This document shows positions 1-60,611 of a DNA stretch of 60,611 nt, piece after piece. Origin of the DNA: Eubacteriaceae bacterium (GTDB lineage Bacteria > Bacillota > Clostridia > Eubacteriales > Alkalibacteraceae); NCBI GenBank assembly GCA_013335935.1, contig JAAXUP010000006.1, positions 1 to 60,611 of the forward strand, given 5' to 3'. Positions within the stretch are counted from its first letter, which is position 1; each line of letters begins with the position of its first letter. Under the pieces are notes generated by a model, which was not told the DNA's origin, searched no databases, and saw only the letters and a program-made list of their open reading frames with translations. The position numbers were made by a program, and so were the translations under genes.

Positions 1-984
1 GACTGTCCGAAGCAGCATGATTTGGACATGCTCGGGAAGACTTGATGACATTCCCTGCACATAAAGTTCCAGAGTATCTCTTCCTTCAGGTTCGATAAAA
101 ATCTGATGCTGATTTTTGTCTGCGAATCTTACCACTTTATCTTCGATCGACGGACAATATCTTGGGCCAATCCCCTTAATATCCCCACTATATAGTGGTG
201 ATAGATGTAAATTGTCTCTGATCACCTGATGAGTTTCTTCATTTGTATAGGTAAGATAGCAGGGCATTTGTTCGATTTCGATTTCTTTGGTTTCAAAGGA
301 GAATGGCACGATTTTTTCGTCGCCCTCTTGTAAAACCATTTTTTCAAAGTCCACACTTCTTCTGTCGATTCTGGCAGGAGTCCCCGTTTTAAACCTTAAA
401 AGACTTATCCCATTTTTTAATAGATTGTCGGAGAGCTCGTTCGCACCGAAAAGACCGTTTGGTCCTCCATCATACCTGATATCTCCAATGATGACTCTTG
501 ATTTAAGATAGGTTCCTGTAGTAAGTACCACCGCTTTTCCCTTGATCTCAGCACCTGTCTTTGTCACGACACCATTAACTTTGCCCTCTTCCACAAGGAG
601 CATCGTCACTTCGTGCTGCTTGATGATAAGGTTTTCCTGATCCTCAAGAGTCTTTTTCATCTCTTTCTGGTAACCCAGTTTGTCAGCCTGCGCCCTTAAT
701 GAATGGACAGCAGGCCCTTTTGCAGTGTTAAGCATCTTGCACTGGACCATGGTCTTATCGATATTTTTGCCCATTTCTCCGCCCAGGGCGTCTACTTCCC
801 TTACAAGATGTCCTTTACCCGTCCCCCCAATGGACGGATTACAGGGCATCATCGCAATTGAGTCTAGGTTCATTGTCAATAATATCGTCCTAAGACCTGT
901 TCTAGCCGCCGCCAATGCGCTTTCACAGCCCGCATGGCCTCCCCCTACTACAATTACATCATAGTTTCCTGCATTATATTTCAA
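1..984 (-). CDS. mnmG: MnmG (GidA), tRNA uridine-5-carboxymethylaminomethyl modification enzyme, C-terminus cut by window edge
   Basis: FAD-binding half of the MnmE-MnmG complex that modifies U34 of tRNAs reading two-codon boxes. About 328 codons are present; the frame runs off base 1, so roughly the last 300 residues are missing. The N-terminal FAD motif [10 protein letters not shown] (about residues 12-21) and the family blocks [18 protein letters not shown] and DALGGEMG are visible. No ATG is suitable: the reading begins at TTG (984-982), with GGTCGTGAG upstream and the mnmE stop only 8 bases away, giving [16 protein letters not shown]. The start is therefore inferred. It is cotranscribed with mnmE, the usual partner order. 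Confidence 0.95.
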
Positions 985-992
985 CTCACGAC

Positions 993-2372
993 CTACTTTC
1001 CTATACAAAACTTTGAGAATATTTCATCCACGATATCCTCAGTAACTGTTTCTCCCGTAATGCTTCCCAGTTTATCCCATGCATTTTTGATATCCACGGA
1101 GATCATTTCCACAGGCAATCCGCTTTCCAGAGAAATTCCTGCCTCTTTAAGAGCCTCTGAAGTTTCCTTTAATAGCTGTATATGCCGTATATTGGATACC
1201 AGTTCGTAGGATTCGCTGTCAATTTCTCCCACAGAAATATTGTCATAGATTTGATCTTTAAGACTGGATACCCCTGTGTCATTAAGCAGTGAAATCTCAG
1301 CGGTTTCCATATGAGATCTTTGAATTACCTCGTTTTTGTCGATCATCAATTCTTTATCGATTTTATTGATGACTACAATTCCTTTTTTATCTTTTACAAG
1401 GTCCATAAGGATCAGATCCTCCTCATCCAGTTCGCTTCCTGCATCAAGAAGCAATAGGACAAAATCGCTTTGTACAAGGATCTCTTTCGTTTTGCTGATT
1501 CCAATTTTTTCGATGATATTGTCGGTTTCGCGGATCCCAGCGGTATCGATGATTTTTAGTGGTATTCCACGGATGCTGATATATTCCTCAATGGTATCCC
1601 TTGTTGTTCCGGCAATTTCTGTCACAATGGCTCGCTCTTCCCCCAGCAATTTATTTAGAAGAGAGGATTTCCCTACATTAGGCTTTCCTATGATGGCGGT
1701 TTTGATGCCTTCTCTTATAATTCTTCCACTTTCAGAATTTTTGATCAGCTCTTCCACGTCATCTCTGATTTTTTTTGACTTACCCAGGATAAGTTCAAAT
1801 GACATTTCTTCAATATCGTATTCCGGATAATCGATGCTCGCTTCTATATGGGCTAAGATTTCAAGAAGTTCTTCCCGGATCTGCTTTATTTTTAATGAAA
1901 GTGAACCTTCCAACTGTTTCATTGAAATATTCAGGCTTTTTTCTGTCTTCGAATTAATTACATCGATTACCGCTTCAGCCTGAGAAAGATCTATTCTTCC
2001 ATTGATAAAAGCTCTCTTGGTAAACTCCCCAGGTTCAGCGAGTCTCGCTCCATGAATCAGTAACAAATCCAGAATTTTCCTGACAGGAATTAACCCTCCG
2101 TGGCAGTTTATTTCAACCACGTCCTCCCGAGTGTATGTATTCGGTCCTGCCATTTTTGATACCAGAACTTCGTCGATGACTTTCCCTGAGTCGTCTAAAA
2201 TATGTCCAAATATTATTTTTCTATTCTCCACCGTGGAAAAATCTTTAGCTGCCGCCTTAAAAACCTTTTGTGCGATGGCAAAAGATTCGCTCCCAGTCAT
2301 CCTGACTATTCCTATCCCGGAAAATCCAAGGGGAGTGGATATAGCAGCTATCGTATCGTCAATATAAAACAT
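993..2372 (-). CDS. mnmE: MnmE (TrmE), tRNA modification GTPase
   Basis: GTPase partner of MnmG in wobble-uridine modification. At 459 aa it has the family length. An N-terminal tetrahydrofolate-binding domain (about 1-120) is followed by a helical domain interrupted by a G domain. The G domain shows P-loop GKPNVGKSS (about residue 229), TTRDT switch, DTAGIRET and NKID motifs. The C-terminus is CIGK, matching the catalytic C-x-G-K motif. It lies 8 bases upstream of mnmG. A terminator and a hairpin-rich repeat separate it from jag, so mnmE-mnmG probably has its own promoter near 2.4 kb. Confidence 0.97.
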
Positions 2373-2391
2373 ACTCTTACCTCTTTCCTAC

Positions 2392-2478
2392 TCTACAAGA
2401 ATAGCGTCTTCGACGCGTTATTCAAGTAGACAATGAAAGTTTGGACCCCAGCGAGCTAGTCGAACTTTCCTAGTCTAC
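2392..2478 (-). repeat. Dispersed double-hairpin repeat, copy 1
   Basis: Two adjacent stem-loops fill the jag-mnmE gap. The first (2392-2430) has outer arms TCTAC/GTAGA, middle arms GAATA/TATTC and inner arms GCGTC/GACGC. The second (2426-2478) has arms GTAGAC/GTCTAC and GAAAGTT/AACTTTC around a 21-base loop. On the minus strand the second loop reads GACTAGCTCGCTGGGGTCC, which is also found in both copies near 37.9-38.0 kb, while the stem bases differ. Confidence 0.8.
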
Positions 2479-2480
2479 AA

Positions 2481-2512
2481 AAAATTAAGACCAGCCTTTT
2501 AGCTGGTCTTCT
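2481..2512 (-). terminator. Rho-independent terminator of the rpmH-jag operon
   Basis: On the minus strand AAGACCAGC-taaaag-GCTGGTCTT is followed by AATTTTTTG. The jag stop codon TAA sits in the hairpin loop, so the last jag codons form the left arm. Confidence 0.85.
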
Positions 2513-3125
2513 TAAGATCGATAACTACTTTTCTAAAAGGTTCATCACCTTCGCTGTATGTATAAACAGATTTATGATTTTGCAATGTGGAGTGAATGAT
2601 CCTTCTTTCATAGGGATTCATCGGCTCCAACACAATCTTCTCTCTGTTTCTGGCTACCCTTTGGGCGAGTTTTTCTGCAAGATCCTTAAGTGTCACTTCT
2701 CTTTTTTCTCTGTAATTCTCAGTATCGATAACGACTCTTATATACTCGTCAGACCATTTATTGACAACAAGACTTGTAAGGTACTGTATGGAGTCAAGGG
2801 TCTGTCCCCTTCTTCCAATGAGTATTCCCATATCTTCGCCTTCAATTGTTATATTGAGGTTTCTGTCTTCCAGCCTCATACTGCATTTGGCTTCAACGCC
2901 GAATTTCTTCAGCATCTCATCCAGGAATGTCTTTCCTTTTTCCATGAAATCATTTTTCAAAGTAACTTCTACTTTGGCGCTTTTTGTTCCAAACAAACCC
3001 ATTATTCCGTTTGAGGGAAGCTCCAGCACTTTAGTCTCAACCTGATCTCTTGTAGCTTTCAATTCTGAAAGCGCATTCTCAATCGCTTCATCTATGGTTT
3101 TTCCTTTTGCTGTCACTGACTTCAT
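2499..3125 (-). CDS. jag: Jag/EloR (KhpB), KH-R3H RNA-binding protein
   Basis: RNA-binding protein of the yidC neighbourhood, linked in Firmicutes to cell elongation and division. At 208 aa it has three parts: an N-terminal Jag domain with the conserved NGIMGLFG stretch (about 40-46), a KH domain with the GRRGQTLDSIQYL loop (about 104-116), and a C-terminal R3H domain with NPYERRIIH (about 170-178). It directly follows yidC with no gap, as is typical, and its 3' end forms the operon terminator. Confidence 0.96.
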   Translation of the reverse strand: MKSVTAKGKTIDEAIENALSELKATRDQVETKVLELPSNGIMGLFGTKSAKVEVTLKNDFMEKGKTFLDEMLKKFGVEAKCSMRLEDRNLNITIEGEDMGILIGRRGQTLDSIQYLTSLVVNKWSDEYIRVVIDTENYREKREVTLKDLAEKLAQRVARNREKIVLEPMNPYERRIIHSTLQNHKSVYTYSEGDEPFRKVVIDLKKTS

Positions 3126-3806
3126 TTACTTGACCCCCTCTTTGGCATCATTCATCTTCTTCATCACAAACTGCTGAACATAAGTGAACAGGTTCTGAAT
3201 TATCCAGTAAACTCCAAGACCTGATGACATGCTCCAAGAAACAAAGCCGATCATAATTGGAGAAATGACTTTCATAGACTGGGTCATTGCCTGCGCCTGA
3301 TTATTTCCGCCACCCTGCTGTGGTGGTGCTGACATGTTTGACATACTTAAATAGGTTGTTACCGCTGCAAGTATCGGAATGATCCTCCAGGCATCAGGTA
3401 CACCTAAATCCGGCAGCCAAAGAAATCCTTTTTGGATGGTTGCGAATACCTCAGGAGTGAATACATATTTTGCCGGCTCTCTCATTACATTAAAAAGTCC
3501 TAATATGATTGGAAACTGAATAAGCATGGGAAGACATCCTCCCATAGGATTGTAATTGTGCTCCTGGTAAAGCTTCATTGACTCTTCGTTTAATTTCTGT
3601 TTGTTGTTTCCGTATTTCTTCTGCAACGCCTGTATCTCTGGCTGCAATTTGTTCATCTGCTGCATCGATTTATTTTGTTTGATCGTTATCGGCAATAATA
3701 AAAGTTTGGCTAGTATGGAAAATACGACAATAGACAATCCATAATGGCCAACAACACTATATACGTAAAATAGCGCCTTTCCAAAAATTGTGGATAAAAA
3801 ACCCAT
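3126..3806 (-). CDS. yidC: YidC/Oxa1 membrane protein insertase (short form)
   Basis: Membrane insertase acting with or without SecYEG. At 226 aa this is the short Gram-positive form without the large periplasmic domain of enterobacterial YidC. It shows hydrophobic segments near residues 18-38, 90-110, 135-155 and 180-205, a charged cytoplasmic coiled-coil loop (MQQMNKLQPEIQALQKKYG) and the motif NPMGGCLPMLIQFPI. No lipobox cysteine is visible at the N-terminus, unlike SpoIIIJ-type lipoproteins. It lies between yidD and jag. Confidence 0.95.
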   Translation of the reverse strand: MGFLSTIFGKALFYVYSVVGHYGLSIVVFSILAKLLLLPITIKQNKSMQQMNKLQPEIQALQKKYGNNKQKLNEESMKLYQEHNYNPMGGCLPMLIQFPIILGLFNVMREPAKYVFTPEVFATIQKGFLWLPDLGVPDAWRIIPILAAVTTYLSMSNMSAPPQQGGGNNQAQAMTQSMKVISPIMIGFVSWSMSSGLGVYWIIQNLFTYVQQFVMKKMNDAKEGVK

Positions 3807-3823
3807 TTTGTGCCTCCTGATTA

Positions 3824-4042
3824 TTATTTCAACGGATCATATCCTCCCGGATGAAAAGGATGACATTTGCCGATCCTTTTTGCGCAGAGGGATAACCCTT
3901 TGATGGTTCCGTATTTATCAACTGCCTCGTAACAGTATGCAGAACATGTAGGATAGAACCTGCACGTTTTGGGTAGAATTGGAGATATGAATTTCATATA
4001 AAACTTTATAATCAACAAAAATATTATTTTCATTATTTTCAA
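3824..4042 (-). CDS. yidD: YidD, membrane protein insertion efficiency factor
   Basis: Small (72 aa) protein that assists YidC-dependent insertion. The family core [18 protein letters not shown] and YGTIKG, with conserved cysteines and the C-terminal [10 protein letters not shown], is visible; the N-terminus is an amphipathic or hydrophobic helix. It lies between rnpA and yidC in the canonical order with gaps of 12-17 bases, so translation is probably coupled. Confidence 0.95.
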
Positions 4043-4054
4043 CTCTAATCGCTT

Positions 4055-4384
4055 TTATGACATAAGCTTGTTTTTCTTCATAAGATGCAATACGGCGCTC
4101 TCGATTTTTGCAAAGTCGCTTTCACTACATCCTGCTCTGGCAATAAAAATTATATCATAGCCTTTTTTAAACTTTAAATCATTGGTCCTGTACGCTTCTT
4201 TTATCAGTCTTTTAACTCTGCTCCTTGTTACGCTGTTTCCGATTTTTTTACTTACTGATATGCCGATCCTATTTTCAACTGATCCATTTTCCATATAGTA
4301 CATCACAAGAAGTCTATTGGCGAATGACTTGCCTTTACTGTAAATGACTTTGAAAACATTATTGCTGAAGGATTTGATTTTCAT
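4055..4384 (-). CDS. rnpA: RNase P protein component
   Basis: Protein subunit of RNase P, which removes tRNA 5' leaders. At 109 aa it has the usual length. The signature RNR-like motif is visible as SRVKRLIKEAYR (about 74-85), with FKKGYDIIFIARAG following. It lies downstream of rpmH, but here a hairpin-repeat spacer of about 135 bases separates the two genes, longer than is common. Confidence 0.95.
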   Translation of the reverse strand: MKIKSFSNNVFKVIYSKGKSFANRLLVMYYMENGSVENRIGISVSKKIGNSVTRSRVKRLIKEAYRTNDLKFKKGYDIIFIARAGCSESDFAKIESAVLHLMKKNKLMS

Positions 4385-4392
4385 TTTGTAAC

Positions 4393-4519
4393 CTTCTTAT
4401 TCCAAGAGAATAGTACAGTAATAGCACCTTTGCCGCGCTATTACTGTGAGCCAGAAAATTTCACTCCCTTTTTCTGAAGTCCACTTTTCTGGATTAAGAA
4501 AAAGACCACTTCCGCGGCC
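4393..4519 (-). repeat. Hairpin-repeat region between rpmH and rnpA, divergent copy
   Basis: A perfect 11-bp stem ACAGTAATAGC (4415-4425)/GCTATTACTGT (4437-4447) surrounds a loop reading GGCAAAGGT on the minus strand. An 8-bp stem CCAGAAAA (4451-4458)/TTTTCTGG (4485-4492) follows. A weaker stem-loop lies at 4497-4524, overlapping the rpmH end. The two-hairpin layout and the first loop resemble the elements at 2.4 and 37.9 kb; the second loop is much diverged. It may also be an intercistronic mRNA processing site. Confidence 0.5.
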
Positions 4520-4654
4520 TTAAGCTGATAAACGCTTTCTTCCTTTTCTTCTTCTATTGCTCAGAACTTGTCTTCCTGATGTAGTTTTCATTCTTTGTCT
4601 AAAACCATGTACTTTTGATCTTTGTCTAACCTTAGGTTGATAAGTCATCTTCAT
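4520..4654 (-). CDS. rpmH: Ribosomal protein bL34
   Basis: A 44-aa basic protein, [17 protein letters not shown] at the N-terminus and [11 protein letters not shown] at the C-terminus, which is the L34 pattern. The start at 4654 is preferred over the in-frame ATG at 4648 because GGGGAGGTG lies 7-8 bases upstream. It is the first gene of the leftward rpmH-rnpA-yidD-yidC-jag operon and faces away from oriC, as in most Firmicutes. Confidence 0.97.
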
Positions 4655-5195
4655 AACTAACACCTCCCCACAATATATATAATATGATAGAATCCCTTTT
4701 TTGGTTCAATACATTCACCATAGAATTATATATGCAAATATATTTGATGTCAAGAGCATTCATCAATATCAATGACATTAATAAATTTTCCAGACATACC
4801 TGTTAAATTCACGGTAACGTATGAACGCTTTTATCAATTATACCTTATCATTCTTATCACTGCAATCTTTCATCCAGGAAGGCCGGCCTTGTCTGCTGGC
4901 AATTTCTTTCCAAAATCCAAGATATCTGTTGATAAATAGAGCATTCATCTGCTATTATATAAACAAGTGTTGATAACTTTCAACTTATTTATCTACATAT
5001 CCACAATATATTGATAACTTGTGGATATGTGACACAAGTCTGTTCAAAACATTTTAAAATATTCAGTATTTATCAGAGAATAAATGTTCATAATTTCTTA
5101 TCAACATCTGTATATAACTTGGATGTTGATATTTATTTTCTATATATTGTCTACATTATATCAACATATTTTATTTATTAACAGGAGGATATGCG
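4655..5195. other. oriC, upstream half (rpmH-dnaA intergenic)
   Basis: AT-rich 541-base region with no gene. DnaA-box-like 9-mers: ATATCCACA at 4997-5005, its reverse complement TGTGGATAT at 5020-5028, and the one-mismatch form TTATCAACA at 4927-4935 and 4968-4976 (minus strand) and 5098-5106 (plus strand). It must also hold the divergent rpmH and dnaA promoters. A GC-rich 12-bp palindrome AAGGCCGGCCTT (4879-4890) stands out in the AT-rich context. The dnaA ribosome binding site AGGAGGAT ends the region. Confidence 0.8.
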
Positions 5196-6530
5196 ATGGA
5201 AACAAATTTACAGGCTCTTTGGAACGAAACTCTCACAATTATTGAGGATGAGCTAACTCAAGTGAGTTTCGAAACATGGTTAAAGAGAATCGAACCCATC
5301 TCTTATCACAACAACGTAATTGTTTTAGGAGTAGAAAATGACTTTACAAAAGGAATCCTTGAGGCAAGATATGCTGTTTTGATAGGGAATGCGTTGAAGC
5401 ATACCACCGGCAGAAATATTATAGTAGAATTTGTGATTCCTTCAGCAGGAGGACCCTCCGGATCTTCCCATATAAAATCTGAAAGCAACAATTTTATCGA
5501 CAGCACTAACTTGAATCCAAAATATACATTTGAGACCTTCGTAATCGGAGAAAGCAATCGTTTTGCCCATGCGGCATCCGTTGCTGTGGCAGAGGCGCCT
5601 GCCCAAAGATATAATCCACTATTCATCTATGGCGGAGTCGGGCTTGGAAAAACCCATCTTATGCATGCTATCGGACACTATACTCTGGAACAATGGGCGA
5701 ATAAGAAAGTCGTTTACGTGTCCTGCGAAAAATTCACCAATGATTTTATCGATTCTATCCAGAATAAGAATAACATTTCTTTCAGGAATAAATACAGGAA
5801 TGTAGATGTTCTTTTGATTGATGATATCCAATTCCTGGCTGGAAAAGAAGGAACCCAGGAAGAATTTTTTCACACCTTCAACGCTCTCCACGAAGCAAAC
5901 AAGCAGATCGTCATCTCAAGCGATCGGCCTCCCAAAGAAATACCCACTCTTGAGGAAAGACTCAGTTCCAGGTTCGAATGGGGTCTGATAACGGATATTC
6001 AAGCTCCTGACCTGGAAACCAGAATAGCCATTCTTAAAAAGAAGGCAAACACTGAAAATATCAATATCGGAAATGACGTCCTGGTTTTTATTGCCTCGAA
6101 GGTTCATTCAAATATCAGAGAACTTGAGGGAGCACTTATCCGGGTCAATGCCTTTAGCAAACTTACCAATCAAAATATCAGCGTTGAGCTTGCAAACGAA
6201 GCCCTGAAGGAGCTGATTTCAAACCGGAAGCCTGATATCATAACCGTGGATCTCATCAAAGAAGTAACGGCCAAATACTTTAATATCGAGGTTGATGATT
6301 TTAATCTTAAAAAAAGAACAAAGTCAATCGCTTATCCAAGACAGGTGGCCATGTACATCACACGCACCCTGACTGAGATGTCTCTGCCAAAAATTGGAGA
6401 TGAATTTGGAGGTCGGGATCATTCAACGGTCATTCATGCTCTGGACAAGATCAAAACGGATATGGAGAGGAATTTTGATTTCAGAAATTTGATAAACAGG
6501 ATCATCAAGGATATAAAAGGAAATAATTAA
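5196..6530 (+). CDS. dnaA: DnaA, chromosomal replication initiator
   Basis: AAA+ initiator that binds DnaA boxes and melts oriC. At 444 aa it has the usual domains: I (about 1-80), a short linker II, the AAA+ domain III starting at [17 protein letters not shown] (Walker A about residue 150) with Walker [10 protein letters not shown], and a C-terminal DNA-binding domain IV with the signature [12 protein letters not shown] (about 406-417). It starts at ATG after AGGAGGATATGCG. It is flanked on both sides by DnaA boxes, which implies autoregulation. Confidence 0.99.
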
Positions 6531-6706
6531 CCCTGTGGATAGTTTTCGGTTTCTACCGGGTTTTCACCCCTATTTATCCACAGCTAATCAACTCAACAAA
6601 CCTATCCACTTACCACCTCTAAAGGGTTTATCCACAAATCCACAGCCCCTACTACTATTATTACTACTAAAATTAATAAATATATCTTGAATAAGGAGAT
6701 GATATT
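6531..6706. other. oriC, downstream half with DnaA-trio and unwinding element
   Basis: Boxes: TGTGGATAG 6534-6542, perfect TTATCCACA 6574-6582, CTATCCACT 6602-6610, perfect TTATCCACA 6628-6636, and a weak AAATCCACA at 6636-6644. These are followed by a GC clamp (GCCCC, 6645-6649), then seven CTA/TTA triplets at 6649-6669 and an AT-only run AAATTAATAAATATAT to about 6685. This order (boxes, GC clamp, DnaA-trio, AT-rich DUE) matches the B. subtilis basal unwinding system. Confidence 0.88.
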
Positions 6707-7810
6707 GTGCAATTTACCACTACAAAAGATGCACTCGTCAATGCAGTAAATACAGTTTCCAAAGCCGTGTCTGGAAAGACCACACTTCCCATTCTTGAAG
6801 GCATACTTTTTCAGGTTCAGGATGATGAGATTTTTTTAATGGGTACGGATATGGAAATCGGAATTAAAACAAAACTTACTGGAGATATCAAACGGGAGGG
6901 TAAGGTCGTACTTTCGGCAAGGCTGCTTTCAGAGTTAGTAAGAAAACTCCCTGAGGACGAAGTATCGTTTATTCTCAATGAGAACAACATGACCAAAATC
7001 ACTTGCCTGAATTCTGAGTTCAATATCCAGGGCGAGTCAGGTGAAGATTTCCCAAAACTTCCAGAAATCAATGGGGAAAAGAATACCGTGATTCCCAAAG
7101 ATCTTTTTAGAAGCATGATAAAGGAAACCGTTTTTGCTGTAGCGAAAAATGACAACATCCCCATACTTACAGGAGAGCTTCTGGAAATCGAAGAAGGAAG
7201 AATTAAACTTGTTGCACTGGATGGATACAGACTTGCCTTAAGGCAAGGGAAAACCGAAGAAGGAATTTCTCTGAAAGAGGTCATACCAGAAAGGACACTC
7301 GTTGAGCTTTACAGGCTGCTGTCTCTTAAAAATGAAGATCTTAAACTCTCAGCAACTGTCAACCAGGTACTTTTCACTCTGGGAGATACCAGTATGGTAT
7401 CCAGCCTTTTACAAGGAGATTATATCAATTACAAACAAATCATCCCTTCAAATCATACCACCAGGGTAAAAATAAGGAAGGATGAATTACAGTCCAGTTG
7501 TGAAAGAGCATCTCTTATGGCAAGGGACGGGAAAAACAATCTTATAAAAATGAATTTTTCGGGAAATAATCTGGAAATAAAATCGAATTCGGAGCTTGGA
7601 AATCTTCATGAAAACATTACGATGGATATGGAAGGCGATCCTCTGAAAATAGCGTTCAACTGCAATTATTTTATCGATGCCTTAAAGGTGATCAGTGAAG
7701 ATGAAATCGTCCTGGAGTTCACTACTTCGGTCAGCCCCTGCATCCTAAAACCGGTTGAGGGTGATCATTTTGTATATTTGATCCTGCCTGTAAGATATAT
7801 TGAGCATTAA
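6707..7810 (+). CDS. dnaN: DNA polymerase III beta sliding clamp
   Basis: Ring-shaped processivity clamp, 367 aa, with three repeated clamp folds. The C-terminus ends HFVYLILPVRYIEH, close to the conserved LPVRL/M end of DnaN that forms part of the partner-binding pocket. It starts at GTG after AAGGAGATGATATT. It follows dnaA across the unwinding element and ends in a compact terminator. Confidence 0.97.
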   Translation: MQFTTTKDALVNAVNTVSKAVSGKTTLPILEGILFQVQDDEIFLMGTDMEIGIKTKLTGDIKREGKVVLSARLLSELVRKLPEDEVSFILNENNMTKITCLNSEFNIQGESGEDFPKLPEINGEKNTVIPKDLFRSMIKETVFAVAKNDNIPILTGELLEIEEGRIKLVALDGYRLALRQGKTEEGISLKEVIPERTLVELYRLLSLKNEDLKLSATVNQVLFTLGDTSMVSSLLQGDYINYKQIIPSNHTTRVKIRKDELQSSCERASLMARDGKNNLIKMNFSGNNLEIKSNSELGNLHENITMDMEGDPLKIAFNCNYFIDALKVISEDEIVLEFTTSVSPCILKPVEGDHFVYLILPVRYIEH

Positions 7811-7832
7811 GCCACCGCAATGGTGGTTTTTA
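7811..7832 (+). terminator. Terminator after dnaN
   Basis: CCACC-gcaat-GGTGG followed by TTTTTAT. The short stem may be leaky, as the next gene is only about 50 bases away. Confidence 0.7.
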
Positions 7833-7881
7833 TATGATTTTAAATTAAAAAGTGATTCATATTCGTATGGAGGTACAAAAA

Positions 7882-8106
7882 ATGGATGAAATAACGATAA
7901 AAACTGAATATATTAAGCTTGATCAACTCTTAAAATTTTCAGGTGCTGCTGATTCAGGTTCTACAGCGAAAGCCATGATTCAGGGAGAAATAGTTAAATT
8001 AAATGGTGAAGTATGTAGTCAAAGAGGCAGAAAAATAAGAAATGGTGATATCGTAGAGATTACCGAAACCAACGAAAAATTTAAGATTATATTCAAGGGT
8101 GAATGA
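7882..8106 (+). CDS. yaaA: S4-domain RNA-binding protein YaaA/RlbA type
   Basis: 74-aa S4-domain protein found between dnaN and recF across Firmicutes; B. subtilis YaaA has been linked to ribosome assembly. The S4 signature KLDQLLKFSGAADSGSTAK and VKLNGEVCSQRGRKI is visible. The start at 7882 is chosen over the in-frame ATG at 7852 because GGAGGT lies about 8 bases before it and the family begins here. The stop overlaps the first possible recF ATG (ATGA), indicating coupling. Confidence 0.92.
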   Translation: MDEITIKTEYIKLDQLLKFSGAADSGSTAKAMIQGEIVKLNGEVCSQRGRKIRNGDIVEITETNEKFKIIFKGE

Positions 8107-8108
8107 TA

Positions 8109-11161
<3,053 letters not shown>

Positions 11162-11173
11162 GAGGTAGTATAA

Positions 11174-13618
11174 GTGAGTGACGATTATAATAAAGTATTG
11201 CCTATAAACATAGAAGACGAAATGAAGAAATCCTATATCGATTATGCCATGAGTGTCATTGTTGGCAGGGCGCTGCCTGATGTGAGGGATGGTTTGAAAC
11301 CTGTACATCGAAGAATTCTCTTCGCCATGAGCGAACTTGGCCTGACACCTGAGAAACCTTATCGAAAAAGTGCGAGGATCGTCGGAGACGTTCTTGGTAA
11401 GTACCATCCACATGGGGATACCGCAGTTTATGACGCCATGGTAAGATTGGCACAGGATTTTTCTACCAGATACCTACTGGTCAACGGACACGGTAATTTC
11501 GGATCCATCGACGGAGATTCAGCCGCCGCTATGAGATACACAGAAGCTAAAATGACAAGGATGACTACAGAGCTTTTGAGAGATATCAACAAGGATACTG
11601 TAGATTTTACATTAAATTTCGATGAGACTCAAAAAGAGCCCAGCGTACTGCCTTCAAGATACCCGAACCTTCTTGTTAACGGATCCTCAGGTATTGCTGT
11701 TGGTATGGCGACCAATATTCCACCCCATAATCTGGGGGAAGTCATTGACGCGACAATTGAGCAGATCGACAATCCAGAGGCCACCATCGCGGATCTCATG
11801 AAGCATATCAAAGGTCCTGATTTTCCTACAGGAGGCATCATCCTGGGGAAAGACGGGATCACCAGCGCTTATGAAACCGGAAGAGGACGGGTCAAAGTAA
11901 GAGCAAAAGTACATACAGAAGAAATTTCATCCACAAAGCAGAGGATCGTTATCACGGAGATCCCATACATGGTAAACAAAGCAAAGCTGGTTGAAAAAAT
12001 TGCTGATCTTGTCAAGGAAAAGAAAATTGAAGGCATTTCCGATCTAAGGGATGAGTCCGACAGAAATGGGATGAGAGTTGCCATCGACTTAAAAAGAGAC
12101 GTCAACGCCGAGATCATTTTAAATCAGCTTTACAAGCACACCCAGATGCAGGATACCTTTGGAGTCATTCTCCTTGCCCTTGACAAGAACCAGCCAAAAA
12201 TCATGAATCTGAAGGAAATACTGATAAAATATATCGATTTCCAGAAAGAAATCATCGTGAGAAGAACACAGTTCGACCTGAAAAAGGCTGAAGACAGGGC
12301 GCACATCCTGGAAGGACTTATCATCGCCCTGGACAACATCGACCGGGTAATAAGCATCATCAGAGGGTCAAAAAATGTAGAAATAGCAAGGGAATCCCTT
12401 ATATCGGAATTCTTGCTTTCTGACAAGCAGGTTCAGGCAATCCTGGACATGAGGTTACAGAGACTTACCGGGCTTGAAAGAGAAAAGATTGATATGGAAT
12501 ACGCAGAACTCATGACAAGGATCCAGGAGTTTAAAGAAATCCTTGGAAGTGAAAAATTGGTCCTTCAGATCATTAAAGATGAAATGTCTGAAATCAAGGA
12601 AAAATTCAGCGATAAAAGAAGAACAGCCTTCGAACACGATTTCGAAGAAATCAGCATGGAAGATCTCATTGAGGAGCATGATGTTGTTATCACCATGACG
12701 CACATAGGATACATCAAGAGGATTTCTGCTGATACCTATACTTCCCAGAAACGAGGGGGTAAAGGAATAACAGCTTTGTCAACAAGGGACAATGATTTTG
12801 TGGAGAATATTTTCACCACAACCACCCATCATTATATCCTGTTCTTTACCAACAAAGGAAAAGTATACAGGCTTAAGGCATACGAACTTCCGGATGCATC
12901 CCGTACGGCCAGAGGAACTGCAATTGTAAATATCCTCCAGCTGGAAGAAGGGGAAAAAGTCACGACAGTGATTCCTGTAAGGGAATTTAGTGAGAATATG
13001 TATCTTTTGATGGCTACCAAAAAAGGAATCATTAAGAAAACTGATCTTAAGGAATATGACAGCTCAAGAAAATCCGGGCTGCTTGCCATCAATCTGAATG
13101 AGGATGATGAACTGATTTCGGTTGAAATGACTGACGGAGAAAAGGACATCATTATGGGAACCAAAAAAGGCTATGCCATACGATTCTCCGAGAAGGATGT
13201 TAGATCGGTTGGAAGGACGGCAATAGGGGTTAGAGGAATCATGCTGAGAGGCGATGATGAAGTCATTGGCATGGATCTGGCAGAAGAAAACCTTTATGTT
13301 CTGTCAGTATCGGAACATGGATACGGAAAGTTGACAACAGTCGATGAATACCGATCTCAAAACAGAGGCGGCAAGGGAATCCAGACGTATAAGATCACGG
13401 ATAAAACTGGAGATATCATTGGGCTGATGGTGACCTGCAAGGATGATGAGATCATGATGATAAACAACCAGGGCATTGTGATACGACTTGAAGTCGGAGG
13501 AATCTCAACAATGGGAAGAAGCACCCAGGGAGTAAGGCTTATGAAGCTGGACAAATCTGAAAAAATCGTGACAATTGCTAAAGTTATCAGTGAAGACGAA
13601 ATAGATATTGTCGAATAA
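11174..13618 (+). CDS. gyrA: DNA gyrase subunit A
   Basis: Breakage-rejoining subunit, 814 aa, starting at GTG after GGAGGTAGTATAA. The N-terminal winged-helix region has [19 protein letters not shown] and the active-site tyrosine in [11 protein letters not shown] (about residue 122). The quinolone-determining region reads [17 protein letters not shown]. The C-terminal beta-pinwheel carries the GyrA box as SQKRGGKG, which distinguishes it from ParC. Confidence 0.98.
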
Positions 13619-13654
13619 AAGTAAATAAATGACCTGAAACAGCGAATAACACTT

Positions 13655-13698
13655 AAGGATCTGAAGACCCCGGAAATGGGAACAGATCCTTTTCTGTT
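13655..13698 (+). terminator. Terminator after gyrA
   Basis: AAGGATCTG (13655-13663)/CAGATCCTT (13683-13691) with a 19-base loop and a T-rich tail TTCTGTT. It ends the dnaN-gyrA block before the accessory alditol region. Confidence 0.75.
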
Positions 13699-13755
13699 AA
13701 TAAAATCCAGGATTAGTGAGCGAATTCTCAATACAGCATATAAATTTCATTTATT

Positions 13756-13792
13756 ATTACAAATGTACCGTAGGTGTTACAAAAATCATGTA
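13756..13792. promoter_or_regulatory. Putative operator upstream of first polyol dehydrogenase
   Basis: TTACAAATGTACC at 13756-13768 followed by GTTACAAAAATCATGTA at 13776-13792, ahead of an AT-rich -10-like TATTATATAAAT and the AGGAGG of the next gene. The ACAAATGTAC core recurs at 15 kb and, with one changed base, at 21.85 and 24.58 kb. A SorC-type regulator is the likely ligand (inference). Confidence 0.55.
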
Positions 13793-13852
13793 TTATATAA
13801 ATATAAGGTGAAGTACATCGTAAACGAATTATGAAAATTAGGAGGTTTTTAG

Positions 13853-14890
13853 ATGAAAGCACTGGTTTTAGAGGGAAAAGGTCAGGTAAGCTACAAAGAA
13901 GTTCCAAAACCGGAGTGTGCCCCTGACGGACTTTTAATTAAGGTGGATTCTGTCGGTTTATGCGGTTCTGATGTGAGGACCTATTTTCACGGTCATCAGG
14001 ATGTTCATTATCCTTGCATCCTAGGTCATGAAAATGCAGGTACCATAGTCGAGGTCGGCAGTGAAGTCAAGGGCTTTAAGGTGAATGAGAAAGTGATCAT
14101 CAATCCTGTGCTGCCCTGCGGAAAATGCTGGTATTGTCTAAAAGGATGGCAGCACATGTGTTCCGATCGATTGACCTATGGTCACTCCATTCAGGGAGGT
14201 TTCGCCGAATATATGGCTGTTCCTGGAATAGGTCTGGAAAGAGGCCAGGTGCTTAAAATTCCAGAAGGGGTATCAACCGATGAAATTGTTATCGTTGAAC
14301 TGCTGTCCTCAATCGTCAATTCTCAGGATTATGCAAATATTACGTTAGGCGAGACAGTGGTTGTCATAGGGACAGGACCCATTGGATGTCTGCATTCAGA
14401 AGTTGCCAGATTAAGAGGCGCACAAAGGATCATAATGATCGACCTGAATGATGAACGGTTGGAAATGTCAAAGAAATTCAGCGGCACGCATTTTATCAAC
14501 TCCAGCAAAGAAAGTGCTGTAGAAAAAGTCATGGAGATCACAGATCATTTTGGTGCTGATGCGGTGATCATCGCAGCTCCTTCCGTAAAAGCTCAAAGCG
14601 AAGGATTGGACATGCTGAGAAAGCGTGGAAGACTGGTGATATTTGGAGGCGTGTCTAAGGATGACCCCATATCGAAATTCGACAGCAATAAAATACATTA
14701 CAACGAAATAGCGATCCTGGGCGCTTTCGCATACGGTCCAAATGATTTTAAAAAGGCATTTGATCTTGTGGTAAATAAAATGGTGAAGACAGAAGGTTTT
14801 GTCACTCACGTACTTCCTCTTGAAAAAATGGAGGAAGGGGTCAAGGAAATCCAATCAGGGCGAGCACTGAAAGTTGTTTTAAAACCCTGA
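13853..14890 (+). CDS. Zinc-dependent alcohol/polyol dehydrogenase (MDR family), first of four
   Basis: 345-aa medium-chain dehydrogenase of the sorbitol/threonine dehydrogenase group. Catalytic zinc ligands are suggested by LCGSD (about 38) and GHE (about 62). The structural zinc cysteines lie in CGKCWYCLKGWQHMC (about 91-105), and the NAD-binding GTGPIG is near residue 175. The substrate is not readable; the context suggests an alditol or alditol phosphate. It is preceded by AGGAGG and a shared operator motif, and separated from the EIIA gene by 230 bases with its own site, so it is probably a monocistronic member of the regulon. Confidence 0.85.
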   Translation: MKALVLEGKGQVSYKEVPKPECAPDGLLIKVDSVGLCGSDVRTYFHGHQDVHYPCILGHENAGTIVEVGSEVKGFKVNEKVIINPVLPCGKCWYCLKGWQHMCSDRLTYGHSIQGGFAEYMAVPGIGLERGQVLKIPEGVSTDEIVIVELLSSIVNSQDYANITLGETVVVIGTGPIGCLHSEVARLRGAQRIIMIDLNDERLEMSKKFSGTHFINSSKESAVEKVMEITDHFGADAVIIAAPSVKAQSEGLDMLRKRGRLVIFGGVSKDDPISKFDSNKIHYNEIAILGAFAYGPNDFKKAFDLVVNKMVKTEGFVTHVLPLEKMEEGVKEIQSGRALKVVLKP

Positions 14891-15018
14891 ATAGATGGGT
14901 ATATGGATAGAGATAGGATGCTTCTGAGCATAAAAGTTAAATAGCACAGCACAATTAATCCAATGAAGCTATAAATTGGGAAAGACATGAGGATGCGCTA
15001 TGACAAATTATCATCCTT

Positions 15019-15032
15019 TGTACATTTGTACA
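15019..15032. promoter_or_regulatory. Putative operator upstream of PTS EIIA operon
   Basis: TGTACATTTGTACA: two TGTACA palindromes two bases apart. On the minus strand it reads TACAAATGTACA, the same core as the sites at 13.76 and 21.85 kb. Confidence 0.6.
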
Positions 15033-15124
15033 GATCTTGTCCTGGAGGGATTGATTTTAGGTAACATTGATGGTAGAATTAGTGAGGAAAATAGTTTCAC
15101 AGCATTTTGAAAGGAGAAAAAAAA

Positions 15125-15610
15125 ATGGCAGATTTAGGTTTAACATTTTCAAAAGATTTAGTTGTAGTTGATCTGGAAGCAGGTTCTGATTTGGAAGCTA
15201 TCCAGAAAGCGGCCTCTCACCTTTATGAAAAAGGTCTTGTTAAAGAAAGTTTCATTAACGCAATTCAGGAGAGAGAGAAGGTTTTTGCAACAGGACTTCC
15301 TACAGAAGGCTATGGAGTAGCGGTACCTCATACGGACGTTGAGCACGTCATCGAACAGAGCATTTGCATCGCAGTGCTTAAAGACGCAGTTCCATTCAGC
15401 GTGATGGGCAGCATGGAGGAAAAAGTTGATTGCAAGATCATGTTCATGCTTGCACTGAAAGAACCACATTCCCAACTTGCTATGCTTCAGGCGGTAATCG
15501 GCATGGTTCAGAAACCGGACATTCTTGAGACGCTGGCTACTGAAAAAGATACTCAGGTGATTTATGATATCGTCATGAATGAACTTGAGAACATGGAAAC
15601 AGAAGAATAA
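15125..15610 (+). CDS. PTS EIIA component, fructose/galactitol (GatA-like) family
   Basis: 161-aa PTS_EIIA type 2 protein that takes phosphate from HPr and passes it to EIIB. The phospho-histidine lies in YGVAVPHTDVEHV (His about 69). Partner EIIB and EIIC genes are 6.5 kb downstream, which is unusual. The ATG at 15125 follows GAAAGGAG; an upstream TTG at 15107 lies in the ribosome binding site region and is rejected. It is the first gene of a tightly packed run to 21.8 kb. Confidence 0.92.
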   Translation: MADLGLTFSKDLVVVDLEAGSDLEAIQKAASHLYEKGLVKESFINAIQEREKVFATGLPTEGYGVAVPHTDVEHVIEQSICIAVLKDAVPFSVMGSMEEKVDCKIMFMLALKEPHSQLAMLQAVIGMVQKPDILETLATEKDTQVIYDIVMNELENMETEE

Positions 15611-15631
15611 TAATCCACGGAGGCTTCATAT

Positions 15632-16072
15632 TTGGAAAGTAAAGGTTTTTTCTTTGGTATGTGGCAGGAATTGACATTCGGTCAATATCTGCAGTTTTTA
15701 GTAAATTTTGTAGCACGGAATTATCAAATTATTGGATTGTTGCTATTTGCATATGCCTTAGTCATATTTTTAGGCAGGTACGGCGGAAGCAAATACATAC
15801 CTGAGCGATTTGAAGGCTTTATAATGGAAAAATCAGGAAATTTAATCAAGAGCGAGCCATCCATCAGCACGGATAAAATGGTAAGGCTTATTTATAATGA
15901 TTGGAAAAGTGAAATCACTTCTTTTCCTTCATACGTATTTGTAAGGTCTAAAAAAGACTACTGGATAGAAAAGCCTTCCTTAGAGGTGCTTGAAGAAAGA
16001 ATAGGAATAAATAAAGAAAAAGTAACAGAAATTTTAATTAATAATGGAGTGATTGTGAATGACGTACAATAA
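15632..16072 (+). CDS. Unknown protein with one N-terminal membrane segment, in alditol PTS operon
   Basis: 146 aa, not recognised. One hydrophobic segment (about 30-48, YQIIGLLLFAYALVIFLG) is followed by a soluble domain of about 95 residues, ending in a helical stretch (LEVLEERIGINKEKVTEILI) that could be a small winged-helix-like fold. It starts at TTG after CGGAGG. It overlaps the next gene by 14 bases, so translation is coupled. Size and placement recall GutM of glucitol operons, but no sequence match is claimed. A membrane-linked role in sensing or PTS control is a guess. Confidence 0.75.
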   Translation: MESKGFFFGMWQELTFGQYLQFLVNFVARNYQIIGLLLFAYALVIFLGRYGGSKYIPERFEGFIMEKSGNLIKSEPSISTDKMVRLIYNDWKSEITSFPSYVFVRSKKDYWIEKPSLEVLEERIGINKEKVTEILINNGVIVNDVQ

Positions 16073-16679
16073 TTGCGAAAGCATTATTGAAAAGGGGAAA
16101 AACGTCATTAGCATTGAGATCGAATCACTTGAAAAAATTAAGGGGAATGTTGACGATTCATTTGTGAAAGCTGTAAATATGATTCTTGAATGCAAGGGTA
16201 AAATCATTTTAACAGGCACAGGCAAATCCGGTTTGATCGGAAGAAAAATTGCTGCTACAATGAGTTGTTGTGACATTCCCTCTTTTTTTCTCAATGCTTA
16301 TGAATGCGAAAATGGCGACTTGGGCGTTGTCCGGGGAAATGATCTGATCATTGCCATCTCCAATAGCGGCGAAACCGGTATTCTTACGAAGCTGGTTATA
16401 CCATCATGCAAGTATTTAGGTTGTAAAATTATCTCTTTGACAGGGAACCTTGATTCAACAATGGCGAAGCTTAGTGATACGGCGATTGACATCAAGGTAG
16501 ACAGGGAAGCCTGCTATCTTGGGATCAACGCTTCATCAAGCACGACGGCAACTCTCGCAATGGGTGATGCGTTAGCCTTGGTTGCTATGGAACTTAAAGG
16601 GACCACAAGAGAAAAGACATATTTTCTTCACCAGGGTGGAGCCTGGGGAGACGCTCTCAAAGGAGAGTTGAAAAAATAA
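16059..16679 (+). CDS. SIS-domain sugar-phosphate isomerase, KpsF/GutQ type without CBS domains
   Basis: 206-aa protein made of a single SIS domain. TGTGKSGLIGRKIAATM (about 49-65), ISNSGETGIL and the C-terminal HQGGAWGDAL resemble the arabinose-5-phosphate isomerase group (HPGG-x-LG). Full KpsF/GutQ proteins of about 320 aa carry two CBS domains that are absent here, so regulation probably differs. Likely reaction: ribulose 5-phosphate to arabinose 5-phosphate, or a related aldose-ketose phosphate pair; 3-hexulose-6-phosphate isomerase is the alternative, having the same length. It lies between the membrane protein and an epimerase. Confidence 0.85.
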   Translation: MTYNNCESIIEKGKNVISIEIESLEKIKGNVDDSFVKAVNMILECKGKIILTGTGKSGLIGRKIAATMSCCDIPSFFLNAYECENGDLGVVRGNDLIIAISNSGETGILTKLVIPSCKYLGCKIISLTGNLDSTMAKLSDTAIDIKVDREACYLGINASSSTTATLAMGDALALVAMELKGTTREKTYFLHQGGAWGDALKGELKK

Positions 16680-16694
16680 ACGGAGGTGTATTCA

Positions 16695-17342
16695 ATGAGT
16701 GTAAAAATTGCGCCGTCACTTTTTGGTGCTGATTTTGGAAATCTGGAAAACCAGATCAAAGCGGTAGAAGAATGTGGGGTAGAAATGCTGCATATCGATG
16801 TTATGGATGGAACGTATGTACCCAATATTGCATTCGGGCCTGATCAGGTGAAATCATTAAGGAGCAAGACAAATTTATTTTTTGACGTGCACATGATGGT
16901 GGTTAATCCTGACAGGTATATCGAACGGTTTGTAGAAGCCGGAGCAGGAATCATTACTGTGCACCAGGAAGCAACTGTACATCTGCACAGAACGCTTCAG
17001 CTCATTCGATCATTTGGAATTAAATCAGGAGTTACGTTAAATCCTGGAACACCTATCGATACGTTAAAGTATGTTCTTGACGAAATCGACATGGTACTCC
17101 TCATGACGGTCAATCCAGGCTACGGCGGACAATCCTTTATCCCCAATAGCATCAATAAAATCAGGGATCTTAAAGAAATGGTCAAGGATTATAATATCGA
17201 CATCCAGGTTGATGGCGGTGTCAATCTTGAAATTGCTCCAAAAGTTGTTGAAGCAGGAGCAAATGTTTTGGTAGCTGGTTCATTTACCTTTACAGGGGAT
17301 ATAAATAAGAATATTAGAGATTTAAGAAATTGTGTAAAATAG
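16695..17342 (+). CDS. rpe: Ribulose-phosphate 3-epimerase
   Basis: 215-aa TIM-barrel epimerase interconverting ribulose 5-phosphate and xylulose 5-phosphate. Family motifs: KIAPSLFGADFGNL, LHIDVMDGTYVPNIAFGP, FDVHMMV, MTVNPGYGGQSFI and VDGGVN. These include the metal-binding His/Asp residues. ATG at 16695 is used; the GTG at 16686 is part of the CGGAGGTG ribosome binding site. Its place inside the alditol operon argues for a dedicated catabolic copy rather than the housekeeping Rpe (inference). Confidence 0.92.
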   Translation: MSVKIAPSLFGADFGNLENQIKAVEECGVEMLHIDVMDGTYVPNIAFGPDQVKSLRSKTNLFFDVHMMVVNPDRYIERFVEAGAGIITVHQEATVHLHRTLQLIRSFGIKSGVTLNPGTPIDTLKYVLDEIDMVLLMTVNPGYGGQSFIPNSINKIRDLKEMVKDYNIDIQVDGGVNLEIAPKVVEAGANVLVAGSFTFTGDINKNIRDLRNCVK

Positions 17343-17367
17343 TAACAAATCAGGAGGGAAATGTTTA

Positions 17368-18426
17368 ATGAAAGCAGTAAAATTATATGCCATACAAGAG
17401 CTTAAACTGGAAGAAGTTCCAGTTCCACAAATAAAAGATACAAAAGATGTGCTTATTAAAGTAAAGGCAACAGGTATATGCGGATCAGACCTTTCAAGAT
17501 ATGGAAAATTTGGACCTAAAAAAGAAGTTGGACTGACTTTCGGCCATGAATTTTCAGGCGTAATTGAAGAAATTGGAAGCGATGTTACGAACTTTAAAAA
17601 AGGAGACCGAGTGGCTGTTAGCCCAGGGCTTCCTTGCATGGTATGCGAGTACTGCAAAATGGCGGATTATTCTAAATGCAATACCCTTGAAGTAATCGGT
17701 GCCGTTTCTGACGGGTCTTTTGCCGATTACATCACAGTTCCCGCTGAAAACTGCCTGCATCTCCCTGATGAGATCAAATTTGATCAAGCTGCTTTAATCG
17801 AACCTTCAGCGGTTGTTGTTCATGCTTTTTATCAGGCAAACATGAAAGTTGGAGATACGGTGACCATCATGGGCTGCGGACCGATCGGTCTCATGAGTAT
17901 TCAATGGGCAAAGGTTTTTGGCGCCAAAAAAGTCATCGCTATTGACGTCATGCCTGAAAAACTTCAATGGGCTCTTGATATGGGAGCAGATGAGGTCATC
18001 AATGGGCTGGAAGAAAAAGCTTACGACGGCGTCAAGAGACTTACCAATGGAAGGGGAACAGACATCGTTGTTGAGGCGGCAGGAAATGCTTTTACATGCG
18101 CACAAGTTCTGAGTCTTGCTTGTAAAGGCGGAACGGTGGTTTATATGGGGATTCCTTACTCTGATGTTACCATTGACCGATTTAATTTTGAGAGCATTAT
18201 GAGAAATGAGCTTCACGTTGTAGGCTCATGGAATTCAATCACAGGACCTTATCCTGGAAAGGCGTGGGACACGACCATACACTTCATGAAAGAAGGCAAG
18301 GTGGATTTTACACCGATCATAACCCACCGATATACACTTGATGATGCAGTTGAAGTATTTAAAAAAGTATACAAAAGGGATACTTTGTTTGGAAAGATCA
18401 TGTTCTTCCCTGAAGGAGTAGAGTAA
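17368..18426 (+). CDS. Galactitol-1-phosphate/arabitol-phosphate dehydrogenase-like MDR enzyme
   Basis: 352-aa zinc-dependent dehydrogenase. CGSD (about 38), GHEFSG (about 60), structural-zinc cysteines CMVCEYCKMADYSKC and NAD motif GCGPIG are present. The C-terminal GSWNSITGPYPGKAWDTT and THRYTLDDA match the GatD-type arrangement, so a ketose-phosphate-forming alditol-phosphate dehydrogenase is the best call. It lies between rpe and rpiB with short gaps (25 and 1 bases), so its product probably feeds pentose phosphates. The exact substrate is uncertain. Confidence 0.85.
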   Translation: MKAVKLYAIQELKLEEVPVPQIKDTKDVLIKVKATGICGSDLSRYGKFGPKKEVGLTFGHEFSGVIEEIGSDVTNFKKGDRVAVSPGLPCMVCEYCKMADYSKCNTLEVIGAVSDGSFADYITVPAENCLHLPDEIKFDQAALIEPSAVVVHAFYQANMKVGDTVTIMGCGPIGLMSIQWAKVFGAKKVIAIDVMPEKLQWALDMGADEVINGLEEKAYDGVKRLTNGRGTDIVVEAAGNAFTCAQVLSLACKGGTVVYMGIPYSDVTIDRFNFESIMRNELHVVGSWNSITGPYPGKAWDTTIHFMKEGKVDFTPIITHRYTLDDAVEVFKKVYKRDTLFGKIMFFPEGVE

Positions 18427-18427
18427 T

Positions 18428-18889
18428 ATGAAAAAAATTGCTATAGGGTCAGATCATGCAGCATTTCAAGCTAAGAAATATTTAATAAAAGAATTACAAT
18501 CATGGGGAATCGAAGTTGTAGACGTGGGCCCGGATGGGGATGACAAACCTGTTGAATATGTTCCTATCGCTGAAAGTGTTGCTTTGAAAGTTGCAAACAA
18601 TGAAGTTGACGGGGGAATACTCATGTGCGGAACTGGCGTGGGCATGTCCGTTGCCGCAAACAAAATTCCTGGGATCCGTGCTTCTGTCGTAAATGATCTT
18701 TTTACTGCCCAGTACTCAAAATCTGATGTTAACCTGAATGTTCTCTGTATGGGAGCACGGGTCATCAGTGAAAGAATGATCATGGAAATCACCAAAAAGT
18801 GGATCGAGACTCCATTTACCGGTGGAAGATTTATACCAAGAATCGCAAAGCTTCATGAAATGGAAGCCAAATATCTTGTGAAAAAATAG
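18428..18889 (+). CDS. rpiB: RpiB/LacAB-type sugar-phosphate isomerase
   Basis: 153 aa. GSDHAAFQAKKYL (about 6-18), the catalytic-cysteine region LMCGTGVGMSVAANK and IRASVVNDLF follow the RpiB pattern, interconverting ribose and ribulose 5-phosphates. LacA/LacB or erythrose-4-phosphate isomerase activity is possible in a polyol operon. It begins one base after the upstream dehydrogenase stop, so the pair is translationally coupled. The next gene is a second Rpe-like epimerase. Confidence 0.92.
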   Translation: MKKIAIGSDHAAFQAKKYLIKELQSWGIEVVDVGPDGDDKPVEYVPIAESVALKVANNEVDGGILMCGTGVGMSVAANKIPGIRASVVNDLFTAQYSKSDVNLNVLCMGARVISERMIMEITKKWIETPFTGGRFIPRIAKLHEMEAKYLVKK

Positions 18890-18903
18890 AAAAAGGTGAT
18901 TTG

Positions 18904-19566
18904 ATGATTAAAGTTTCGGCTTCTATTATGTGCGGCAACTCACTAAAGTATGGCGAAGAACTGAAAAGACTCGAGGAAGCCAATGTTGATATGATTCATT
19001 TTGATATGATGGACGGTTCTTATGTGTCTAACATCGCAATGGGGATTTATCTCCTGGAAGATATGAACAAGGCTACAGATATTCCCTTTGATGTTCATAT
19101 GGCGGTATGGGAACCATCCCCGTTTTATGAAACCATGGCGAAAGCCGGGGCGGATTATTTATGTATCCATCCTGAAGCCGTCAGGCATATCCACAGAGAT
19201 GTTCAACGAATACGGGAACTGGGCATGAAACCGGGGATAGCAATCAATCCCTCCACAAATCATGGCGTATTACGGGAAATTATTCAGGATATCGATCTGG
19301 TGACGGTCATGACCGTTGACCCGGGTTTTGCGGGACAGAAATTCATAACTTCTCAACTTGAAAAAATAAAGGCAATAAGGGAAATGGCAAATAAATTTAA
19401 TCCGGATCTCTTGATTTCAGTGGATGGAAACATCAATACCACGACAATCCCCCAATGCGTCAAATACGGTGCTGACGTACTGGTGGCAGGAACATCATCG
19501 ATATTCAAAGGCGAAGATGCGGATTACAAAAAGCTGGTTCTGGAAATGAAGGACTGCGGGAAGTAA
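18904..19566 (+). CDS. Second Rpe-family ketose-phosphate 3-epimerase, divergent (AlsE-like)
   Basis: About 220 aa, same TIM-barrel family as the rpe at 16.7 kb but clearly different: SASIMCGNSLKYGEELKRL, HFDMMDGSYVSNIAMG, FDVHMAVWEP, MTVDPGFAGQKFI and VDGNIN. Allulose-6-phosphate 3-epimerase is the nearest recognised subtype by eye. Two epimerases in one operon suggest two ketose-phosphate intermediates, or a broad substrate range. ATG 18904 follows AAAAAGGTGAT; the TTG three bases earlier is less likely. Confidence 0.85.
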   Translation: MIKVSASIMCGNSLKYGEELKRLEEANVDMIHFDMMDGSYVSNIAMGIYLLEDMNKATDIPFDVHMAVWEPSPFYETMAKAGADYLCIHPEAVRHIHRDVQRIRELGMKPGIAINPSTNHGVLREIIQDIDLVTVMTVDPGFAGQKFITSQLEKIKAIREMANKFNPDLLISVDGNINTTTIPQCVKYGADVLVAGTSSIFKGEDADYKKLVLEMKDCGK

Positions 19567-19631
19567 GATTCTGTTGGGATGAGCGGAAGATAGCTTTGGA
19601 AAAAAATCAAATAATAATTGGAGGGCTATAA

Positions 19632-20672
19632 ATGGCAGGAACTATGAAAGGATTATGTTTAAATGAAAGTCAGAAACTTGAGCTAAGAGAGTTTCCCATA
19701 CCTGAACCTAAAAAAGGTTATGTGAGAGTGAAGGTAAAAAGGGCAGGAATCTGTGCAACGGATATTGGATACTGGAAACATGGGAGCGACAGGCTTCAAC
19801 TTCCGGTAATCCTTGGCCATGAAGCTTCCGGGGATGTTGAAAAACTGGGAGAAGGCGTAACGAAAGTCAAAGAAGGCGACAGAGTAATCGTCATGACGAC
19901 TTATGAAGTGTGCGGAGAATGTCATTTTTGTAAAATCGACGCGACAAACCTGTGTATTAAAAGAAGAGGCATCGGATCAAAAGAAAACGGTGGATTTGCA
20001 GACTATGTTGTTGTTCCAGAAACAAGCTGCATAAAAATGCCTGATTCCATGACTTACGATGAAGGTGCCATGGTTGAAGTACTTGCCTGTGGTATCCACG
20101 CCGTAGCTGAGCAGGCTCCAGTCACTTTAGACTCTGTCACACTCGTGGTGGGACCTGGCCCGATCGGTGTGCTGGCTTCTTTAGCGGCACAAGCATGTGG
20201 TTCAAAAGTTATCCTGGCAGGTCTTACTCAGGATGTTCCTAGAATGAACGTCGCAAAATCCTTAGGAATCAATACAATTGTTAATCTTCAGGAAGAAGAT
20301 CTGGGTAAAGTTGTCAGTGATATGACTAATGGTTATGGCGCTGACTTTGTTGTGGAAGCATCAGGTTCATATCCTGGAGTTCGAACGGCTCTGGATATGG
20401 TTGCAAAAAAAGGAACCTTGTGTCAAATGGGAGTAAACCATGGCACAGGTGAAGTTGACTGGTCAATAATCCTTAACAAGGAACTTCATATTATCGGCTC
20501 GTTAAGTCAGAAACCGACCGCTTGGATCAAAGCTAAAAACATGATCAGTGAAGGTAAAATCGATGTAAATCCTTTGATATCAGACGTTATGGCATTAAAA
20601 GATTACGAAGAAGCTTTTGGAAAAGCTGCAAATGTAACAGGATTTAAGGTTCTATTTGATCTTGAAAAGTAA
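19632..20672 (+). CDS. Zinc-dependent polyol dehydrogenase (MDR), third of four
   Basis: 346 aa. Catalytic zinc region CATD (about 38) and GHEASG (about 61), structural cysteines CGECHFCKIDATNLC, and NAD-binding GPGPIG are present. It lacks the GSW...P.. insert typical of GatD-like enzymes and instead has GSLSQKPTAWIKAKNMI, so it may act on a different alditol or on a non-phosphorylated one. The C-terminal ALKDYEEAFGKA is family-typical. It is preceded by TTGGAGGGC and lies between the second epimerase and an SDR gene. Confidence 0.85.
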   Translation: MAGTMKGLCLNESQKLELREFPIPEPKKGYVRVKVKRAGICATDIGYWKHGSDRLQLPVILGHEASGDVEKLGEGVTKVKEGDRVIVMTTYEVCGECHFCKIDATNLCIKRRGIGSKENGGFADYVVVPETSCIKMPDSMTYDEGAMVEVLACGIHAVAEQAPVTLDSVTLVVGPGPIGVLASLAAQACGSKVILAGLTQDVPRMNVAKSLGINTIVNLQEEDLGKVVSDMTNGYGADFVVEASGSYPGVRTALDMVAKKGTLCQMGVNHGTGEVDWSIILNKELHIIGSLSQKPTAWIKAKNMISEGKIDVNPLISDVMALKDYEEAFGKAANVTGFKVLFDLEK

Positions 20673-20701
20673 AAAATCGACAGGAGTTAAGGAGTGTTCA
20701 T

Positions 20702-21448
20702 TTGAAGAAGGTAGTGCTCGTAACAGGTGGAACAAAAAATATCGGCAGGCATATTGCACTGGAATTTGCCAGAAATAATTTTGACGTGATCATATGCAGC
20801 TCCAGAGACACGGTTTCAGCGGAAGAAACAAAAAAAGAGGTTGAAAAATACGATGTCAGGTGCTTTGCATTGACCATTGATGTTTCCAATAAGCAGGATG
20901 TAGTCCGTCTAAAAGAATTTATCAGCGAACATTATGGGTATTTGAATACACTGGTGAACAATGCCGGCATTCTGCCAAAAAATACATCCCCTGACGATTT
21001 ATCTGAGGATAACTGGTATAGGGTAATGGATGTCAACCTGAATGGAACCTACCTTGTTTCAAAATACATGCTTCCACTTTTAAAAGCAGGAAAAGATCCA
21101 TCCATTATAAATATAACTTCTACCGCTGCCTTCACTGGCGGCGGTGGAAGCATTGCCTATGCAGCCAGCAAGGGAGGCATTGTATCGCTGACACGTGCCC
21201 TTGCCAAGGTTTTTGGGAAAGACGGCATCCGGGTTAATGGAATCGCTCCGACATTGATCCTTACGGATATGCTGAAAAACAGATTTAAAAATAACCCCCA
21301 GGATTTGGAAAAAAAACTGGAGAGTGTGCCTCTTAACAGATGGTGCAGCGAGGATGAAGTTGCCGAGTTGGCATATTTCCTGTCAAAACCTTTGTACATC
21401 CATGGTCAGATCATCATCATGGATGGCGGAAGAGAATTGGGTGTATGA
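20702..21448 (+). CDS. Short-chain dehydrogenase/reductase (SDR), first of two
   Basis: 248-aa classical SDR. The cofactor motif VTGGTKNIGRHIA (about 7-19), NNAGI, the active-site serine in NITSTAAF, and the YAASKGG Tyr/Lys pair are visible. The C-terminal IIMDGGREL resembles sugar-alcohol and gluconate-type SDRs as well as FabG. It starts at TTG after AGTTAAGGAGTG. Placement suggests polyol or keto-sugar oxidation; the substrate is unknown. Confidence 0.85.
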   Translation: MKKVVLVTGGTKNIGRHIALEFARNNFDVIICSSRDTVSAEETKKEVEKYDVRCFALTIDVSNKQDVVRLKEFISEHYGYLNTLVNNAGILPKNTSPDDLSEDNWYRVMDVNLNGTYLVSKYMLPLLKAGKDPSIINITSTAAFTGGGGSIAYAASKGGIVSLTRALAKVFGKDGIRVNGIAPTLILTDMLKNRFKNNPQDLEKKLESVPLNRWCSEDEVAELAYFLSKPLYIHGQIIIMDGGRELGV

Positions 21449-21486
21449 TCAGAGATGCGTTTAAATAAAAAAAATGGTGATTTATA

Positions 21487-21774
21487 ATGGATTATGAAAA
21501 ACAGAAGAAAATCTTTGAAAGTTATAAAAAAAGCATCAAAAGGGCAAAATTCACCCCTTTAGGGAAGAATGTCTTTGACATTGGAAATCCACTGGATCAC
21601 ATAAAGAAGGAAGAAGAGGACAAGGAAAAATCCTATAAAGTCCTGGAAGGTGTCACAGATAAAGCCCTTGAGTACAAGATAAAAATGTTAGAGAAAAAAA
21701 TGGAAAAGATGTATATAATTAATATATTATCACTATTGTTTGCTGCTGCTGCGCTTTATTTTTCACAGTTATAA
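21487..21774 (+). CDS. Unknown 95-aa charged protein with C-terminal membrane anchor
   Basis: Not recognised. Residues 1-75 are highly charged and probably helical (KKEEEDKEKSYKVLEG, then KIKMLEKKMEKM, coiled-coil-like). The last 20 residues, INILSLLFAAAALYFSQL, form a membrane segment, giving a tail-anchored topology. It is the last gene of the EIIA-led run and sits about 215 bases upstream of EIIB. A scaffold or PTS-linked role is speculation. Confidence 0.7.
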   Translation: MDYEKQKKIFESYKKSIKRAKFTPLGKNVFDIGNPLDHIKKEEEDKEKSYKVLEGVTDKALEYKIKMLEKKMEKMYIINILSLLFAAAALYFSQL

Positions 21775-21844
21775 ATTTATCAATAGAGAATATGAGCAAT
21801 TTCTCATGTATAGATTGTAATACATTTGATATAACAAAAATAAG

Positions 21845-21905
21845 TTGTAATTACAAATGTAACATGAGATAATACAACATGTAACATTAATGTAATCGTT
21901 GCAAA
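21845..21905 (+). promoter_or_regulatory. gatBC-type promoter with overlapping operators
   Basis: -35-like TTGTAA (21845-21850), 17-base spacer, -10-like GATAAT (21868-21873). The spacer starts with TTACAAATGTAAC (21851-21863), the regulon site. TTGTAATTACAA (21845-21856) is a perfect palindrome, and TAACATTAATGTAA (about 21882-21895) is a near-palindrome downstream. The site lies between -35 and -10, suited to repression. Confidence 0.6.
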
Positions 21906-21988
21906 AAGAAGGGCAAAAATCAAATTAGGTAAGTTTGTGTATTACTCACTAAATAACCTAAAATAATTCATTGAGGAGGTGAATATTC

Positions 21989-22282
21989 ATGGCTCAAAAG
22001 AAAATTCTAGTTGCTTGTGGAACTGCAATTGCTACATCTACAGTAGTAGCGAAAAAAATCGAAAAAGTGTGCAAAGAAAAAGGTATCGATTGTATGACAG
22101 TTCAGTGCAAAGCATCTGAAGCCGTATCAAAAGCTAGAACATTGAAACCGGATGTTATAGTTGGTACTTGCCAGATTCCTGGAGATACAGGTGTTCCGGT
22201 TGTTAACGGAAGATCATTCCTGACAGGAGTAAATTTACAAGCTACAATCGATGAATTAGTTGAAGTTTTAAGAGACAAGTAA
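21989..22282 (+). CDS. PTS EIIB component, galactitol (GatB-like) family
   Basis: 97-aa EIIB that passes phosphate from EIIA to the incoming alditol. The P-loop KKILVACGTAIATSTV has the phospho-cysteine at about residue 10. VGTCQIPGDTGVPVVNGRSFLTG is similar to the GatB C-terminal half. It starts at ATG after TTGAGGAGGTGAA and has its own promoter with the regulon operator. It is cotranscribed with EIIC. Confidence 0.92.
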   Translation: MAQKKILVACGTAIATSTVVAKKIEKVCKEKGIDCMTVQCKASEAVSKARTLKPDVIVGTCQIPGDTGVPVVNGRSFLTGVNLQATIDELVEVLRDK

Positions 22283-22353
22283 TCTTTTAAAGAACAGCAG
22301 CAGGAAAGTTTAGTGAGAAAATATAATATTAAACAATGAGGGGGAATAACTCA

Positions 22354-23631
22354 ATGGACATGGTATTAGCAGTATTTCAATGGATAATTGGCGCAGGTGC
22401 TTCAGTAATGATGCCTATCATTCTTTTAATCTTAGGTTTGGCACTTGGCGAAAAATTCTCAGATGTTTTTAGAGCAGCAATAACTTTCGGTATCGCATTT
22501 ATAGGACTTAATCTCGTAATTGGACTTATGGTTAACACAATCACACCGGTAATCGCTAAATTGGTTGACGTCTACGGACTTAAAAACAACGCAATCGATA
22601 TCGGATGGCCAGCAGGCGCAGCAGTAGCCTGGGGAACAGACGTAGTGCCAATTATCTTTATCACCATCATGTTGACTAACATTGTTATGTTAGCACTTGG
22701 ATGGACAAAGACAATGGACATCGACATCTGGAACTACTGGCATGCATTATTCATAGGTAGCGCTATTGTACTTATGGGAGACAAATCAGCATTAAGCTAC
22801 GTTCTAGCAGCCGTTTCAGCAGCTGTGAACATGGCGATCGTATTCAAGATTGCCGATTATATCCAGCCAGACTGTGCTGAGGTATTAGGACTTGAAGGAA
22901 TATCATTACCACATACTCAAGGGGTTGCCTTTGCTTTGATCGCATATCCTTTAGACTGGTTAATGGACAGAATCCCTGGCATCAAAGATATCAGATGGAC
23001 TTCTGACACAATGCAAGAAAAACTTGGTCTTCTAGGCGAGCCAATGATGCTGGGACTTATCATAGGTGCCGCATTAGCAGCAGCAGCTCAAATGGAAATC
23101 AGGGTTATCATGAATACAGCTATGGGCGTTGCCGGAGTACTTGTACTTCTTCCAAGAATGATTTCTCTATTGATGGAAGGCTTAATGGTAATCTCTGAAG
23201 GAGCTCACCAGTTCATGGCAAAAAGATTCCCAGGAAGAGAAGTTTACATTGGTCTTGACGCAGCAGTAGCTATCGGACATCCTTTCGTAGTATCAATCGC
23301 ACTTATCATGATTCCAATCACTTTGGTACTTGCTTTTGTACTTCCAGGCGTAACGGTACTTCCGCTTGCTGACTTATCAGTACTTACATTCTTCAACATC
23401 TGTTCAATTCTTCCTAACAGAGGAAACCTGTTCAGAGGGATAATATTAGGAACAATCAACAGTGTTATCATCCTTTATCTTGCAACTTATGCAGCACCAA
23501 TGATGACTGAACTCTTAGGAGTAGTTGATCCTACATTACTGATGGAAGGTTCACAAGTAACTTGCTTAGCAGTAGGCGCTCAGATCTACACTTGGATTCC
23601 TTTCTTCATCGCACTACAGTTCATTAAGTAA
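22354..23631 (+). CDS. PTS EIIC component, galactitol (GatC-like) permease
   Basis: About 425-aa integral membrane permease with roughly 9-11 hydrophobic segments. Galactitol-family features include NLVIGLM, DIGWPAGAAVAWGTDVVP and the repeated glycine-rich LGLIIGAALAAAA stretch. It imports and phosphorylates an alditol with EIIA and EIIB. ATG 22354 follows GAGGGGGAATAAC; the ATG at 22336 overlaps that ribosome binding site and is rejected. A strong terminator follows. The family also includes arabitol, ribitol and xylitol transporters, so galactitol is not assumed. Confidence 0.92.
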   Translation: MDMVLAVFQWIIGAGASVMMPIILLILGLALGEKFSDVFRAAITFGIAFIGLNLVIGLMVNTITPVIAKLVDVYGLKNNAIDIGWPAGAAVAWGTDVVPIIFITIMLTNIVMLALGWTKTMDIDIWNYWHALFIGSAIVLMGDKSALSYVLAAVSAAVNMAIVFKIADYIQPDCAEVLGLEGISLPHTQGVAFALIAYPLDWLMDRIPGIKDIRWTSDTMQEKLGLLGEPMMLGLIIGAALAAAAQMEIRVIMNTAMGVAGVLVLLPRMISLLMEGLMVISEGAHQFMAKRFPGREVYIGLDAAVAIGHPFVVSIALIMIPITLVLAFVLPGVTVLPLADLSVLTFFNICSILPNRGNLFRGIILGTINSVIILYLATYAAPMMTELLGVVDPTLLMEGSQVTCLAVGAQIYTWIPFFIALQFIK

Positions 23632-23658
23632 TTATTTTTAACTTTGCACACACACTTA

Positions 23659-23688
23659 ATACCCCAATGTTTACATTGGGGTATTTTT
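23659..23688 (+). terminator. Terminator after EIIC
   Basis: ATACCCCAATG-ttta-CATTGGGGTAT followed by TTTTTAA. The next gene starts 20 bases later with no evident promoter, so it may depend on readthrough. Confidence 0.88.
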
Positions 23689-23707
23689 AAATGGAAAGGA
23701 GAAGTCC

Positions 23708-24457
23708 ATGCTTAAAAATAAAGTAGCAGTGGTCACAGGAGGTTCAAGAGGAATAGGGAAAGCAATCGTAAAGGAATTTGCCCGAAATGGCGCAAGTGTA
23801 GTAATCAATTTCCATTGCAGCGAGGAAGCAGCAAATGAACTGAAAAATGAATTGGAAGGTCAAGGCGCCAAGGTCCGTGTTTTCAAGGCGGATGTATCGG
23901 ACCCCACGGAAGCCAAAAAACTGATTGAATACACGGTAAAAGAATTTGGTACGATAGATATCCTGGTTAACAATGCAGGTGCGGGACTTGCACTTCCTTC
24001 TGCCTTAGATATCACCTTTGAGGATTTCTCAAGAATTATCGATATCAACCTGAAAGGCACATTTTTCTGCTCCATGGAAGCCGTTAAACATATGATCGAG
24101 AAAAAAACAGGCCGGATCATCAGCATATCCAGCTCAGCAGTCAAACAGCCCAGGGGTGGGACCGCGGCTTATTCAGCTTCAAAAAGCGGAGTGGAACTTT
24201 TAATGAATTCTTTGGCACAAGAGTTTGGTCCCTGCGGCATAAATGTGAATACGGTAGCTCCTGGCCCTACAGAAACAGATATGCTGAAAGATTTCTTCAC
24301 CCCTGAGAGAAAAAAAGAAGTAGAAGCTGCCATTCCATTAAGAAGATTGGCAATCCCTGAAGATATCGCAAAAGCCGTGCTGTTCTTTTCCACCGACATG
24401 TCGGATTATATTACCGGTCAGAAAATTCTGGTTGATGGGGGAAGAACCATCAGGTAG
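23708..24457 (+). CDS. Short-chain dehydrogenase/reductase (SDR), second of two
   Basis: 249-aa classical SDR. VVTGGSRGIGKAIV (about 7-20), NNAGAG, the catalytic serine in ISISSSAV and the YSASKSG Tyr/Lys motif are visible, with C-terminal GQKILVDGGRTIR. It resembles FabG-like 3-oxoacyl reductases, but no fatty-acid genes are near, and a sugar-alcohol or keto-sugar substrate fits the neighbourhood. It lies right after the EIIC terminator with ribosome binding site GAAAGGAG, so expression probably comes from attenuated readthrough. Confidence 0.85.
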   Translation: MLKNKVAVVTGGSRGIGKAIVKEFARNGASVVINFHCSEEAANELKNELEGQGAKVRVFKADVSDPTEAKKLIEYTVKEFGTIDILVNNAGAGLALPSALDITFEDFSRIIDINLKGTFFCSMEAVKHMIEKKTGRIISISSSAVKQPRGGTAAYSASKSGVELLMNSLAQEFGPCGINVNTVAPGPTETDMLKDFFTPERKKEVEAAIPLRRLAIPEDIAKAVLFFSTDMSDYITGQKILVDGGRTIR

Positions 24458-24546
24458 TAAGCGGTAAAATCAGAAAGCAGAAGAAGGAAACGCTGCTTTC
24501 GTGTATTATGAAATGGATTACATGGTCGTATTGGAAAAAAATATGT

Positions 24547-24622
24547 GGCAATTTATTTTTAATAGGTTATAATTAAAGTGAACAAATGAACGAGACGAAT
24601 AACATATGAACAATAAATTGCC
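24547..24622. promoter_or_regulatory. Promoter/operator region of fourth polyol dehydrogenase with long-range inverted repeat
   Basis: Perfect 11-bp inverted repeat GGCAATTTATT (24547-24557)/AATAAATTGCC (24612-24622). Between the arms lie a TATAAT -10 (24568-24573) and TGAACAAATGAAC (24579-24591), the regulon core with an A for T change. A second TGAACAA lies at 24607-24613. The operator covers the expected transcription start. The -35 is weak, suggesting activation or looping. Confidence 0.5.
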
Positions 24623-24673
24623 AATTCGGCGATATTGATGTTGCTATTAATTATTTATTAAAGAGGGAGTGTT

Positions 24674-25744
24674 ATGATGAGTAAAATGAGAGCGGCAGTT
24701 CTTAAAGGGATAGGAAACATCGAAATGGAGGATAGGGAAATTCCCACCATCGGCGCTGGAGAAGTCCTTGTTAAGTCAATGGTTGGGGGGATCTGTGGAA
24801 CAGACATCGAACGTATGTGGCGTACAGGGACATGGAAATTTCCAACAATACTTGGTCACGAATTTGCCGGAATTGTCACGATGACAGGTGAAGGCGTAAC
24901 GAACGTCGTCCCAGGAGACCACGTGGTAGTCAACCCAATGCTTACCTGCGGAGTTTGCAGATACTGCAGGTCAGGACATCAGAATATGTGCGTGGAGTAT
25001 GACTACCTGGGTTCAAGATCGGATGGCGGATATGCCCAGTTCGCAAAAATTGCGGCAAAAAATGTTATTAAACTTCCAGAAGATTTGCCTTTTGATATTG
25101 CCTCCACAATCGATCCTCTGGTTATTGGGATTCATACCCTCACTAAGGCTGACATACAGCCCAACAATACAGTTTGTATCATGGGGGCAGGTCCGATTGG
25201 AAATTTCATGATCCAACTCGCTAAAATCTATGGTGCCGGAAAAGTATTTGCAGTGGATCTTATGGATGAAAAGCTTGAATGTGCCAAAAAATCAGGAGCC
25301 GATTTCTGTGTAAATATCACAAAAGAAAACCTTTTTGATGTTATCGAAAAAGAAACCGGAGGGCTGATGGCAGATGTGGTTATCGAATCCGCCGGTGCGC
25401 CTCAGGCGGTTGAGAACAGTATCCTCGTGGCAGGTAAGCAGGGAAGGGTAGTTTTCATGGGAACTCCTCACAGGGACGTAACCATAGCAGACAAGGTTTT
25501 CGAAGGGATCCTTCGGAAAGAACTCACCGTAAGAGGTTCATGGTGTTACGACTACAAGGAACTGCCAATGGACGAATGGAGAACAGGTATTGATTATCTT
25601 CATTCAGGAAAAATCAAGGCGGATCATCTGATAACCCACAGGTTCAGCCTGGAAGAGGCAGATAAAGCCTTTGAGGTTGTAAAAACCAGGGATAAATATT
25701 TCAATAAAGTGCTTATCTATGTGAGTGAAAATTTGCCTGTATGA
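24674..25744 (+). CDS. GatD/arabitol-phosphate dehydrogenase-like MDR enzyme, fourth of four
   Basis: 356 aa (ATG 24674, or 24677). CGTD (about 43), GHEFAG (about 65), structural-zinc cysteines CGVCRYCRSGHQNMC and NAD motif GAGPIG are visible. The C-terminal GSWCYDYKELPMDEWRTG and THRFSLEEADKAFEV resemble the enzyme at 17.4 kb, so it probably also oxidises an alditol phosphate, perhaps another isomer. It has its own promoter region with the regulon site and a long inverted repeat. The regulator gene follows. Confidence 0.85.
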   Translation: MMSKMRAAVLKGIGNIEMEDREIPTIGAGEVLVKSMVGGICGTDIERMWRTGTWKFPTILGHEFAGIVTMTGEGVTNVVPGDHVVVNPMLTCGVCRYCRSGHQNMCVEYDYLGSRSDGGYAQFAKIAAKNVIKLPEDLPFDIASTIDPLVIGIHTLTKADIQPNNTVCIMGAGPIGNFMIQLAKIYGAGKVFAVDLMDEKLECAKKSGADFCVNITKENLFDVIEKETGGLMADVVIESAGAPQAVENSILVAGKQGRVVFMGTPHRDVTIADKVFEGILRKELTVRGSWCYDYKELPMDEWRTGIDYLHSGKIKADHLITHRFSLEEADKAFEVVKTRDKYFNKVLIYVSENLPV

Positions 25745-25819
25745 TAGAATTTGACTTTAAATGCAATAAAATTGAGAAATATTAGTCTGTTAAAACGAAA
25801 ACAACATCGCTGTAAAAAA

Positions 25820-25865
25820 TATACCTGAAAAACTGGCTTTTCAAAACCAGATTTTCAGGTATAAT
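25820..25865 (+). promoter_or_regulatory. 17-bp-arm inverted repeat overlapping the regulator promoter
   Basis: TATACCTGAAAAACTGG (25820-25836) pairs with CCAGATTTTCAGGTATA (25847-25863) with one mismatch. The right arm runs into TATAAT (25860-25865), with a -35-like TTTTCA 16 bases upstream. No T-run follows, so an autoregulatory operator seems more likely than a terminator, though it could end the upstream transcript. Confidence 0.55.
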
Positions 25866-25899
25866 TATACTAACAGAAAAATTAAGGGGAATCACATAT

Positions 25900-26850
25900 A
25901 TGGAGGATCCACGGAATACGTTAATAAAAATCGCCCACTATTATTACAGGCTTGATTACACACAGAGTGAAATCGCCGAAAAGCTTAAAATGTCAAGACA
26001 AAGGATAAACAGACTGCTTAAGAAAATCAGGCAGGATGGCATTGTAAAAATTCATATCGAGGGGTTCAGTGAAAGTTTTGTTGAACTTGAAAGTGAATTG
26101 GAGACAAAGTACAATCTCAATCGAGTGATCGTCATTTCAGTCATGGAGAATGAAAATTTATATGAGTCTCTTGCAATGGAAGGGGTAAATTATCTAAAAA
26201 GCGTTTTAAGAGATGATTTAAAAATTGGGATATCCTGGGGAAAAACACTATATCATCTGGCCAATAATTTGCCAGGGGATCTTGGCAGCTTCAAAAATAT
26301 TACCGTTACGCAGCTTGTAGGTGGTATGAGCAGTGAAGAAGGTCCTAGAAAATCAGATGAGATCACCAGGCTGATCGCAGAAAAACTTAATGCTAAGCCA
26401 AATTTTTTCTATGCGCCTACTTTCGTCAGTAATCCTCTTGTACGGGAGGCATTCATGGAGGAGGACTCTATAAAGGAGGTATTTGCCGCGATAGAAAAAT
26501 GTGACGTGGTCCTATTAAGCATTGGGGAAGTCAGTGAATATTCCTCATCCCTTAAAACCTTGTTGATTGACAAAGAGGAATACAATGAAATAAAGGCAAA
26601 GGGAGGTGTGGGAAATATAAGCCTCAGATACTTTGATGAAAATGGAAAAATACTTGACTGCAATATAAACCGCACCGTTATGGGGATCAATCCGGAGACC
26701 TTTAAGAAGGTTCCTGAGGTGGTGTGCATAAGCGGAGGAAAAGAAAAGGAAAAGGCCATTCTGGGAGCCCTTCGGGAGGGTTATATCGATACGCTGATCA
26801 CGGATGAACAGACAGCGAGGAATATTCTCGCAATGGACAAGCCGCTGTAG
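25900..26850 (+). CDS. SorC/DeoR-type sugar-binding transcriptional regulator
   Basis: 316 aa. An N-terminal helix-turn-helix (about 10-45, YTQSEIAEKLKMSRQRINRLL) is followed by the sugar-phosphate sensor domain of the SorC family (VIVISVMEN, GISWGKTLYHL about 112-122, QLVGGM, GVGNISLRYFDENG). Such proteins respond to phosphorylated sugars. It lies at the end of the alditol block and is the obvious candidate to bind the ACAAATGWAC sites. Its own promoter carries a different inverted repeat. Confidence 0.93.
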   Translation: MEDPRNTLIKIAHYYYRLDYTQSEIAEKLKMSRQRINRLLKKIRQDGIVKIHIEGFSESFVELESELETKYNLNRVIVISVMENENLYESLAMEGVNYLKSVLRDDLKIGISWGKTLYHLANNLPGDLGSFKNITVTQLVGGMSSEEGPRKSDEITRLIAEKLNAKPNFFYAPTFVSNPLVREAFMEEDSIKEVFAAIEKCDVVLLSIGEVSEYSSSLKTLLIDKEEYNEIKAKGGVGNISLRYFDENGKILDCNINRTVMGINPETFKKVPEVVCISGGKEKEKAILGALREGYIDTLITDEQTARNILAMDKPL

Positions 26851-26890
26851 AAAGAGAATTGATTTTGATTGTGAGGAAAATAGTGTAATA

Positions 26891-26919
26891 ACAAAAATGC
26901 TGCCAGGCAGCATTTTTGT
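26891..26919. terminator. Bidirectional terminator between regulator and 93-aa gene
   Basis: ACAAAAATGCTGCC-a-GGCAGCATTTTTGT is nearly perfectly symmetric and gives T-runs on both strands, so it serves both convergent genes. Confidence 0.88.
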
Positions 26920-26937
26920 TTGCAATCTTATGAAAGA

Positions 26938-27219
26938 TTACTTCATCATAAATTTCTTGATTTCTTCGTAAACCTTTTTCTCACCCATTTGAGGATAAAT
27001 CAGTCCAAGACCATCAATAGCAGGTGCTTTGAAATCAAAGCTCTGTTTATTAAGCATAATGATCAAATCTGGATTTTCTTTCTCTTCTTCCTCAAGAGGT
27101 TTTTGGGTGAAGATATTGACATTAACAATATCGATTCCGGATCCACAGTTTTTTACGATTGCTTTTATTAGTTTTCCAGCTTTGGAATCGTTGATTCCTC
27201 CAACCATCATAATTTTCAT
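26938..27219 (-). CDS. Unknown 93-aa alpha/beta protein, possibly a degenerate PTS EIIB-like fold
   Basis: Not recognised with confidence. Alternating strand/helix pattern: MKIMMVGGINDSKAGKLI, a mid-protein PDLIIMLN strand, and a C-terminal YPQMGEKKVYEEIKKFM helix. The size and first strand-loop-helix recall EIIB P-loop proteins, but the phospho-cysteine is missing from the loop. GGAGGATGAAAA precedes the ATG, so it is a real gene. It is convergent with the SorC regulator and shares its terminator. Confidence 0.7.
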   Translation of the reverse strand: MKIMMVGGINDSKAGKLIKAIVKNCGSGIDIVNVNIFTQKPLEEEEKENPDLIIMLNKQSFDFKAPAIDGLGLIYPQMGEKKVYEEIKKFMMK

Positions 27220-27472
27220 TTTTCATCCTCCACATATTTATTATCATTAGGTTTATTATATCATAAAATTCATTCAAAATTACAGGTTCTAAGGATTTAG
27301 TACATCAAATCGCATCTTGTTTATTTGGCAGGTGAGGGGTCTCCTTCCTATAGAAAGGATGCTATTTTATGCAGGAAACAGGGAAGAAAAATGTATATTT
27401 ATGAGCATTTGTATGGTATAATAAAAAATTGATAAACTCATTAAAATAAGGGAAAAATGGGGAGGTAATTAA
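27220..27472. other. Intergenic region ahead of amino-acid ABC transporter
   Basis: 253 bases holding divergent promoters. A TATAAT at about 27417 precedes the transporter gene with a poor -35. The stretch about 27325-27395 has hairpin-forming purine/pyrimidine blocks (e.g. CCTTCCTATAGAAAGG), but it matches no riboswitch I recognise and lies upstream of the best -10, so a leader RNA role is doubtful. Confidence 0.4.
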
Positions 27473-28270
27473 ATGAAAAAGACAGGTATAATTGCAGCGC
27501 TGCTAATGGTTATGGGAATATTCTTATTTGCAGGATGTACTTCAAAAACAGACAGTAGTGTTCTAAAAATCGGTGTGGATGATTCCTATCCGCCAATGGA
27601 ATACAGAGATAAAGACAACAATCTGGTTGGATTTGACGTTGCGCTTGCAAAAGAAATTGGGAAGAAGCTTGGAATGGAAGTTGAGTTTGTCTCAACAGCA
27701 TGGGACGGCATCTTTACAGGGCTGGATACAAACAACTATGATATTATCATGTCATCCGTGAGCATCACACCGAAGCGACTTGAAAAATATATCTTTTCAA
27801 AACCGTATCTTTCAAACGGACAGGTTATCGTTGTTAAACCGGGAGATACAGCAGTAACAAAAGCAGAAGACCTTAAAGGCAAAAAAATTGGCGTGCAGAT
27901 CGGAACAACAGCAGATACGGCTGCCCAAAAATATATGGAGACCATAGATTTCCAACTTGAAAAATACGACGAAATCATACAGACTTTCTCAGCAATGAAG
28001 GCAGGCTATGTAGACTATATCGTAGTAGACTATCCGGTAGCGATCGAGTATGTGGCGAACGATCCTGCAAGTTTTGAAATATCTTCAGCACAGCTGACAA
28101 ACGAGCCCATTGGGATTTGCCTTGCAAAGGAAAATACCGAGTTGAAAGATAAAATCGACAAAGCGATAGAAGATCTGAGAGCAGATGGTACGCTTAAAAA
28201 GATTTCTGAAGAATGGCTTGGCGCTGACTACACTTCTGATATTGACGAGAAATTAAATGTTATAGAATAA
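27473..28270 (+). CDS. Amino-acid ABC transporter substrate-binding lipoprotein
   Basis: 265 aa. Signal peptide with lipobox LFAGC (Cys22), so lipid-anchored outside the membrane. Periplasmic-binding type 3 features: LKIGVDDSYPPMEYRD, GFDVALAKEIGKKLG, WDGIFTGL and DIIMSSVSITPKR. These are typical of polar amino-acid binders (Gln/His/Arg/cystine group); the ligand cannot be fixed. It is followed by an intercistronic hairpin and then the permease and ATPase. Confidence 0.93.
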   Translation: MKKTGIIAALLMVMGIFLFAGCTSKTDSSVLKIGVDDSYPPMEYRDKDNNLVGFDVALAKEIGKKLGMEVEFVSTAWDGIFTGLDTNNYDIIMSSVSITPKRLEKYIFSKPYLSNGQVIVVKPGDTAVTKAEDLKGKKIGVQIGTTADTAAQKYMETIDFQLEKYDEIIQTFSAMKAGYVDYIVVDYPVAIEYVANDPASFEISSAQLTNEPIGICLAKENTELKDKIDKAIEDLRADGTLKKISEEWLGADYTSDIDEKLNVIE

Positions 28271-28287
28271 TAAAACCGTAAAAAGTC

Positions 28288-28326
28288 AATTAAGCTTGTT
28301 CAGATAATTTCAGGACAAGCTTAATT
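28288..28326 (+). terminator. Intercistronic stem-loop between binding protein and permease
   Basis: Perfect 12-bp stem AATTAAGCTTGT (28288-28299)/ACAAGCTTAATT (28315-28326), loop 15 bases, without a long T-run. It probably protects the upstream mRNA or partly terminates, giving more binding protein than permease. Confidence 0.7.
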
Positions 28327-28356
28327 ATTAATTGCGATTGAAAGGAAGAAACCGTT

Positions 28357-29016
28357 TTGCTTACGCAACCACAAATTTTTGCAATCATAGAAGGAACAAT
28401 CAAAACCTTACAAATAACTTCTATTGCAATAGTAGCAGGTATCCTGTTGGGAATGATCATTGCCATAGGAAGGATCTCCAAAAATAAAGTCCTGAATGGA
28501 ATCACCTGGTTATATATCTGGTTCTTCCGAGGGACGCCATTGTTGATGCAGCTTTTTATGTTCTATTATATGCTGCCTTTATTTACTTTGGATATATTTG
28601 GAACAGCCGTCAGACTACCTGGGATGTTCCCGGCATTTGTTGCCTATTCCCTGAACTCTGCAGCTTATTTGTCGGAAATTTTCAGAGCAGGGATACTTTC
28701 CATAGACAAAGGGCAGATGGAAGCGTCGAAGGCATTGGGAATGAGTTATACCCAGGCCATGACAAAGATCATCATCCCTCAGGCTTACAGAAGGCTTATA
28801 CCACCAGTTGGCAATGAACTCATCGTTCTGCTTAAAGATACCTCCCTGGTAGCTTCCATTGGAATGTTTGATCTGCTAAGGACGGTAAATCAGATGACCA
28901 ATGCAACAGGCAGGTGGCAGTATTATCTCTATGCTGCGGCCATATATCTTTTTATGACATCCATCATTCAGGTAGCCTTTGGAAAAATCGAGAAGAAGTA
29001 TTCGGCGTATGAATAG
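28357..29016 (+). CDS. Amino-acid ABC transporter permease (HisM/GlnP family)
   Basis: 219 aa, about five membrane segments. The family start TLQITSIAIVAGILLGMIIAIGR and the coupling-loop (EAA) motif MEASKALGMSYTQAMTKIIIPQA (given in part: EASKALGMSYTQA, about 127-139) are visible. It starts at TTG after GAAAGGAAG. It lies between the binding protein and the ATPase gene, 12 bases from the latter. Confidence 0.93.
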   Translation: MLTQPQIFAIIEGTIKTLQITSIAIVAGILLGMIIAIGRISKNKVLNGITWLYIWFFRGTPLLMQLFMFYYMLPLFTLDIFGTAVRLPGMFPAFVAYSLNSAAYLSEIFRAGILSIDKGQMEASKALGMSYTQAMTKIIIPQAYRRLIPPVGNELIVLLKDTSLVASIGMFDLLRTVNQMTNATGRWQYYLYAAAIYLFMTSIIQVAFGKIEKKYSAYE

Positions 29017-29028
29017 GAGAACAAACCC

Positions 29029-29781
29029 ATGATAAAATTAGAACATGTATATAAGTCATTCGGAAAACTTGAGGTGCTGAAAGATATCAACCTTGAAGTC
29101 AAGCCGGGAGAGGTAGTATGCGTTATCGGACCCAGCGGCTCAGGGAAAAGCACCATGCTGCGATGTCTGAACCACTTGGAGCGGATAACAAGCGGCACGA
29201 TTTACATCGAGGGTGAAATCGCTGACCAGCGGGAGAACAATAAGGATGTCTTAAACATCTCTCAGGAGAAAGTTCAGGAGCTTTGTACGGAACTTGGAAT
29301 GGTATTTCAGCGTTTCAACTTATTTCCCCATCTCACGGCGTATGAAAACATTGCAATAGCCCCAAAAAACGTCAGAAAACAGAGCGATGCCGAAATCAAA
29401 GTGATTGCTGATGAACTGCTGGAGATGGTAGGCCTTGAGGATAAGAGGGATGAATATCCTTCGAGACTATCCGGAGGACAGCAGCAAAGGGTGGCCATTG
29501 CGAGAGCCCTTGCCATGAAACCGAAAATCATGCTTTTTGATGAACCGACATCAGCCCTTGACCCTGAATTGGTTGGGGAGGTTCTCGAGGTAATGAAGAA
29601 GCTTGCTAATGATGGAATGACCATGATCGTTGTGACCCATGAAATGGGTTTTGCGAAAGAGGTTGGGACAAGAGTGATATTTATGGATGAAGGCAGAATT
29701 ATCGAGGAGGGAGATCCCAGGGAGATATTTGACAATCCAAAGGAAATCCGGACGAAAGCATTTCTGAATAAAATATTATAA
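29029..29781 (+). CDS. Amino-acid ABC transporter ATP-binding protein (GlnQ family)
   Basis: 250 aa. Walker [10 protein letters not shown] (about 34-42), Q-loop [16 protein letters not shown] signature [16 protein letters not shown] and Walker [15 protein letters not shown], with the switch histidine in [12 protein letters not shown]. These match the polar amino-acid uptake group. It is the last gene of the three-gene operon. A short GCCGGGC inverted repeat (about 29789-29808) then a convergent gene follow. Confidence 0.95.
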
Positions 29782-29848
29782 TTAAATACAGCCGGGCGCA
29801 TGCCCGGCTGTATTCATGTCAAGTAAGGTTCTGTCAGTGGGGTAAGCT

Positions 29849-30736
29849 TCAATTGGTTTCAAGCACTTCCGATTTACTGCTGAAAAAGGTGCTCACATAA
29901 AGGGAGATGACAATGACGATTCCACCTGCATACTGCAGCAGAGTAAGTCGTTCGTTGAGGAAGAACCTTCCGGTCAGCATGGTGGTGACGGGAATAAAAT
30001 TCACAAAAAGTGTCGTCGTCAGCACTCCAAGGTTTTTCAAAGCATAAATATACATCAAAAAACCGGCAGCCGAGGAGAAAAGTCCAAGAAAGAGGATGTG
30101 GCCTAAGGTTCCAGGATAAATCGTGAATATTTTATCCCCATGGGAAAATAAAACAATGGGTAGCATGGTCAGAAAAGCAATCATCGACTGGTATGAGCTT
30201 ATGGCCAGACTGCTGTATTTTTTATAAAGAGGCTGGGTAAGGTAATTAAAAAGTATCCAGCATACGACTGCTCCAAAAATAAGGAGGATCCCTGAGGTGC
30301 TGGAAGCATCACTTTTTACACCTATGACCAGGATAACTCCCAGGAAGGATAATAGGACGCTGAATAGTCGCATTCCTGTCAGTTTGTTTTTGAAAAAGAC
30401 GACGTCGGTAAGCAGGGATAGCACAGGGATCATGCCGATGATAATAGAGGCTACGGAAGCGCTTGTAAGCTTGATTCCATTGCTCTCACATAAAAAATAC
30501 ATCGTATAGCCTACAAATGCCGAAGTGAAAAGTTTGGGCAGATCACAAAATTCCAACTTGGAATTTTGGTCGGTAATTTTTAAAAGCGTAAAGAGTACAA
30601 CCGCGGATATGGCAAATCGATAAAGGATAAGCACCTCTGGAGGGATCATTCCCACAAGAAATTTCGTGCTGACATAGGACAAGCCCCAAATGATGGTAGT
30701 AAACGTTGCTCCTGCAAAAGATAATTGTCGGTTCAT
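29849..30736 (-). CDS. EamA/DMT-family membrane transporter
   Basis: 295 aa with about ten hydrophobic segments in two EamA repeats (about 5-140 and 150-285). The start motif FAGATFTTIIWGLSYVSTKF and the repeat-end ALKNLGVLTTTLFVNFIPV are typical. It is likely an exporter of amino acids or other small metabolites; the substrate is not inferable. It is convergent with the amino-acid ABC operon, which hints at an amino-acid link but does not show one. Confidence 0.9.
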   Translation of the reverse strand: MNRQLSFAGATFTTIIWGLSYVSTKFLVGMIPPEVLILYRFAISAVVLFTLLKITDQNSKLEFCDLPKLFTSAFVGYTMYFLCESNGIKLTSASVASIIIGMIPVLSLLTDVVFFKNKLTGMRLFSVLLSFLGVILVIGVKSDASSTSGILLIFGAVVCWILFNYLTQPLYKKYSSLAISSYQSMIAFLTMLPIVLFSHGDKIFTIYPGTLGHILFLGLFSSAAGFLMYIYALKNLGVLTTTLFVNFIPVTTMLTGRFFLNERLTLLQYAGGIVIVISLYVSTFFSSKSEVLETN

Positions 30737-30921
30737 AGCATTGATTCCTTCCGAATAGTGATATGTAACATAGTATATTATACCAGAATGTGAAAAATAA
30801 ATATATTCTGCTTAAAATTCAGATTAAAATGATATTCCTTGGGTATCATAATAGAGTATCAGACAGGTAGTTTAGTAAGGAATGGTACAACATATAATAA
30901 AAATTAAAGGAGGCGTTTCAA

Positions 30922-31083
30922 ATGCAAAAGTATGAATGCGTGATATGTGGTTATGTTTACGATCCTGTAGAGGGAGATCCAGACAATGGCGTTAACCCGG
31001 GAACAGCATTTGAAGATATACCTGAGGATTGGGTATGTCCTTTATGTGGAGCAAGCAAAAGTGATTTTCAGCCAGTCGAGTAA
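30922..31083 (+). CDS. Rubredoxin
   Basis: 53-aa one-iron electron carrier. The two CxxCG knuckles, [12 protein letters not shown] and [13 protein letters not shown], supply the four iron ligands; the spacer [18 protein letters not shown] is family-standard. AAAGGAGGCG precedes the ATG. It is monocistronic, ending in a clear terminator. It typically serves oxygen and peroxide defence or other low-potential reactions in anaerobes. Confidence 0.97.
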
Positions 31084-31095
31084 CATAAGGCCAAG

Positions 31096-31119
31096 CCCCT
31101 TGAATTAGGGGTTTTTTTT
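31096..31119 (+). terminator. Terminator after rubredoxin
   Basis: CCCCT-tgaatt-AGGGG followed by eight Ts. Confidence 0.9.
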
Positions 31120-31186
31120 ATGCCCTGAAAATTGTATAATAAAGTGTTGAATCTAAATGAAAAATTATTTTTAGAAGGATGATGTT

Positions 31187-32038
31187 ATGAAGGTTATAAA
31201 CACTGATAAGATAAAGAAAGCGATATACGATGCAATTCTAGAAATCAACTGTATTCTATCCAGCGATGTAAGTACCTGCATCAATGAGGGATTAAGGGTG
31301 GAAGAATCTGATATAGGCAGGGACATTCTTGAGAAAATCTTAGAAAACAATGCTATAGCAAAAAGCAAAAGGATTCCTATTTGTCAGGATACGGGTATGG
31401 TGGTCATATTCGCTGAAATCGGACAGTATGTGAGTATAGAAGGAGATAGTATTACAAAGGTCATCAATGATGCCGTAAGGGAAGCTTATCGAGACGGGTA
31501 TTTCAGGAAGTCTGTCGTAAGTGATCCTATTGAACGGATAAATACTGGAGACAATACACCGGCAGTGATTTATTATGATATTAAAGAGGGTTCCGATATA
31601 AAAATCCAGCTTACCGCCAAAGGATTCGGAAGCGAGAATATGAGCGCTTTGAAAATGCTGAAACCTTCTGATGGCATTGAAGGAGTAATAGAATTCGTAA
31701 AGGATACGGTTTACAACGCTGGACCGAATGCTTGCCCGCCTATGTTTGTGGGAGTGGGAATAGGGGGGACAATGGATAAATGTGCTCAACTTTCCAAAAA
31801 AGCGCTCCTTCGGGATATGGACAGCGCAAATGAAAAGCTCATATATTCCCAGCTTGAGTCACAGCTCATGGAATTACTTAATAAAGCAGGCATTGGACCC
31901 ATGGGTCTGGGTGGAACCACTACCGTCCTGGGGGTAAATATTGAAACTTATCCAACTCACATCGCCGGATTACCAGTTGCAGTCAATATATGCTGCCATG
32001 TCAACAGGCATAAAACAATCGTAATTAAAGGAGAATAA
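31187..32038 (+). CDS. Class I fumarate hydratase, alpha subunit (TtdA/FumA-N type)
   Basis: 283 aa; the N-terminal catalytic part of an oxygen-sensitive [4Fe-4S] hydro-lyase, interconverting fumarate and malate. Cluster cysteines are expected in CQDTGMV (about 64), GPNACPPMFVG (about 182) and the C-terminal VNICCHVN. MDKCAQLSKKALLR is also family-typical. The beta subunit follows one base after its stop. L-tartrate dehydratase is the main alternative; the motifs do not separate the two. Confidence 0.92.
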   Translation: MKVINTDKIKKAIYDAILEINCILSSDVSTCINEGLRVEESDIGRDILEKILENNAIAKSKRIPICQDTGMVVIFAEIGQYVSIEGDSITKVINDAVREAYRDGYFRKSVVSDPIERINTGDNTPAVIYYDIKEGSDIKIQLTAKGFGSENMSALKMLKPSDGIEGVIEFVKDTVYNAGPNACPPMFVGVGIGGTMDKCAQLSKKALLRDMDSANEKLIYSQLESQLMELLNKAGIGPMGLGGTTTVLGVNIETYPTHIAGLPVAVNICCHVNRHKTIVIKGE

Positions 32039-32039
32039 A

Positions 32040-32594
32040 ATGAAAGAAACTTCTATCAATTTACCATTGAATGATGATATTATAAAAGAGCTGAAAGCTG
32101 GTGACAAAGTGCTTTTAAACGGTATTGTTTATACTGGCAGAGATGCGGCACATAAGAGAATGATAGAAGATCTGAAAACCAAAGGACAGCTTCCTGTTGA
32201 TTTAAAAGGACAAACTATTTATTATGTGGGGCCATGTCCTGCTAAACCTGGAGATGTGATCGGCTCAGCAGGGCCTACGACTTCTGGCAGGATGGACAAG
32301 TACGCGCCTGTACTCCTTGATTTGGGTCTAAAGGGAATGATTGGCAAGGGGAAACGTGATCACAAGGTGATACAAGCCATGATGACCAATAAGGCGGTCT
32401 ATTTCGGGGCAATCGGTGGAGCTGGTGCCCTCCTGAAAGAAAGTATCAAATCCTGTGAAGTTATAGCCTACGAAGATCTGGGGCCTGAAGCGATCATGAA
32501 ACTTGTTGTAGAGGATTTTCCAGTTACGGTGATCATTGACTCAAAAGGCAATAACCTGTACGAAACAGAATATTTAAAATATCAAAAAAAATGA
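32040..32594 (+). CDS. Class I fumarate hydratase, beta subunit (TtdB/FumA-C type)
   Basis: 184 aa; partner of the alpha subunit. YTGRDAAHKRM, YVGPCPAKPG and GPTTSGRMDKYAPVLLD are conserved swivel-domain motifs. GKGKRDHKV and GGAGALL lie nearby. It is coupled to the alpha gene by a one-base gap. The two subunits split what is one chain in E. coli FumA/FumB, as in many anaerobes and archaea. Confidence 0.93.
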   Translation: MKETSINLPLNDDIIKELKAGDKVLLNGIVYTGRDAAHKRMIEDLKTKGQLPVDLKGQTIYYVGPCPAKPGDVIGSAGPTTSGRMDKYAPVLLDLGLKGMIGKGKRDHKVIQAMMTNKAVYFGAIGGAGALLKESIKSCEVIAYEDLGPEAIMKLVVEDFPVTVIIDSKGNNLYETEYLKYQKK

Positions 32595-32606
32595 TGGGGG
32601 ACAAAT

Positions 32607-33116
32607 ATGGCAGTTAAAGCGAAAGAAATTAATAAAAGGAATCCAGTCACCTATAAGCAGATGCTTTTACTTTTTGGAGTGCTGATAGCTTTTGATGTTA
32701 TTTACCGAATGGGGTACACAAAATTAAGTGAAGCGGCACAAATCTTCGTATCTGTATTTTCAATAGCGTTAAGCTTAACGTTCATGTTTTTTTCACTTAA
32801 AAAAATAATACCGAGATATGAGATGATGGTAGCGGACAACAGTTTTGTCATCTACAAAACCATGTTTTTTAAACCCAAAATGATTGCAGCTGTTCCATTG
32901 GAAAAAATCACGGATGTGAGCCAGAAATATGAAAAAACTTCCTGGGAAGGAAGAAAGTCAGACTATACGTTATATGGAATCAAGGACAAGATTACTTATG
33001 TGGTAGAGTACAAAGCAGGAGATAATAAGGCGAACCTGATTATCCAGGCAACGAAAAAATTTACAGATAAGCTTGAAAAGAGTGTTGTAAAGAAATCTGG
33101 CAATGAGAGCCGATAA
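32607..33116 (+). CDS. Unknown membrane protein with two N-terminal segments and a PH-like domain
   Basis: 169 aa, function not recognised. Two membrane segments (about 19-37 and 45-64) precede a soluble part that reads like a bacterial PH domain (YEMMVADNSFVIYKTMFFKPK, split here as YEMMVADNS and FVIYKTMFF; IAAVPLEKITDVSQ). It lies 12 bases after the fumarase beta gene with GGGGGAC as ribosome binding site, so it is cotranscribed, but there is no evident functional link. Confidence 0.8.
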   Translation: MAVKAKEINKRNPVTYKQMLLLFGVLIAFDVIYRMGYTKLSEAAQIFVSVFSIALSLTFMFFSLKKIIPRYEMMVADNSFVIYKTMFFKPKMIAAVPLEKITDVSQKYEKTSWEGRKSDYTLYGIKDKITYVVEYKAGDNKANLIIQATKKFTDKLEKSVVKKSGNESR

Positions 33117-33127
33117 AAAGAGAAATA

Positions 33128-33161
33128 ATAAGAGGCCACTTCATTTTGAGTAGCCTCTTAT
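33128..33161. terminator. Bidirectional terminator
   Basis: ATAAGAGGC (33128-33136)/GCCTCTTAT (33153-33161) between two convergent genes. Confidence 0.75.
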
Positions 33162-33164
33162 CGC

Positions 33165-33494
33165 TTATATAAGGGAGTCAATTAAAGATATATAATCAGG
33201 CTTGCTTTTGGCGCCTACTTCTCTTTTAACTTCTTCACCGTTCTTAAAAAATAACACGGTAGGAATGCTCATAACTCTGTATTTCATGGCAAGTGCTCTG
33301 TTCTCATCTACATTTAATTTCGCTATTTTAGCGACGCCTTCAAATTCATTCCCCAATTCGTCGACAATCGGAAGAACCATCTGACATGGTCCGCACCATT
33401 CTGCCCAAAAATCTACCATAACCGGCAATTTTGAGTTAAGCACCTCGTTTTCAAAATTCGTTTCATCAAGAATTACTACATGTTGATCTGCCAT
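33165..33494 (-). CDS. trxA: Thioredoxin
   Basis: 109-aa thioredoxin with active site WAEWCGPCQMVLP (CGPC about 34-37), the cis-proline loop SIPTVLFFKNGEE, and the usual beta-alpha pattern. It starts at ATG after GAAAGGAG. It lies alone, convergent with the PH-like gene and divergent from the decarboxylase. Reductase partners are not in this window. Confidence 0.95.
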   Translation of the reverse strand: MADQHVVILDETNFENEVLNSKLPVMVDFWAEWCGPCQMVLPIVDELGNEFEGVAKIAKLNVDENRALAMKYRVMSIPTVLFFKNGEEVKREVGAKSKPDYISLIDSLI

Positions 33495-33653
33495 AGTCCA
33501 GACTCCTTTCAGTATACTAATATGTTGATACCCCAGAAAAGGATCGATAATCAGCTAATTATGATTCTCCCTGCGCAGGAATTTATTATAACATATGTTC
33601 AGCCCGATATTAATAATAATTATTATATGGTAAAATAAATCCTGGAGGGCAAA

Positions 33654-35072
33654 ATGGATAAGAAAATTTTCAATGCAGTTTTTCAGGAAAAAAAGAATAT
33701 CAAATTTCATATGCCAGGACATAAGGGAAGAAACTTTTCGGGAGCCGGATGGGAAAACTTTGATACCACTGAACTTCAGGGTACAGACAACCTTAGGGAG
33801 CCCAAAGGAGTAATTCATGAAGTCCTTCATGATATTGCACAAATTTACCATGCGGATAGAAGTTTGATCAGCGTAAATGGAGCAACTGCGGGAATCATGG
33901 CAGGAATCATGGGAACCATCAGCCCTGGGGAGAAACTGATCGTACCGAGAAATTCTCATACAAGTGTCCATAATGCCCTTTACTATGGACGAATATCCCC
34001 GGTTTTTATTGAACCTGTTTATGACAAATTGGGATATCCGGTTTCCATAGACCCACTAGATATTGAGAAGGCTTTTCGGGAAAATGAAAATGTAAAAGGT
34101 ATCATGATAACTAATCCAACGTATTATGGCACCTGCTGCGATATCCATCATATAAAGGAATTATGCCGCAGATACCGTGCCGCACTCATCATTGATGAAG
34201 CCCATGGTGCCCATCTGGAATTTAACAGCAGTTATCCTGTCTCGGGGCTGGAAGCCGGTGGTGATGTGGTCATACAGAGCACCCATAAAATTCTTTCGTC
34301 TCTTAATCAGGGTGCTCTTGTTCACATAAAAAATGATCTGACGCATGGAAGCAGGATCACGGCTCATTTAAACCGACTTCAGACCAGCAGCCCTTCCTAT
34401 CCCATTATGATTTCTGTTGAGAGCTCGGTGAAATGGATGTACGAACACGGGAAGATGCTTCTGGATGACCTTTCCCGTTATTATGACCGTGTGGAAGAAG
34501 AACTTAAGTTCACAGGAATCAATATGATGGCTGACCGCCTAAAGGACATGGATACTGTCCAGGATTTTGATAAAAGCAAGCTTTGGTTAGATGTAGGCTG
34601 TTTACAGAAAGCAGGGATCGATGCCGGAAGAGAACTCCTGGAAACGTATCATATACAGGTGGAAATATACGATGGAAGAACAGTACTTGCCATGATGGGT
34701 GCCGGCACGAAGTCAGAAGATGTGGAAGCTCTCATAACTGCGCTGAAGGCATTGGATTTAAAGGCTAAGCGACAGGGGAACATGCCCATGTCAAAAAATA
34801 AAACCACAGTAAAATTCCCGGGCATCCCTGGTAAAATCATGGAACCATGGGAAGCGGATTCCCTGGCTAAAAGCAAATGCAAACTGGAAGCCAGTCTGGG
34901 AAAAGTATCCGGAGGGTATATCATTCCGTATCCCCCAGGAGTGCCTGTATTGATCCCTGGTGAACTTATTTGCCGGGATGTGATCGAACATATAAAATCC
35001 CTGGCGCCTGGCTCGGTAATTGGTCTGGACGAAATGGATAGAATAGAAATCATTGGGGGAGAAGCCATATGA
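33654..35072 (+). CDS. Orn/Lys/Arg decarboxylase-family PLP enzyme
   Basis: 472 aa; smaller than the enterobacterial acid-stress enzymes and lacking their N-terminal wing domain, like the B. subtilis SpeA/YaaO group. The start region IKFHMPGHKGRNFSG, the active-site DEAHGAHLEF and PLP-lysine STHKILSSLNQGA (Lys about 221) are visible, with the C-terminal GGYIIPYPPGVPVLIPGE domain. It probably makes a polyamine precursor from arginine, lysine or ornithine. It overlaps tmk by 4 bases, an arrangement common in clostridia. Confidence 0.93.
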   Translation: MDKKIFNAVFQEKKNIKFHMPGHKGRNFSGAGWENFDTTELQGTDNLREPKGVIHEVLHDIAQIYHADRSLISVNGATAGIMAGIMGTISPGEKLIVPRNSHTSVHNALYYGRISPVFIEPVYDKLGYPVSIDPLDIEKAFRENENVKGIMITNPTYYGTCCDIHHIKELCRRYRAALIIDEAHGAHLEFNSSYPVSGLEAGGDVVIQSTHKILSSLNQGALVHIKNDLTHGSRITAHLNRLQTSSPSYPIMISVESSVKWMYEHGKMLLDDLSRYYDRVEEELKFTGINMMADRLKDMDTVQDFDKSKLWLDVGCLQKAGIDAGRELLETYHIQVEIYDGRTVLAMMGAGTKSEDVEALITALKALDLKAKRQGNMPMSKNKTTVKFPGIPGKIMEPWEADSLAKSKCKLEASLGKVSGGYIIPYPPGVPVLIPGELICRDVIEHIKSLAPGSVIGLDEMDRIEIIGGEAI

Positions 35073-35752
35073 ATAAGGTCAAATTGATTGTGATAGAAGG
35101 TCTGGACGGCAGCGGAAAGGAGACTCAAAGCAGACTCCTTTATGAAAGATTGCAGACCGAAGGGAAAAAAATCAAACGGATATCCTACCCAAGGTACGAG
35201 ATGGAAAGTTCGACACTGGTCAAGATGTATTTAAGGGGTGATTTTGGCGAAAACCCTGATGAGGTAAGTCCTTATATCTCTTCCACATTTTTTGCCGCGG
35301 ACAGGTATGCATCTTATAAAACTGAATTGGAAGACTTTTACCAGGAAGGCGGCCTGGTGCTTGCTGACCGTTATACGACCTCCAATATGGTTCATCAAGG
35401 GGGTAAAATCCGGGATAGTGAAGAAAGAAACAGATATCTGGAATGGCTATGGGATCTTGAATACAGAATCTACGGGATACCCATTCCTGATTTGGTGTTT
35501 TTTCTTGATGTCCCATTGAAATACAGTTTGGAGCGGATCAAGGAAAGAAAGAATAAGATCACAGATTCTGACGAAAAGGACATCCACGAAAACAGTGAGA
35601 CTCATCTGCGTAATTCTTATGTGACAGCAAAGCTGCTGTCTGAAAAATACCGATGGATTAAAATCGATTGTTTGACTAATGGGTGCTTAAAAAGCATTGA
35701 AAATATTAATGAAGAGATACTGGATATCCTTCATGAAAAAATGATTAAGTGA
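35069..35752 (+). CDS. tmk: Thymidylate kinase
   Basis: 227 aa dTMP kinase. P-loop EGLDGSGKETQS (about 8-19), the DR motif VLADRYTTSNMVHQ and FFLDVPLKYSLERI are visible. It is slightly longer than the common 205-215 aa type and has Lys-Glu in the P-loop tail (GSGKETQ) where most have T/S, a pattern seen in a clostridial subgroup. It is coupled to the upstream decarboxylase and followed 9 bases later by holB. Confidence 0.94.
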   Translation: MNKVKLIVIEGLDGSGKETQSRLLYERLQTEGKKIKRISYPRYEMESSTLVKMYLRGDFGENPDEVSPYISSTFFAADRYASYKTELEDFYQEGGLVLADRYTTSNMVHQGGKIRDSEERNRYLEWLWDLEYRIYGIPIPDLVFFLDVPLKYSLERIKERKNKITDSDEKDIHENSETHLRNSYVTAKLLSEKYRWIKIDCLTNGCLKSIENINEEILDILHEKMIK

Positions 35753-35761
35753 GGAAATATC

Positions 35762-36703
35762 GTGTTTGATAATATCCATGGGAATGAACTGAATAAAGAG
35801 ATACTGAAGAATATGATCAATGAGAGAAAGTACGGCCATGCTTATCTTTTTTCAGGACCTAAAGGCACTCAAAAGCGAAAAATAGCGATTGAGTTTATCA
35901 AGGGAATTTTCTGCCTGTCTGAAGGGGAGAGACCCTGCCATGTTTGCAGTCAGTGCCATAAGATCGAAAGTGGAAATCATCCGGACTTTCATGAAATTCG
36001 ACCAGAAGATGAAAATATAAAGATACAGCAAATACGGGATATGCAAAAAAGCATGATGATCAAGCCTTATGAGGGGGATAAGAAAGTCTATCTTGTAAAC
36101 AGCTGCGAGTCCATGGGAGTGCCTGCTCAGAATTCTCTCCTGAAAATTCTTGAAGAACCATCCGGCAGCACAATGGTGATCCTGGTAGCCAACAGTAAAA
36201 AAAGCATATTGCCAACGATTCTCTCAAGATGCCAGATCCTAAACTTCAACCCACTGGCTAAAGCGTCTTTTGTTACGATCATGACTGATGAGTATGGCAC
36301 GGATGCCGATGAAGCCGACCTTCTTTTTCAGCTTACTCAGGGAAGAATCGATGAAGCAGGAAAAATGATCCGCTACCCGGAAAAGAAAAATGAATACCGC
36401 ATAATAGAGGAGCATTTGGATCTGCTTCGAAAAGGGAACGTAGAGAAGATATTTGATATCACAAAAATGGCAAAAGAGAAGGGGATAGACGATATAAAGC
36501 TTACGGATTATCTTCTGATCTATTTTAGAAATATCCTGATTAATAAGGCATTAAAAGTTGAGAATTATGACGAAGATTGTCTAACTATTCCAGAAATAAA
36601 TGATATAATAGAGCGTATAATCGATATTCAGTCGAATACAAAGATTAATGTGAACATGCAGTTGCAGGTGGAAAGCTTGCTCTTGAAGATACAGGAGGAA
36701 TAA
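35762..36703 (+). CDS. holB: DNA polymerase III delta' subunit
   Basis: 313 aa clamp-loader subunit. The N-terminal AAA+ fold starts GHAYLFSGPKGTQKRKIA, a P-loop lacking the usual GKT, as expected for the non-hydrolysing delta'. Zinc cysteines lie in CHVCSQCHK with a fourth Cys just upstream; SGNHPDFHEI and the sensor-like NSLLKILEEPS follow. It starts at GTG after GAGGAAATATC. The tmk-holB-ricT order is conserved in Firmicutes. Confidence 0.94.
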   Translation: MFDNIHGNELNKEILKNMINERKYGHAYLFSGPKGTQKRKIAIEFIKGIFCLSEGERPCHVCSQCHKIESGNHPDFHEIRPEDENIKIQQIRDMQKSMMIKPYEGDKKVYLVNSCESMGVPAQNSLLKILEEPSGSTMVILVANSKKSILPTILSRCQILNFNPLAKASFVTIMTDEYGTDADEADLLFQLTQGRIDEAGKMIRYPEKKNEYRIIEEHLDLLRKGNVEKIFDITKMAKEKGIDDIKLTDYLLIYFRNILINKALKVENYDEDCLTIPEINDIIERIIDIQSNTKINVNMQLQVESLLLKIQEE

Positions 36704-36704
36704 A

Positions 36705-37610
36705 ATGGTCAAGGTAGTAGGTGTGAGGTTTAAGAAGGCGGGGAAGATATATTATTTTGATCCCCATAACCTGGAAGTAGATAAAGGCGACAACGTCATT
36801 GTTGAGACCGCCAGAGGAATGGAGTACGGTCATATTGTACTGGGTACAAAGTTTGTGACCGATGAGGAGATCGTTTCTCCCATAAAGCCTGTCATCAGAA
36901 AGGCTACTCAGAAGGATGACAAAGTATATGAAAAAAACAAAGAAAAAGAAATAAAAGCACTGGAGATATGCAAGGAAAAGGTCGAGAAGCATGAACTGGA
37001 TATGAAGCTGATCGATGTGGAGTATACCTTCGATAATAATAAGGTCATCTTCTATTTCACAGCTGAAGGCAGAGTTGATTTCCGGGAACTGGTAAAAGAC
37101 CTTGCTTCCGTATTTAAAATCAGGATCGAACTCAGACAGATCGGCGTAAGGGATGAAGCAAAAATGCTTGGTGGATTAGGTCCCTGCGGAATACCTCTTT
37201 GCTGTTCGAAATGGTTAGGCGATTTCCAGCCGGTTTCTATAAAAATGGCAAAAGAGCAAAACCTGTCGCTGAATCCCACTAAAATTTCAGGGATCTGTGG
37301 CAGACTCCTTTGCTGCCTGAAATACGAACAGGATTTTTATGAAGCAATAGGGAAAAAACTCCCTCATGAAGGACAGCTGGTTACTGTTACAGATGGTAAA
37401 GGGATCGTCTTTAAGGTGAACGCTCTTAGAGAAACCGTTACCGTTAAACTGGAAGGGGACGATGCGGTCTTAAAAGAATATCACCTGGAAGACATTAAAG
37501 TCGAACGTTCCGGCTGCGGGAAAAACTGTCCAAAGAAAACGCCAGAAGTTGCTTTCAAGGAACCCCTTTCCCCAGAGCAGAAGAAAGAGCTTAAAAGTTT
37601 AGAGGAATAG
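36705..37610 (+). CDS. ricT: RicT/PSP1 (YaaT) family protein
   Basis: 301 aa. PSP1 C-terminal domain; in B. subtilis RicT joins RicA and RicF in an Fe-S-bearing complex that affects RNase Y processing and development. Conserved cysteines are clear: GPCGIPLCCSKW and CGRLLCCLKYEQ (about 165-205), matching the Fe-S ligand set. The C-terminus has another cysteine pair, CGKNCPKK, less usual. It starts one base after holB. Confidence 0.94.
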   Translation: MVKVVGVRFKKAGKIYYFDPHNLEVDKGDNVIVETARGMEYGHIVLGTKFVTDEEIVSPIKPVIRKATQKDDKVYEKNKEKEIKALEICKEKVEKHELDMKLIDVEYTFDNNKVIFYFTAEGRVDFRELVKDLASVFKIRIELRQIGVRDEAKMLGGLGPCGIPLCCSKWLGDFQPVSIKMAKEQNLSLNPTKISGICGRLLCCLKYEQDFYEAIGKKLPHEGQLVTVTDGKGIVFKVNALRETVTVKLEGDDAVLKEYHLEDIKVERSGCGKNCPKKTPEVAFKEPLSPEQKKELKSLEE

Positions 37611-37682
37611 CCTTTAAAAAAATGTTTTATTGTTGCCAGGTTTATTATATAATGGTTTTGTCAAATCAATAACAATACGTAG

Positions 37683-37865
<183 letters not shown>

Positions 37866-37877
37866 GAAATGCGAAAG

Positions 37878-37900
37878 ACCTCTGAATAGAGGTTTTTTTT
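37878..37900 (+). terminator. Terminator after ferredoxin
   Basis: ACCTCT-gaat-AGAGGT followed by TTTTTTT. Confidence 0.88.
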
Positions 37901-38110
37901 ATGCAAGGAAAATTCGACTAGCTTGCTGGGGTCCAAATTTTCCTTGCATATGAGAACAAATGACGAAGGTATTTGTTTGAATGCCGACAGGAAAATTCGA
38001 CTAGCTCGCTGGGGTCCAAATTTTCCTTGCATATGAGAACAATGGCGAAGGTATTGTTCGAATGTAGTGCAAGGAAAGTTCGAATGCCGCAGGAAAGTTC
38101 GACTAGCTCG
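37901..38110 (+). repeat. Dispersed double-hairpin repeat, tandem copies 2 and 3 plus a fragment
   Basis: Hairpin B1: 14-bp perfect stem ATGCAAGGAAAATT (37901-37914)/AATTTTCCTTGCAT (37936-37949), 21-base loop. Hairpin A1: AACAAAT (37955-37961)/ATTTGTT (37971-37977), loop GACGAAGGT. B2: GGAAAATT (37990-37997)/AATTTTCC (38019-38026). A2: GAACAAT (38037-38043)/ATTGTTC (38053-38059), loop GGCGAAGGT. A broken third B copy spans about 38069-38110. B loops contain GACTAGCTCGCTGGGGTCC (one base differs in B1). Confidence 0.88.
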
Positions 38111-38115
38111 AAATC

Positions 38116-38241
38116 TTATACACATATCCACAGGAACCATGAGGGGGTATGTGGATAACAAGTGATAGGATGTTGAGAAAGTAGGATAAAATCGTTGAGT
38201 TATCCACATTCTGTGCACAAAATAATGAAAATTGTGGATAG
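38116..38241. promoter_or_regulatory. Cluster of five DnaA-box-like sites away from oriC
   Basis: TTATACACA 38116-38124, ATATCCACA 38124-38132, TGTGGATAA 38150-38158 (perfect, minus strand), TTATCCACA 38200-38208 (perfect), TGTGGATAG 38233-38241 (minus strand, one mismatch). This density equals that of the oriC halves. It lies directly upstream of the methyltransferase gene and may titrate DnaA or control that gene. Confidence 0.75.
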
Positions 38242-38315
38242 GTCACAACATTTGGTATAGAACATATGTTACGTACAAGATACAAAGCTGTAAAAGGAAG
38301 AAAGGCGGGGAAACT

Positions 38316-39068
38316 GTGGAAAAGTACCTAATTAATGCACAGGAGAGAGTGGATAAACTACACATCCATGGTCTGAATATTATCCAGAACCAGGATTTTT
38401 TCCGTTATGGAACGGATGCCGTGCTGCTTTCCTGGTATGCCGCTGGGAAGATCAACAGAAAGCTTAAAGTAGCTGATCTGGGAACAGGCAGCGGCATCAT
38501 CCCTATTTTACTTTCCTTATCAAAAGCAGGGGAGATCCATGGTCTTGAACTGCAGCCTCATGTAGCCGATATGGCCAAAAGAAGCGTAGAGATGAATTCC
38601 CTTACCCCAAAAATTACGATCATACAAGGGGATGTCAGAGAGCTTCCGGAATTTTTTCTCCCCAATACCTATGATATGGTCGTTTCAAATCCACCCTATA
38701 TGAACGCTAAAGAAGGATTTAAGAATATCAAAGACACTGTCGCCGTTTCGAGGCACGAGCTGCAATGCACCATGAAGGATATCGCTTTTGCTGCCAAAAG
38801 ACTCCTGAAGACAAAAGGGCGATTCGTCCTTGTTCACAGACCCAACAGGATCGTGGATATTTTTTATGAAATGAGGCTGCATAATATCGAACCTAAAGCC
38901 ATGATTCTTATTAAACCCAAAAAATCAAAAGAAGCCAACATGGTGATCATAGAAGGTCTTAAAGAAGGAAAGCCAGGACTAAAAATTCTCCCGGATATCG
39001 TTGTGTATGAAGAAGACGGGAGCTACACCAAGCAGATTCTGGAGATCTATGGGAAAGAAAGCAGCTAA
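38316..39068 (+). CDS. tRNA1(Val)-N6-methyltransferase-like (TrmN6/YabB) enzyme
   Basis: 250-aa class I SAM-dependent methyltransferase. SAM motif LKVADLGTGSGIIP (about 45-58), ELQPHVADMAKR and the adenine-N6 catalytic NPPY in VVSNPPYMNAKEG are visible, matching the B. subtilis YabB group. The start is GTG at 38316 after AAGGCGGGG; an in-frame ATG at 38232 would lie inside the last DnaA box and is rejected. A DnaA-box cluster occupies its promoter region. Confidence 0.88.
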   Translation: MEKYLINAQERVDKLHIHGLNIIQNQDFFRYGTDAVLLSWYAAGKINRKLKVADLGTGSGIIPILLSLSKAGEIHGLELQPHVADMAKRSVEMNSLTPKITIIQGDVRELPEFFLPNTYDMVVSNPPYMNAKEGFKNIKDTVAVSRHELQCTMKDIAFAAKRLLKTKGRFVLVHRPNRIVDIFYEMRLHNIEPKAMILIKPKKSKEANMVIIEGLKEGKPGLKILPDIVVYEEDGSYTKQILEIYGKESS

Positions 39069-39141
39069 AAACCAATTTAAAAAAATCTGTACCTTGTTCA
39101 GATACAGATACTAAAATAATAATTAAATGTTCGTATTTTGG

Positions 39142-39768
39142 TTATTTCTTATGCCTTTTTCCAAGCTCGTGCATGATCTCCTCCAGAGTAACTCCCTGAT
39201 TGACCAGTAAAACCATCAGATGGTACATAAGGTCGGAAGACTCATAGATCAGCTCTTCCTTGGAATTGTTCTTAGCAGCGATGATGGTTTCAGCCGATTC
39301 TTCACCGACTTTTTTAAGGATCTTATCCAGGCCTTTGTCAAAAAGGTAATTGGTGTAGGAACCTTCAAGTGGGTTCGTCTGTCTCTCCCTGACGATCTCA
39401 TAAAGCTTGAAAAGCATGTCTTTGTCATAGGGAGAAGTTTTTTCGTTTTTCATAAGATTTCTGTAAAAGCAGGTATATTCGCCGGTATGACAGCTTGGCC
39501 CTTCCGGATTGACAAGTACCAGAAGCGTGTCCATGTCGCAATCATACTCCACAGATACTACGTTCTGGAAATTTCCTGAGGTTTCACCCTTATTCCAGAG
39601 GGCTTGTCTGCTTCGGGAGAAAAACCAGGTAGTACCTGTCTCCAGGGTCTTTTGTAAGGAATCTTCATTCATGTAGGCCATCATTAAAACAGCCATCGTT
39701 CCTGCATCCTGCACGATCGCAGGAATCAGTCCATTTTCGTCGTATTTGAATTCTTTTATATTGATCAT
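39142..39768 (-). CDS. hisI: HisI(E): phosphoribosyl-AMP cyclohydrolase / phosphoribosyl-ATP pyrophosphatase
   Basis: 208-aa bifunctional enzyme for steps 2 and 3 of histidine synthesis. The HisI half (about 1-105) has [32 protein letters not shown] and the zinc residues in YDCDMDTLL and PSCHTG. The HisE half (about 115-208) has [20 protein letters not shown] and the helix with [19 protein letters not shown]. It is the last gene of the his operon and overlaps hisF by 4 bases. Confidence 0.96.
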
Positions 39769-40529
39769 CTATTGCATCTCCTGACTGGTATGTTTTCTTC
39801 ATGGAGGTAATCCTTAAGGTCGGATATGGCGATTTCCTTGTAGTGGAAGACGGAAGCTGCAAGAGCAGCATCCGCACCGCACTTTAATACCTGGGAAAAA
39901 TGTTCCATTTTACCGGCGCCCCCTGAAGCGATAATAGGGATGGTAAGATCCCTTGAAAGAATGGTGTTGAGTTCAATATCAAAACCGGCTTTTACGCCAT
40001 CGGAATCGATGGAATTTATGCAAATTTCACCGGCACCCAGAAGCTGACCCCGCTTTGCCCATTCGATGGCATCTATTCCGGTATTTTTTCTTCCGCCGTT
40101 GATATAAACGTCCCAGGATCCATGGGTATTGCGTTTGGCATCGATGGAAAGCACGACACACTGGCTGCCGAATTTAAGAGCGGCAGCTCTGATGAGTTCT
40201 GGATTCGAAACAGCTGCGGAATTCACGGAAACCTTATCAGCCCCCGCAAGGAGTACCTTCCGGAAATCTTCCACAGTTCGGATCCCGCCGCCAATGGTAA
40301 AAGGAATATTGATGTTTTTCGCGACTTTCTCAACGATATGGATAAAGATGTCTCTTTCCTCATGAGAAGCGGTGATATCATAAAATACCAGCTCGTCAGC
40401 ACATTGGTCGGAGTAGAATTTACCCAGTTCCACTGGATCGGCCACGTCTTTGATCCCTTTAAATTTTTTCCCCTTAACGACTCTTCCATTGTCCACATCC
40501 AGGCAAGGAATGATTCTTTTTGTCAGCAT
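39765..40529 (-). CDS. hisF: HisF, imidazole glycerol phosphate synthase cyclase subunit
   Basis: 254-aa TIM barrel. [18 protein letters not shown] holds the catalytic Asp (about 11). [20 protein letters not shown] and the second catalytic Asp in LNSIDSDGV-like [16 protein letters not shown] are visible. It works with HisH to make IGP and AICAR. It sits between hisA (4-base gap) and hisI (4-base overlap). Confidence 0.97.
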
Positions 40530-40533
40530 GTGA

Positions 40534-41256
40534 TTACCTGCCTTCCCCGGTTAAGGAATTTATTTCATCCATGGTGAGAGTTCCTTCGTAAAGGGCTTTT
40601 CCGGTTATTGCCCCGTACAGATCAAGCTTGATCAACTCTCGGATATTATCAATATTCGCCACGCCACCAGAGGCGATGATATTTACACCCAGGGTATCAC
40701 TCAGGATTTTCAACATTTCAAGGTTGGGTCCGCTCAACATGCCATCTCTTGAGATATCCGTGTATACGATCGTTGAAACGCCAGCACCCTTTAGTTTTTC
40801 ACAAAAAGGGAGTACCTTGACATCACTTGTCTCCACCCAGCCTTTGATGGCTACATAATCGCCTTTGGCATCCACCGAAACGGCAATTTTTTCTGGATAA
40901 AGACTGCAGACCTCCTTGACAAAATCCATGTTCTCAACAGCTTTTGTGCCAAGTATGACTCTGTCTACCCCGAGGTCAAGATATTTTCCAATAGTTTCCT
41001 TTGTCCGTATGCCTCCACCGATTTCAATGGGGATATTCACACTGCCAACTATGGCCTTAACAATAGAAAAGTTCATTTCACTGCCTGAAAAGGCGCCATC
41101 AAGGTCTACGATATGCAGATATTTGGCACCCTTTTCTTCCCACATTTTTGCCACATACACAGGATCATCGTAATAAGCGGTTTCCTGGTCGATGAGGCCT
41201 TGTTTAAGTCTTACACATTTACCGCCTTTAATATCTATAGCAGGTAATACGATCAT
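40534..41256 (-). CDS. hisA: HisA, ProFAR isomerase
   Basis: 240-aa TIM barrel for step 4 of histidine synthesis. [18 protein letters not shown] carries the first catalytic Asp (about 8). [10 protein letters not shown] and the second catalytic Asp in [15 protein letters not shown] follow, with the phosphate loops GGGIRTKE and ASGGVANI. It overlaps hisH by 4 bases, indicating coupling. Confidence 0.97.
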
Positions 41257-41858
41257 TTAATCAGCTCCTTAAAATTCTTCAAGAGTTTGATGCCTGTTTC
41301 ACTGCTCTTTTCAGGGTGAAACTGCATTCCCATGATATTATCCCTGCATACCACTGCAGGAACCTTAACTCCGTAATCCGTATACAGGAGAACATCATCA
41401 AAGTACATTGGATCAAGATGGTAGGAGTGGACAAAGTAGACATATTCGCCTTCAGCGATATTCTTGATCAAAGGATGGGGTTTGTTGATATGAAGTTCAT
41501 TCCAGCCCATGTGTGGCACCTTCAGCCCTTCCTTAAACCTTATGATCTCTCCCTGGAGAAGGCTAAGACCTTTCCATTCTCCGTCCTCATAGCTTTTATC
41601 AAACAAGAGCTGCATACCGAGACAGATCCCCAGAAGGTATTTGCCTTTCGAGACGTTTTCCTTGATCGTATCCACTAAATCGTACTCCACCAGATTGTCC
41701 ATGGCATCCTTAAAAGCGCCTACCCCTGGGAGAATGATCGCCTTGGAATCAGCAATCACCTTCTTGTCACTGGTTATGACAGCATCCATATCCAGCCTTT
41801 TCAGGGCATTGTACACGTTCATCAGATTGCCTACACCGTAATCTATTATTGCTATCAT
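41253..41858 (-). CDS. hisH: HisH, imidazole glycerol phosphate synthase glutaminase subunit
   Basis: 201-aa class I glutamine amidotransferase. The triad is visible: Cys in GICLGMQLLF (about 78), His and Glu in QFHPEKSS (about 180-184). The oxyanion region reads ILPGVGAF. It supplies ammonia to HisF. It lies about 40 bases after hisB and overlaps hisA. Confidence 0.97.
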   Translation of the reverse strand: MIAIIDYGVGNLMNVYNALKRLDMDAVITSDKKVIADSKAIILPGVGAFKDAMDNLVEYDLVDTIKENVSKGKYLLGICLGMQLLFDKSYEDGEWKGLSLLQGEIIRFKEGLKVPHMGWNELHINKPHPLIKNIAEGEYVYFVHSYHLDPMYFDDVLLYTDYGVKVPAVVCRDNIMGMQFHPEKSSETGIKLLKNFKELIK

Positions 41859-41899
41859 TCGTTAACCTCCAATAATTTACGCCTTGGTTTCGCTGGCAG

Positions 41900-42484
41900 C
41901 TACAGTACTCCCTTAGTTGAAGGGATACCTGAAGAAGATTCGTCCAGGCTGACGGCTTCCTTTAAAGCCCTTCCAAGTGCCTTGAAAACCGACTCGATGA
42001 TGTGGTGGTCATTCTCCCCATAAAGAGTCGTAACATGAAGGTTCATGCCGGCGTTGATGGCAAGAGCATATAAAAATTCCTTGAGCATTTCTGTTTCGAA
42101 GCCGCCTACCGTCTCGCGGGTCAAAGATACATTGTAAACCAGGTAACCTCTTCCGCTTAAGTCCAGGGTAACTCTGGTTAAAGCTTCATCCATGGGGCAG
42201 TAAAAATTTCCATATCTTCTGATCCCGGCTTTATCTCCGAGACTTTCCTTCAGTGCGCTGCCCAGTAAGATCCCCAGATCTTCAACCGTATGGTGAGTAT
42301 CTACCATAAGGTCTCCTTTGCAGAAAATGTCAAGATCAAAATTTCCGTGTTTAGTGAACAGGTTTAGCATATGGTCGAAAAAGCCGATTCCAGTTTCCCC
42401 CTTAAAAACACCATTTCCATCAATCGCAAGAAGGCACCTTAAATCGGTTTCGCCTGTTTTTCTAGTTAAGTCAGCTGTTCGCAT
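41900..42484 (-). CDS. hisB: HisB, imidazoleglycerol-phosphate dehydratase
   Basis: 194 aa, monofunctional. Metal-binding motifs HHTVEDLGI (about 64-72) and the C-terminal HHIIESVFKALGRAL are visible, with FFDHMLNLF near residue 38. The start at 42484 (MRTADLTRKTGETD) follows GAAGGGAGC and gives the family length; a longer reading into hisD would be spurious. No histidinol-phosphatase domain is fused, so a separate phosphatase is needed. Confidence 0.96.
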   Translation of the reverse strand: MRTADLTRKTGETDLRCLLAIDGNGVFKGETGIGFFDHMLNLFTKHGNFDLDIFCKGDLMVDTHHTVEDLGILLGSALKESLGDKAGIRRYGNFYCPMDEALTRVTLDLSGRGYLVYNVSLTRETVGGFETEMLKEFLYALAINAGMNLHVTTLYGENDHHIIESVFKALGRALKEAVSLDESSSGIPSTKGVL

Positions 42485-42503
42485 CGTTTCATTGCTCCCT
42501 TCG

Positions 42504-43793
42504 TTAATCATTAAATCGTCTTCTGATGGCGTTTGAATGTGAGTAAAAGCCTTCTCTTTCAGCAAAATCCTGGACCTTTTCTTTGACCTTCTCAAGATTA
42601 GCTTTGTCGTAGTAAATGATGCTGCTTCTTTTAACAAAGTCGTAAACTCCCAGGGGAGAAGAGAACTTAGCAGTTCCTGATGTGGGAAGGGTATGGTTAG
42701 GTCCGGCAAAATAATCGCCGATTGGCTCAGGGGAATATTCCCCTAAGAAGATTGCTCCTGCGTTTCTTATTTTATCCAGCACGCTGAAGGGATCATCGAT
42801 CATAATTTCCAGATGTTCCGGCGCAATCATATTTGATAATTTTATGGCATCCTCAAGACTTTCAACAATGAATGCCCTTCCATTATCCTCGATGGATTTT
42901 CCCATGATCTCCTGTCTGGGAAGTTTGGACATCTGATCGTAAACGGATGCTTTTACCTTTTCGGCCAGATCGAAATCAGTCGTTATCAGCATTGAAGAAG
43001 CCATTTCGTCATGTTCGGCCTGGGAAAGCAGATCCGCTGCGATATATACGGGATTTGCGTTGCTATCCGCGATGATGCAGATTTCGCTGGGGCCTGCAAT
43101 CATGTCGATATCGACTTTACCGAAAACCTGTTTTTTTGCCGTAGCTACGAATATGTTACCTGGGCCTACGATTTTATTGACTGCGGGAATAGATTCCGTA
43201 CCATAGGCAAGAGCGGCTATGCCATGAGCTCCGCCGACCTTGTAGATCTCGCTGACCCCAGCAAGGCGTGCGGCTACAAGGATCATGGGACTGATTTTAC
43301 CGTCTTTTCCAGGAGGAGTGATCATTGCGACGGATTCCACTCCTGCTACTTTTGCAGGAACAGCATCCATAAGTACTGTAGAGGGATAGCCTCCCTTTCC
43401 GCCGGGGACGTAGAGTCCGACTCGGTCTATGGGCGTTATCAGCTGCCCCAGGGTGATTCCGGGAGCAAAAGTTTCCTTCCAGGTCTTACTGATCTGGAAT
43501 CTGTGGTATCTCTCAATATTATCTCTGGCTTCTTTCAGGGTTTCAATGAAATCCCCGTCTACCTGAGTAAAGGCTTCATCGATCTCCTCTTCAGTCACCT
43601 TGAGTTCAGGGATATCCACACCGTCAAATCTCAAGGTGTATTCTTTCAGGGCAAGGTCGCCTCTTTTGATGACATCCGAGAGGATATCAGCGACAATGGA
43701 TTCGATTTTCAAGTCGGAGGTAACTGTGCGATCAAGGATCTGGTTAATGTTTTTCTCGGTAATATCGGTATTAGACAGTTTAATTATTTTCAT
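42504..43793 (-). CDS. hisD: HisD, histidinol dehydrogenase
   Basis: 429-aa NAD-dependent zinc enzyme doing the last two oxidations. Visible features: VPGGKGGYPSTVLMD, KVGGAHGIAALAYGTESIP (given in part: GAHGIAALAYGTE), DMIAGPSEICIIAD, the zinc-ligand region LLSQAEHDEMAS and the C-terminal NHTLPTSGTAKFSSPL. The start at 43793 is chosen because it follows the hisG stop directly with GGAAG upstream; an ATG at 43811 inside hisG is less likely. Confidence 0.97.
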   Translation of the reverse strand: MKIIKLSNTDITEKNINQILDRTVTSDLKIESIVADILSDVIKRGDLALKEYTLRFDGVDIPELKVTEEEIDEAFTQVDGDFIETLKEARDNIERYHRFQISKTWKETFAPGITLGQLITPIDRVGLYVPGGKGGYPSTVLMDAVPAKVAGVESVAMITPPGKDGKISPMILVAARLAGVSEIYKVGGAHGIAALAYGTESIPAVNKIVGPGNIFVATAKKQVFGKVDIDMIAGPSEICIIADSNANPVYIAADLLSQAEHDEMASSMLITTDFDLAEKVKASVYDQMSKLPRQEIMGKSIEDNGRAFIVESLEDAIKLSNMIAPEHLEIMIDDPFSVLDKIRNAGAIFLGEYSPEPIGDYFAGPNHTLPTSGTAKFSSPLGVYDFVKRSSIIYYDKANLEKVKEKVQDFAEREGFYSHSNAIRRRFND

Positions 43794-43794
43794 A

Positions 43795-44430
43795 TCAGTC
43801 TTCCTTTTCAACCAGGGACTCCAGGGTATCGATTATCCACTGGATGGCATCGAATTTTGTCTTTAGGCTTACCTTGTTGGTAATGAGTCTCGCGCTGATG
43901 GGCATGATTTTCTCAAATACAACCAGGCCGTTCTCCTCAAGGGTCTTTCCGCTTTCAACGATATCCACGATCACATCGGATAGGCCGATGATGGGTGCAA
44001 GCTCTACGGAACCGTTTAGCTTGATGATATCGGTGAGAACACCTCGCTTATTGAAATATTCCTTTGTAATATGTGGATATTTTGTGGCGACAGTGATTTT
44101 TTTTGAGTAGTCGGGCATCTTGCTGGCAAATCCAGCGATGCACATATCACATTTTCCGATATTCAGATTGACCAGCTCATATACATCAAATTTATCTTCC
44201 ATAAGAATATCTTTTCCCACAATGCCTGCATCTGCAGCACCTTTTTCTACATAAACCGGCACATCAGGAGATTTAACAAGGGTGACTTTAATGTTATTCT
44301 TTTCATCGTGAAAAATAAGCTTCCTGCTGTCCTTTGAATAGTCCTTGAATGTGCAGCCACAGTTAATAAGTAGCTCCATGGCCGCCTTGGCGACTCTGCC
44401 TTTGGCGAGAGCGATGTTTATGTCCTTCAT
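43795..44430 (-). CDS. hisG: HisG, ATP phosphoribosyltransferase, short form
   Basis: 211 aa, the HisG-S type lacking the C-terminal regulatory domain, so it needs HisZ. NIALAKGRVAKAAMELL, DVPVYVEKGAADAGIVGKD and the PRPP-binding SDVIVDIVESGKTLEENGL are visible. First committed step. It overlaps hisZ by 4 bases. Confidence 0.96.
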   Translation of the reverse strand: MKDINIALAKGRVAKAAMELLINCGCTFKDYSKDSRKLIFHDEKNNIKVTLVKSPDVPVYVEKGAADAGIVGKDILMEDKFDVYELVNLNIGKCDMCIAGFASKMPDYSKKITVATKYPHITKEYFNKRGVLTDIIKLNGSVELAPIIGLSDVIVDIVESGKTLEENGLVVFEKIMPISARLITNKVSLKTKFDAIQWIIDTLESLVEKED

Positions 44431-45659
44431 GATTTTTTGTCTCCTTTCATAAGCGAGATCACTTCCAGCTTCGTGGCAGGGGATTTGAATTCTTTATTGA
44501 CCAGAAATATTCCCTCGCTTTCAAAGCTGAGAATATATTTATAGCTGTCAGCATCGATCTGATATTTGCTGCTGACACAGTCTACTGAAAAGTCTTCCTT
44601 TCTCAGTTCCATAGCAAACTTTACCGCATCGGTTATGGTTTCATCGTCATAGATTAGAAGGAGGTCAAAGTAGTCCTGGATATTATCCTCTGAATTGATG
44701 AGTTCAGTAAGCAGGCTGATATTTATGCCAAACCCGCTTGCAGGTCGTTCCACACCAAAAGTTGACGAGAGTTTGTCATATCGCCCTCCTGAAAGGATCG
44801 CTTCTCCAAAACCTTCGGCGTAACCCTTGAAGATAAAGCCGGAGTAGTAATTCAGCTGGTTTGTAAAACCGAAATCAAGGTTTACATATTGGCTAAGTCC
44901 GTAACCGGAGAGTATTTCATACACCGCTTCCACATTTGCCAGGGAATCCTTCATAGCCTGATTGATGCACAGGTTTTTGGCATCGTTGATCACGGATTCA
45001 TAGCTCCCAAACAGCATAGGGATTTTAAGGATGATCTCATAGAATTCATCGGAAAGCTTGAGTTTCTTCAGGTAAAGCTTCAAGTCACCCATATTTTTGT
45101 TTTCGATAAATCCTGTGATTTTTCCTTTTTCTTTTTCATCCAGATCAAGTCCGTCAAAAAGAGATTCAAGAAAAGTCACCTGGCCGATGTCGATGTGAAT
45201 TTTATCCAAGCCAAGATTTTCAAGCATGGTTACAGCAACTGCAATGATCTCTGCATCACAGTCAGGCCCGCTGTTGCCAAAATACTCAATACCTCCCTGG
45301 ATGAAATCCTTTCGGTAGTTGGTCTTTGAATTATTTTCTCTGAATATTGTCGTAATATAGGAAAATTTAAGGATTTCCTTGGGATTTTTGAAATTGTTGG
45401 CAGACATCCTGCAAATCGGGATCGTGGCATCGGGTCTCAAAACCAGTACCTTGCCATTTTTATCGATCAGCTTAAACATTTTGTCCCGAGAGAGGGCCCC
45501 ATCAACACCATACATGTCATAGTACTCAAAATTAGGCGTCAGAATCTGTTTGTAGCCAAAATTCCTCATGACATTCTCAATCTCTTCATTAATACGTTCA
45601 TAACCCAGAAGTTCCTGGAATTGTATATCATTAACACCGTCAATATAATAATTTATCAT
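44427..45659 (-). CDS. hisZ: HisZ, ATP phosphoribosyltransferase regulatory subunit
   Basis: 410-aa HisRS-like protein without tRNA ligase function. Class II fold motifs are seen in ILTPNFEYYD, KVLVLRPDATIPICRM and the C-terminal GGRYDKLSSTFG. It forms the hetero-octamer with short HisG and gives feedback control by histidine. It is the first gene of the his operon, with GGAGGT before the ATG and a near-consensus promoter 50-75 bases upstream. Confidence 0.94.
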   Translation of the reverse strand: MINYYIDGVNDIQFQELLGYERINEEIENVMRNFGYKQILTPNFEYYDMYGVDGALSRDKMFKLIDKNGKVLVLRPDATIPICRMSANNFKNPKEILKFSYITTIFRENNSKTNYRKDFIQGGIEYFGNSGPDCDAEIIAVAVTMLENLGLDKIHIDIGQVTFLESLFDGLDLDEKEKGKITGFIENKNMGDLKLYLKKLKLSDEFYEIILKIPMLFGSYESVINDAKNLCINQAMKDSLANVEAVYEILSGYGLSQYVNLDFGFTNQLNYYSGFIFKGYAEGFGEAILSGGRYDKLSSTFGVERPASGFGINISLLTELINSEDNIQDYFDLLLIYDDETITDAVKFAMELRKEDFSVDCVSSKYQIDADSYKYILSFESEGIFLVNKEFKSPATKLEVISLMKGDKKS

Positions 45660-45704
45660 AACAGACCTCCGCTTTATTGCTTTACTGTAATAAAGTATAG
45701 CAAA

Positions 45705-45733
45705 ATTATATCGATTGTCTATGAAAAAGTCAA
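45705..45733 (-). promoter_or_regulatory. Promoter of the his operon
   Basis: On the minus strand TTGACT (45733-45728), 17-base spacer, TATAAT (45710-45705). The transcribed leader is only about 40 bases, with a small CTTTATT/AATAAAG stem; no T-box or His-rich leader peptide is visible. Confidence 0.8.
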
Positions 45734-45840
45734 TAAAAATAATATAATTTCTATGAATCTATATTATAATAGTAATATTCTTAAATGAAGAGAAAGATCA
45801 GCCACCTATTCGGCTGAATATTAAAGAGGGATTTGATAAA

Positions 45841-46485
45841 ATGGCATTTAAATGCGTTATATTTGATTTTGATGGCACACTGGCAGACACGGAAGAGCGT
45901 GCGCTGTTTATTTACAACAGCCTTGCGGAAAAATATAATTACAACACCATAACAAAAGAGGAACTTCATCAGATCAAACACCTCAATGTAAAAGAGATCA
46001 TAGAAATTGTGAATATGCCTCTTGTGAAGCTTCCGAAAATCATCAAGCAGGGACAGAAGCTTCTTAAAAAAGAAATGGAAAATATTAAACCCTTTGAACC
46101 CGAACTTAAAACGGTTCTTTCTGAGATAAAAGGCAAAGTGAAATACATGGGAGTCATCACCTCCAACTCCAATAGGAATGTTAAAAGTTTCATGCGAAAT
46201 CAGGAAATTAAAATGTTCAATTTCATCGAGTCATCGCCCCTTATGGGAAAGGAGCTGAAGATCAACTCCATAGCGAGAAAGTATTCTCTGGCAAAAAGTG
46301 ATATACTTTATGTAGGGGACGAAACCAGGGATATTATCGCCTGTAAAAAAGCAGGGGTTGCAGTGGCAGCAGTCAGCTGGGGATATAATTATCCGGATGC
46401 TCTCCTAAAGGAAGAACCCGATTATCTTGTTCATGAGTTAAGGGAAATCGGAAATATTATCGATTATGAAAATGGGGAAAAATAA
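45841..46485 (+). CDS. HAD-family hydrolase, phosphoglycolate phosphatase-like
   Basis: 214 aa. HAD motif I FDFDGTLADTEE (nucleophile Asp about 10), motif II VITSNSNRN, a motif III lysine region and motif IV YVGDETRDIIACKKAG are present. The helical cap (about 18-80) matches the Gph/pyrophosphatase type. The substrate is unknown. It is divergent from hisZ and overlaps cca by one base. A role as the missing histidinol-phosphatase is conceivable but not indicated by sequence. Confidence 0.88.
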   Translation: MAFKCVIFDFDGTLADTEERALFIYNSLAEKYNYNTITKEELHQIKHLNVKEIIEIVNMPLVKLPKIIKQGQKLLKKEMENIKPFEPELKTVLSEIKGKVKYMGVITSNSNRNVKSFMRNQEIKMFNFIESSPLMGKELKINSIARKYSLAKSDILYVGDETRDIIACKKAGVAVAAVSWGYNYPDALLKEEPDYLVHELREIGNIIDYENGEK

Positions 46486-47684
46486 TGAATATATCCCGTG
46501 ATGTATATGATCTAATGGCATACGTTGAATCAAGAGGCTTCAAATGCTATCTCGTAGGAGGAGCCGTAAGGGACATCCTGTCTGGAAAGAAACCCAAAGA
46601 TTATGATTTTACCTCAGATGCAAAGCCGGAGGATATTAAAGCCATTTTTGAACATCACATTGAAACAGGAATTGATTTTGGGACGATCACGGTCATATTC
46701 AGAGGCAGTGCCTATGAGATAACGACATTTCGCCTTGAACACAGGTATTCGGATGGAAGACGTCCGGATATGGTTTTCTATTCCGATTCCCTCTATTCTG
46801 ATTTGAGCCGCAGGGACTTCACCATGAACGCTATCGCCCTTGACAAGGAACTTAACATCCACGACTATTTTGGAGGACTTGAAGACCTTAAAGACAAACT
46901 TCTCAGGACAATTGGCAGGGCAAAGGTAAGGTTTGGTGAAGACCGGCTAAGAAAGCTAAGGGCAGTCAGGATTTCCTGCGAGAACGGTTATCTTATTCAT
47001 GAGGACATTATCAAGTCCGTGAAGAATGATCCTTCCCTTGCGGGGGTAAGCAGCGAGCGAATCCGGGCTGAACTGGACCGCATCTTTAATTGCGATAACG
47101 TAAACAGAGGAGTAGAGCTGCTTTTCAGACTTCACCTCATGGATGAGATCATGCCTGAACTCACACGAAAAATCAACCCCCATGAAAGTCGATGGGATGA
47201 ATATATAGGAATCCTTGAGGATTCCTATAACGATATATCCCTTCGGGAATATCTGATTTTAAGGCCTTTGGAGGATTTCAATCAAATTAAGGAAATCATT
47301 CACCGTCTTAAATTTTCACGCAGATCCATGAGAAATATTCACGATTTGTGGGAATATGAGCATCTGACCAAAAGCGAGGAATTTCTTGATCGGGCATCGG
47401 GATATAGCTTCAACCTGCTGGAAATCATGGGACAACTGGATAAAATGTTAAATCGCAGGACTCCCTGGGCGAATTATCTGACAGGAATCCTGGAGAATGA
47501 CCTTCCCCACAAGGTAACCGATCTTAAAATTGGTGGGAATGACCTAAAAAGTATGGGCTTTTCAGGACCGGAAATAGGAAGGGTGCTAAGCGAGCTTTTG
47601 AAGAAGTGTATAAAAGATCCAAATCTTAACGAAAAAAGCAGGCTTTATGATATGGCAAAAGAAATAAGAGGAGAATATAAATGA
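46485..47684 (+). CDS. cca: CCA tRNA nucleotidyltransferase / poly(A) polymerase family
   Basis: 399 aa. GGAVRDILSGKKPKDYDFTSDA is the class II nucleotidyltransferase core (given in part: GGAVRDILSGKKPKDYDF, about 22-39, DYD metal ligands). The RRDFTMNAIA block and the EDRLRKLRAVR motif follow, then a helical neck/body region; no clear HD domain. The encoded tRNA-Pro already carries CCA, so a repair role is likely. It overlaps its neighbours on both sides by 1-4 bases. Confidence 0.92.
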   Translation: MNISRDVYDLMAYVESRGFKCYLVGGAVRDILSGKKPKDYDFTSDAKPEDIKAIFEHHIETGIDFGTITVIFRGSAYEITTFRLEHRYSDGRRPDMVFYSDSLYSDLSRRDFTMNAIALDKELNIHDYFGGLEDLKDKLLRTIGRAKVRFGEDRLRKLRAVRISCENGYLIHEDIIKSVKNDPSLAGVSSERIRAELDRIFNCDNVNRGVELLFRLHLMDEIMPELTRKINPHESRWDEYIGILEDSYNDISLREYLILRPLEDFNQIKEIIHRLKFSRRSMRNIHDLWEYEHLTKSEEFLDRASGYSFNLLEIMGQLDKMLNRRTPWANYLTGILENDLPHKVTDLKIGGNDLKSMGFSGPEIGRVLSELLKKCIKDPNLNEKSRLYDMAKEIRGEYK

Positions 47685-48235
47685 GTAGTTTTGTATTAAT
47701 GACCACTGCAGTTGCTCTTTCAATGGATGCCTTTGCAGTCGCCACATCCTGTGGAATCTCAAATAAAGCAAAGACACTGATACTGCAGCTTAAAATAGGG
47801 ATATTTTTTGGATTTTTCCAGGGGATCATGCCGCTCTTAGGATATTTGCTGGCTTCATTTTTTGCAGAAAAGATCAGATTTATTGATCATTGGATAGCCT
47901 TCGTCCTTTTGGCATTCATCGGGATTAAAATGATCTTGGAATCCAAAGAGGAAGAAAGGTGCCGGGCAGGGAAGCTTACGAACAAATATTTGTTCACCCT
48001 TTCCATCGCTACCAGCATCGATGCCATGGCGACAGGGATAAGCTTTGCCCTTTTAAATGTGAATATTTGGGCGGTTTCTCTGATTATCGGAGTTACCACT
48101 TTTGCCATATCCTTTACTGGCGCAAGATTTGGGCAAAATCTGGGACATAAGTTTCAATCCGGCTCTGAAATTTTTGGAGGAGTCATACTCATATTAATTG
48201 GCGGGAAGATCCTTTTAGAGCATCTTTTGGGCTAG
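47681..48235 (+). CDS. mntP: MntP-type manganese efflux pump
   Basis: 184 aa with six membrane segments in two repeats, each bearing a conserved Asp: SMDAFAVATSCG (about 13-24) and TSIDAMATGISFAL (about 107-120). This is the MntP signature. No yybP-ykoY riboswitch precedes it, since it overlaps cca by 4 bases; manganese control, if any, acts elsewhere. It sits in a housekeeping run with rnmV and ksgA. Confidence 0.92.
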   Translation: MSSFVLMTTAVALSMDAFAVATSCGISNKAKTLILQLKIGIFFGFFQGIMPLLGYLLASFFAEKIRFIDHWIAFVLLAFIGIKMILESKEEERCRAGKLTNKYLFTLSIATSIDAMATGISFALLNVNIWAVSLIIGVTTFAISFTGARFGQNLGHKFQSGSEIFGGVILILIGGKILLEHLLG

Positions 48236-48247
48236 GGGGAAAATTTA

Positions 48248-48799
48248 ATGATTAAAGAATTGATCGTAGTAGAAGGCAAGGATGATATCAGCGCAGTGAA
48301 AAAGGCGGTAAAGGCTCAGGTTATCGCAACCAGCGGACTGGGCATAGAGGAAAAAACCTTAAAAATCATAGAAATGGCTGTACATAAAACAGGCGTGATC
48401 ATACTCACCGATCCTGACTATGCAGGAGAGAAAATTCGCAGGATCATCAATGACCGGATTCCAGGCTGCAAGAATGCTTTTCTTCCAAGGGAAGCTGGAA
48501 CAAAAGATGGAAATATTGGGATAGAAAATGCAAGCCCGGCAGATATCCTGAAAGCACTTGAAGATGTCAAGGTGACTGTGGAATACACAGAAACCCATTC
48601 AGCGGAGACCCTCAGGGATCTGGGGATCTTAAGCGGTAAAAATGCTAAAATATTAAGGGAAAAATTAGGTGAATACCTTGGGATTGGTTATTGCAACGGA
48701 AAACAGTTTCACTACCGGCTGAATTCTTATGGTGTCACAAAGGATGAATTTACCTATGCATTCAAAAAAATAAAAACTGAGGCAGGAATAGATGGATAA
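48248..48799 (+). CDS. rnmV: Ribonuclease M5
   Basis: 183 aa; Toprim-domain nuclease maturing 5S rRNA in Gram-positives. Toprim motifs IVVEGKDDISAVKKA (about 5-19) and ILTDPDYAGEKIRR (about 56-69) supply the acidic catalytic residues; the C-terminal half shows YCNGKQFHYRLNSYGV. It overlaps ksgA by 8 bases, the conserved rnmV-ksgA pair. Confidence 0.95.
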   Translation: MIKELIVVEGKDDISAVKKAVKAQVIATSGLGIEEKTLKIIEMAVHKTGVIILTDPDYAGEKIRRIINDRIPGCKNAFLPREAGTKDGNIGIENASPADILKALEDVKVTVEYTETHSAETLRDLGILSGKNAKILREKLGEYLGIGYCNGKQFHYRLNSYGVTKDEFTYAFKKIKTEAGIDG

Positions 48800-49655
48800 A
48801 CTCACTTCTCCACGAAGGATAGAACAACTTTTAAAAAAATATGATTTTAGAATGGTCAAACGCTTTGGCCAAAATTTTCTTATCGATGAAAATATTGTAT
48901 TAAAAATCATCAAGGCGGCGGGAATAACCAAAGAGGATACCGTTCTTGAAATTGGACCAGGTATCGGCACCATGACTCAGTATCTGTGTGAGCAGGCGGG
49001 GCATGTGCTTTCGGTAGAAATTGACAAGAAACTGATTCCCATCCTCAAAGAGACCATGAAGGGGCATGATAATTTCACCTTAGTGAATGAGGACATCATG
49101 AAAATTGATTTAAACCAATACATTGGTGAATTGCCTAAGGACAGATTCAAGGTGGTGGCTAACCTTCCCTATTATATTACCACACCCATTATCATGGGAC
49201 TTTTGGAAAAAGATCTCCCGGTGGAAAGCATTACCGTTATGATCCAGAAGGAAGTTGCCGAGAGGATCGCAGCATCTCCCGGAGGCAAGGACTATGGCGC
49301 TCTTACAGTCGCTTGCGGATTTTACACAGAGCCGAAGATTTCCTTCATTGTTCCAGCCAATGTTTTCATGCCACGGCCAAAAGTAGATTCGGCTGTGGTG
49401 CACATGAAAGTAAGAGAAGCTGTAAGCATGGGGGAAAAGGATAAAAAACTATTCTTTTCAGTGGTAAAAGCCTCTTTTGCCAATCGGAGAAAGACGCTGC
49501 TGAACACCTTGAGCACGAATCTGGATTATGACAAGGAAACCATACGAAAAGCACTAAATAACGCTGGAATTGATGAAATCAGGCGTGGAGAGACACTTTC
49601 CATGGATGAATTTAAAAAACTTGCAGAAGAGTTTAAGAAGTTCGAACCCCAGTGA
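48792..49655 (+). CDS. rsmA: KsgA/RsmA, 16S rRNA dimethyladenosine methyltransferase
   Basis: 287 aa. It dimethylates two adjacent adenines in helix 45 of 16S rRNA. KRFGQNFLIDENI (about 18-30), SAM motif EIGPGIGTMT, VVANLPYYITTPI and the C-terminal NRRKTLLNTL block are all present. It is coupled to rnmV. Kasugamycin sensitivity in mutants is family knowledge. Confidence 0.97.
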   Translation: MDKLTSPRRIEQLLKKYDFRMVKRFGQNFLIDENIVLKIIKAAGITKEDTVLEIGPGIGTMTQYLCEQAGHVLSVEIDKKLIPILKETMKGHDNFTLVNEDIMKIDLNQYIGELPKDRFKVVANLPYYITTPIIMGLLEKDLPVESITVMIQKEVAERIAASPGGKDYGALTVACGFYTEPKISFIVPANVFMPRPKVDSAVVHMKVREAVSMGEKDKKLFFSVVKASFANRRKTLLNTLSTNLDYDKETIRKALNNAGIDEIRRGETLSMDEFKKLAEEFKKFEPQ

Positions 49656-49668
49656 GGTGATTGATAAA

Positions 49669-50448
49669 ATGATCAAAGCGAATGAAACCTATAAGGATAT
49701 TATCTTTGGATATTTAATGAAGGAGCCGGACATCAATCTGTTTATTATGGGAGACATTGAAAATTATGGATTTAATTTTCCGGAACTTGAAATTTGGATC
49801 GAACGAAATGCTGATGGAGTATCCGCTGTCCTGATGAGATTTTACGACAGCCTGGTTTTTTCCGCCTCAGGAGAAGATTTCGATAAAACGGAATTTGCCA
49901 ATTTAATAAAATCTTTGGATCATCAGGTCCTTTCCGGGCAGGAAGAAGCTCTTGCGATCCTTGACGATCAGTTGGAATACCGCCAAAGGAAAAGCATGAA
50001 TCTGAGCAGACTTTCAAAGGAAACCTATCATAGTCAAAATCTGTCCTGTCATGAAAATCTGAAAAAATTTTCCCTCAGTGACACGGATAGTCTGATTGCC
50101 CTCAGGGAAACCATCGAGGAATTTGAATCTTCACCTATCAGAGAGCTGATAGAATCAGAATTCGAGCAGGGCTTCGCAAGAGGCTATTGCGTTGTAAAAG
50201 ACGGAAAAATGCTGTCAATGGCTCAGACCTCTGCTGAAAACAGTAGGTCAGCTATGGTGGTTGGAGTATGCACCCACAAGGAACACCGGGGAAAAGGTCT
50301 GGCCAATCAATGCCTGCATAAATTGTGTCAAGAGGTGCTGTCAGAAGGGAAGAACCTCTGTCTTTTTTACGACAATCCCATCGCTGCAGAAATGTACATA
50401 AAAATGGGTTTCAAAGATATCGCCAAATGGAGGATGAATGTCCGCTAA
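49669..50448 (+). CDS. GNAT-family N-acetyltransferase with N-terminal extension
   Basis: 259 aa. The C-terminal half is a GNAT domain: MAQTSAENSRSAMVVGVCT, acetyl-CoA loop HKEHRGKGLANQCLH (about 200-214) and the end LFYDNPIAAEMYIKMGF. The first 120 residues form a separate domain, as in two-domain GNATs of Firmicutes (FR47-like). ATG 49669 follows GAGGTGATTGATAAA; earlier in-frame codons lie inside ksgA. Substrate unknown. Confidence 0.88.
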   Translation: MIKANETYKDIIFGYLMKEPDINLFIMGDIENYGFNFPELEIWIERNADGVSAVLMRFYDSLVFSASGEDFDKTEFANLIKSLDHQVLSGQEEALAILDDQLEYRQRKSMNLSRLSKETYHSQNLSCHENLKKFSLSDTDSLIALRETIEEFESSPIRELIESEFEQGFARGYCVVKDGKMLSMAQTSAENSRSAMVVGVCTHKEHRGKGLANQCLHKLCQEVLSEGKNLCLFYDNPIAAEMYIKMGFKDIAKWRMNVR

Positions 50449-50469
50449 CTCAATACATACATATCGGAA

Positions 50470-50513
50470 AAATCAGCAATCACCCTTTTAGAGGAAATGC
50501 TGATTTTTTGTTT
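50470..50513 (+). terminator. Terminator after GNAT gene
   Basis: AAATCAGCA ... TGCTGATTT with TTTTGTTTT following, loop about 20 bases. Confidence 0.7.
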
Positions 50514-50573
50514 TATAAAAGAGATTGCACAGCCAAGGATGGGGGAAAGAATAGGAAATAGGAGAGTGAGGAT

Positions 50574-50749
50574 ATGAAGGACAGTCTCATGAACATATGG
50601 TCAGTCAGAAAAATAAAGGAATCAACAATGCCGAAGTAAATCTTCTGAATATGGTTAAGGAATACGGATATGAAACCCTGGAGGATGCGGAGAATCATAT
50701 CCGTAAAGTACAGAACCCTGACACATCAATCAATTATTTCTCCAAATAG
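50574..50749 (+). pseudogene. Small ORF or remnant, possibly frameshifted
   Basis: An ATG at 50574 with GGAGAG upstream opens a 21-codon frame. A 50-aa frame from ATG 50597 to TAG 50749 reads MVSQKNKGINNAEVNLL, then KEYGYETLEDAENHIRK, which looks protein-like but lacks its own ribosome binding site. Joining the two needs a shift between 50583 and 50590. It overlaps the 3' end of the FAH gene by 16 bases. Function unknown. Confidence 0.35.
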
Positions 50750-51630
50750 TTCACCAGGGTGCCGATACCCTGGATAAAACATTCAACCTTATCACCTGGA
50801 ATAAGGGTTTTCGGTGGGTCGAAAGCGAAGCCTACGCCTGCCGGAGTGCCTGTCATGATGATATCACCTGGGTAGAGTGTCAAACCCTGGGACAGGTCCG
50901 ATATAATGTAAGGGATATCAAAGATAAGCTTTGAGGTTTTTGAGCGCTGCCGAAGTTCCCCATTAACCCGGCTTTCAATTTCAAGATCCGGCGGGAATGT
51001 GAATTCATCCTTTGTAACGATGGAGGGCCCCAGCGGACAGCAGGTATCGAGACTTTTGCCCTTGAACCATTGGGTATGTCTCATCTGAAGATTTCTCACA
51101 GACACGTCATTGCCGATGGTGTATCCGAAGATATGATCAGCAGCCATTTCTTTGGATATATTTTTCCCTTTTTTCCCGATAACGATTGCCAGCTCCACCT
51201 CATAGTCCACACTTTCAGTGATCTCTTTGTGATTAAGGATCGTATCCCCCTGCCCAATAGCAGGATAAGCGATCTTGGTGAAATAGATAGGCTGTGTAGG
51301 TACCTGAGAAGGCGCTCCTGGAATAGATTTGATCTCTTCAGCATGATCCAGATAGTTTTTCCCAAGACAGATCACATTCCTTCTGGGATAGGGTATAGGA
51401 CTTTCGATCTTCACCAAATTCACTGGAATGACAGGCAATTTTTTATTAGCAAGAGATTTTTCGATCAGAGGTTTGTATTCCTCGTACTTCTCTATGAAAC
51501 CGATCATATTTTCAGGCAAATCAAGGGGGAAATTTTCAAGGAGATCCTTTAATTTTAGGATGCGATCCTCCACCAACAAGCCAAGTTCTAAATTTTCCTG
51601 ATCAAGCATTCTAAAGTTGACATATTTCAT
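50734..51630 (-). CDS. Fumarylacetoacetate hydrolase (FAH) family protein
   Basis: 298 aa. A small N-terminal domain is followed by the FAH fold: VICLGKNYLDHAEE (about 86-99), metal-binding EVELAIVIGKKGKNI, GYTIGNDVSVR, KGKSLDTCCPLGP and TGTPAGVGFAFDPP. Members include acylpyruvases, oxaloacetate decarboxylases and 2-hydroxyhepta-diene-dioate isomerases; the substrate cannot be set. It is a lone gene divergent from asnS. Confidence 0.92.
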   Translation of the reverse strand: MKYVNFRMLDQENLELGLLVEDRILKLKDLLENFPLDLPENMIGFIEKYEEYKPLIEKSLANKKLPVIPVNLVKIESPIPYPRRNVICLGKNYLDHAEEIKSIPGAPSQVPTQPIYFTKIAYPAIGQGDTILNHKEITESVDYEVELAIVIGKKGKNISKEMAADHIFGYTIGNDVSVRNLQMRHTQWFKGKSLDTCCPLGPSIVTKDEFTFPPDLEIESRVNGELRQRSKTSKLIFDIPYIISDLSQGLTLYPGDIIMTGTPAGVGFAFDPPKTLIPGDKVECFIQGIGTLVNYLEK

Positions 51631-51750
51631 TCCAACACCTCATTTCATGATATAAGACAAGCTTTCACAGATTGGAATTTATGCAAACCGCTTGTAGATA
51701 TATGATATAATATTTTCGTAAATTATTAAACACAAACTGGGGGGAAAGCT

Positions 51751-53142
51751 ATGAAATATACATTGGTAAAGGACCTTTATCGTGATCCGGGTCTTTATTC
51801 AGAGAAAGAGATCATGCTGGGGGGCTGGATAAGAACCATAAGGGCCTCAAGCCATTTCGGCTTTATGGAACTTAATGATGGAACATTTTTTAACAGTGTT
51901 CAGATCGTATATGAAGAAGCACTGGAAAATTTCAGCGAAATCGGCAAATGGAATGTTGCTGCAGCTGTGACCGTCAAAGGGAAATTTATACTTACCCCTG
52001 AAGGAAAGCAGCCGTTTGAAATCAAAGCGAAGGAGGTTGTACTTGAAGCGTCCTCAGACCCCAAGTATCCGCTTCAGAAAAAACGGCATACGCTGGAGTA
52101 CCTGAGAACGATTGCTCATTTAAGACCAAGGAGCAATACCTTTGCAGCAGTTTTCAGGGTCAGGAGCATGACCTCCTATGCGATCCATAAATTTTTTCAG
52201 GAAAAAGGCTTCGTGAATGTCCATACGCCCATCATCACAGGCAGCGACGCGGAAGGTGCCGGGGAGATGTTTAGGGTTACTACCCTGGATATGGAAAATC
52301 CTCCTAAGAATGAAGAGGGTAAGCTGGATTATACTCAGGATTTCTTCGAAAAGGGTACCAACCTGACTGTCAGCGGACAACTGGAAGGGGAAACCTTTGC
52401 TCTTGCTTTCAGAAAAATCTATACCTTTGGACCAACCTTCAGGGCAGAAAACTCCAATACAGCCAGACACGCAGCAGAATTTTGGATGATCGAGCCGGAA
52501 ATTGCTTTTGCCGATTTGGACGATGATATGGATCTGGCGGAAGACATGATGAAATACATCATCAGATACGTGATGGAGAACGCGCCGGAAGAGATGGCGT
52601 TTTTCAACGCCTTTATTGATAAAGGGCTTGTTGAAAGATTAAATAATATCATCAATTCCGATTTTGAGAGGATCACCTATACACAGGCTGTGGACATTCT
52701 TATGAAAAGCGGTAAAGCATTCACCTATCCAGTAAAATGGGGCGCAGATCTCCAGACGGAACACGAGCGATACATCACAGAAGAAGTGTTTAAAAAACCC
52801 GTATTCGTTTCAGATTATCCAAAGGAAATCAAAGCCTTCTACATGCGGCTCAATGATGATGGGAAAACGGTTGCGGCTATGGATCTGCTGGTGCCAGGAG
52901 TGGGAGAAATCATAGGCGGCAGCCAGAGAGAGGAAAGACATGACATCCTGGTGGACAGGATCAATAAGGCCGGGCTTTCTGAAGAAGATTACTGGTGGTA
53001 CCTGGAGTTAAGGAAATATGGCGGCGTGAAGCATGCAGGCTTCGGACTAGGTTTTGAAAGAGCGATAATGTATCTGACCGGTATGTCAAATATACGGGAC
53101 GTGATCCCTTTTCCAAGGACTACCGGAAGCGCTGATTTCTAA
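51751..53142 (+). CDS. asnS: Asparaginyl-tRNA synthetase
   Basis: 463 aa class IIb synthetase. An N-terminal OB anticodon-binding fold (about 15-110, [11 protein letters not shown]-like [17 protein letters not shown]) is followed by motif 2 [17 protein letters not shown] and motif 3 [15 protein letters not shown]. The AsnRS-type FEAENSNT/RH pattern favours Asn over Asp. An AT-rich promoter with TATAAT (about 51706) precedes it; the leader of under 50 bases has no T-box. Confidence 0.95.
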
Positions 53143-53167
53143 GAGAATATCCCAAAGTGATTTGATA

Positions 53168-53215
53168 AAAATCCTGGATCGACACCGAAAAACGGCGAAA
53201 ATCCAGGATTAAATT
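53168..53215 (+). terminator. Terminator after asnS
   Basis: Perfect 10-bp stem AATCCTGGAT (53170-53179)/ATCCAGGATT (53201-53210), followed by AAATTTTG. Confidence 0.75.
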
Positions 53216-53256
53216 TTGTCGTTAATTTTAAATTTTTTCAATTTTATTCTTCCATA

Positions 53257-53284
53257 TTGACAATAAATTAAACTGCTATATAAT
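53257..53284 (+). promoter_or_regulatory. Consensus promoter of the UroD-like gene
   Basis: TTGACA (53257-53262), 16-base spacer, TATAAT (53279-53284). It leaves a leader of about 145 bases before the start codon; that leader has no pattern I recognise. Confidence 0.8.
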
Positions 53285-53437
53285 AAATATTAAATGGAGT
53301 TAATATTGTATACCAGAGATATTGTATAAGATGCCTCGAAATCAATCCTTCAAGAGACATCAGGATGTAAAGGTTATCATTGGTGCAGGAAAGCTCCGAA
53401 ATCTAGGGAGATAATAAAAATTGAAAGGAGCAATAAT

Positions 53438-54601
53438 ATGACAAAAAGAGTTCTGAGCTCTGAGTACAAGAACAAGTTGTTTTCGGATATCTACACGGGG
53501 GAAAAACCAGACAGGGTTCCTGAAAAATTCGGGGTAAATGCATGTGCCGCTTTGGAGTTAGCTGGCTATGATTTACGAACCTCTCAGTATGGCATTACAA
53601 AGGTGTTGGACGCTACAGAAAAAATCAATGCAAAGTACGACACCTATAATCTGATCGGCACATGGCCAGGAACCCCCTGGTTAAATAAATTTACAGGTTC
53701 CCGAACCAATGTCATGGGAGACGATGGCTTTATTCAGCATCCAAATGTACATGGCATGGAGGTGGATGAGTACGATCAATTATTAAGCGATCCTTTGAAA
53801 TTTATTTGGGAAACGGTGATTCCACGAATATTTACGGAATTTGATCAGCCTCCCATGAAAGCGGCTTTGGCTATGGCTAAAACCATTAAGGCTTCGGATG
53901 ATATCAACGGGAAACTGGCCAGGGGAAATGCAGCGCTGATGGCAAAGTACAATAAAACCACCATGCCCAATTTTGTGGGCATCAGCCGCGCTCCCTTTGA
54001 CTATTTTGCAGATTATTTAAGATCTTTCACCGGCGCACTGGTGGATATAAGAAGGCGACCAGAGCAAGTACTGGAGGCTGTTGATCTGATAACTCCTTTA
54101 ATGATAAAATGCGGCTGTCCAAGAAACATTGAAAATCCTAGCAGATTAACACGAATTTTCTTTGCGCTTCATATGCCTACTTATATGACGGAGAAATTCT
54201 TTGCAAAATTCTGGTGGCCATCCTTTAAAGAAACCGTCTGGGCGATTCACGAACAAGGATTCGGCATCAATATTTTCTGTGAAGAAAACTGGATGCACAT
54301 CCTTGACTACCTGAATGAACTTCCACCTGGTTGTGAACTGCAATTCGAATACGGAGACCCGAAAATCATTAAAGAAAAAGTCGGAGACAAGCATATTATC
54401 TCAGGATTATTCCCGGTTAATATCATGAAAAAAGGAACACAGCAGGAAGTATGTGATAAAGCAAAAGAATATCTGGATATACTCGCTGTGGATGGTAAAT
54501 ATATTTTCAATTTCGATAAGTCAATTTTACGTGCAGCACAAATCAATTGGGATAATTTCCAGCCATTGATCGATACTGTGCATGAATACGGAAAATACTA
54601 G
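53438..54601 (+). CDS. Uroporphyrinogen decarboxylase-family protein, probably a methyltransferase-type homologue
   Basis: 387 aa UroD-fold protein of the group that includes corrinoid methyltransferases (MtaA/MtbA/CmuA) in acetogens and methanogens. The C-terminal half shows FGINIFCEENW and the barrel end IIKEKVGDKHIISGLFP. The HxC zinc motif of MtaA is not evident: the equivalent region reads NIFC. No heme genes or corrinoid protein are adjacent, so heme synthesis is unlikely and the substrate is unknown. A strong promoter suggests high expression. A 51-aa gene follows. Confidence 0.8.
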   Translation: MTKRVLSSEYKNKLFSDIYTGEKPDRVPEKFGVNACAALELAGYDLRTSQYGITKVLDATEKINAKYDTYNLIGTWPGTPWLNKFTGSRTNVMGDDGFIQHPNVHGMEVDEYDQLLSDPLKFIWETVIPRIFTEFDQPPMKAALAMAKTIKASDDINGKLARGNAALMAKYNKTTMPNFVGISRAPFDYFADYLRSFTGALVDIRRRPEQVLEAVDLITPLMIKCGCPRNIENPSRLTRIFFALHMPTYMTEKFFAKFWWPSFKETVWAIHEQGFGINIFCEENWMHILDYLNELPPGCELQFEYGDPKIIKEKVGDKHIISGLFPVNIMKKGTQQEVCDKAKEYLDILAVDGKYIFNFDKSILRAAQINWDNFQPLIDTVHEYGKY

Positions 54602-54611
54602 GAGGCTAACC

Positions 54612-54767
54612 ATGAATAAGAAAATAAAAAGCGAATATTACACAGAACTTGATGACACAATGGAAAAATACAATATTCCCATTGAAGCAAGAGATGATGT
54701 CAATGAGACCATGCAGTATGTGGAAGACATGATCCTGTATTTTACAATGACAACTTTGAGCAATTAA
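54612..54767 (+). CDS. Unknown 51-aa acidic protein downstream of UroD-like gene
   Basis: Not recognised. MNKKIKSEYYTELDDTMEKY, then an acidic helical stretch (EARDDVNETMQYVEDMILY). CTAGGAGGCTAACC places a strong ribosome binding site 7-8 bases before the ATG, 10 bases after the UroD-like stop, so it is cotranslated with it. It could be a small accessory subunit; no signal peptide, membrane segment or cysteines are seen. Confidence 0.7.
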   Translation: MNKKIKSEYYTELDDTMEKYNIPIEARDDVNETMQYVEDMILYFTMTTLSN

Positions 54768-54780
54768 CAAAAACAGTGAT

Positions 54781-54809
54781 TTGACTCATTTTATTCCCCA
54801 TGGTAAAAT
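54781..54809 (+). promoter_or_regulatory. Promoter of hisC
   Basis: TTGACT (54781-54786), 17-base spacer, TAAAAT (54804-54809). Its position shows that a TTG at 54781 cannot be the hisC start. Confidence 0.7.
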
Positions 54810-54834
54810 GACAGAAAAGCTGAAAAGAGAGAAA

Positions 54835-55950
54835 ATGATGAGAAATTATATGAGCCAGCTTGCCCTGGGCTTGAAACCCTATACACCCGGCGAACAGCCG
54901 AAAGACAAAACTTATATTAAACTCAATACCAATGAGAACCCATATCCCCCTTCGGAAATCGTGAAAACAGCCATCTATGGTGCAATGGATAAATTACGCC
55001 TTTATCCGGATCCGGAAGCCACGGAGCTTAGGGAAACGATTTCTGATTATTTTAACAGACAGGACAAAGATGGCTCAGCCAGACTGACAGCCGAAAATGT
55101 ATTTGTGGGCAATGGTTCTGATGAGGTACTGGCATTTGCGTTTCCTGCATTTTTTACGGCAAGAAGCATCGTTTTTCCTAATGTCACGTACAGCTTTTAT
55201 CCGGTTTATGCCAATTTATTTCAGACGCAGTATCGGGAAATACCCTTGCGAGAAGATTTCTCCATCAAAGTGGAAGATTATACGAGCCTTTCACAGAAAG
55301 TGTCTGACCTGTCTGGTATTTTGCTGTCGAATCCAAATGCGCCTACGGGACGAAGTCTCACCAGGGATGAAATCGCACAGATTGTGGCATCCAATCCGGA
55401 TAGCGTTGTGGTAATCGATGAAGCCTATATCGATTTCGGCGGCCAATCCGTGGTGGATCTCGTACCCTTGTACGACAATCTTCTGGTGGTTCAGACACTC
55501 TCCAAATCCAGATCTTTAGCTGGACTGAGGGTAGGCTTCGCCATCGGAAGCGAAACGCTGATCCAAGCCTTAAACCGTGTAAAAAATTCCTTTAACTCCT
55601 ACACCATCGATCGTCTGGCCATGGAAGGCGCCAAGGCGGCCATACTTGATGAGACGCATTTCGATGCAACAAGAAACAGCATCATTTTGACCCGGGAAAG
55701 GGTTTCGGCTCGTCTGGCTGACTTGGACTTTAATGTGCTCCCATCAAAAGCGAATTTCCTGTTCATCACCCACAAGACGAAACCTGCTTCAGCGTTGTTT
55801 TCAGGCTTAAGGAAAAAAGGCGTTCTGGTTCGGTATTTTGATAAACCGCTGATCGACAACTTTCTTCGTGTCACCATTGGAACCGATGAGGAAATGGATG
55901 TCTTCCTGAAGTGCATGGAAGAATTGATTATAGAGTCGGGAAATAGCTAA
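54835..55950 (+). CDS. hisC: HisC, histidinol-phosphate aminotransferase
   Basis: About 371 aa PLP enzyme for step 7 of histidine synthesis. GEQPKDKTYIKLNTNENPYPPS is the family hallmark (given in part: YIKLNTNENPYPPS, about 28-41). VGNGSDEVLAF, the DEAYIDFGG active-site stretch and PLP-lysine in TLSKSRSLAGLRVG follow. Start 54835 or 54838 lies downstream of a clear promoter. The other his genes are 9-16 kb away on the opposite strand, so HisC is expressed separately and may also serve aromatic amino acids. Confidence 0.94.
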   Translation: MMRNYMSQLALGLKPYTPGEQPKDKTYIKLNTNENPYPPSEIVKTAIYGAMDKLRLYPDPEATELRETISDYFNRQDKDGSARLTAENVFVGNGSDEVLAFAFPAFFTARSIVFPNVTYSFYPVYANLFQTQYREIPLREDFSIKVEDYTSLSQKVSDLSGILLSNPNAPTGRSLTRDEIAQIVASNPDSVVVIDEAYIDFGGQSVVDLVPLYDNLLVVQTLSKSRSLAGLRVGFAIGSETLIQALNRVKNSFNSYTIDRLAMEGAKAAILDETHFDATRNSIILTRERVSARLADLDFNVLPSKANFLFITHKTKPASALFSGLRKKGVLVRYFDKPLIDNFLRVTIGTDEEMDVFLKCMEELIIESGNS

Positions 55951-55972
55951 ACACTTACAAAAAAATTTAAAA

Positions 55973-56003
55973 AAGGACTATCCAGCTTGGATAGTCCTTT
56001 TCA
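55973..56003. terminator. Bidirectional terminator between hisC and tRNA-Pro
   Basis: AAAAGGACTATCC-agctt-GGATAGTCCTTTT, 13-bp stem with T-runs on both strands. Confidence 0.92.
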
Positions 56004-56021
56004 GCATTTTAACCTTATAAA

Positions 56022-56098
56022 TGGTCGGAGTGAGAGGATTTGAACCTCCGGCCTCTTGGTCCCGAACCAAGCGCTCTACCAAGCTGAGCCACACCCCG
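56022..56098 (-). tRNA. tRNA-Pro (anticodon CGG)
   Basis: 77 nt with encoded CCA. Acceptor CGGGGTG/CACTCCG (one G-T pair), D arm GCTCAGCTTGGTAGAGC, anticodon arm CTTGG-TTCGGGA-CCAAG giving anticodon CGG, and T arm with GGTTCAAATCC. It reads CCG. It is alone, and transcribed towards the hisC terminator. Confidence 0.96.
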
Positions 56099-56150
56099 AA
56101 CATATCATGATTATAAACTAATTAAAATTTCAATTCAAGCTATTTTGCGA

Positions 56151-56633
56151 TTACTCTTCCATGGCTGGAAATTTCTTCTTAAATTTCGTCACGAAAATAT
56201 AACCGATGACTGCGCCTGTCGCACCCTGGAGCGCATTGAAGGGAATGCTTGCAAGGGGAGAAATCATATTGCTGTAGATGATCACTTCCGCCAGATAGTA
56301 TCCCAACACCATAATCAGGCAGCCAGAGGCGACGCCGATAAGGGCTTTTCCTTTTGAAAAGAAATAGCCTGAAACTAATCCCATCAATCCTTTGATCAAA
56401 AACGTAGGGATCATGTATACGAAATACCCAAGGGAGTAATCCCCCAGCATGGAACCAAACGCAGCAGCGATAAAGCCTAGCTTTGCGCCTAAAAGTGACG
56501 AAGCAATATAGATAGCCGCATCCCCCAAGTTGATATACCCAAGGGGCATAGGGATGGCAATGACGATAGTTGAAATAAATATGATTGCAATCATTAGGGA
56601 GGTATAAACTAATTTTTTAAGTGTAATATTCAT
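56151..56633 (-). CDS. ECF transporter substrate-binding (S) component, probably pyridoxine-type
   Basis: 160-aa membrane protein with about five to six segments. YINLGDAAIYIASSLLGAKLG (given in part: YINLGDAAIYIASSLLG, about 33-49) and GSMLGDYSLGYFVYMIPTF are typical of vitamin S-components that share an EcfAAT module. No Ecf module is here. It is divergent from a MocR-type regulator, which commonly controls vitamin B6 genes, so a PdxU-like B6-vitamer role is inferred; thiamine-precursor or other vitamins remain possible. Confidence 0.82.
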   Translation of the reverse strand: MNITLKKLVYTSLMIAIIFISTIVIAIPMPLGYINLGDAAIYIASSLLGAKLGFIAAAFGSMLGDYSLGYFVYMIPTFLIKGLMGLVSGYFFSKGKALIGVASGCLIMVLGYYLAEVIIYSNMISPLASIPFNALQGATGAVIGYIFVTKFKKKFPAMEE

Positions 56634-56729
56634 AGCAGTTCTCCTTTTCTTTTTTTCAATTTAATTGTACAATTATTATGACCATGTTAAAAGATACAAA
56701 AACAAATATTATAATAAGGACAGATTAAA
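56634..56729. promoter_or_regulatory. Divergent promoter region, S-component/MocR
   Basis: 96 AT-rich bases holding AATTGTACAATT (about 56663-56674), a perfect palindrome, and TATAAT (about 56710) ahead of the MocR gene. The palindrome is a plausible site for the adjacent regulator. Confidence 0.45.
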
Positions 56730-58082
56730 ATGATCGATCGATTTATAATTGACAGGAAAAGTGATATAAAATTATATCTACAGATTTACAGGTACTTTAA
56801 GGACGAGATTTTATTCGGACGTATGCCTGAAGGGAAAAAGCTCCCTTCCGTCAGGGAACTTGCCAGGGCACTCAATGTAAGCAAGATCACCGTTGAGGCT
56901 TCTTACAATCAGCTGGCAGCGGAAGGCTATATTGACAATATTCCTCGCAGAGGGTACTTTGCAGTGGAACTTAAAGACTTGAGCTTCGTTAGGACGGCGA
57001 TAAAAAGCAGTGAAGAACTTCCCATCCGGAAGTATATCAATACCGGGGTTGATAAAGATAGCTTCGACCTCAAGCTTTGGAAGAAGCTTTATGGTGGAGT
57101 GCTGAATACATTTTCTGACGACTTATTTGACGGAGGAGATCTCCAGGGGGAACTTCTCTTAAGGAAAGAGATTTGTATTTTTATTGGAAAAAGCAGAGGG
57201 GTTGTCGCATCCCCGGATCAGATTGTCATAGGGTCAGGAAGCCAGTATCTTCTGGGAATTATTGCCTCCCTGATAAAAAAAAGAGAGCGCACGGTTATTG
57301 TAGAGGATCCAGGATTCAGTATGGCAAGAAATGTCTTCGAGGATTATGGCATTGACATCCATCCGGTACAGGTGGATAGTGACGGCATAAGGTCGGATCT
57401 TCTAAGCCAGTCTCCGGGAAGGGTCGCCTATTTAAGCCCTTCCCATCAGTATCCCATGGGAACCGTGATGCCGATCAAACGGAGGCTGGAGGTACTAAAT
57501 TGGGTCAAGGACAAGGATGGAATAATTATCGAGGATGATTATGACAGCATAATTAGGTATGAAACAGAGCCAATACCGTCCCTGCAGGGTCTTGATCAGG
57601 GACATCACGTTGTTTATATGGGTTCATTCTCGAAACTTCTGACCCCGGCTGTCAGGATCAGCTACATGGTCCTGACCCAGGACCTTACGGAAGAATATAA
57701 AAAGTATAAAGAAAGGTTTACCCAGACAGCATCGAAATTAGAACAGCTCACCATGGGAATGTTTATGAAAGATGGACATTTTGAACGTCACATGAAGAGG
57801 ATCAACAAAATCTATTACCGGAAGAACATCACCCTAAAGGAAGTCTTGAAAAAGTATTCTGACAAAGGGATAAACGTACTGGGAGGAAATTCCGGCCTGC
57901 ATCTGATCATCAGGGTGGAGTCTGAATCAGATTCCGTCTTGCTGATGGAAAATTTCATTAAAAATGATGTCCTGCTGGAACGGATCAAGGTACCGGAAGA
58001 TAACAGCTGTTATTTGCTTCTGACCTACAGCGGGATCCCGGTTGAAATCATGGAAGAACTAATTTCTAAACTGATGGGCTGA
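56730..58082 (+). CDS. MocR/PdxR-family regulator (GntR HTH fused to aminotransferase fold)
   Basis: 450 aa. The N-terminal GntR winged helix (about 10-75: LPSVRELARALNVSKITVEASYNQL, given in part) is followed by a type-I PLP aminotransferase-like domain with SPSHQYPMGTVMP, EDDYDSIIRYE and the PLP-lysine region YMGSFSKLLTPAVRISYM (Lys about 302). PdxR members sense PLP and control vitamin B6 supply. The divergent S-component gene fits that role. It starts at ATG after AAGGACAG. Confidence 0.92.
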   Translation: MIDRFIIDRKSDIKLYLQIYRYFKDEILFGRMPEGKKLPSVRELARALNVSKITVEASYNQLAAEGYIDNIPRRGYFAVELKDLSFVRTAIKSSEELPIRKYINTGVDKDSFDLKLWKKLYGGVLNTFSDDLFDGGDLQGELLLRKEICIFIGKSRGVVASPDQIVIGSGSQYLLGIIASLIKKRERTVIVEDPGFSMARNVFEDYGIDIHPVQVDSDGIRSDLLSQSPGRVAYLSPSHQYPMGTVMPIKRRLEVLNWVKDKDGIIIEDDYDSIIRYETEPIPSLQGLDQGHHVVYMGSFSKLLTPAVRISYMVLTQDLTEEYKKYKERFTQTASKLEQLTMGMFMKDGHFERHMKRINKIYYRKNITLKEVLKKYSDKGINVLGGNSGLHLIIRVESESDSVLLMENFIKNDVLLERIKVPEDNSCYLLLTYSGIPVEIMEELISKLMG

Positions 58083-58156
58083 GCAAAACTCCATAGGATA
58101 TTCATATCTTTCAGGTATATTTAAAAGAAGAAAATTAACCAAGAGGAGGTGTGGAT

Positions 58157-58249
58157 ATGAGAGGTTTTGATTTAGCCCTGTGTATTAGAGAGTGCGGTCA
58201 TTTGGGACAGGCACTTGCGGATTGTATAAGAATGATTCTTCTATCGTAA
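58157..58249 (+). CDS. Predicted 30-aa cysteine-containing peptide
   Basis: MRGFDLALCIRECGHLGQAL then ADCIRMILLS. AAGAGGAGGTGTGGAT gives an excellent ribosome binding site 7 bases before the ATG, which is why this tiny frame is called. Three cysteines and a hydrophobic end are visible. It follows the MocR gene by 75 bases and faces the HAD gene across a shared hairpin. Function unknown; it could be a regulatory or membrane-active peptide, or a chance frame. Confidence 0.5.
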   Translation: MRGFDLALCIRECGHLGQALADCIRMILLS

Positions 58250-58264
58250 GATCAGAAACAAAAA

Positions 58265-58293
58265 AAGCTGCAGTATACCTATACTGCAGCTAA
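58265..58293. terminator. Terminator overlapping the end of the HAD gene
   Basis: AGCTGCAGTATA-cct-ATACTGCAGCT, with seven Ts following on the minus strand. The last codons and stop of the minus-strand HAD gene lie in one arm. Confidence 0.9.
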
Positions 58294-58932
58294 AGCGGTC
58301 AGCAGACTATCAAAATAATAATCTGCGGTTTCCTTGATTAGTTCTTCCTTTTGTTTATGAACCTTATCGTATACGGCGGCTACCTGCATCCCAGCATTTT
58401 TGGCAGCCATAACTCCTTCAATAGTATCCTCAAAAACAAGACAATGCTTCGGTTCTGTTTTAAGATTCCTGGCGGCCATCAAAAATACATCTGGATTTGG
58501 TTTTCCTTTACCCACTTCGCAAGAAGTGACGATGGTGGAAAAAAATCTTGTCAGATTCTTTGAATTCAGATATTCCAGAACAATTTCCCTGTTATTGCTG
58601 GTGCCAACACCCAGAGTGAAGCCTAAAGAGTGGACTTTGTTGATAAACCGGTAGGCACCTTCCTTTAGTATGACCTTATCCATATATATGTCCATACATA
58701 AGTCGACCCAGTCAGCAACGATGGTGTCTACAGAATCGGTTATTCCGAAGACCTCTTTAAAATAAATCGCCGATTCGGTAAAGCTTTTCCCGCCCAGGTC
58801 GTGGTGCAGATGCTCCTTGAGATAAATGCCTTTTTTACTTAAGTAATATTCATCAATATGTTCCCATACCCATAAGGAATCAATAAGCGTTCCATCCAAA
58901 TCAAAAATAATACTTTTTTTGTCCTTTAGCAT
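58279..58932 (-). CDS. HAD-family phosphatase, beta-phosphoglucomutase-like
   Basis: 217 aa. Motif I IFDLDGTLIDSLWVWE (nucleophile Asp about 11), motif II GVGTSNNREIV, GKPNPDVFLMAARNL with the motif III lysine, and motif IV VFEDTIEGVMAAKNAGM are visible. The cap after motif I is of the PGMB/YcjU kind. Sugar-phosphate or riboflavin-precursor substrates are possible; unknown. Its 3' end is built into the terminator. Confidence 0.9.
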   Translation of the reverse strand: MLKDKKSIIFDLDGTLIDSLWVWEHIDEYYLSKKGIYLKEHLHHDLGGKSFTESAIYFKEVFGITDSVDTIVADWVDLCMDIYMDKVILKEGAYRFINKVHSLGFTLGVGTSNNREIVLEYLNSKNLTRFFSTIVTSCEVGKGKPNPDVFLMAARNLKTEPKHCLVFEDTIEGVMAAKNAGMQVAAVYDKVHKQKEELIKETADYYFDSLLTALAAV

Positions 58933-59067
58933 TTCATCACCTTTTACTTTCCTGAAATTTATTGTAATTTAATTGGAAAATAAAAGCAAGTTGAAATAAT
59001 CACTGAATATATTGGATAAAATGGTGGTATAATTATTAGAGGATTGTTAATGCGAGGGGGACTACTT

Positions 59068-59646
59068 ATGAAGATAACCGTACTGCTGGCCAGTCACAGG
59101 AGAAATAAGAACACCGCACAGGCTGTTGAATTTTTCCTTGAAAAGCTAAAAGAGGGGAACGAAATTGAATATGTGAATCTTTTGGATAAAAAGGTGGAAA
59201 TCTGTCTGGCCTGTGATTATTGCAGGAAGCACTATGGGCATTGTGTCATTAAAGACGAGATGGAAAGTATCATCGAGACCTTCCATAAAAGCGACCTGAT
59301 CGTGCTGGCGACGCCCTTATATTTTAACAGTGTGACAAGCCGCTTTAAAATATTTATCGACAGGACTCAGATTCTGTACAATGCAAAGTATAAGTTAAAT
59401 GATCCGATTTTTAAAGAAAAGAAAAAAGTGGTGATTATTGCAGATGGCGGAGCGCCTCATTATCCGGGGCAGTTTGATGGGATAATGACCGAGTTGAAAC
59501 ATTTCCTGGGAAATATTAATGGTGAGGTTATGGGATACTACAAATACAACCATACCGATGAAACGTTGATCAAAGATAACGAAACCGCCAGAAAAGAACT
59601 GACCGAAGCCGGAGAAAAAATCGCGAAAGATCTTAAGAATAATTAA
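59068..59646 (+). CDS. Flavodoxin-fold NAD(P)H-dependent oxidoreductase with Isf-like cysteine motif
   Basis: 192 aa. FMN-binding start ITVLLASHRRNKNTAQAVE and LIVLATPLYFNSVTSRFKIF are typical of the NADPH-dependent FMN reductase/iron-sulfur flavoprotein group. CLACDYCRKHYGHC (about 50-63) has CX2CX2CX6C spacing, close to the compact motif of archaeal/clostridial Isf, so a [4Fe-4S] cluster is possible. ATG 59068 follows GCGAGGGGGAC; earlier in-frame ATGs lack a ribosome binding site. Confidence 0.87.
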   Translation: MKITVLLASHRRNKNTAQAVEFFLEKLKEGNEIEYVNLLDKKVEICLACDYCRKHYGHCVIKDEMESIIETFHKSDLIVLATPLYFNSVTSRFKIFIDRTQILYNAKYKLNDPIFKEKKKVVIIADGGAPHYPGQFDGIMTELKHFLGNINGEVMGYYKYNHTDETLIKDNETARKELTEAGEKIAKDLKNN

Positions 59647-59728
59647 TGCATGAAGGGACTGGATAAAACTATTTGGGTTAATCCAGTCCCTTTGTATTTG
59701 TATCCTGGTTGATTTTCTTTGTGTCAGA

Positions 59729-60611
59729 TCATCGAAGGTTACGGTCCAATTCCTCCAGAAGATGCCTATTATCCATTGAAGGATGAAGCTCTTCGGACTC
59801 GATTCTTTTGATGAGCTTTACAAAGAAGTCATTTACTGGTGTTGGTATGCCAAGTTTTTTGCCTTCTGAGGATATTTTTCCGTTGATATAATCAATCTCT
59901 GTGGGCCTGTTTTTTTCAAGATCCTGAAGAAGACTTGGTTTGATTTCACTCAGTTTACCCCAGACCTGTAAAAATACGTTATTGATCAGTTCGTCTCTTT
60001 CTGCGTCGGTTTCAAAATCCAGACGGGCAACGGTTGGATAAAAGCCTTGCAGCGTTTCAGGTTTTATTTTCAGGGCATCAAGGACTTTCGCCCCTTCCAA
60101 AGCGATGTATGGAACATATTTAACCAGCGCCGGGTTGAATAGCACATCACCCAGCTTGCAGCCAAAACTCCCGCAAGGCCCCATAAAGTTTGCGTTCATA
60201 ATGAGCTTTGTCCATTTGATCCCTTTGATATTATTTGTAATACTCACTTTCCCAATGTTTCCCAGGATCCCAGACAGGGTCTCCGTTCTTTTTCCTGTAT
60301 TTCCATCTAACTCACCAATGGACATATCCATCTTATCCGGTGGAGTTGTGATTTTGCTCACGCCTCTTTCCAAACGTGTGGCTCCCCATGCAATAGAGCA
60401 TCCAATAATATTCTCCCTGGCAATGAAATCAAGGATTTCATCCTCCGGGATACCATTCTGGCAGGTCACAAGAACCGTGTCTGGGGAAAAGGTATGCCTG
60501 ATATCTTCAATGGAGTTTTTTAGCTGCAGCAGCTTTGTAAAAGATAAGACGTAATCAAATTTAAAATCGATCTCTGAGGGTTTCAGACAGAAGGCTTTGA
60601 CATAATCATCT
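59729..60611 (-). CDS. Ketopantoate reductase (PanE/ApbA) family, N-terminus cut by window edge
   Basis: 294 codons are present and the frame stays open to the right edge, so the NADP-binding start is missing. Readable: DYVLSFTKLLQL, TVLVTCQNGIPEDEIL (the VLxxQNG motif), GCSIAWGATRLERG, then the C-terminal helical domain with KWTKLIMNANFMGPCG and ERDELINN (Lys and Glu of the catalytic set). The family includes true PanE (pantothenate synthesis) and many homologues of unknown substrate; no other pan gene is nearby. Confidence 0.88.
   Translation of the reverse strand, partial: DDYVKAFCLKPSEIDFKFDYVLSFTKLLQLKNSIEDIRHTFSPDTVLVTCQNGIPEDEILDFIARENIIGCSIAWGATRLERGVSKITTPPDKMDMSIGELDGNTGKRTETLSGILGNIGKVSITNNIKGIKWTKLIMNANFMGPCGSFGCKLGDVLFNPALVKYVPYIALEGAKVLDALKIKPETLQGFYPTVARLDFETDAERDELINNVFLQVWGKLSEIKPSLLQDLEKNRPTEIDYINGKISSEGKKLGIPTPVNDFFVKLIKRIESEELHPSMDNRHLLEELDRNLR

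Follow-up and report, generated by a model that had tools for sequence, protein, structure and literature searches.

A candidate DnaA-binding locus: conserved DnaA boxes at trmN6 in one order of Clostridia

The locus considered here raises the question of what a dense group of DnaA-box-like sequences does in front of a methyltransferase gene, outside the replication origin. The group lies in a window of 60,611 nucleotides (the whole stretch of DNA analyzed) at positions 1 to 60,611 of contig JAAXUP010000006.1 from a member of the Eubacteriaceae. We consider it probable that the cluster is a DnaA-binding locus of the DBC class, which would regulate, and probably repress, trmN6 and would also sequester DnaA. 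The restraint of replication initiation in Clostridia that lack YabA has been little studied. The trmN6 cluster provides a conserved, precisely placed candidate site in many genomes, and sister lineages without it are natural controls.

RESULTS

Boxes were called at no more than one mismatch to TTATNCACA, the consensus of E. coli and B. subtilis. Direct reading and the scan yielded six DnaA-box-like 9-mers in the 126 bp from 38116 to 38241. A sequence-only reading had counted five boxes there, two of them perfect; the two perfect copies of TTATCCACA were recovered, a third box fits TTATNCACA, and the total had to be raised to six. The group extends past 38241, to 38356. The region of the six boxes is intergenic, in line with the non-coding label that reading had given it; a gene for a small ferredoxin ends upstream (stop codon at 37865), and the methyltransferase gene trmN6 begins downstream (GTG at 38316). 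The features are as follows.

36705 to 37610, plus strand: ricT (yaaT), the upstream neighbor
38116, plus strand: box TTATACACA, overlapping the ATATCCACA box by one base (direct pair, 38116 to 38132)
38124, plus strand: box ATATCCACA, second of the direct pair
38150 to 38158, minus strand: perfect box TTATCCACA; most family f1 members have a box at the equivalent place
38200 to 38208, plus strand: perfect box TTATCCACA at core position 0; 31 genomes have it almost unchanged
38212 to 38220, minus strand: weaker box TTGTGCACA, core position +12, conserved only as GTG.A.AA
38233 to 38241, minus strand: box CTATCCACA at core position +33, likewise almost unchanged in 31 genomes
38259 to 38273, no strand assigned: palindrome AGAACATATGTTACG, resembling a LexA box, situated after the DnaA boxes and ahead of the trmN6 start; f1 genomes conserve it
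38315 to 38323, minus strand: box TTTTCCACA, containing the trmN6 GTG start; most f4 genomes have a perfect box at this place
38316 to 39068, plus strand: trmN6/yabB-like class I methyltransferase gene, 250 aa, GTG start
38333, plus strand: box TAATGCACA
38348 to 38356, minus strand: box TTATCCACT, within the first trmN6 codons, kept in all six f1 genomes

The product of the trmN6-like gene gave methyltransferase Pfam matches, and its best NCBIfam match was TrmN, under the equivalog cut-off. From these matches the gene probably encodes a tRNA-methyltransferase (TrmN6-like). A consensus promoter scan for trmN6 gave no match above chance, and the promoter was not located. In four of the five f1 genomes checked, the lexA promoters carry GAACNNNNGTTC/T boxes; together with the palindrome at 38259 to 38273, this leaves room for trmN6 being damage-responsive as well in f1, which it may be.

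Three partial copies of a dispersed repeat, AARTTCGACTAGCTNG, lie about 83 bp apart at 37900 to 38110. The repeat has hairpin-forming arms and recurs in dozens of genomic places. The block was considered as the origin of the DnaA boxes and was rejected, being a separate dispersed repeat.

The cluster reached a score of 9, compared with a best score of 4 per 130-bp window in randomized sequence (60 order-1 Markov versions of the window, 3.6 Mb in total). Counts in the whole genome of the organism (2.64 Mb, 268 contigs) were restricted to exact boxes and the spaced motif. TTATCCACA occurred 44 times, compared with 17 for the reversed control pattern. About 0.05 pairs of TTATCCACA within 64 bp are expected at random and three were observed, namely at the trmN6 cluster, in oriC2 (6574/6628), and on contig C213 at tsaD (gcp) (28060/28124). 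With three such pairs in the genome, equal clusters are uncommon, and the objection that they might abound by chance falls away. The 0/12/33 motif, searched with up to two mismatches, has a single occurrence in the genome, at the trmN6 cluster. The cluster is not a product of chance. It comprises at least three boxes at a mean spacing below 100 bp, outside oriC and above chance, as is expected of a cluster of the DBC kind.

The scan also showed an origin-like box density, in line with the sequence-only reading. Both the box motif and the density are like those of clostridial oriC1/oriC2 (C. difficile, PMC7561715), and such density would suit a second or auxiliary replication origin. However, an AT-rich unwinding element and a DnaA-trio are absent from the cluster: its best 40-bp stretch has an AT content of 0.73, compared with 0.88 in oriC1 and oriC2. 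The cluster shows no GC-skew minimum, and the oriC at dnaA is intact, with dnaA at 5196 to 6530; the GC skew reaches its minimum near 6.5 kb, and the dnaA-dnaN gap contains a DnaA-trio-like run. A second origin was rejected on the unwinding element, the DnaA-trio, and the skew, and we assign it practically no probability.

The upstream regions for the comparison of boxes were supplied by a TrmN6 search of 60 relatives. Conservation in close relatives, which the sequence-only reading had named as a check, was confirmed in all six genomes of the organism's own family (f1) and in most of family f4. The f4 genera with a cluster upstream of trmN6 are g7, g19, g13, g20, and g26, and the clusters in f1 and in these genera have about 6 to 11 boxes each. 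Family f2 has variant boxes, e.g. TTACCCACA. No cluster was found at trmN6 in genera g12, g17, g24, and g25 or in the f3 and f5 genomes examined, nor upstream of trmN6 in any of 45 Clostridia checked outside the order. Because there are f4 genera that have trmN6 and lack the cluster, the gene does not need the cluster.

A core of 42 bp aligns without gaps in 31 genomes. It consists of TTATCCACA on the plus strand at 0, a weaker minus-strand box at +12, and TGTGGAYAR on the minus strand at +33. Genera g13 and g20 have a cluster with different spacing, and relatives in genus g7 have an inverted form, TTATCCACATATNCACA, farther upstream, compared with the direct pair at 38116 to 38132. Judged from these alignments, the boxes and their spacing are under selection, confined to one order.

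The core boxes at 0 and +33 repeat each other in inverted orientation, and two-sided changes that preserve pairing were found in three genomes. Both observations would fit a hairpin in the RNA leader of trmN6, in which the inverted boxes would not be protein sites at all. However, six genomes have A-C mispairs, and the variants remain plausible DnaA boxes. The other boxes have no inverted partner, and no Rfam match was obtained. An RNA leader is a very improbable explanation of the cluster.

The sequence-only reading placed the cluster 32 kb from oriC, which is correct for this genome given the position of dnaA and the GC-skew minimum. In finished genomes the distance between dnaA and trmN6 was about 18 kb (G001), 172 kb (G027), 207 kb (G040 and G048), 548 kb (G035), 610 kb (G012), 665 kb (G057), and 884 kb (G008). 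Thus the cluster is 18 to 32 kb from oriC in f1, and it is 172 to 884 kb from dnaA in the finished f4 genomes. The neighbors of trmN6 differ as well. They are ricT and hisIE in f1, whereas g7 and g19 have a divergent 542-aa gene, convergent DnaI-like and DnaD-domain genes, and murA. A Suv3-like helicase gene lies beside trmN6 in G048, and trmN6 is inverted in G019. Across a range of 18 to 884 kb the cluster stays on trmN6, and proximity to oriC was not supported as a meaningful feature. By these gene orders, what is conserved is attachment to trmN6 and not closeness to oriC. The evidence for gene control is moderate and not decisive, because few breakpoints tested the linkage to trmN6.

At several f4 loci (L048, L051, L052, L053, and L059), trmN6 and its cluster adjoin two convergent genes, one for a DnaI/DnaC-like helicase loader and one for a DnaD-domain protein. 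Both kinds of gene act in replication initiation.

These distances bear on pure titration, in which the cluster would hold DnaA away from oriC without a meaningful effect on trmN6. The boxes are dense and of high quality, and in f1 they lie near oriC. An excess of DnaA boxes near oriC has been described in E. coli (PMC12371093). When six B. subtilis clusters were deleted together, initiation was reportedly early, and single clusters had weak effects on initiation (PMC5295017). However, f4 genomes do not preserve the distance to oriC, the cluster tracks trmN6, and titration has no need of a fixed spacing or of a box at the start codon. Pure titration is thus a minority possibility, to be taken seriously but clearly behind regulation of trmN6 combined with sequestration.

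Two further clusters were observed in the genome. One lies downstream of tsaD (gcp) at C213:28060-28215 (L040:3061-3216; also L044:3291-3446), with all boxes on one strand. Five of the six f1 genomes have it, as do f2 and a single f3 genome, and it is absent from the f4 genomes examined, most of which keep the trmN6 cluster. In G001 it is located between tsaD and an ABC-F gene, matching the gcp/ydiF DnaA site of B. subtilis. That B. subtilis has a strong DnaA site at this same gene points to some DnaA-box clusters being ancient and shared across Bacillota. The other cluster lies directly downstream of pyrG (CTP synthase) at C229:9886-10094 (L042:2887-3095; also L043, L047, and L050), followed by rho in f1 and by a large minus-strand gene in g7. 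Several DnaA-box clusters of Bacillota adjoin tRNA-modification genes, namely trmE, tsaD/gcp, ywlC, and now trmN6, which may be due to chance. A different spaced pair, TTATCAACAGTAAA...ATAATATCAAATAATCTGTGGATAA, is conserved in other families of Clostridia (f8, f45, f52, and f63; L060-L089) and is possibly an oriC element.

DISCUSSION

Boxes that overlap the trmN6 start point to regulation of the gene, a role that the sequence-only reading did not contain. In the mechanism that we favor, several DnaA molecules would bind the cluster jointly. The steps within the plus/minus/minus core are 12, 21, and 33 bp, or about one, two, and three helical turns, so that the bound molecules would all lie on a single face of the helix. 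With boxes occupying the 200 bp ahead of trmN6 and also its start codon, DnaA bound there should influence trmN6 transcription, most probably by repressing or tuning it. Repression is the likeliest sign because of the analogy with the trmE and ywlC regions of B. subtilis, DnaA-box regions upstream of these genes at which DnaA appears to repress (PMC4447404). DnaA that is bound would leave the free pool, so that sequestration would come with binding, and a modest contribution to titration is possible. The sequences themselves show that the cluster is present, rare, conserved, fixed in geometry, and attached to trmN6; that DnaA occupies it, in which sense it regulates trmN6, and how it might bear on replication timing are inferred.

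In f1 the core sits in the interval between ricT and trmN6. This interval corresponds to the place where B. subtilis encodes YabA, yabA being situated between ricT and yabB in that organism. No protein above the YabA cut-off (PF06156) was found in the genome of the organism or in any of 99 Clostridia genomes, and the controls, B. subtilis and L. lactis, were positive. The 0/12/33 core could be imagined as a dedicated DnaA-control complex of the YabA-less Clostridia in this order, resetting or restraining DnaA and tying tRNA modification to the replication cycle, but we regard this as unlikely.

A DARS/datA-like site would be a related case, in which a complex on the core exchanges or hydrolyzes the nucleotide of DnaA, or disassembles its oligomers, in bacteria without YabA. 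The negative YabA search and the geometry fixed in 31 genomes are in keeping with such a site. The order and orientation of the three core boxes, plus, minus, minus, are also those of the E. coli DARS1 and DARS2 cores, in which box II opposes box I and is in tandem with box III. The spacing differs, since both DARS cores, read from MG1655, are plus at 0, minus at 14, and minus at 26, compared with 0/12/33 at trmN6. Identity with DARS was rejected on this mismatch, and a DARS-like way of working is possible. E. coli datA likewise has several boxes outside oriC, and in this genome the trmN6 cluster is near oriC. However, datA is IHF-dependent, and datA and DARS hold their position relative to oriC (PMC4585315), whereas the trmN6 cluster moves with trmN6. 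In addition, the lack of YabA extends over the class, whereas a single order has the cluster. A DARS/datA-like function is therefore improbable, and regulation of trmN6 together with sequestration of DnaA remains the preferred reading.

The sequence-only reading had likened the cluster to datA, DARS, and DBC; of these likenesses, the one to DBC stood, that to DARS failed on spacing, and that to datA failed on position. Its remark that such clusters are rarely described in Clostridia agrees with the literature searched, which yielded no report of the trmN6 cluster. The search gave no link of clostridial DnaA boxes with yabB or of DnaA titration with clostridia, and DnaA and trmN6 were not joined in any paper found. 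Nor did it turn up DnaA binding data for these species.

The closest known counterparts are the DBCs of B. subtilis (trmE/jag, ywlC, gcp/ydiF, sda/yqeG, ywcI/vpr, and yydA). Like the trmN6 cluster, they are intergenic groups of boxes outside oriC, often over promoters. Two of their genes, trmE and ywlC, act in tRNA modification, and trmN6 probably does too. The yabB (trmN6) region itself is not among the top DnaA regions of B. subtilis (PMC4447404). The trmN6 cluster differs from the B. subtilis DBCs in that its core geometry is fixed across genera at trmN6.
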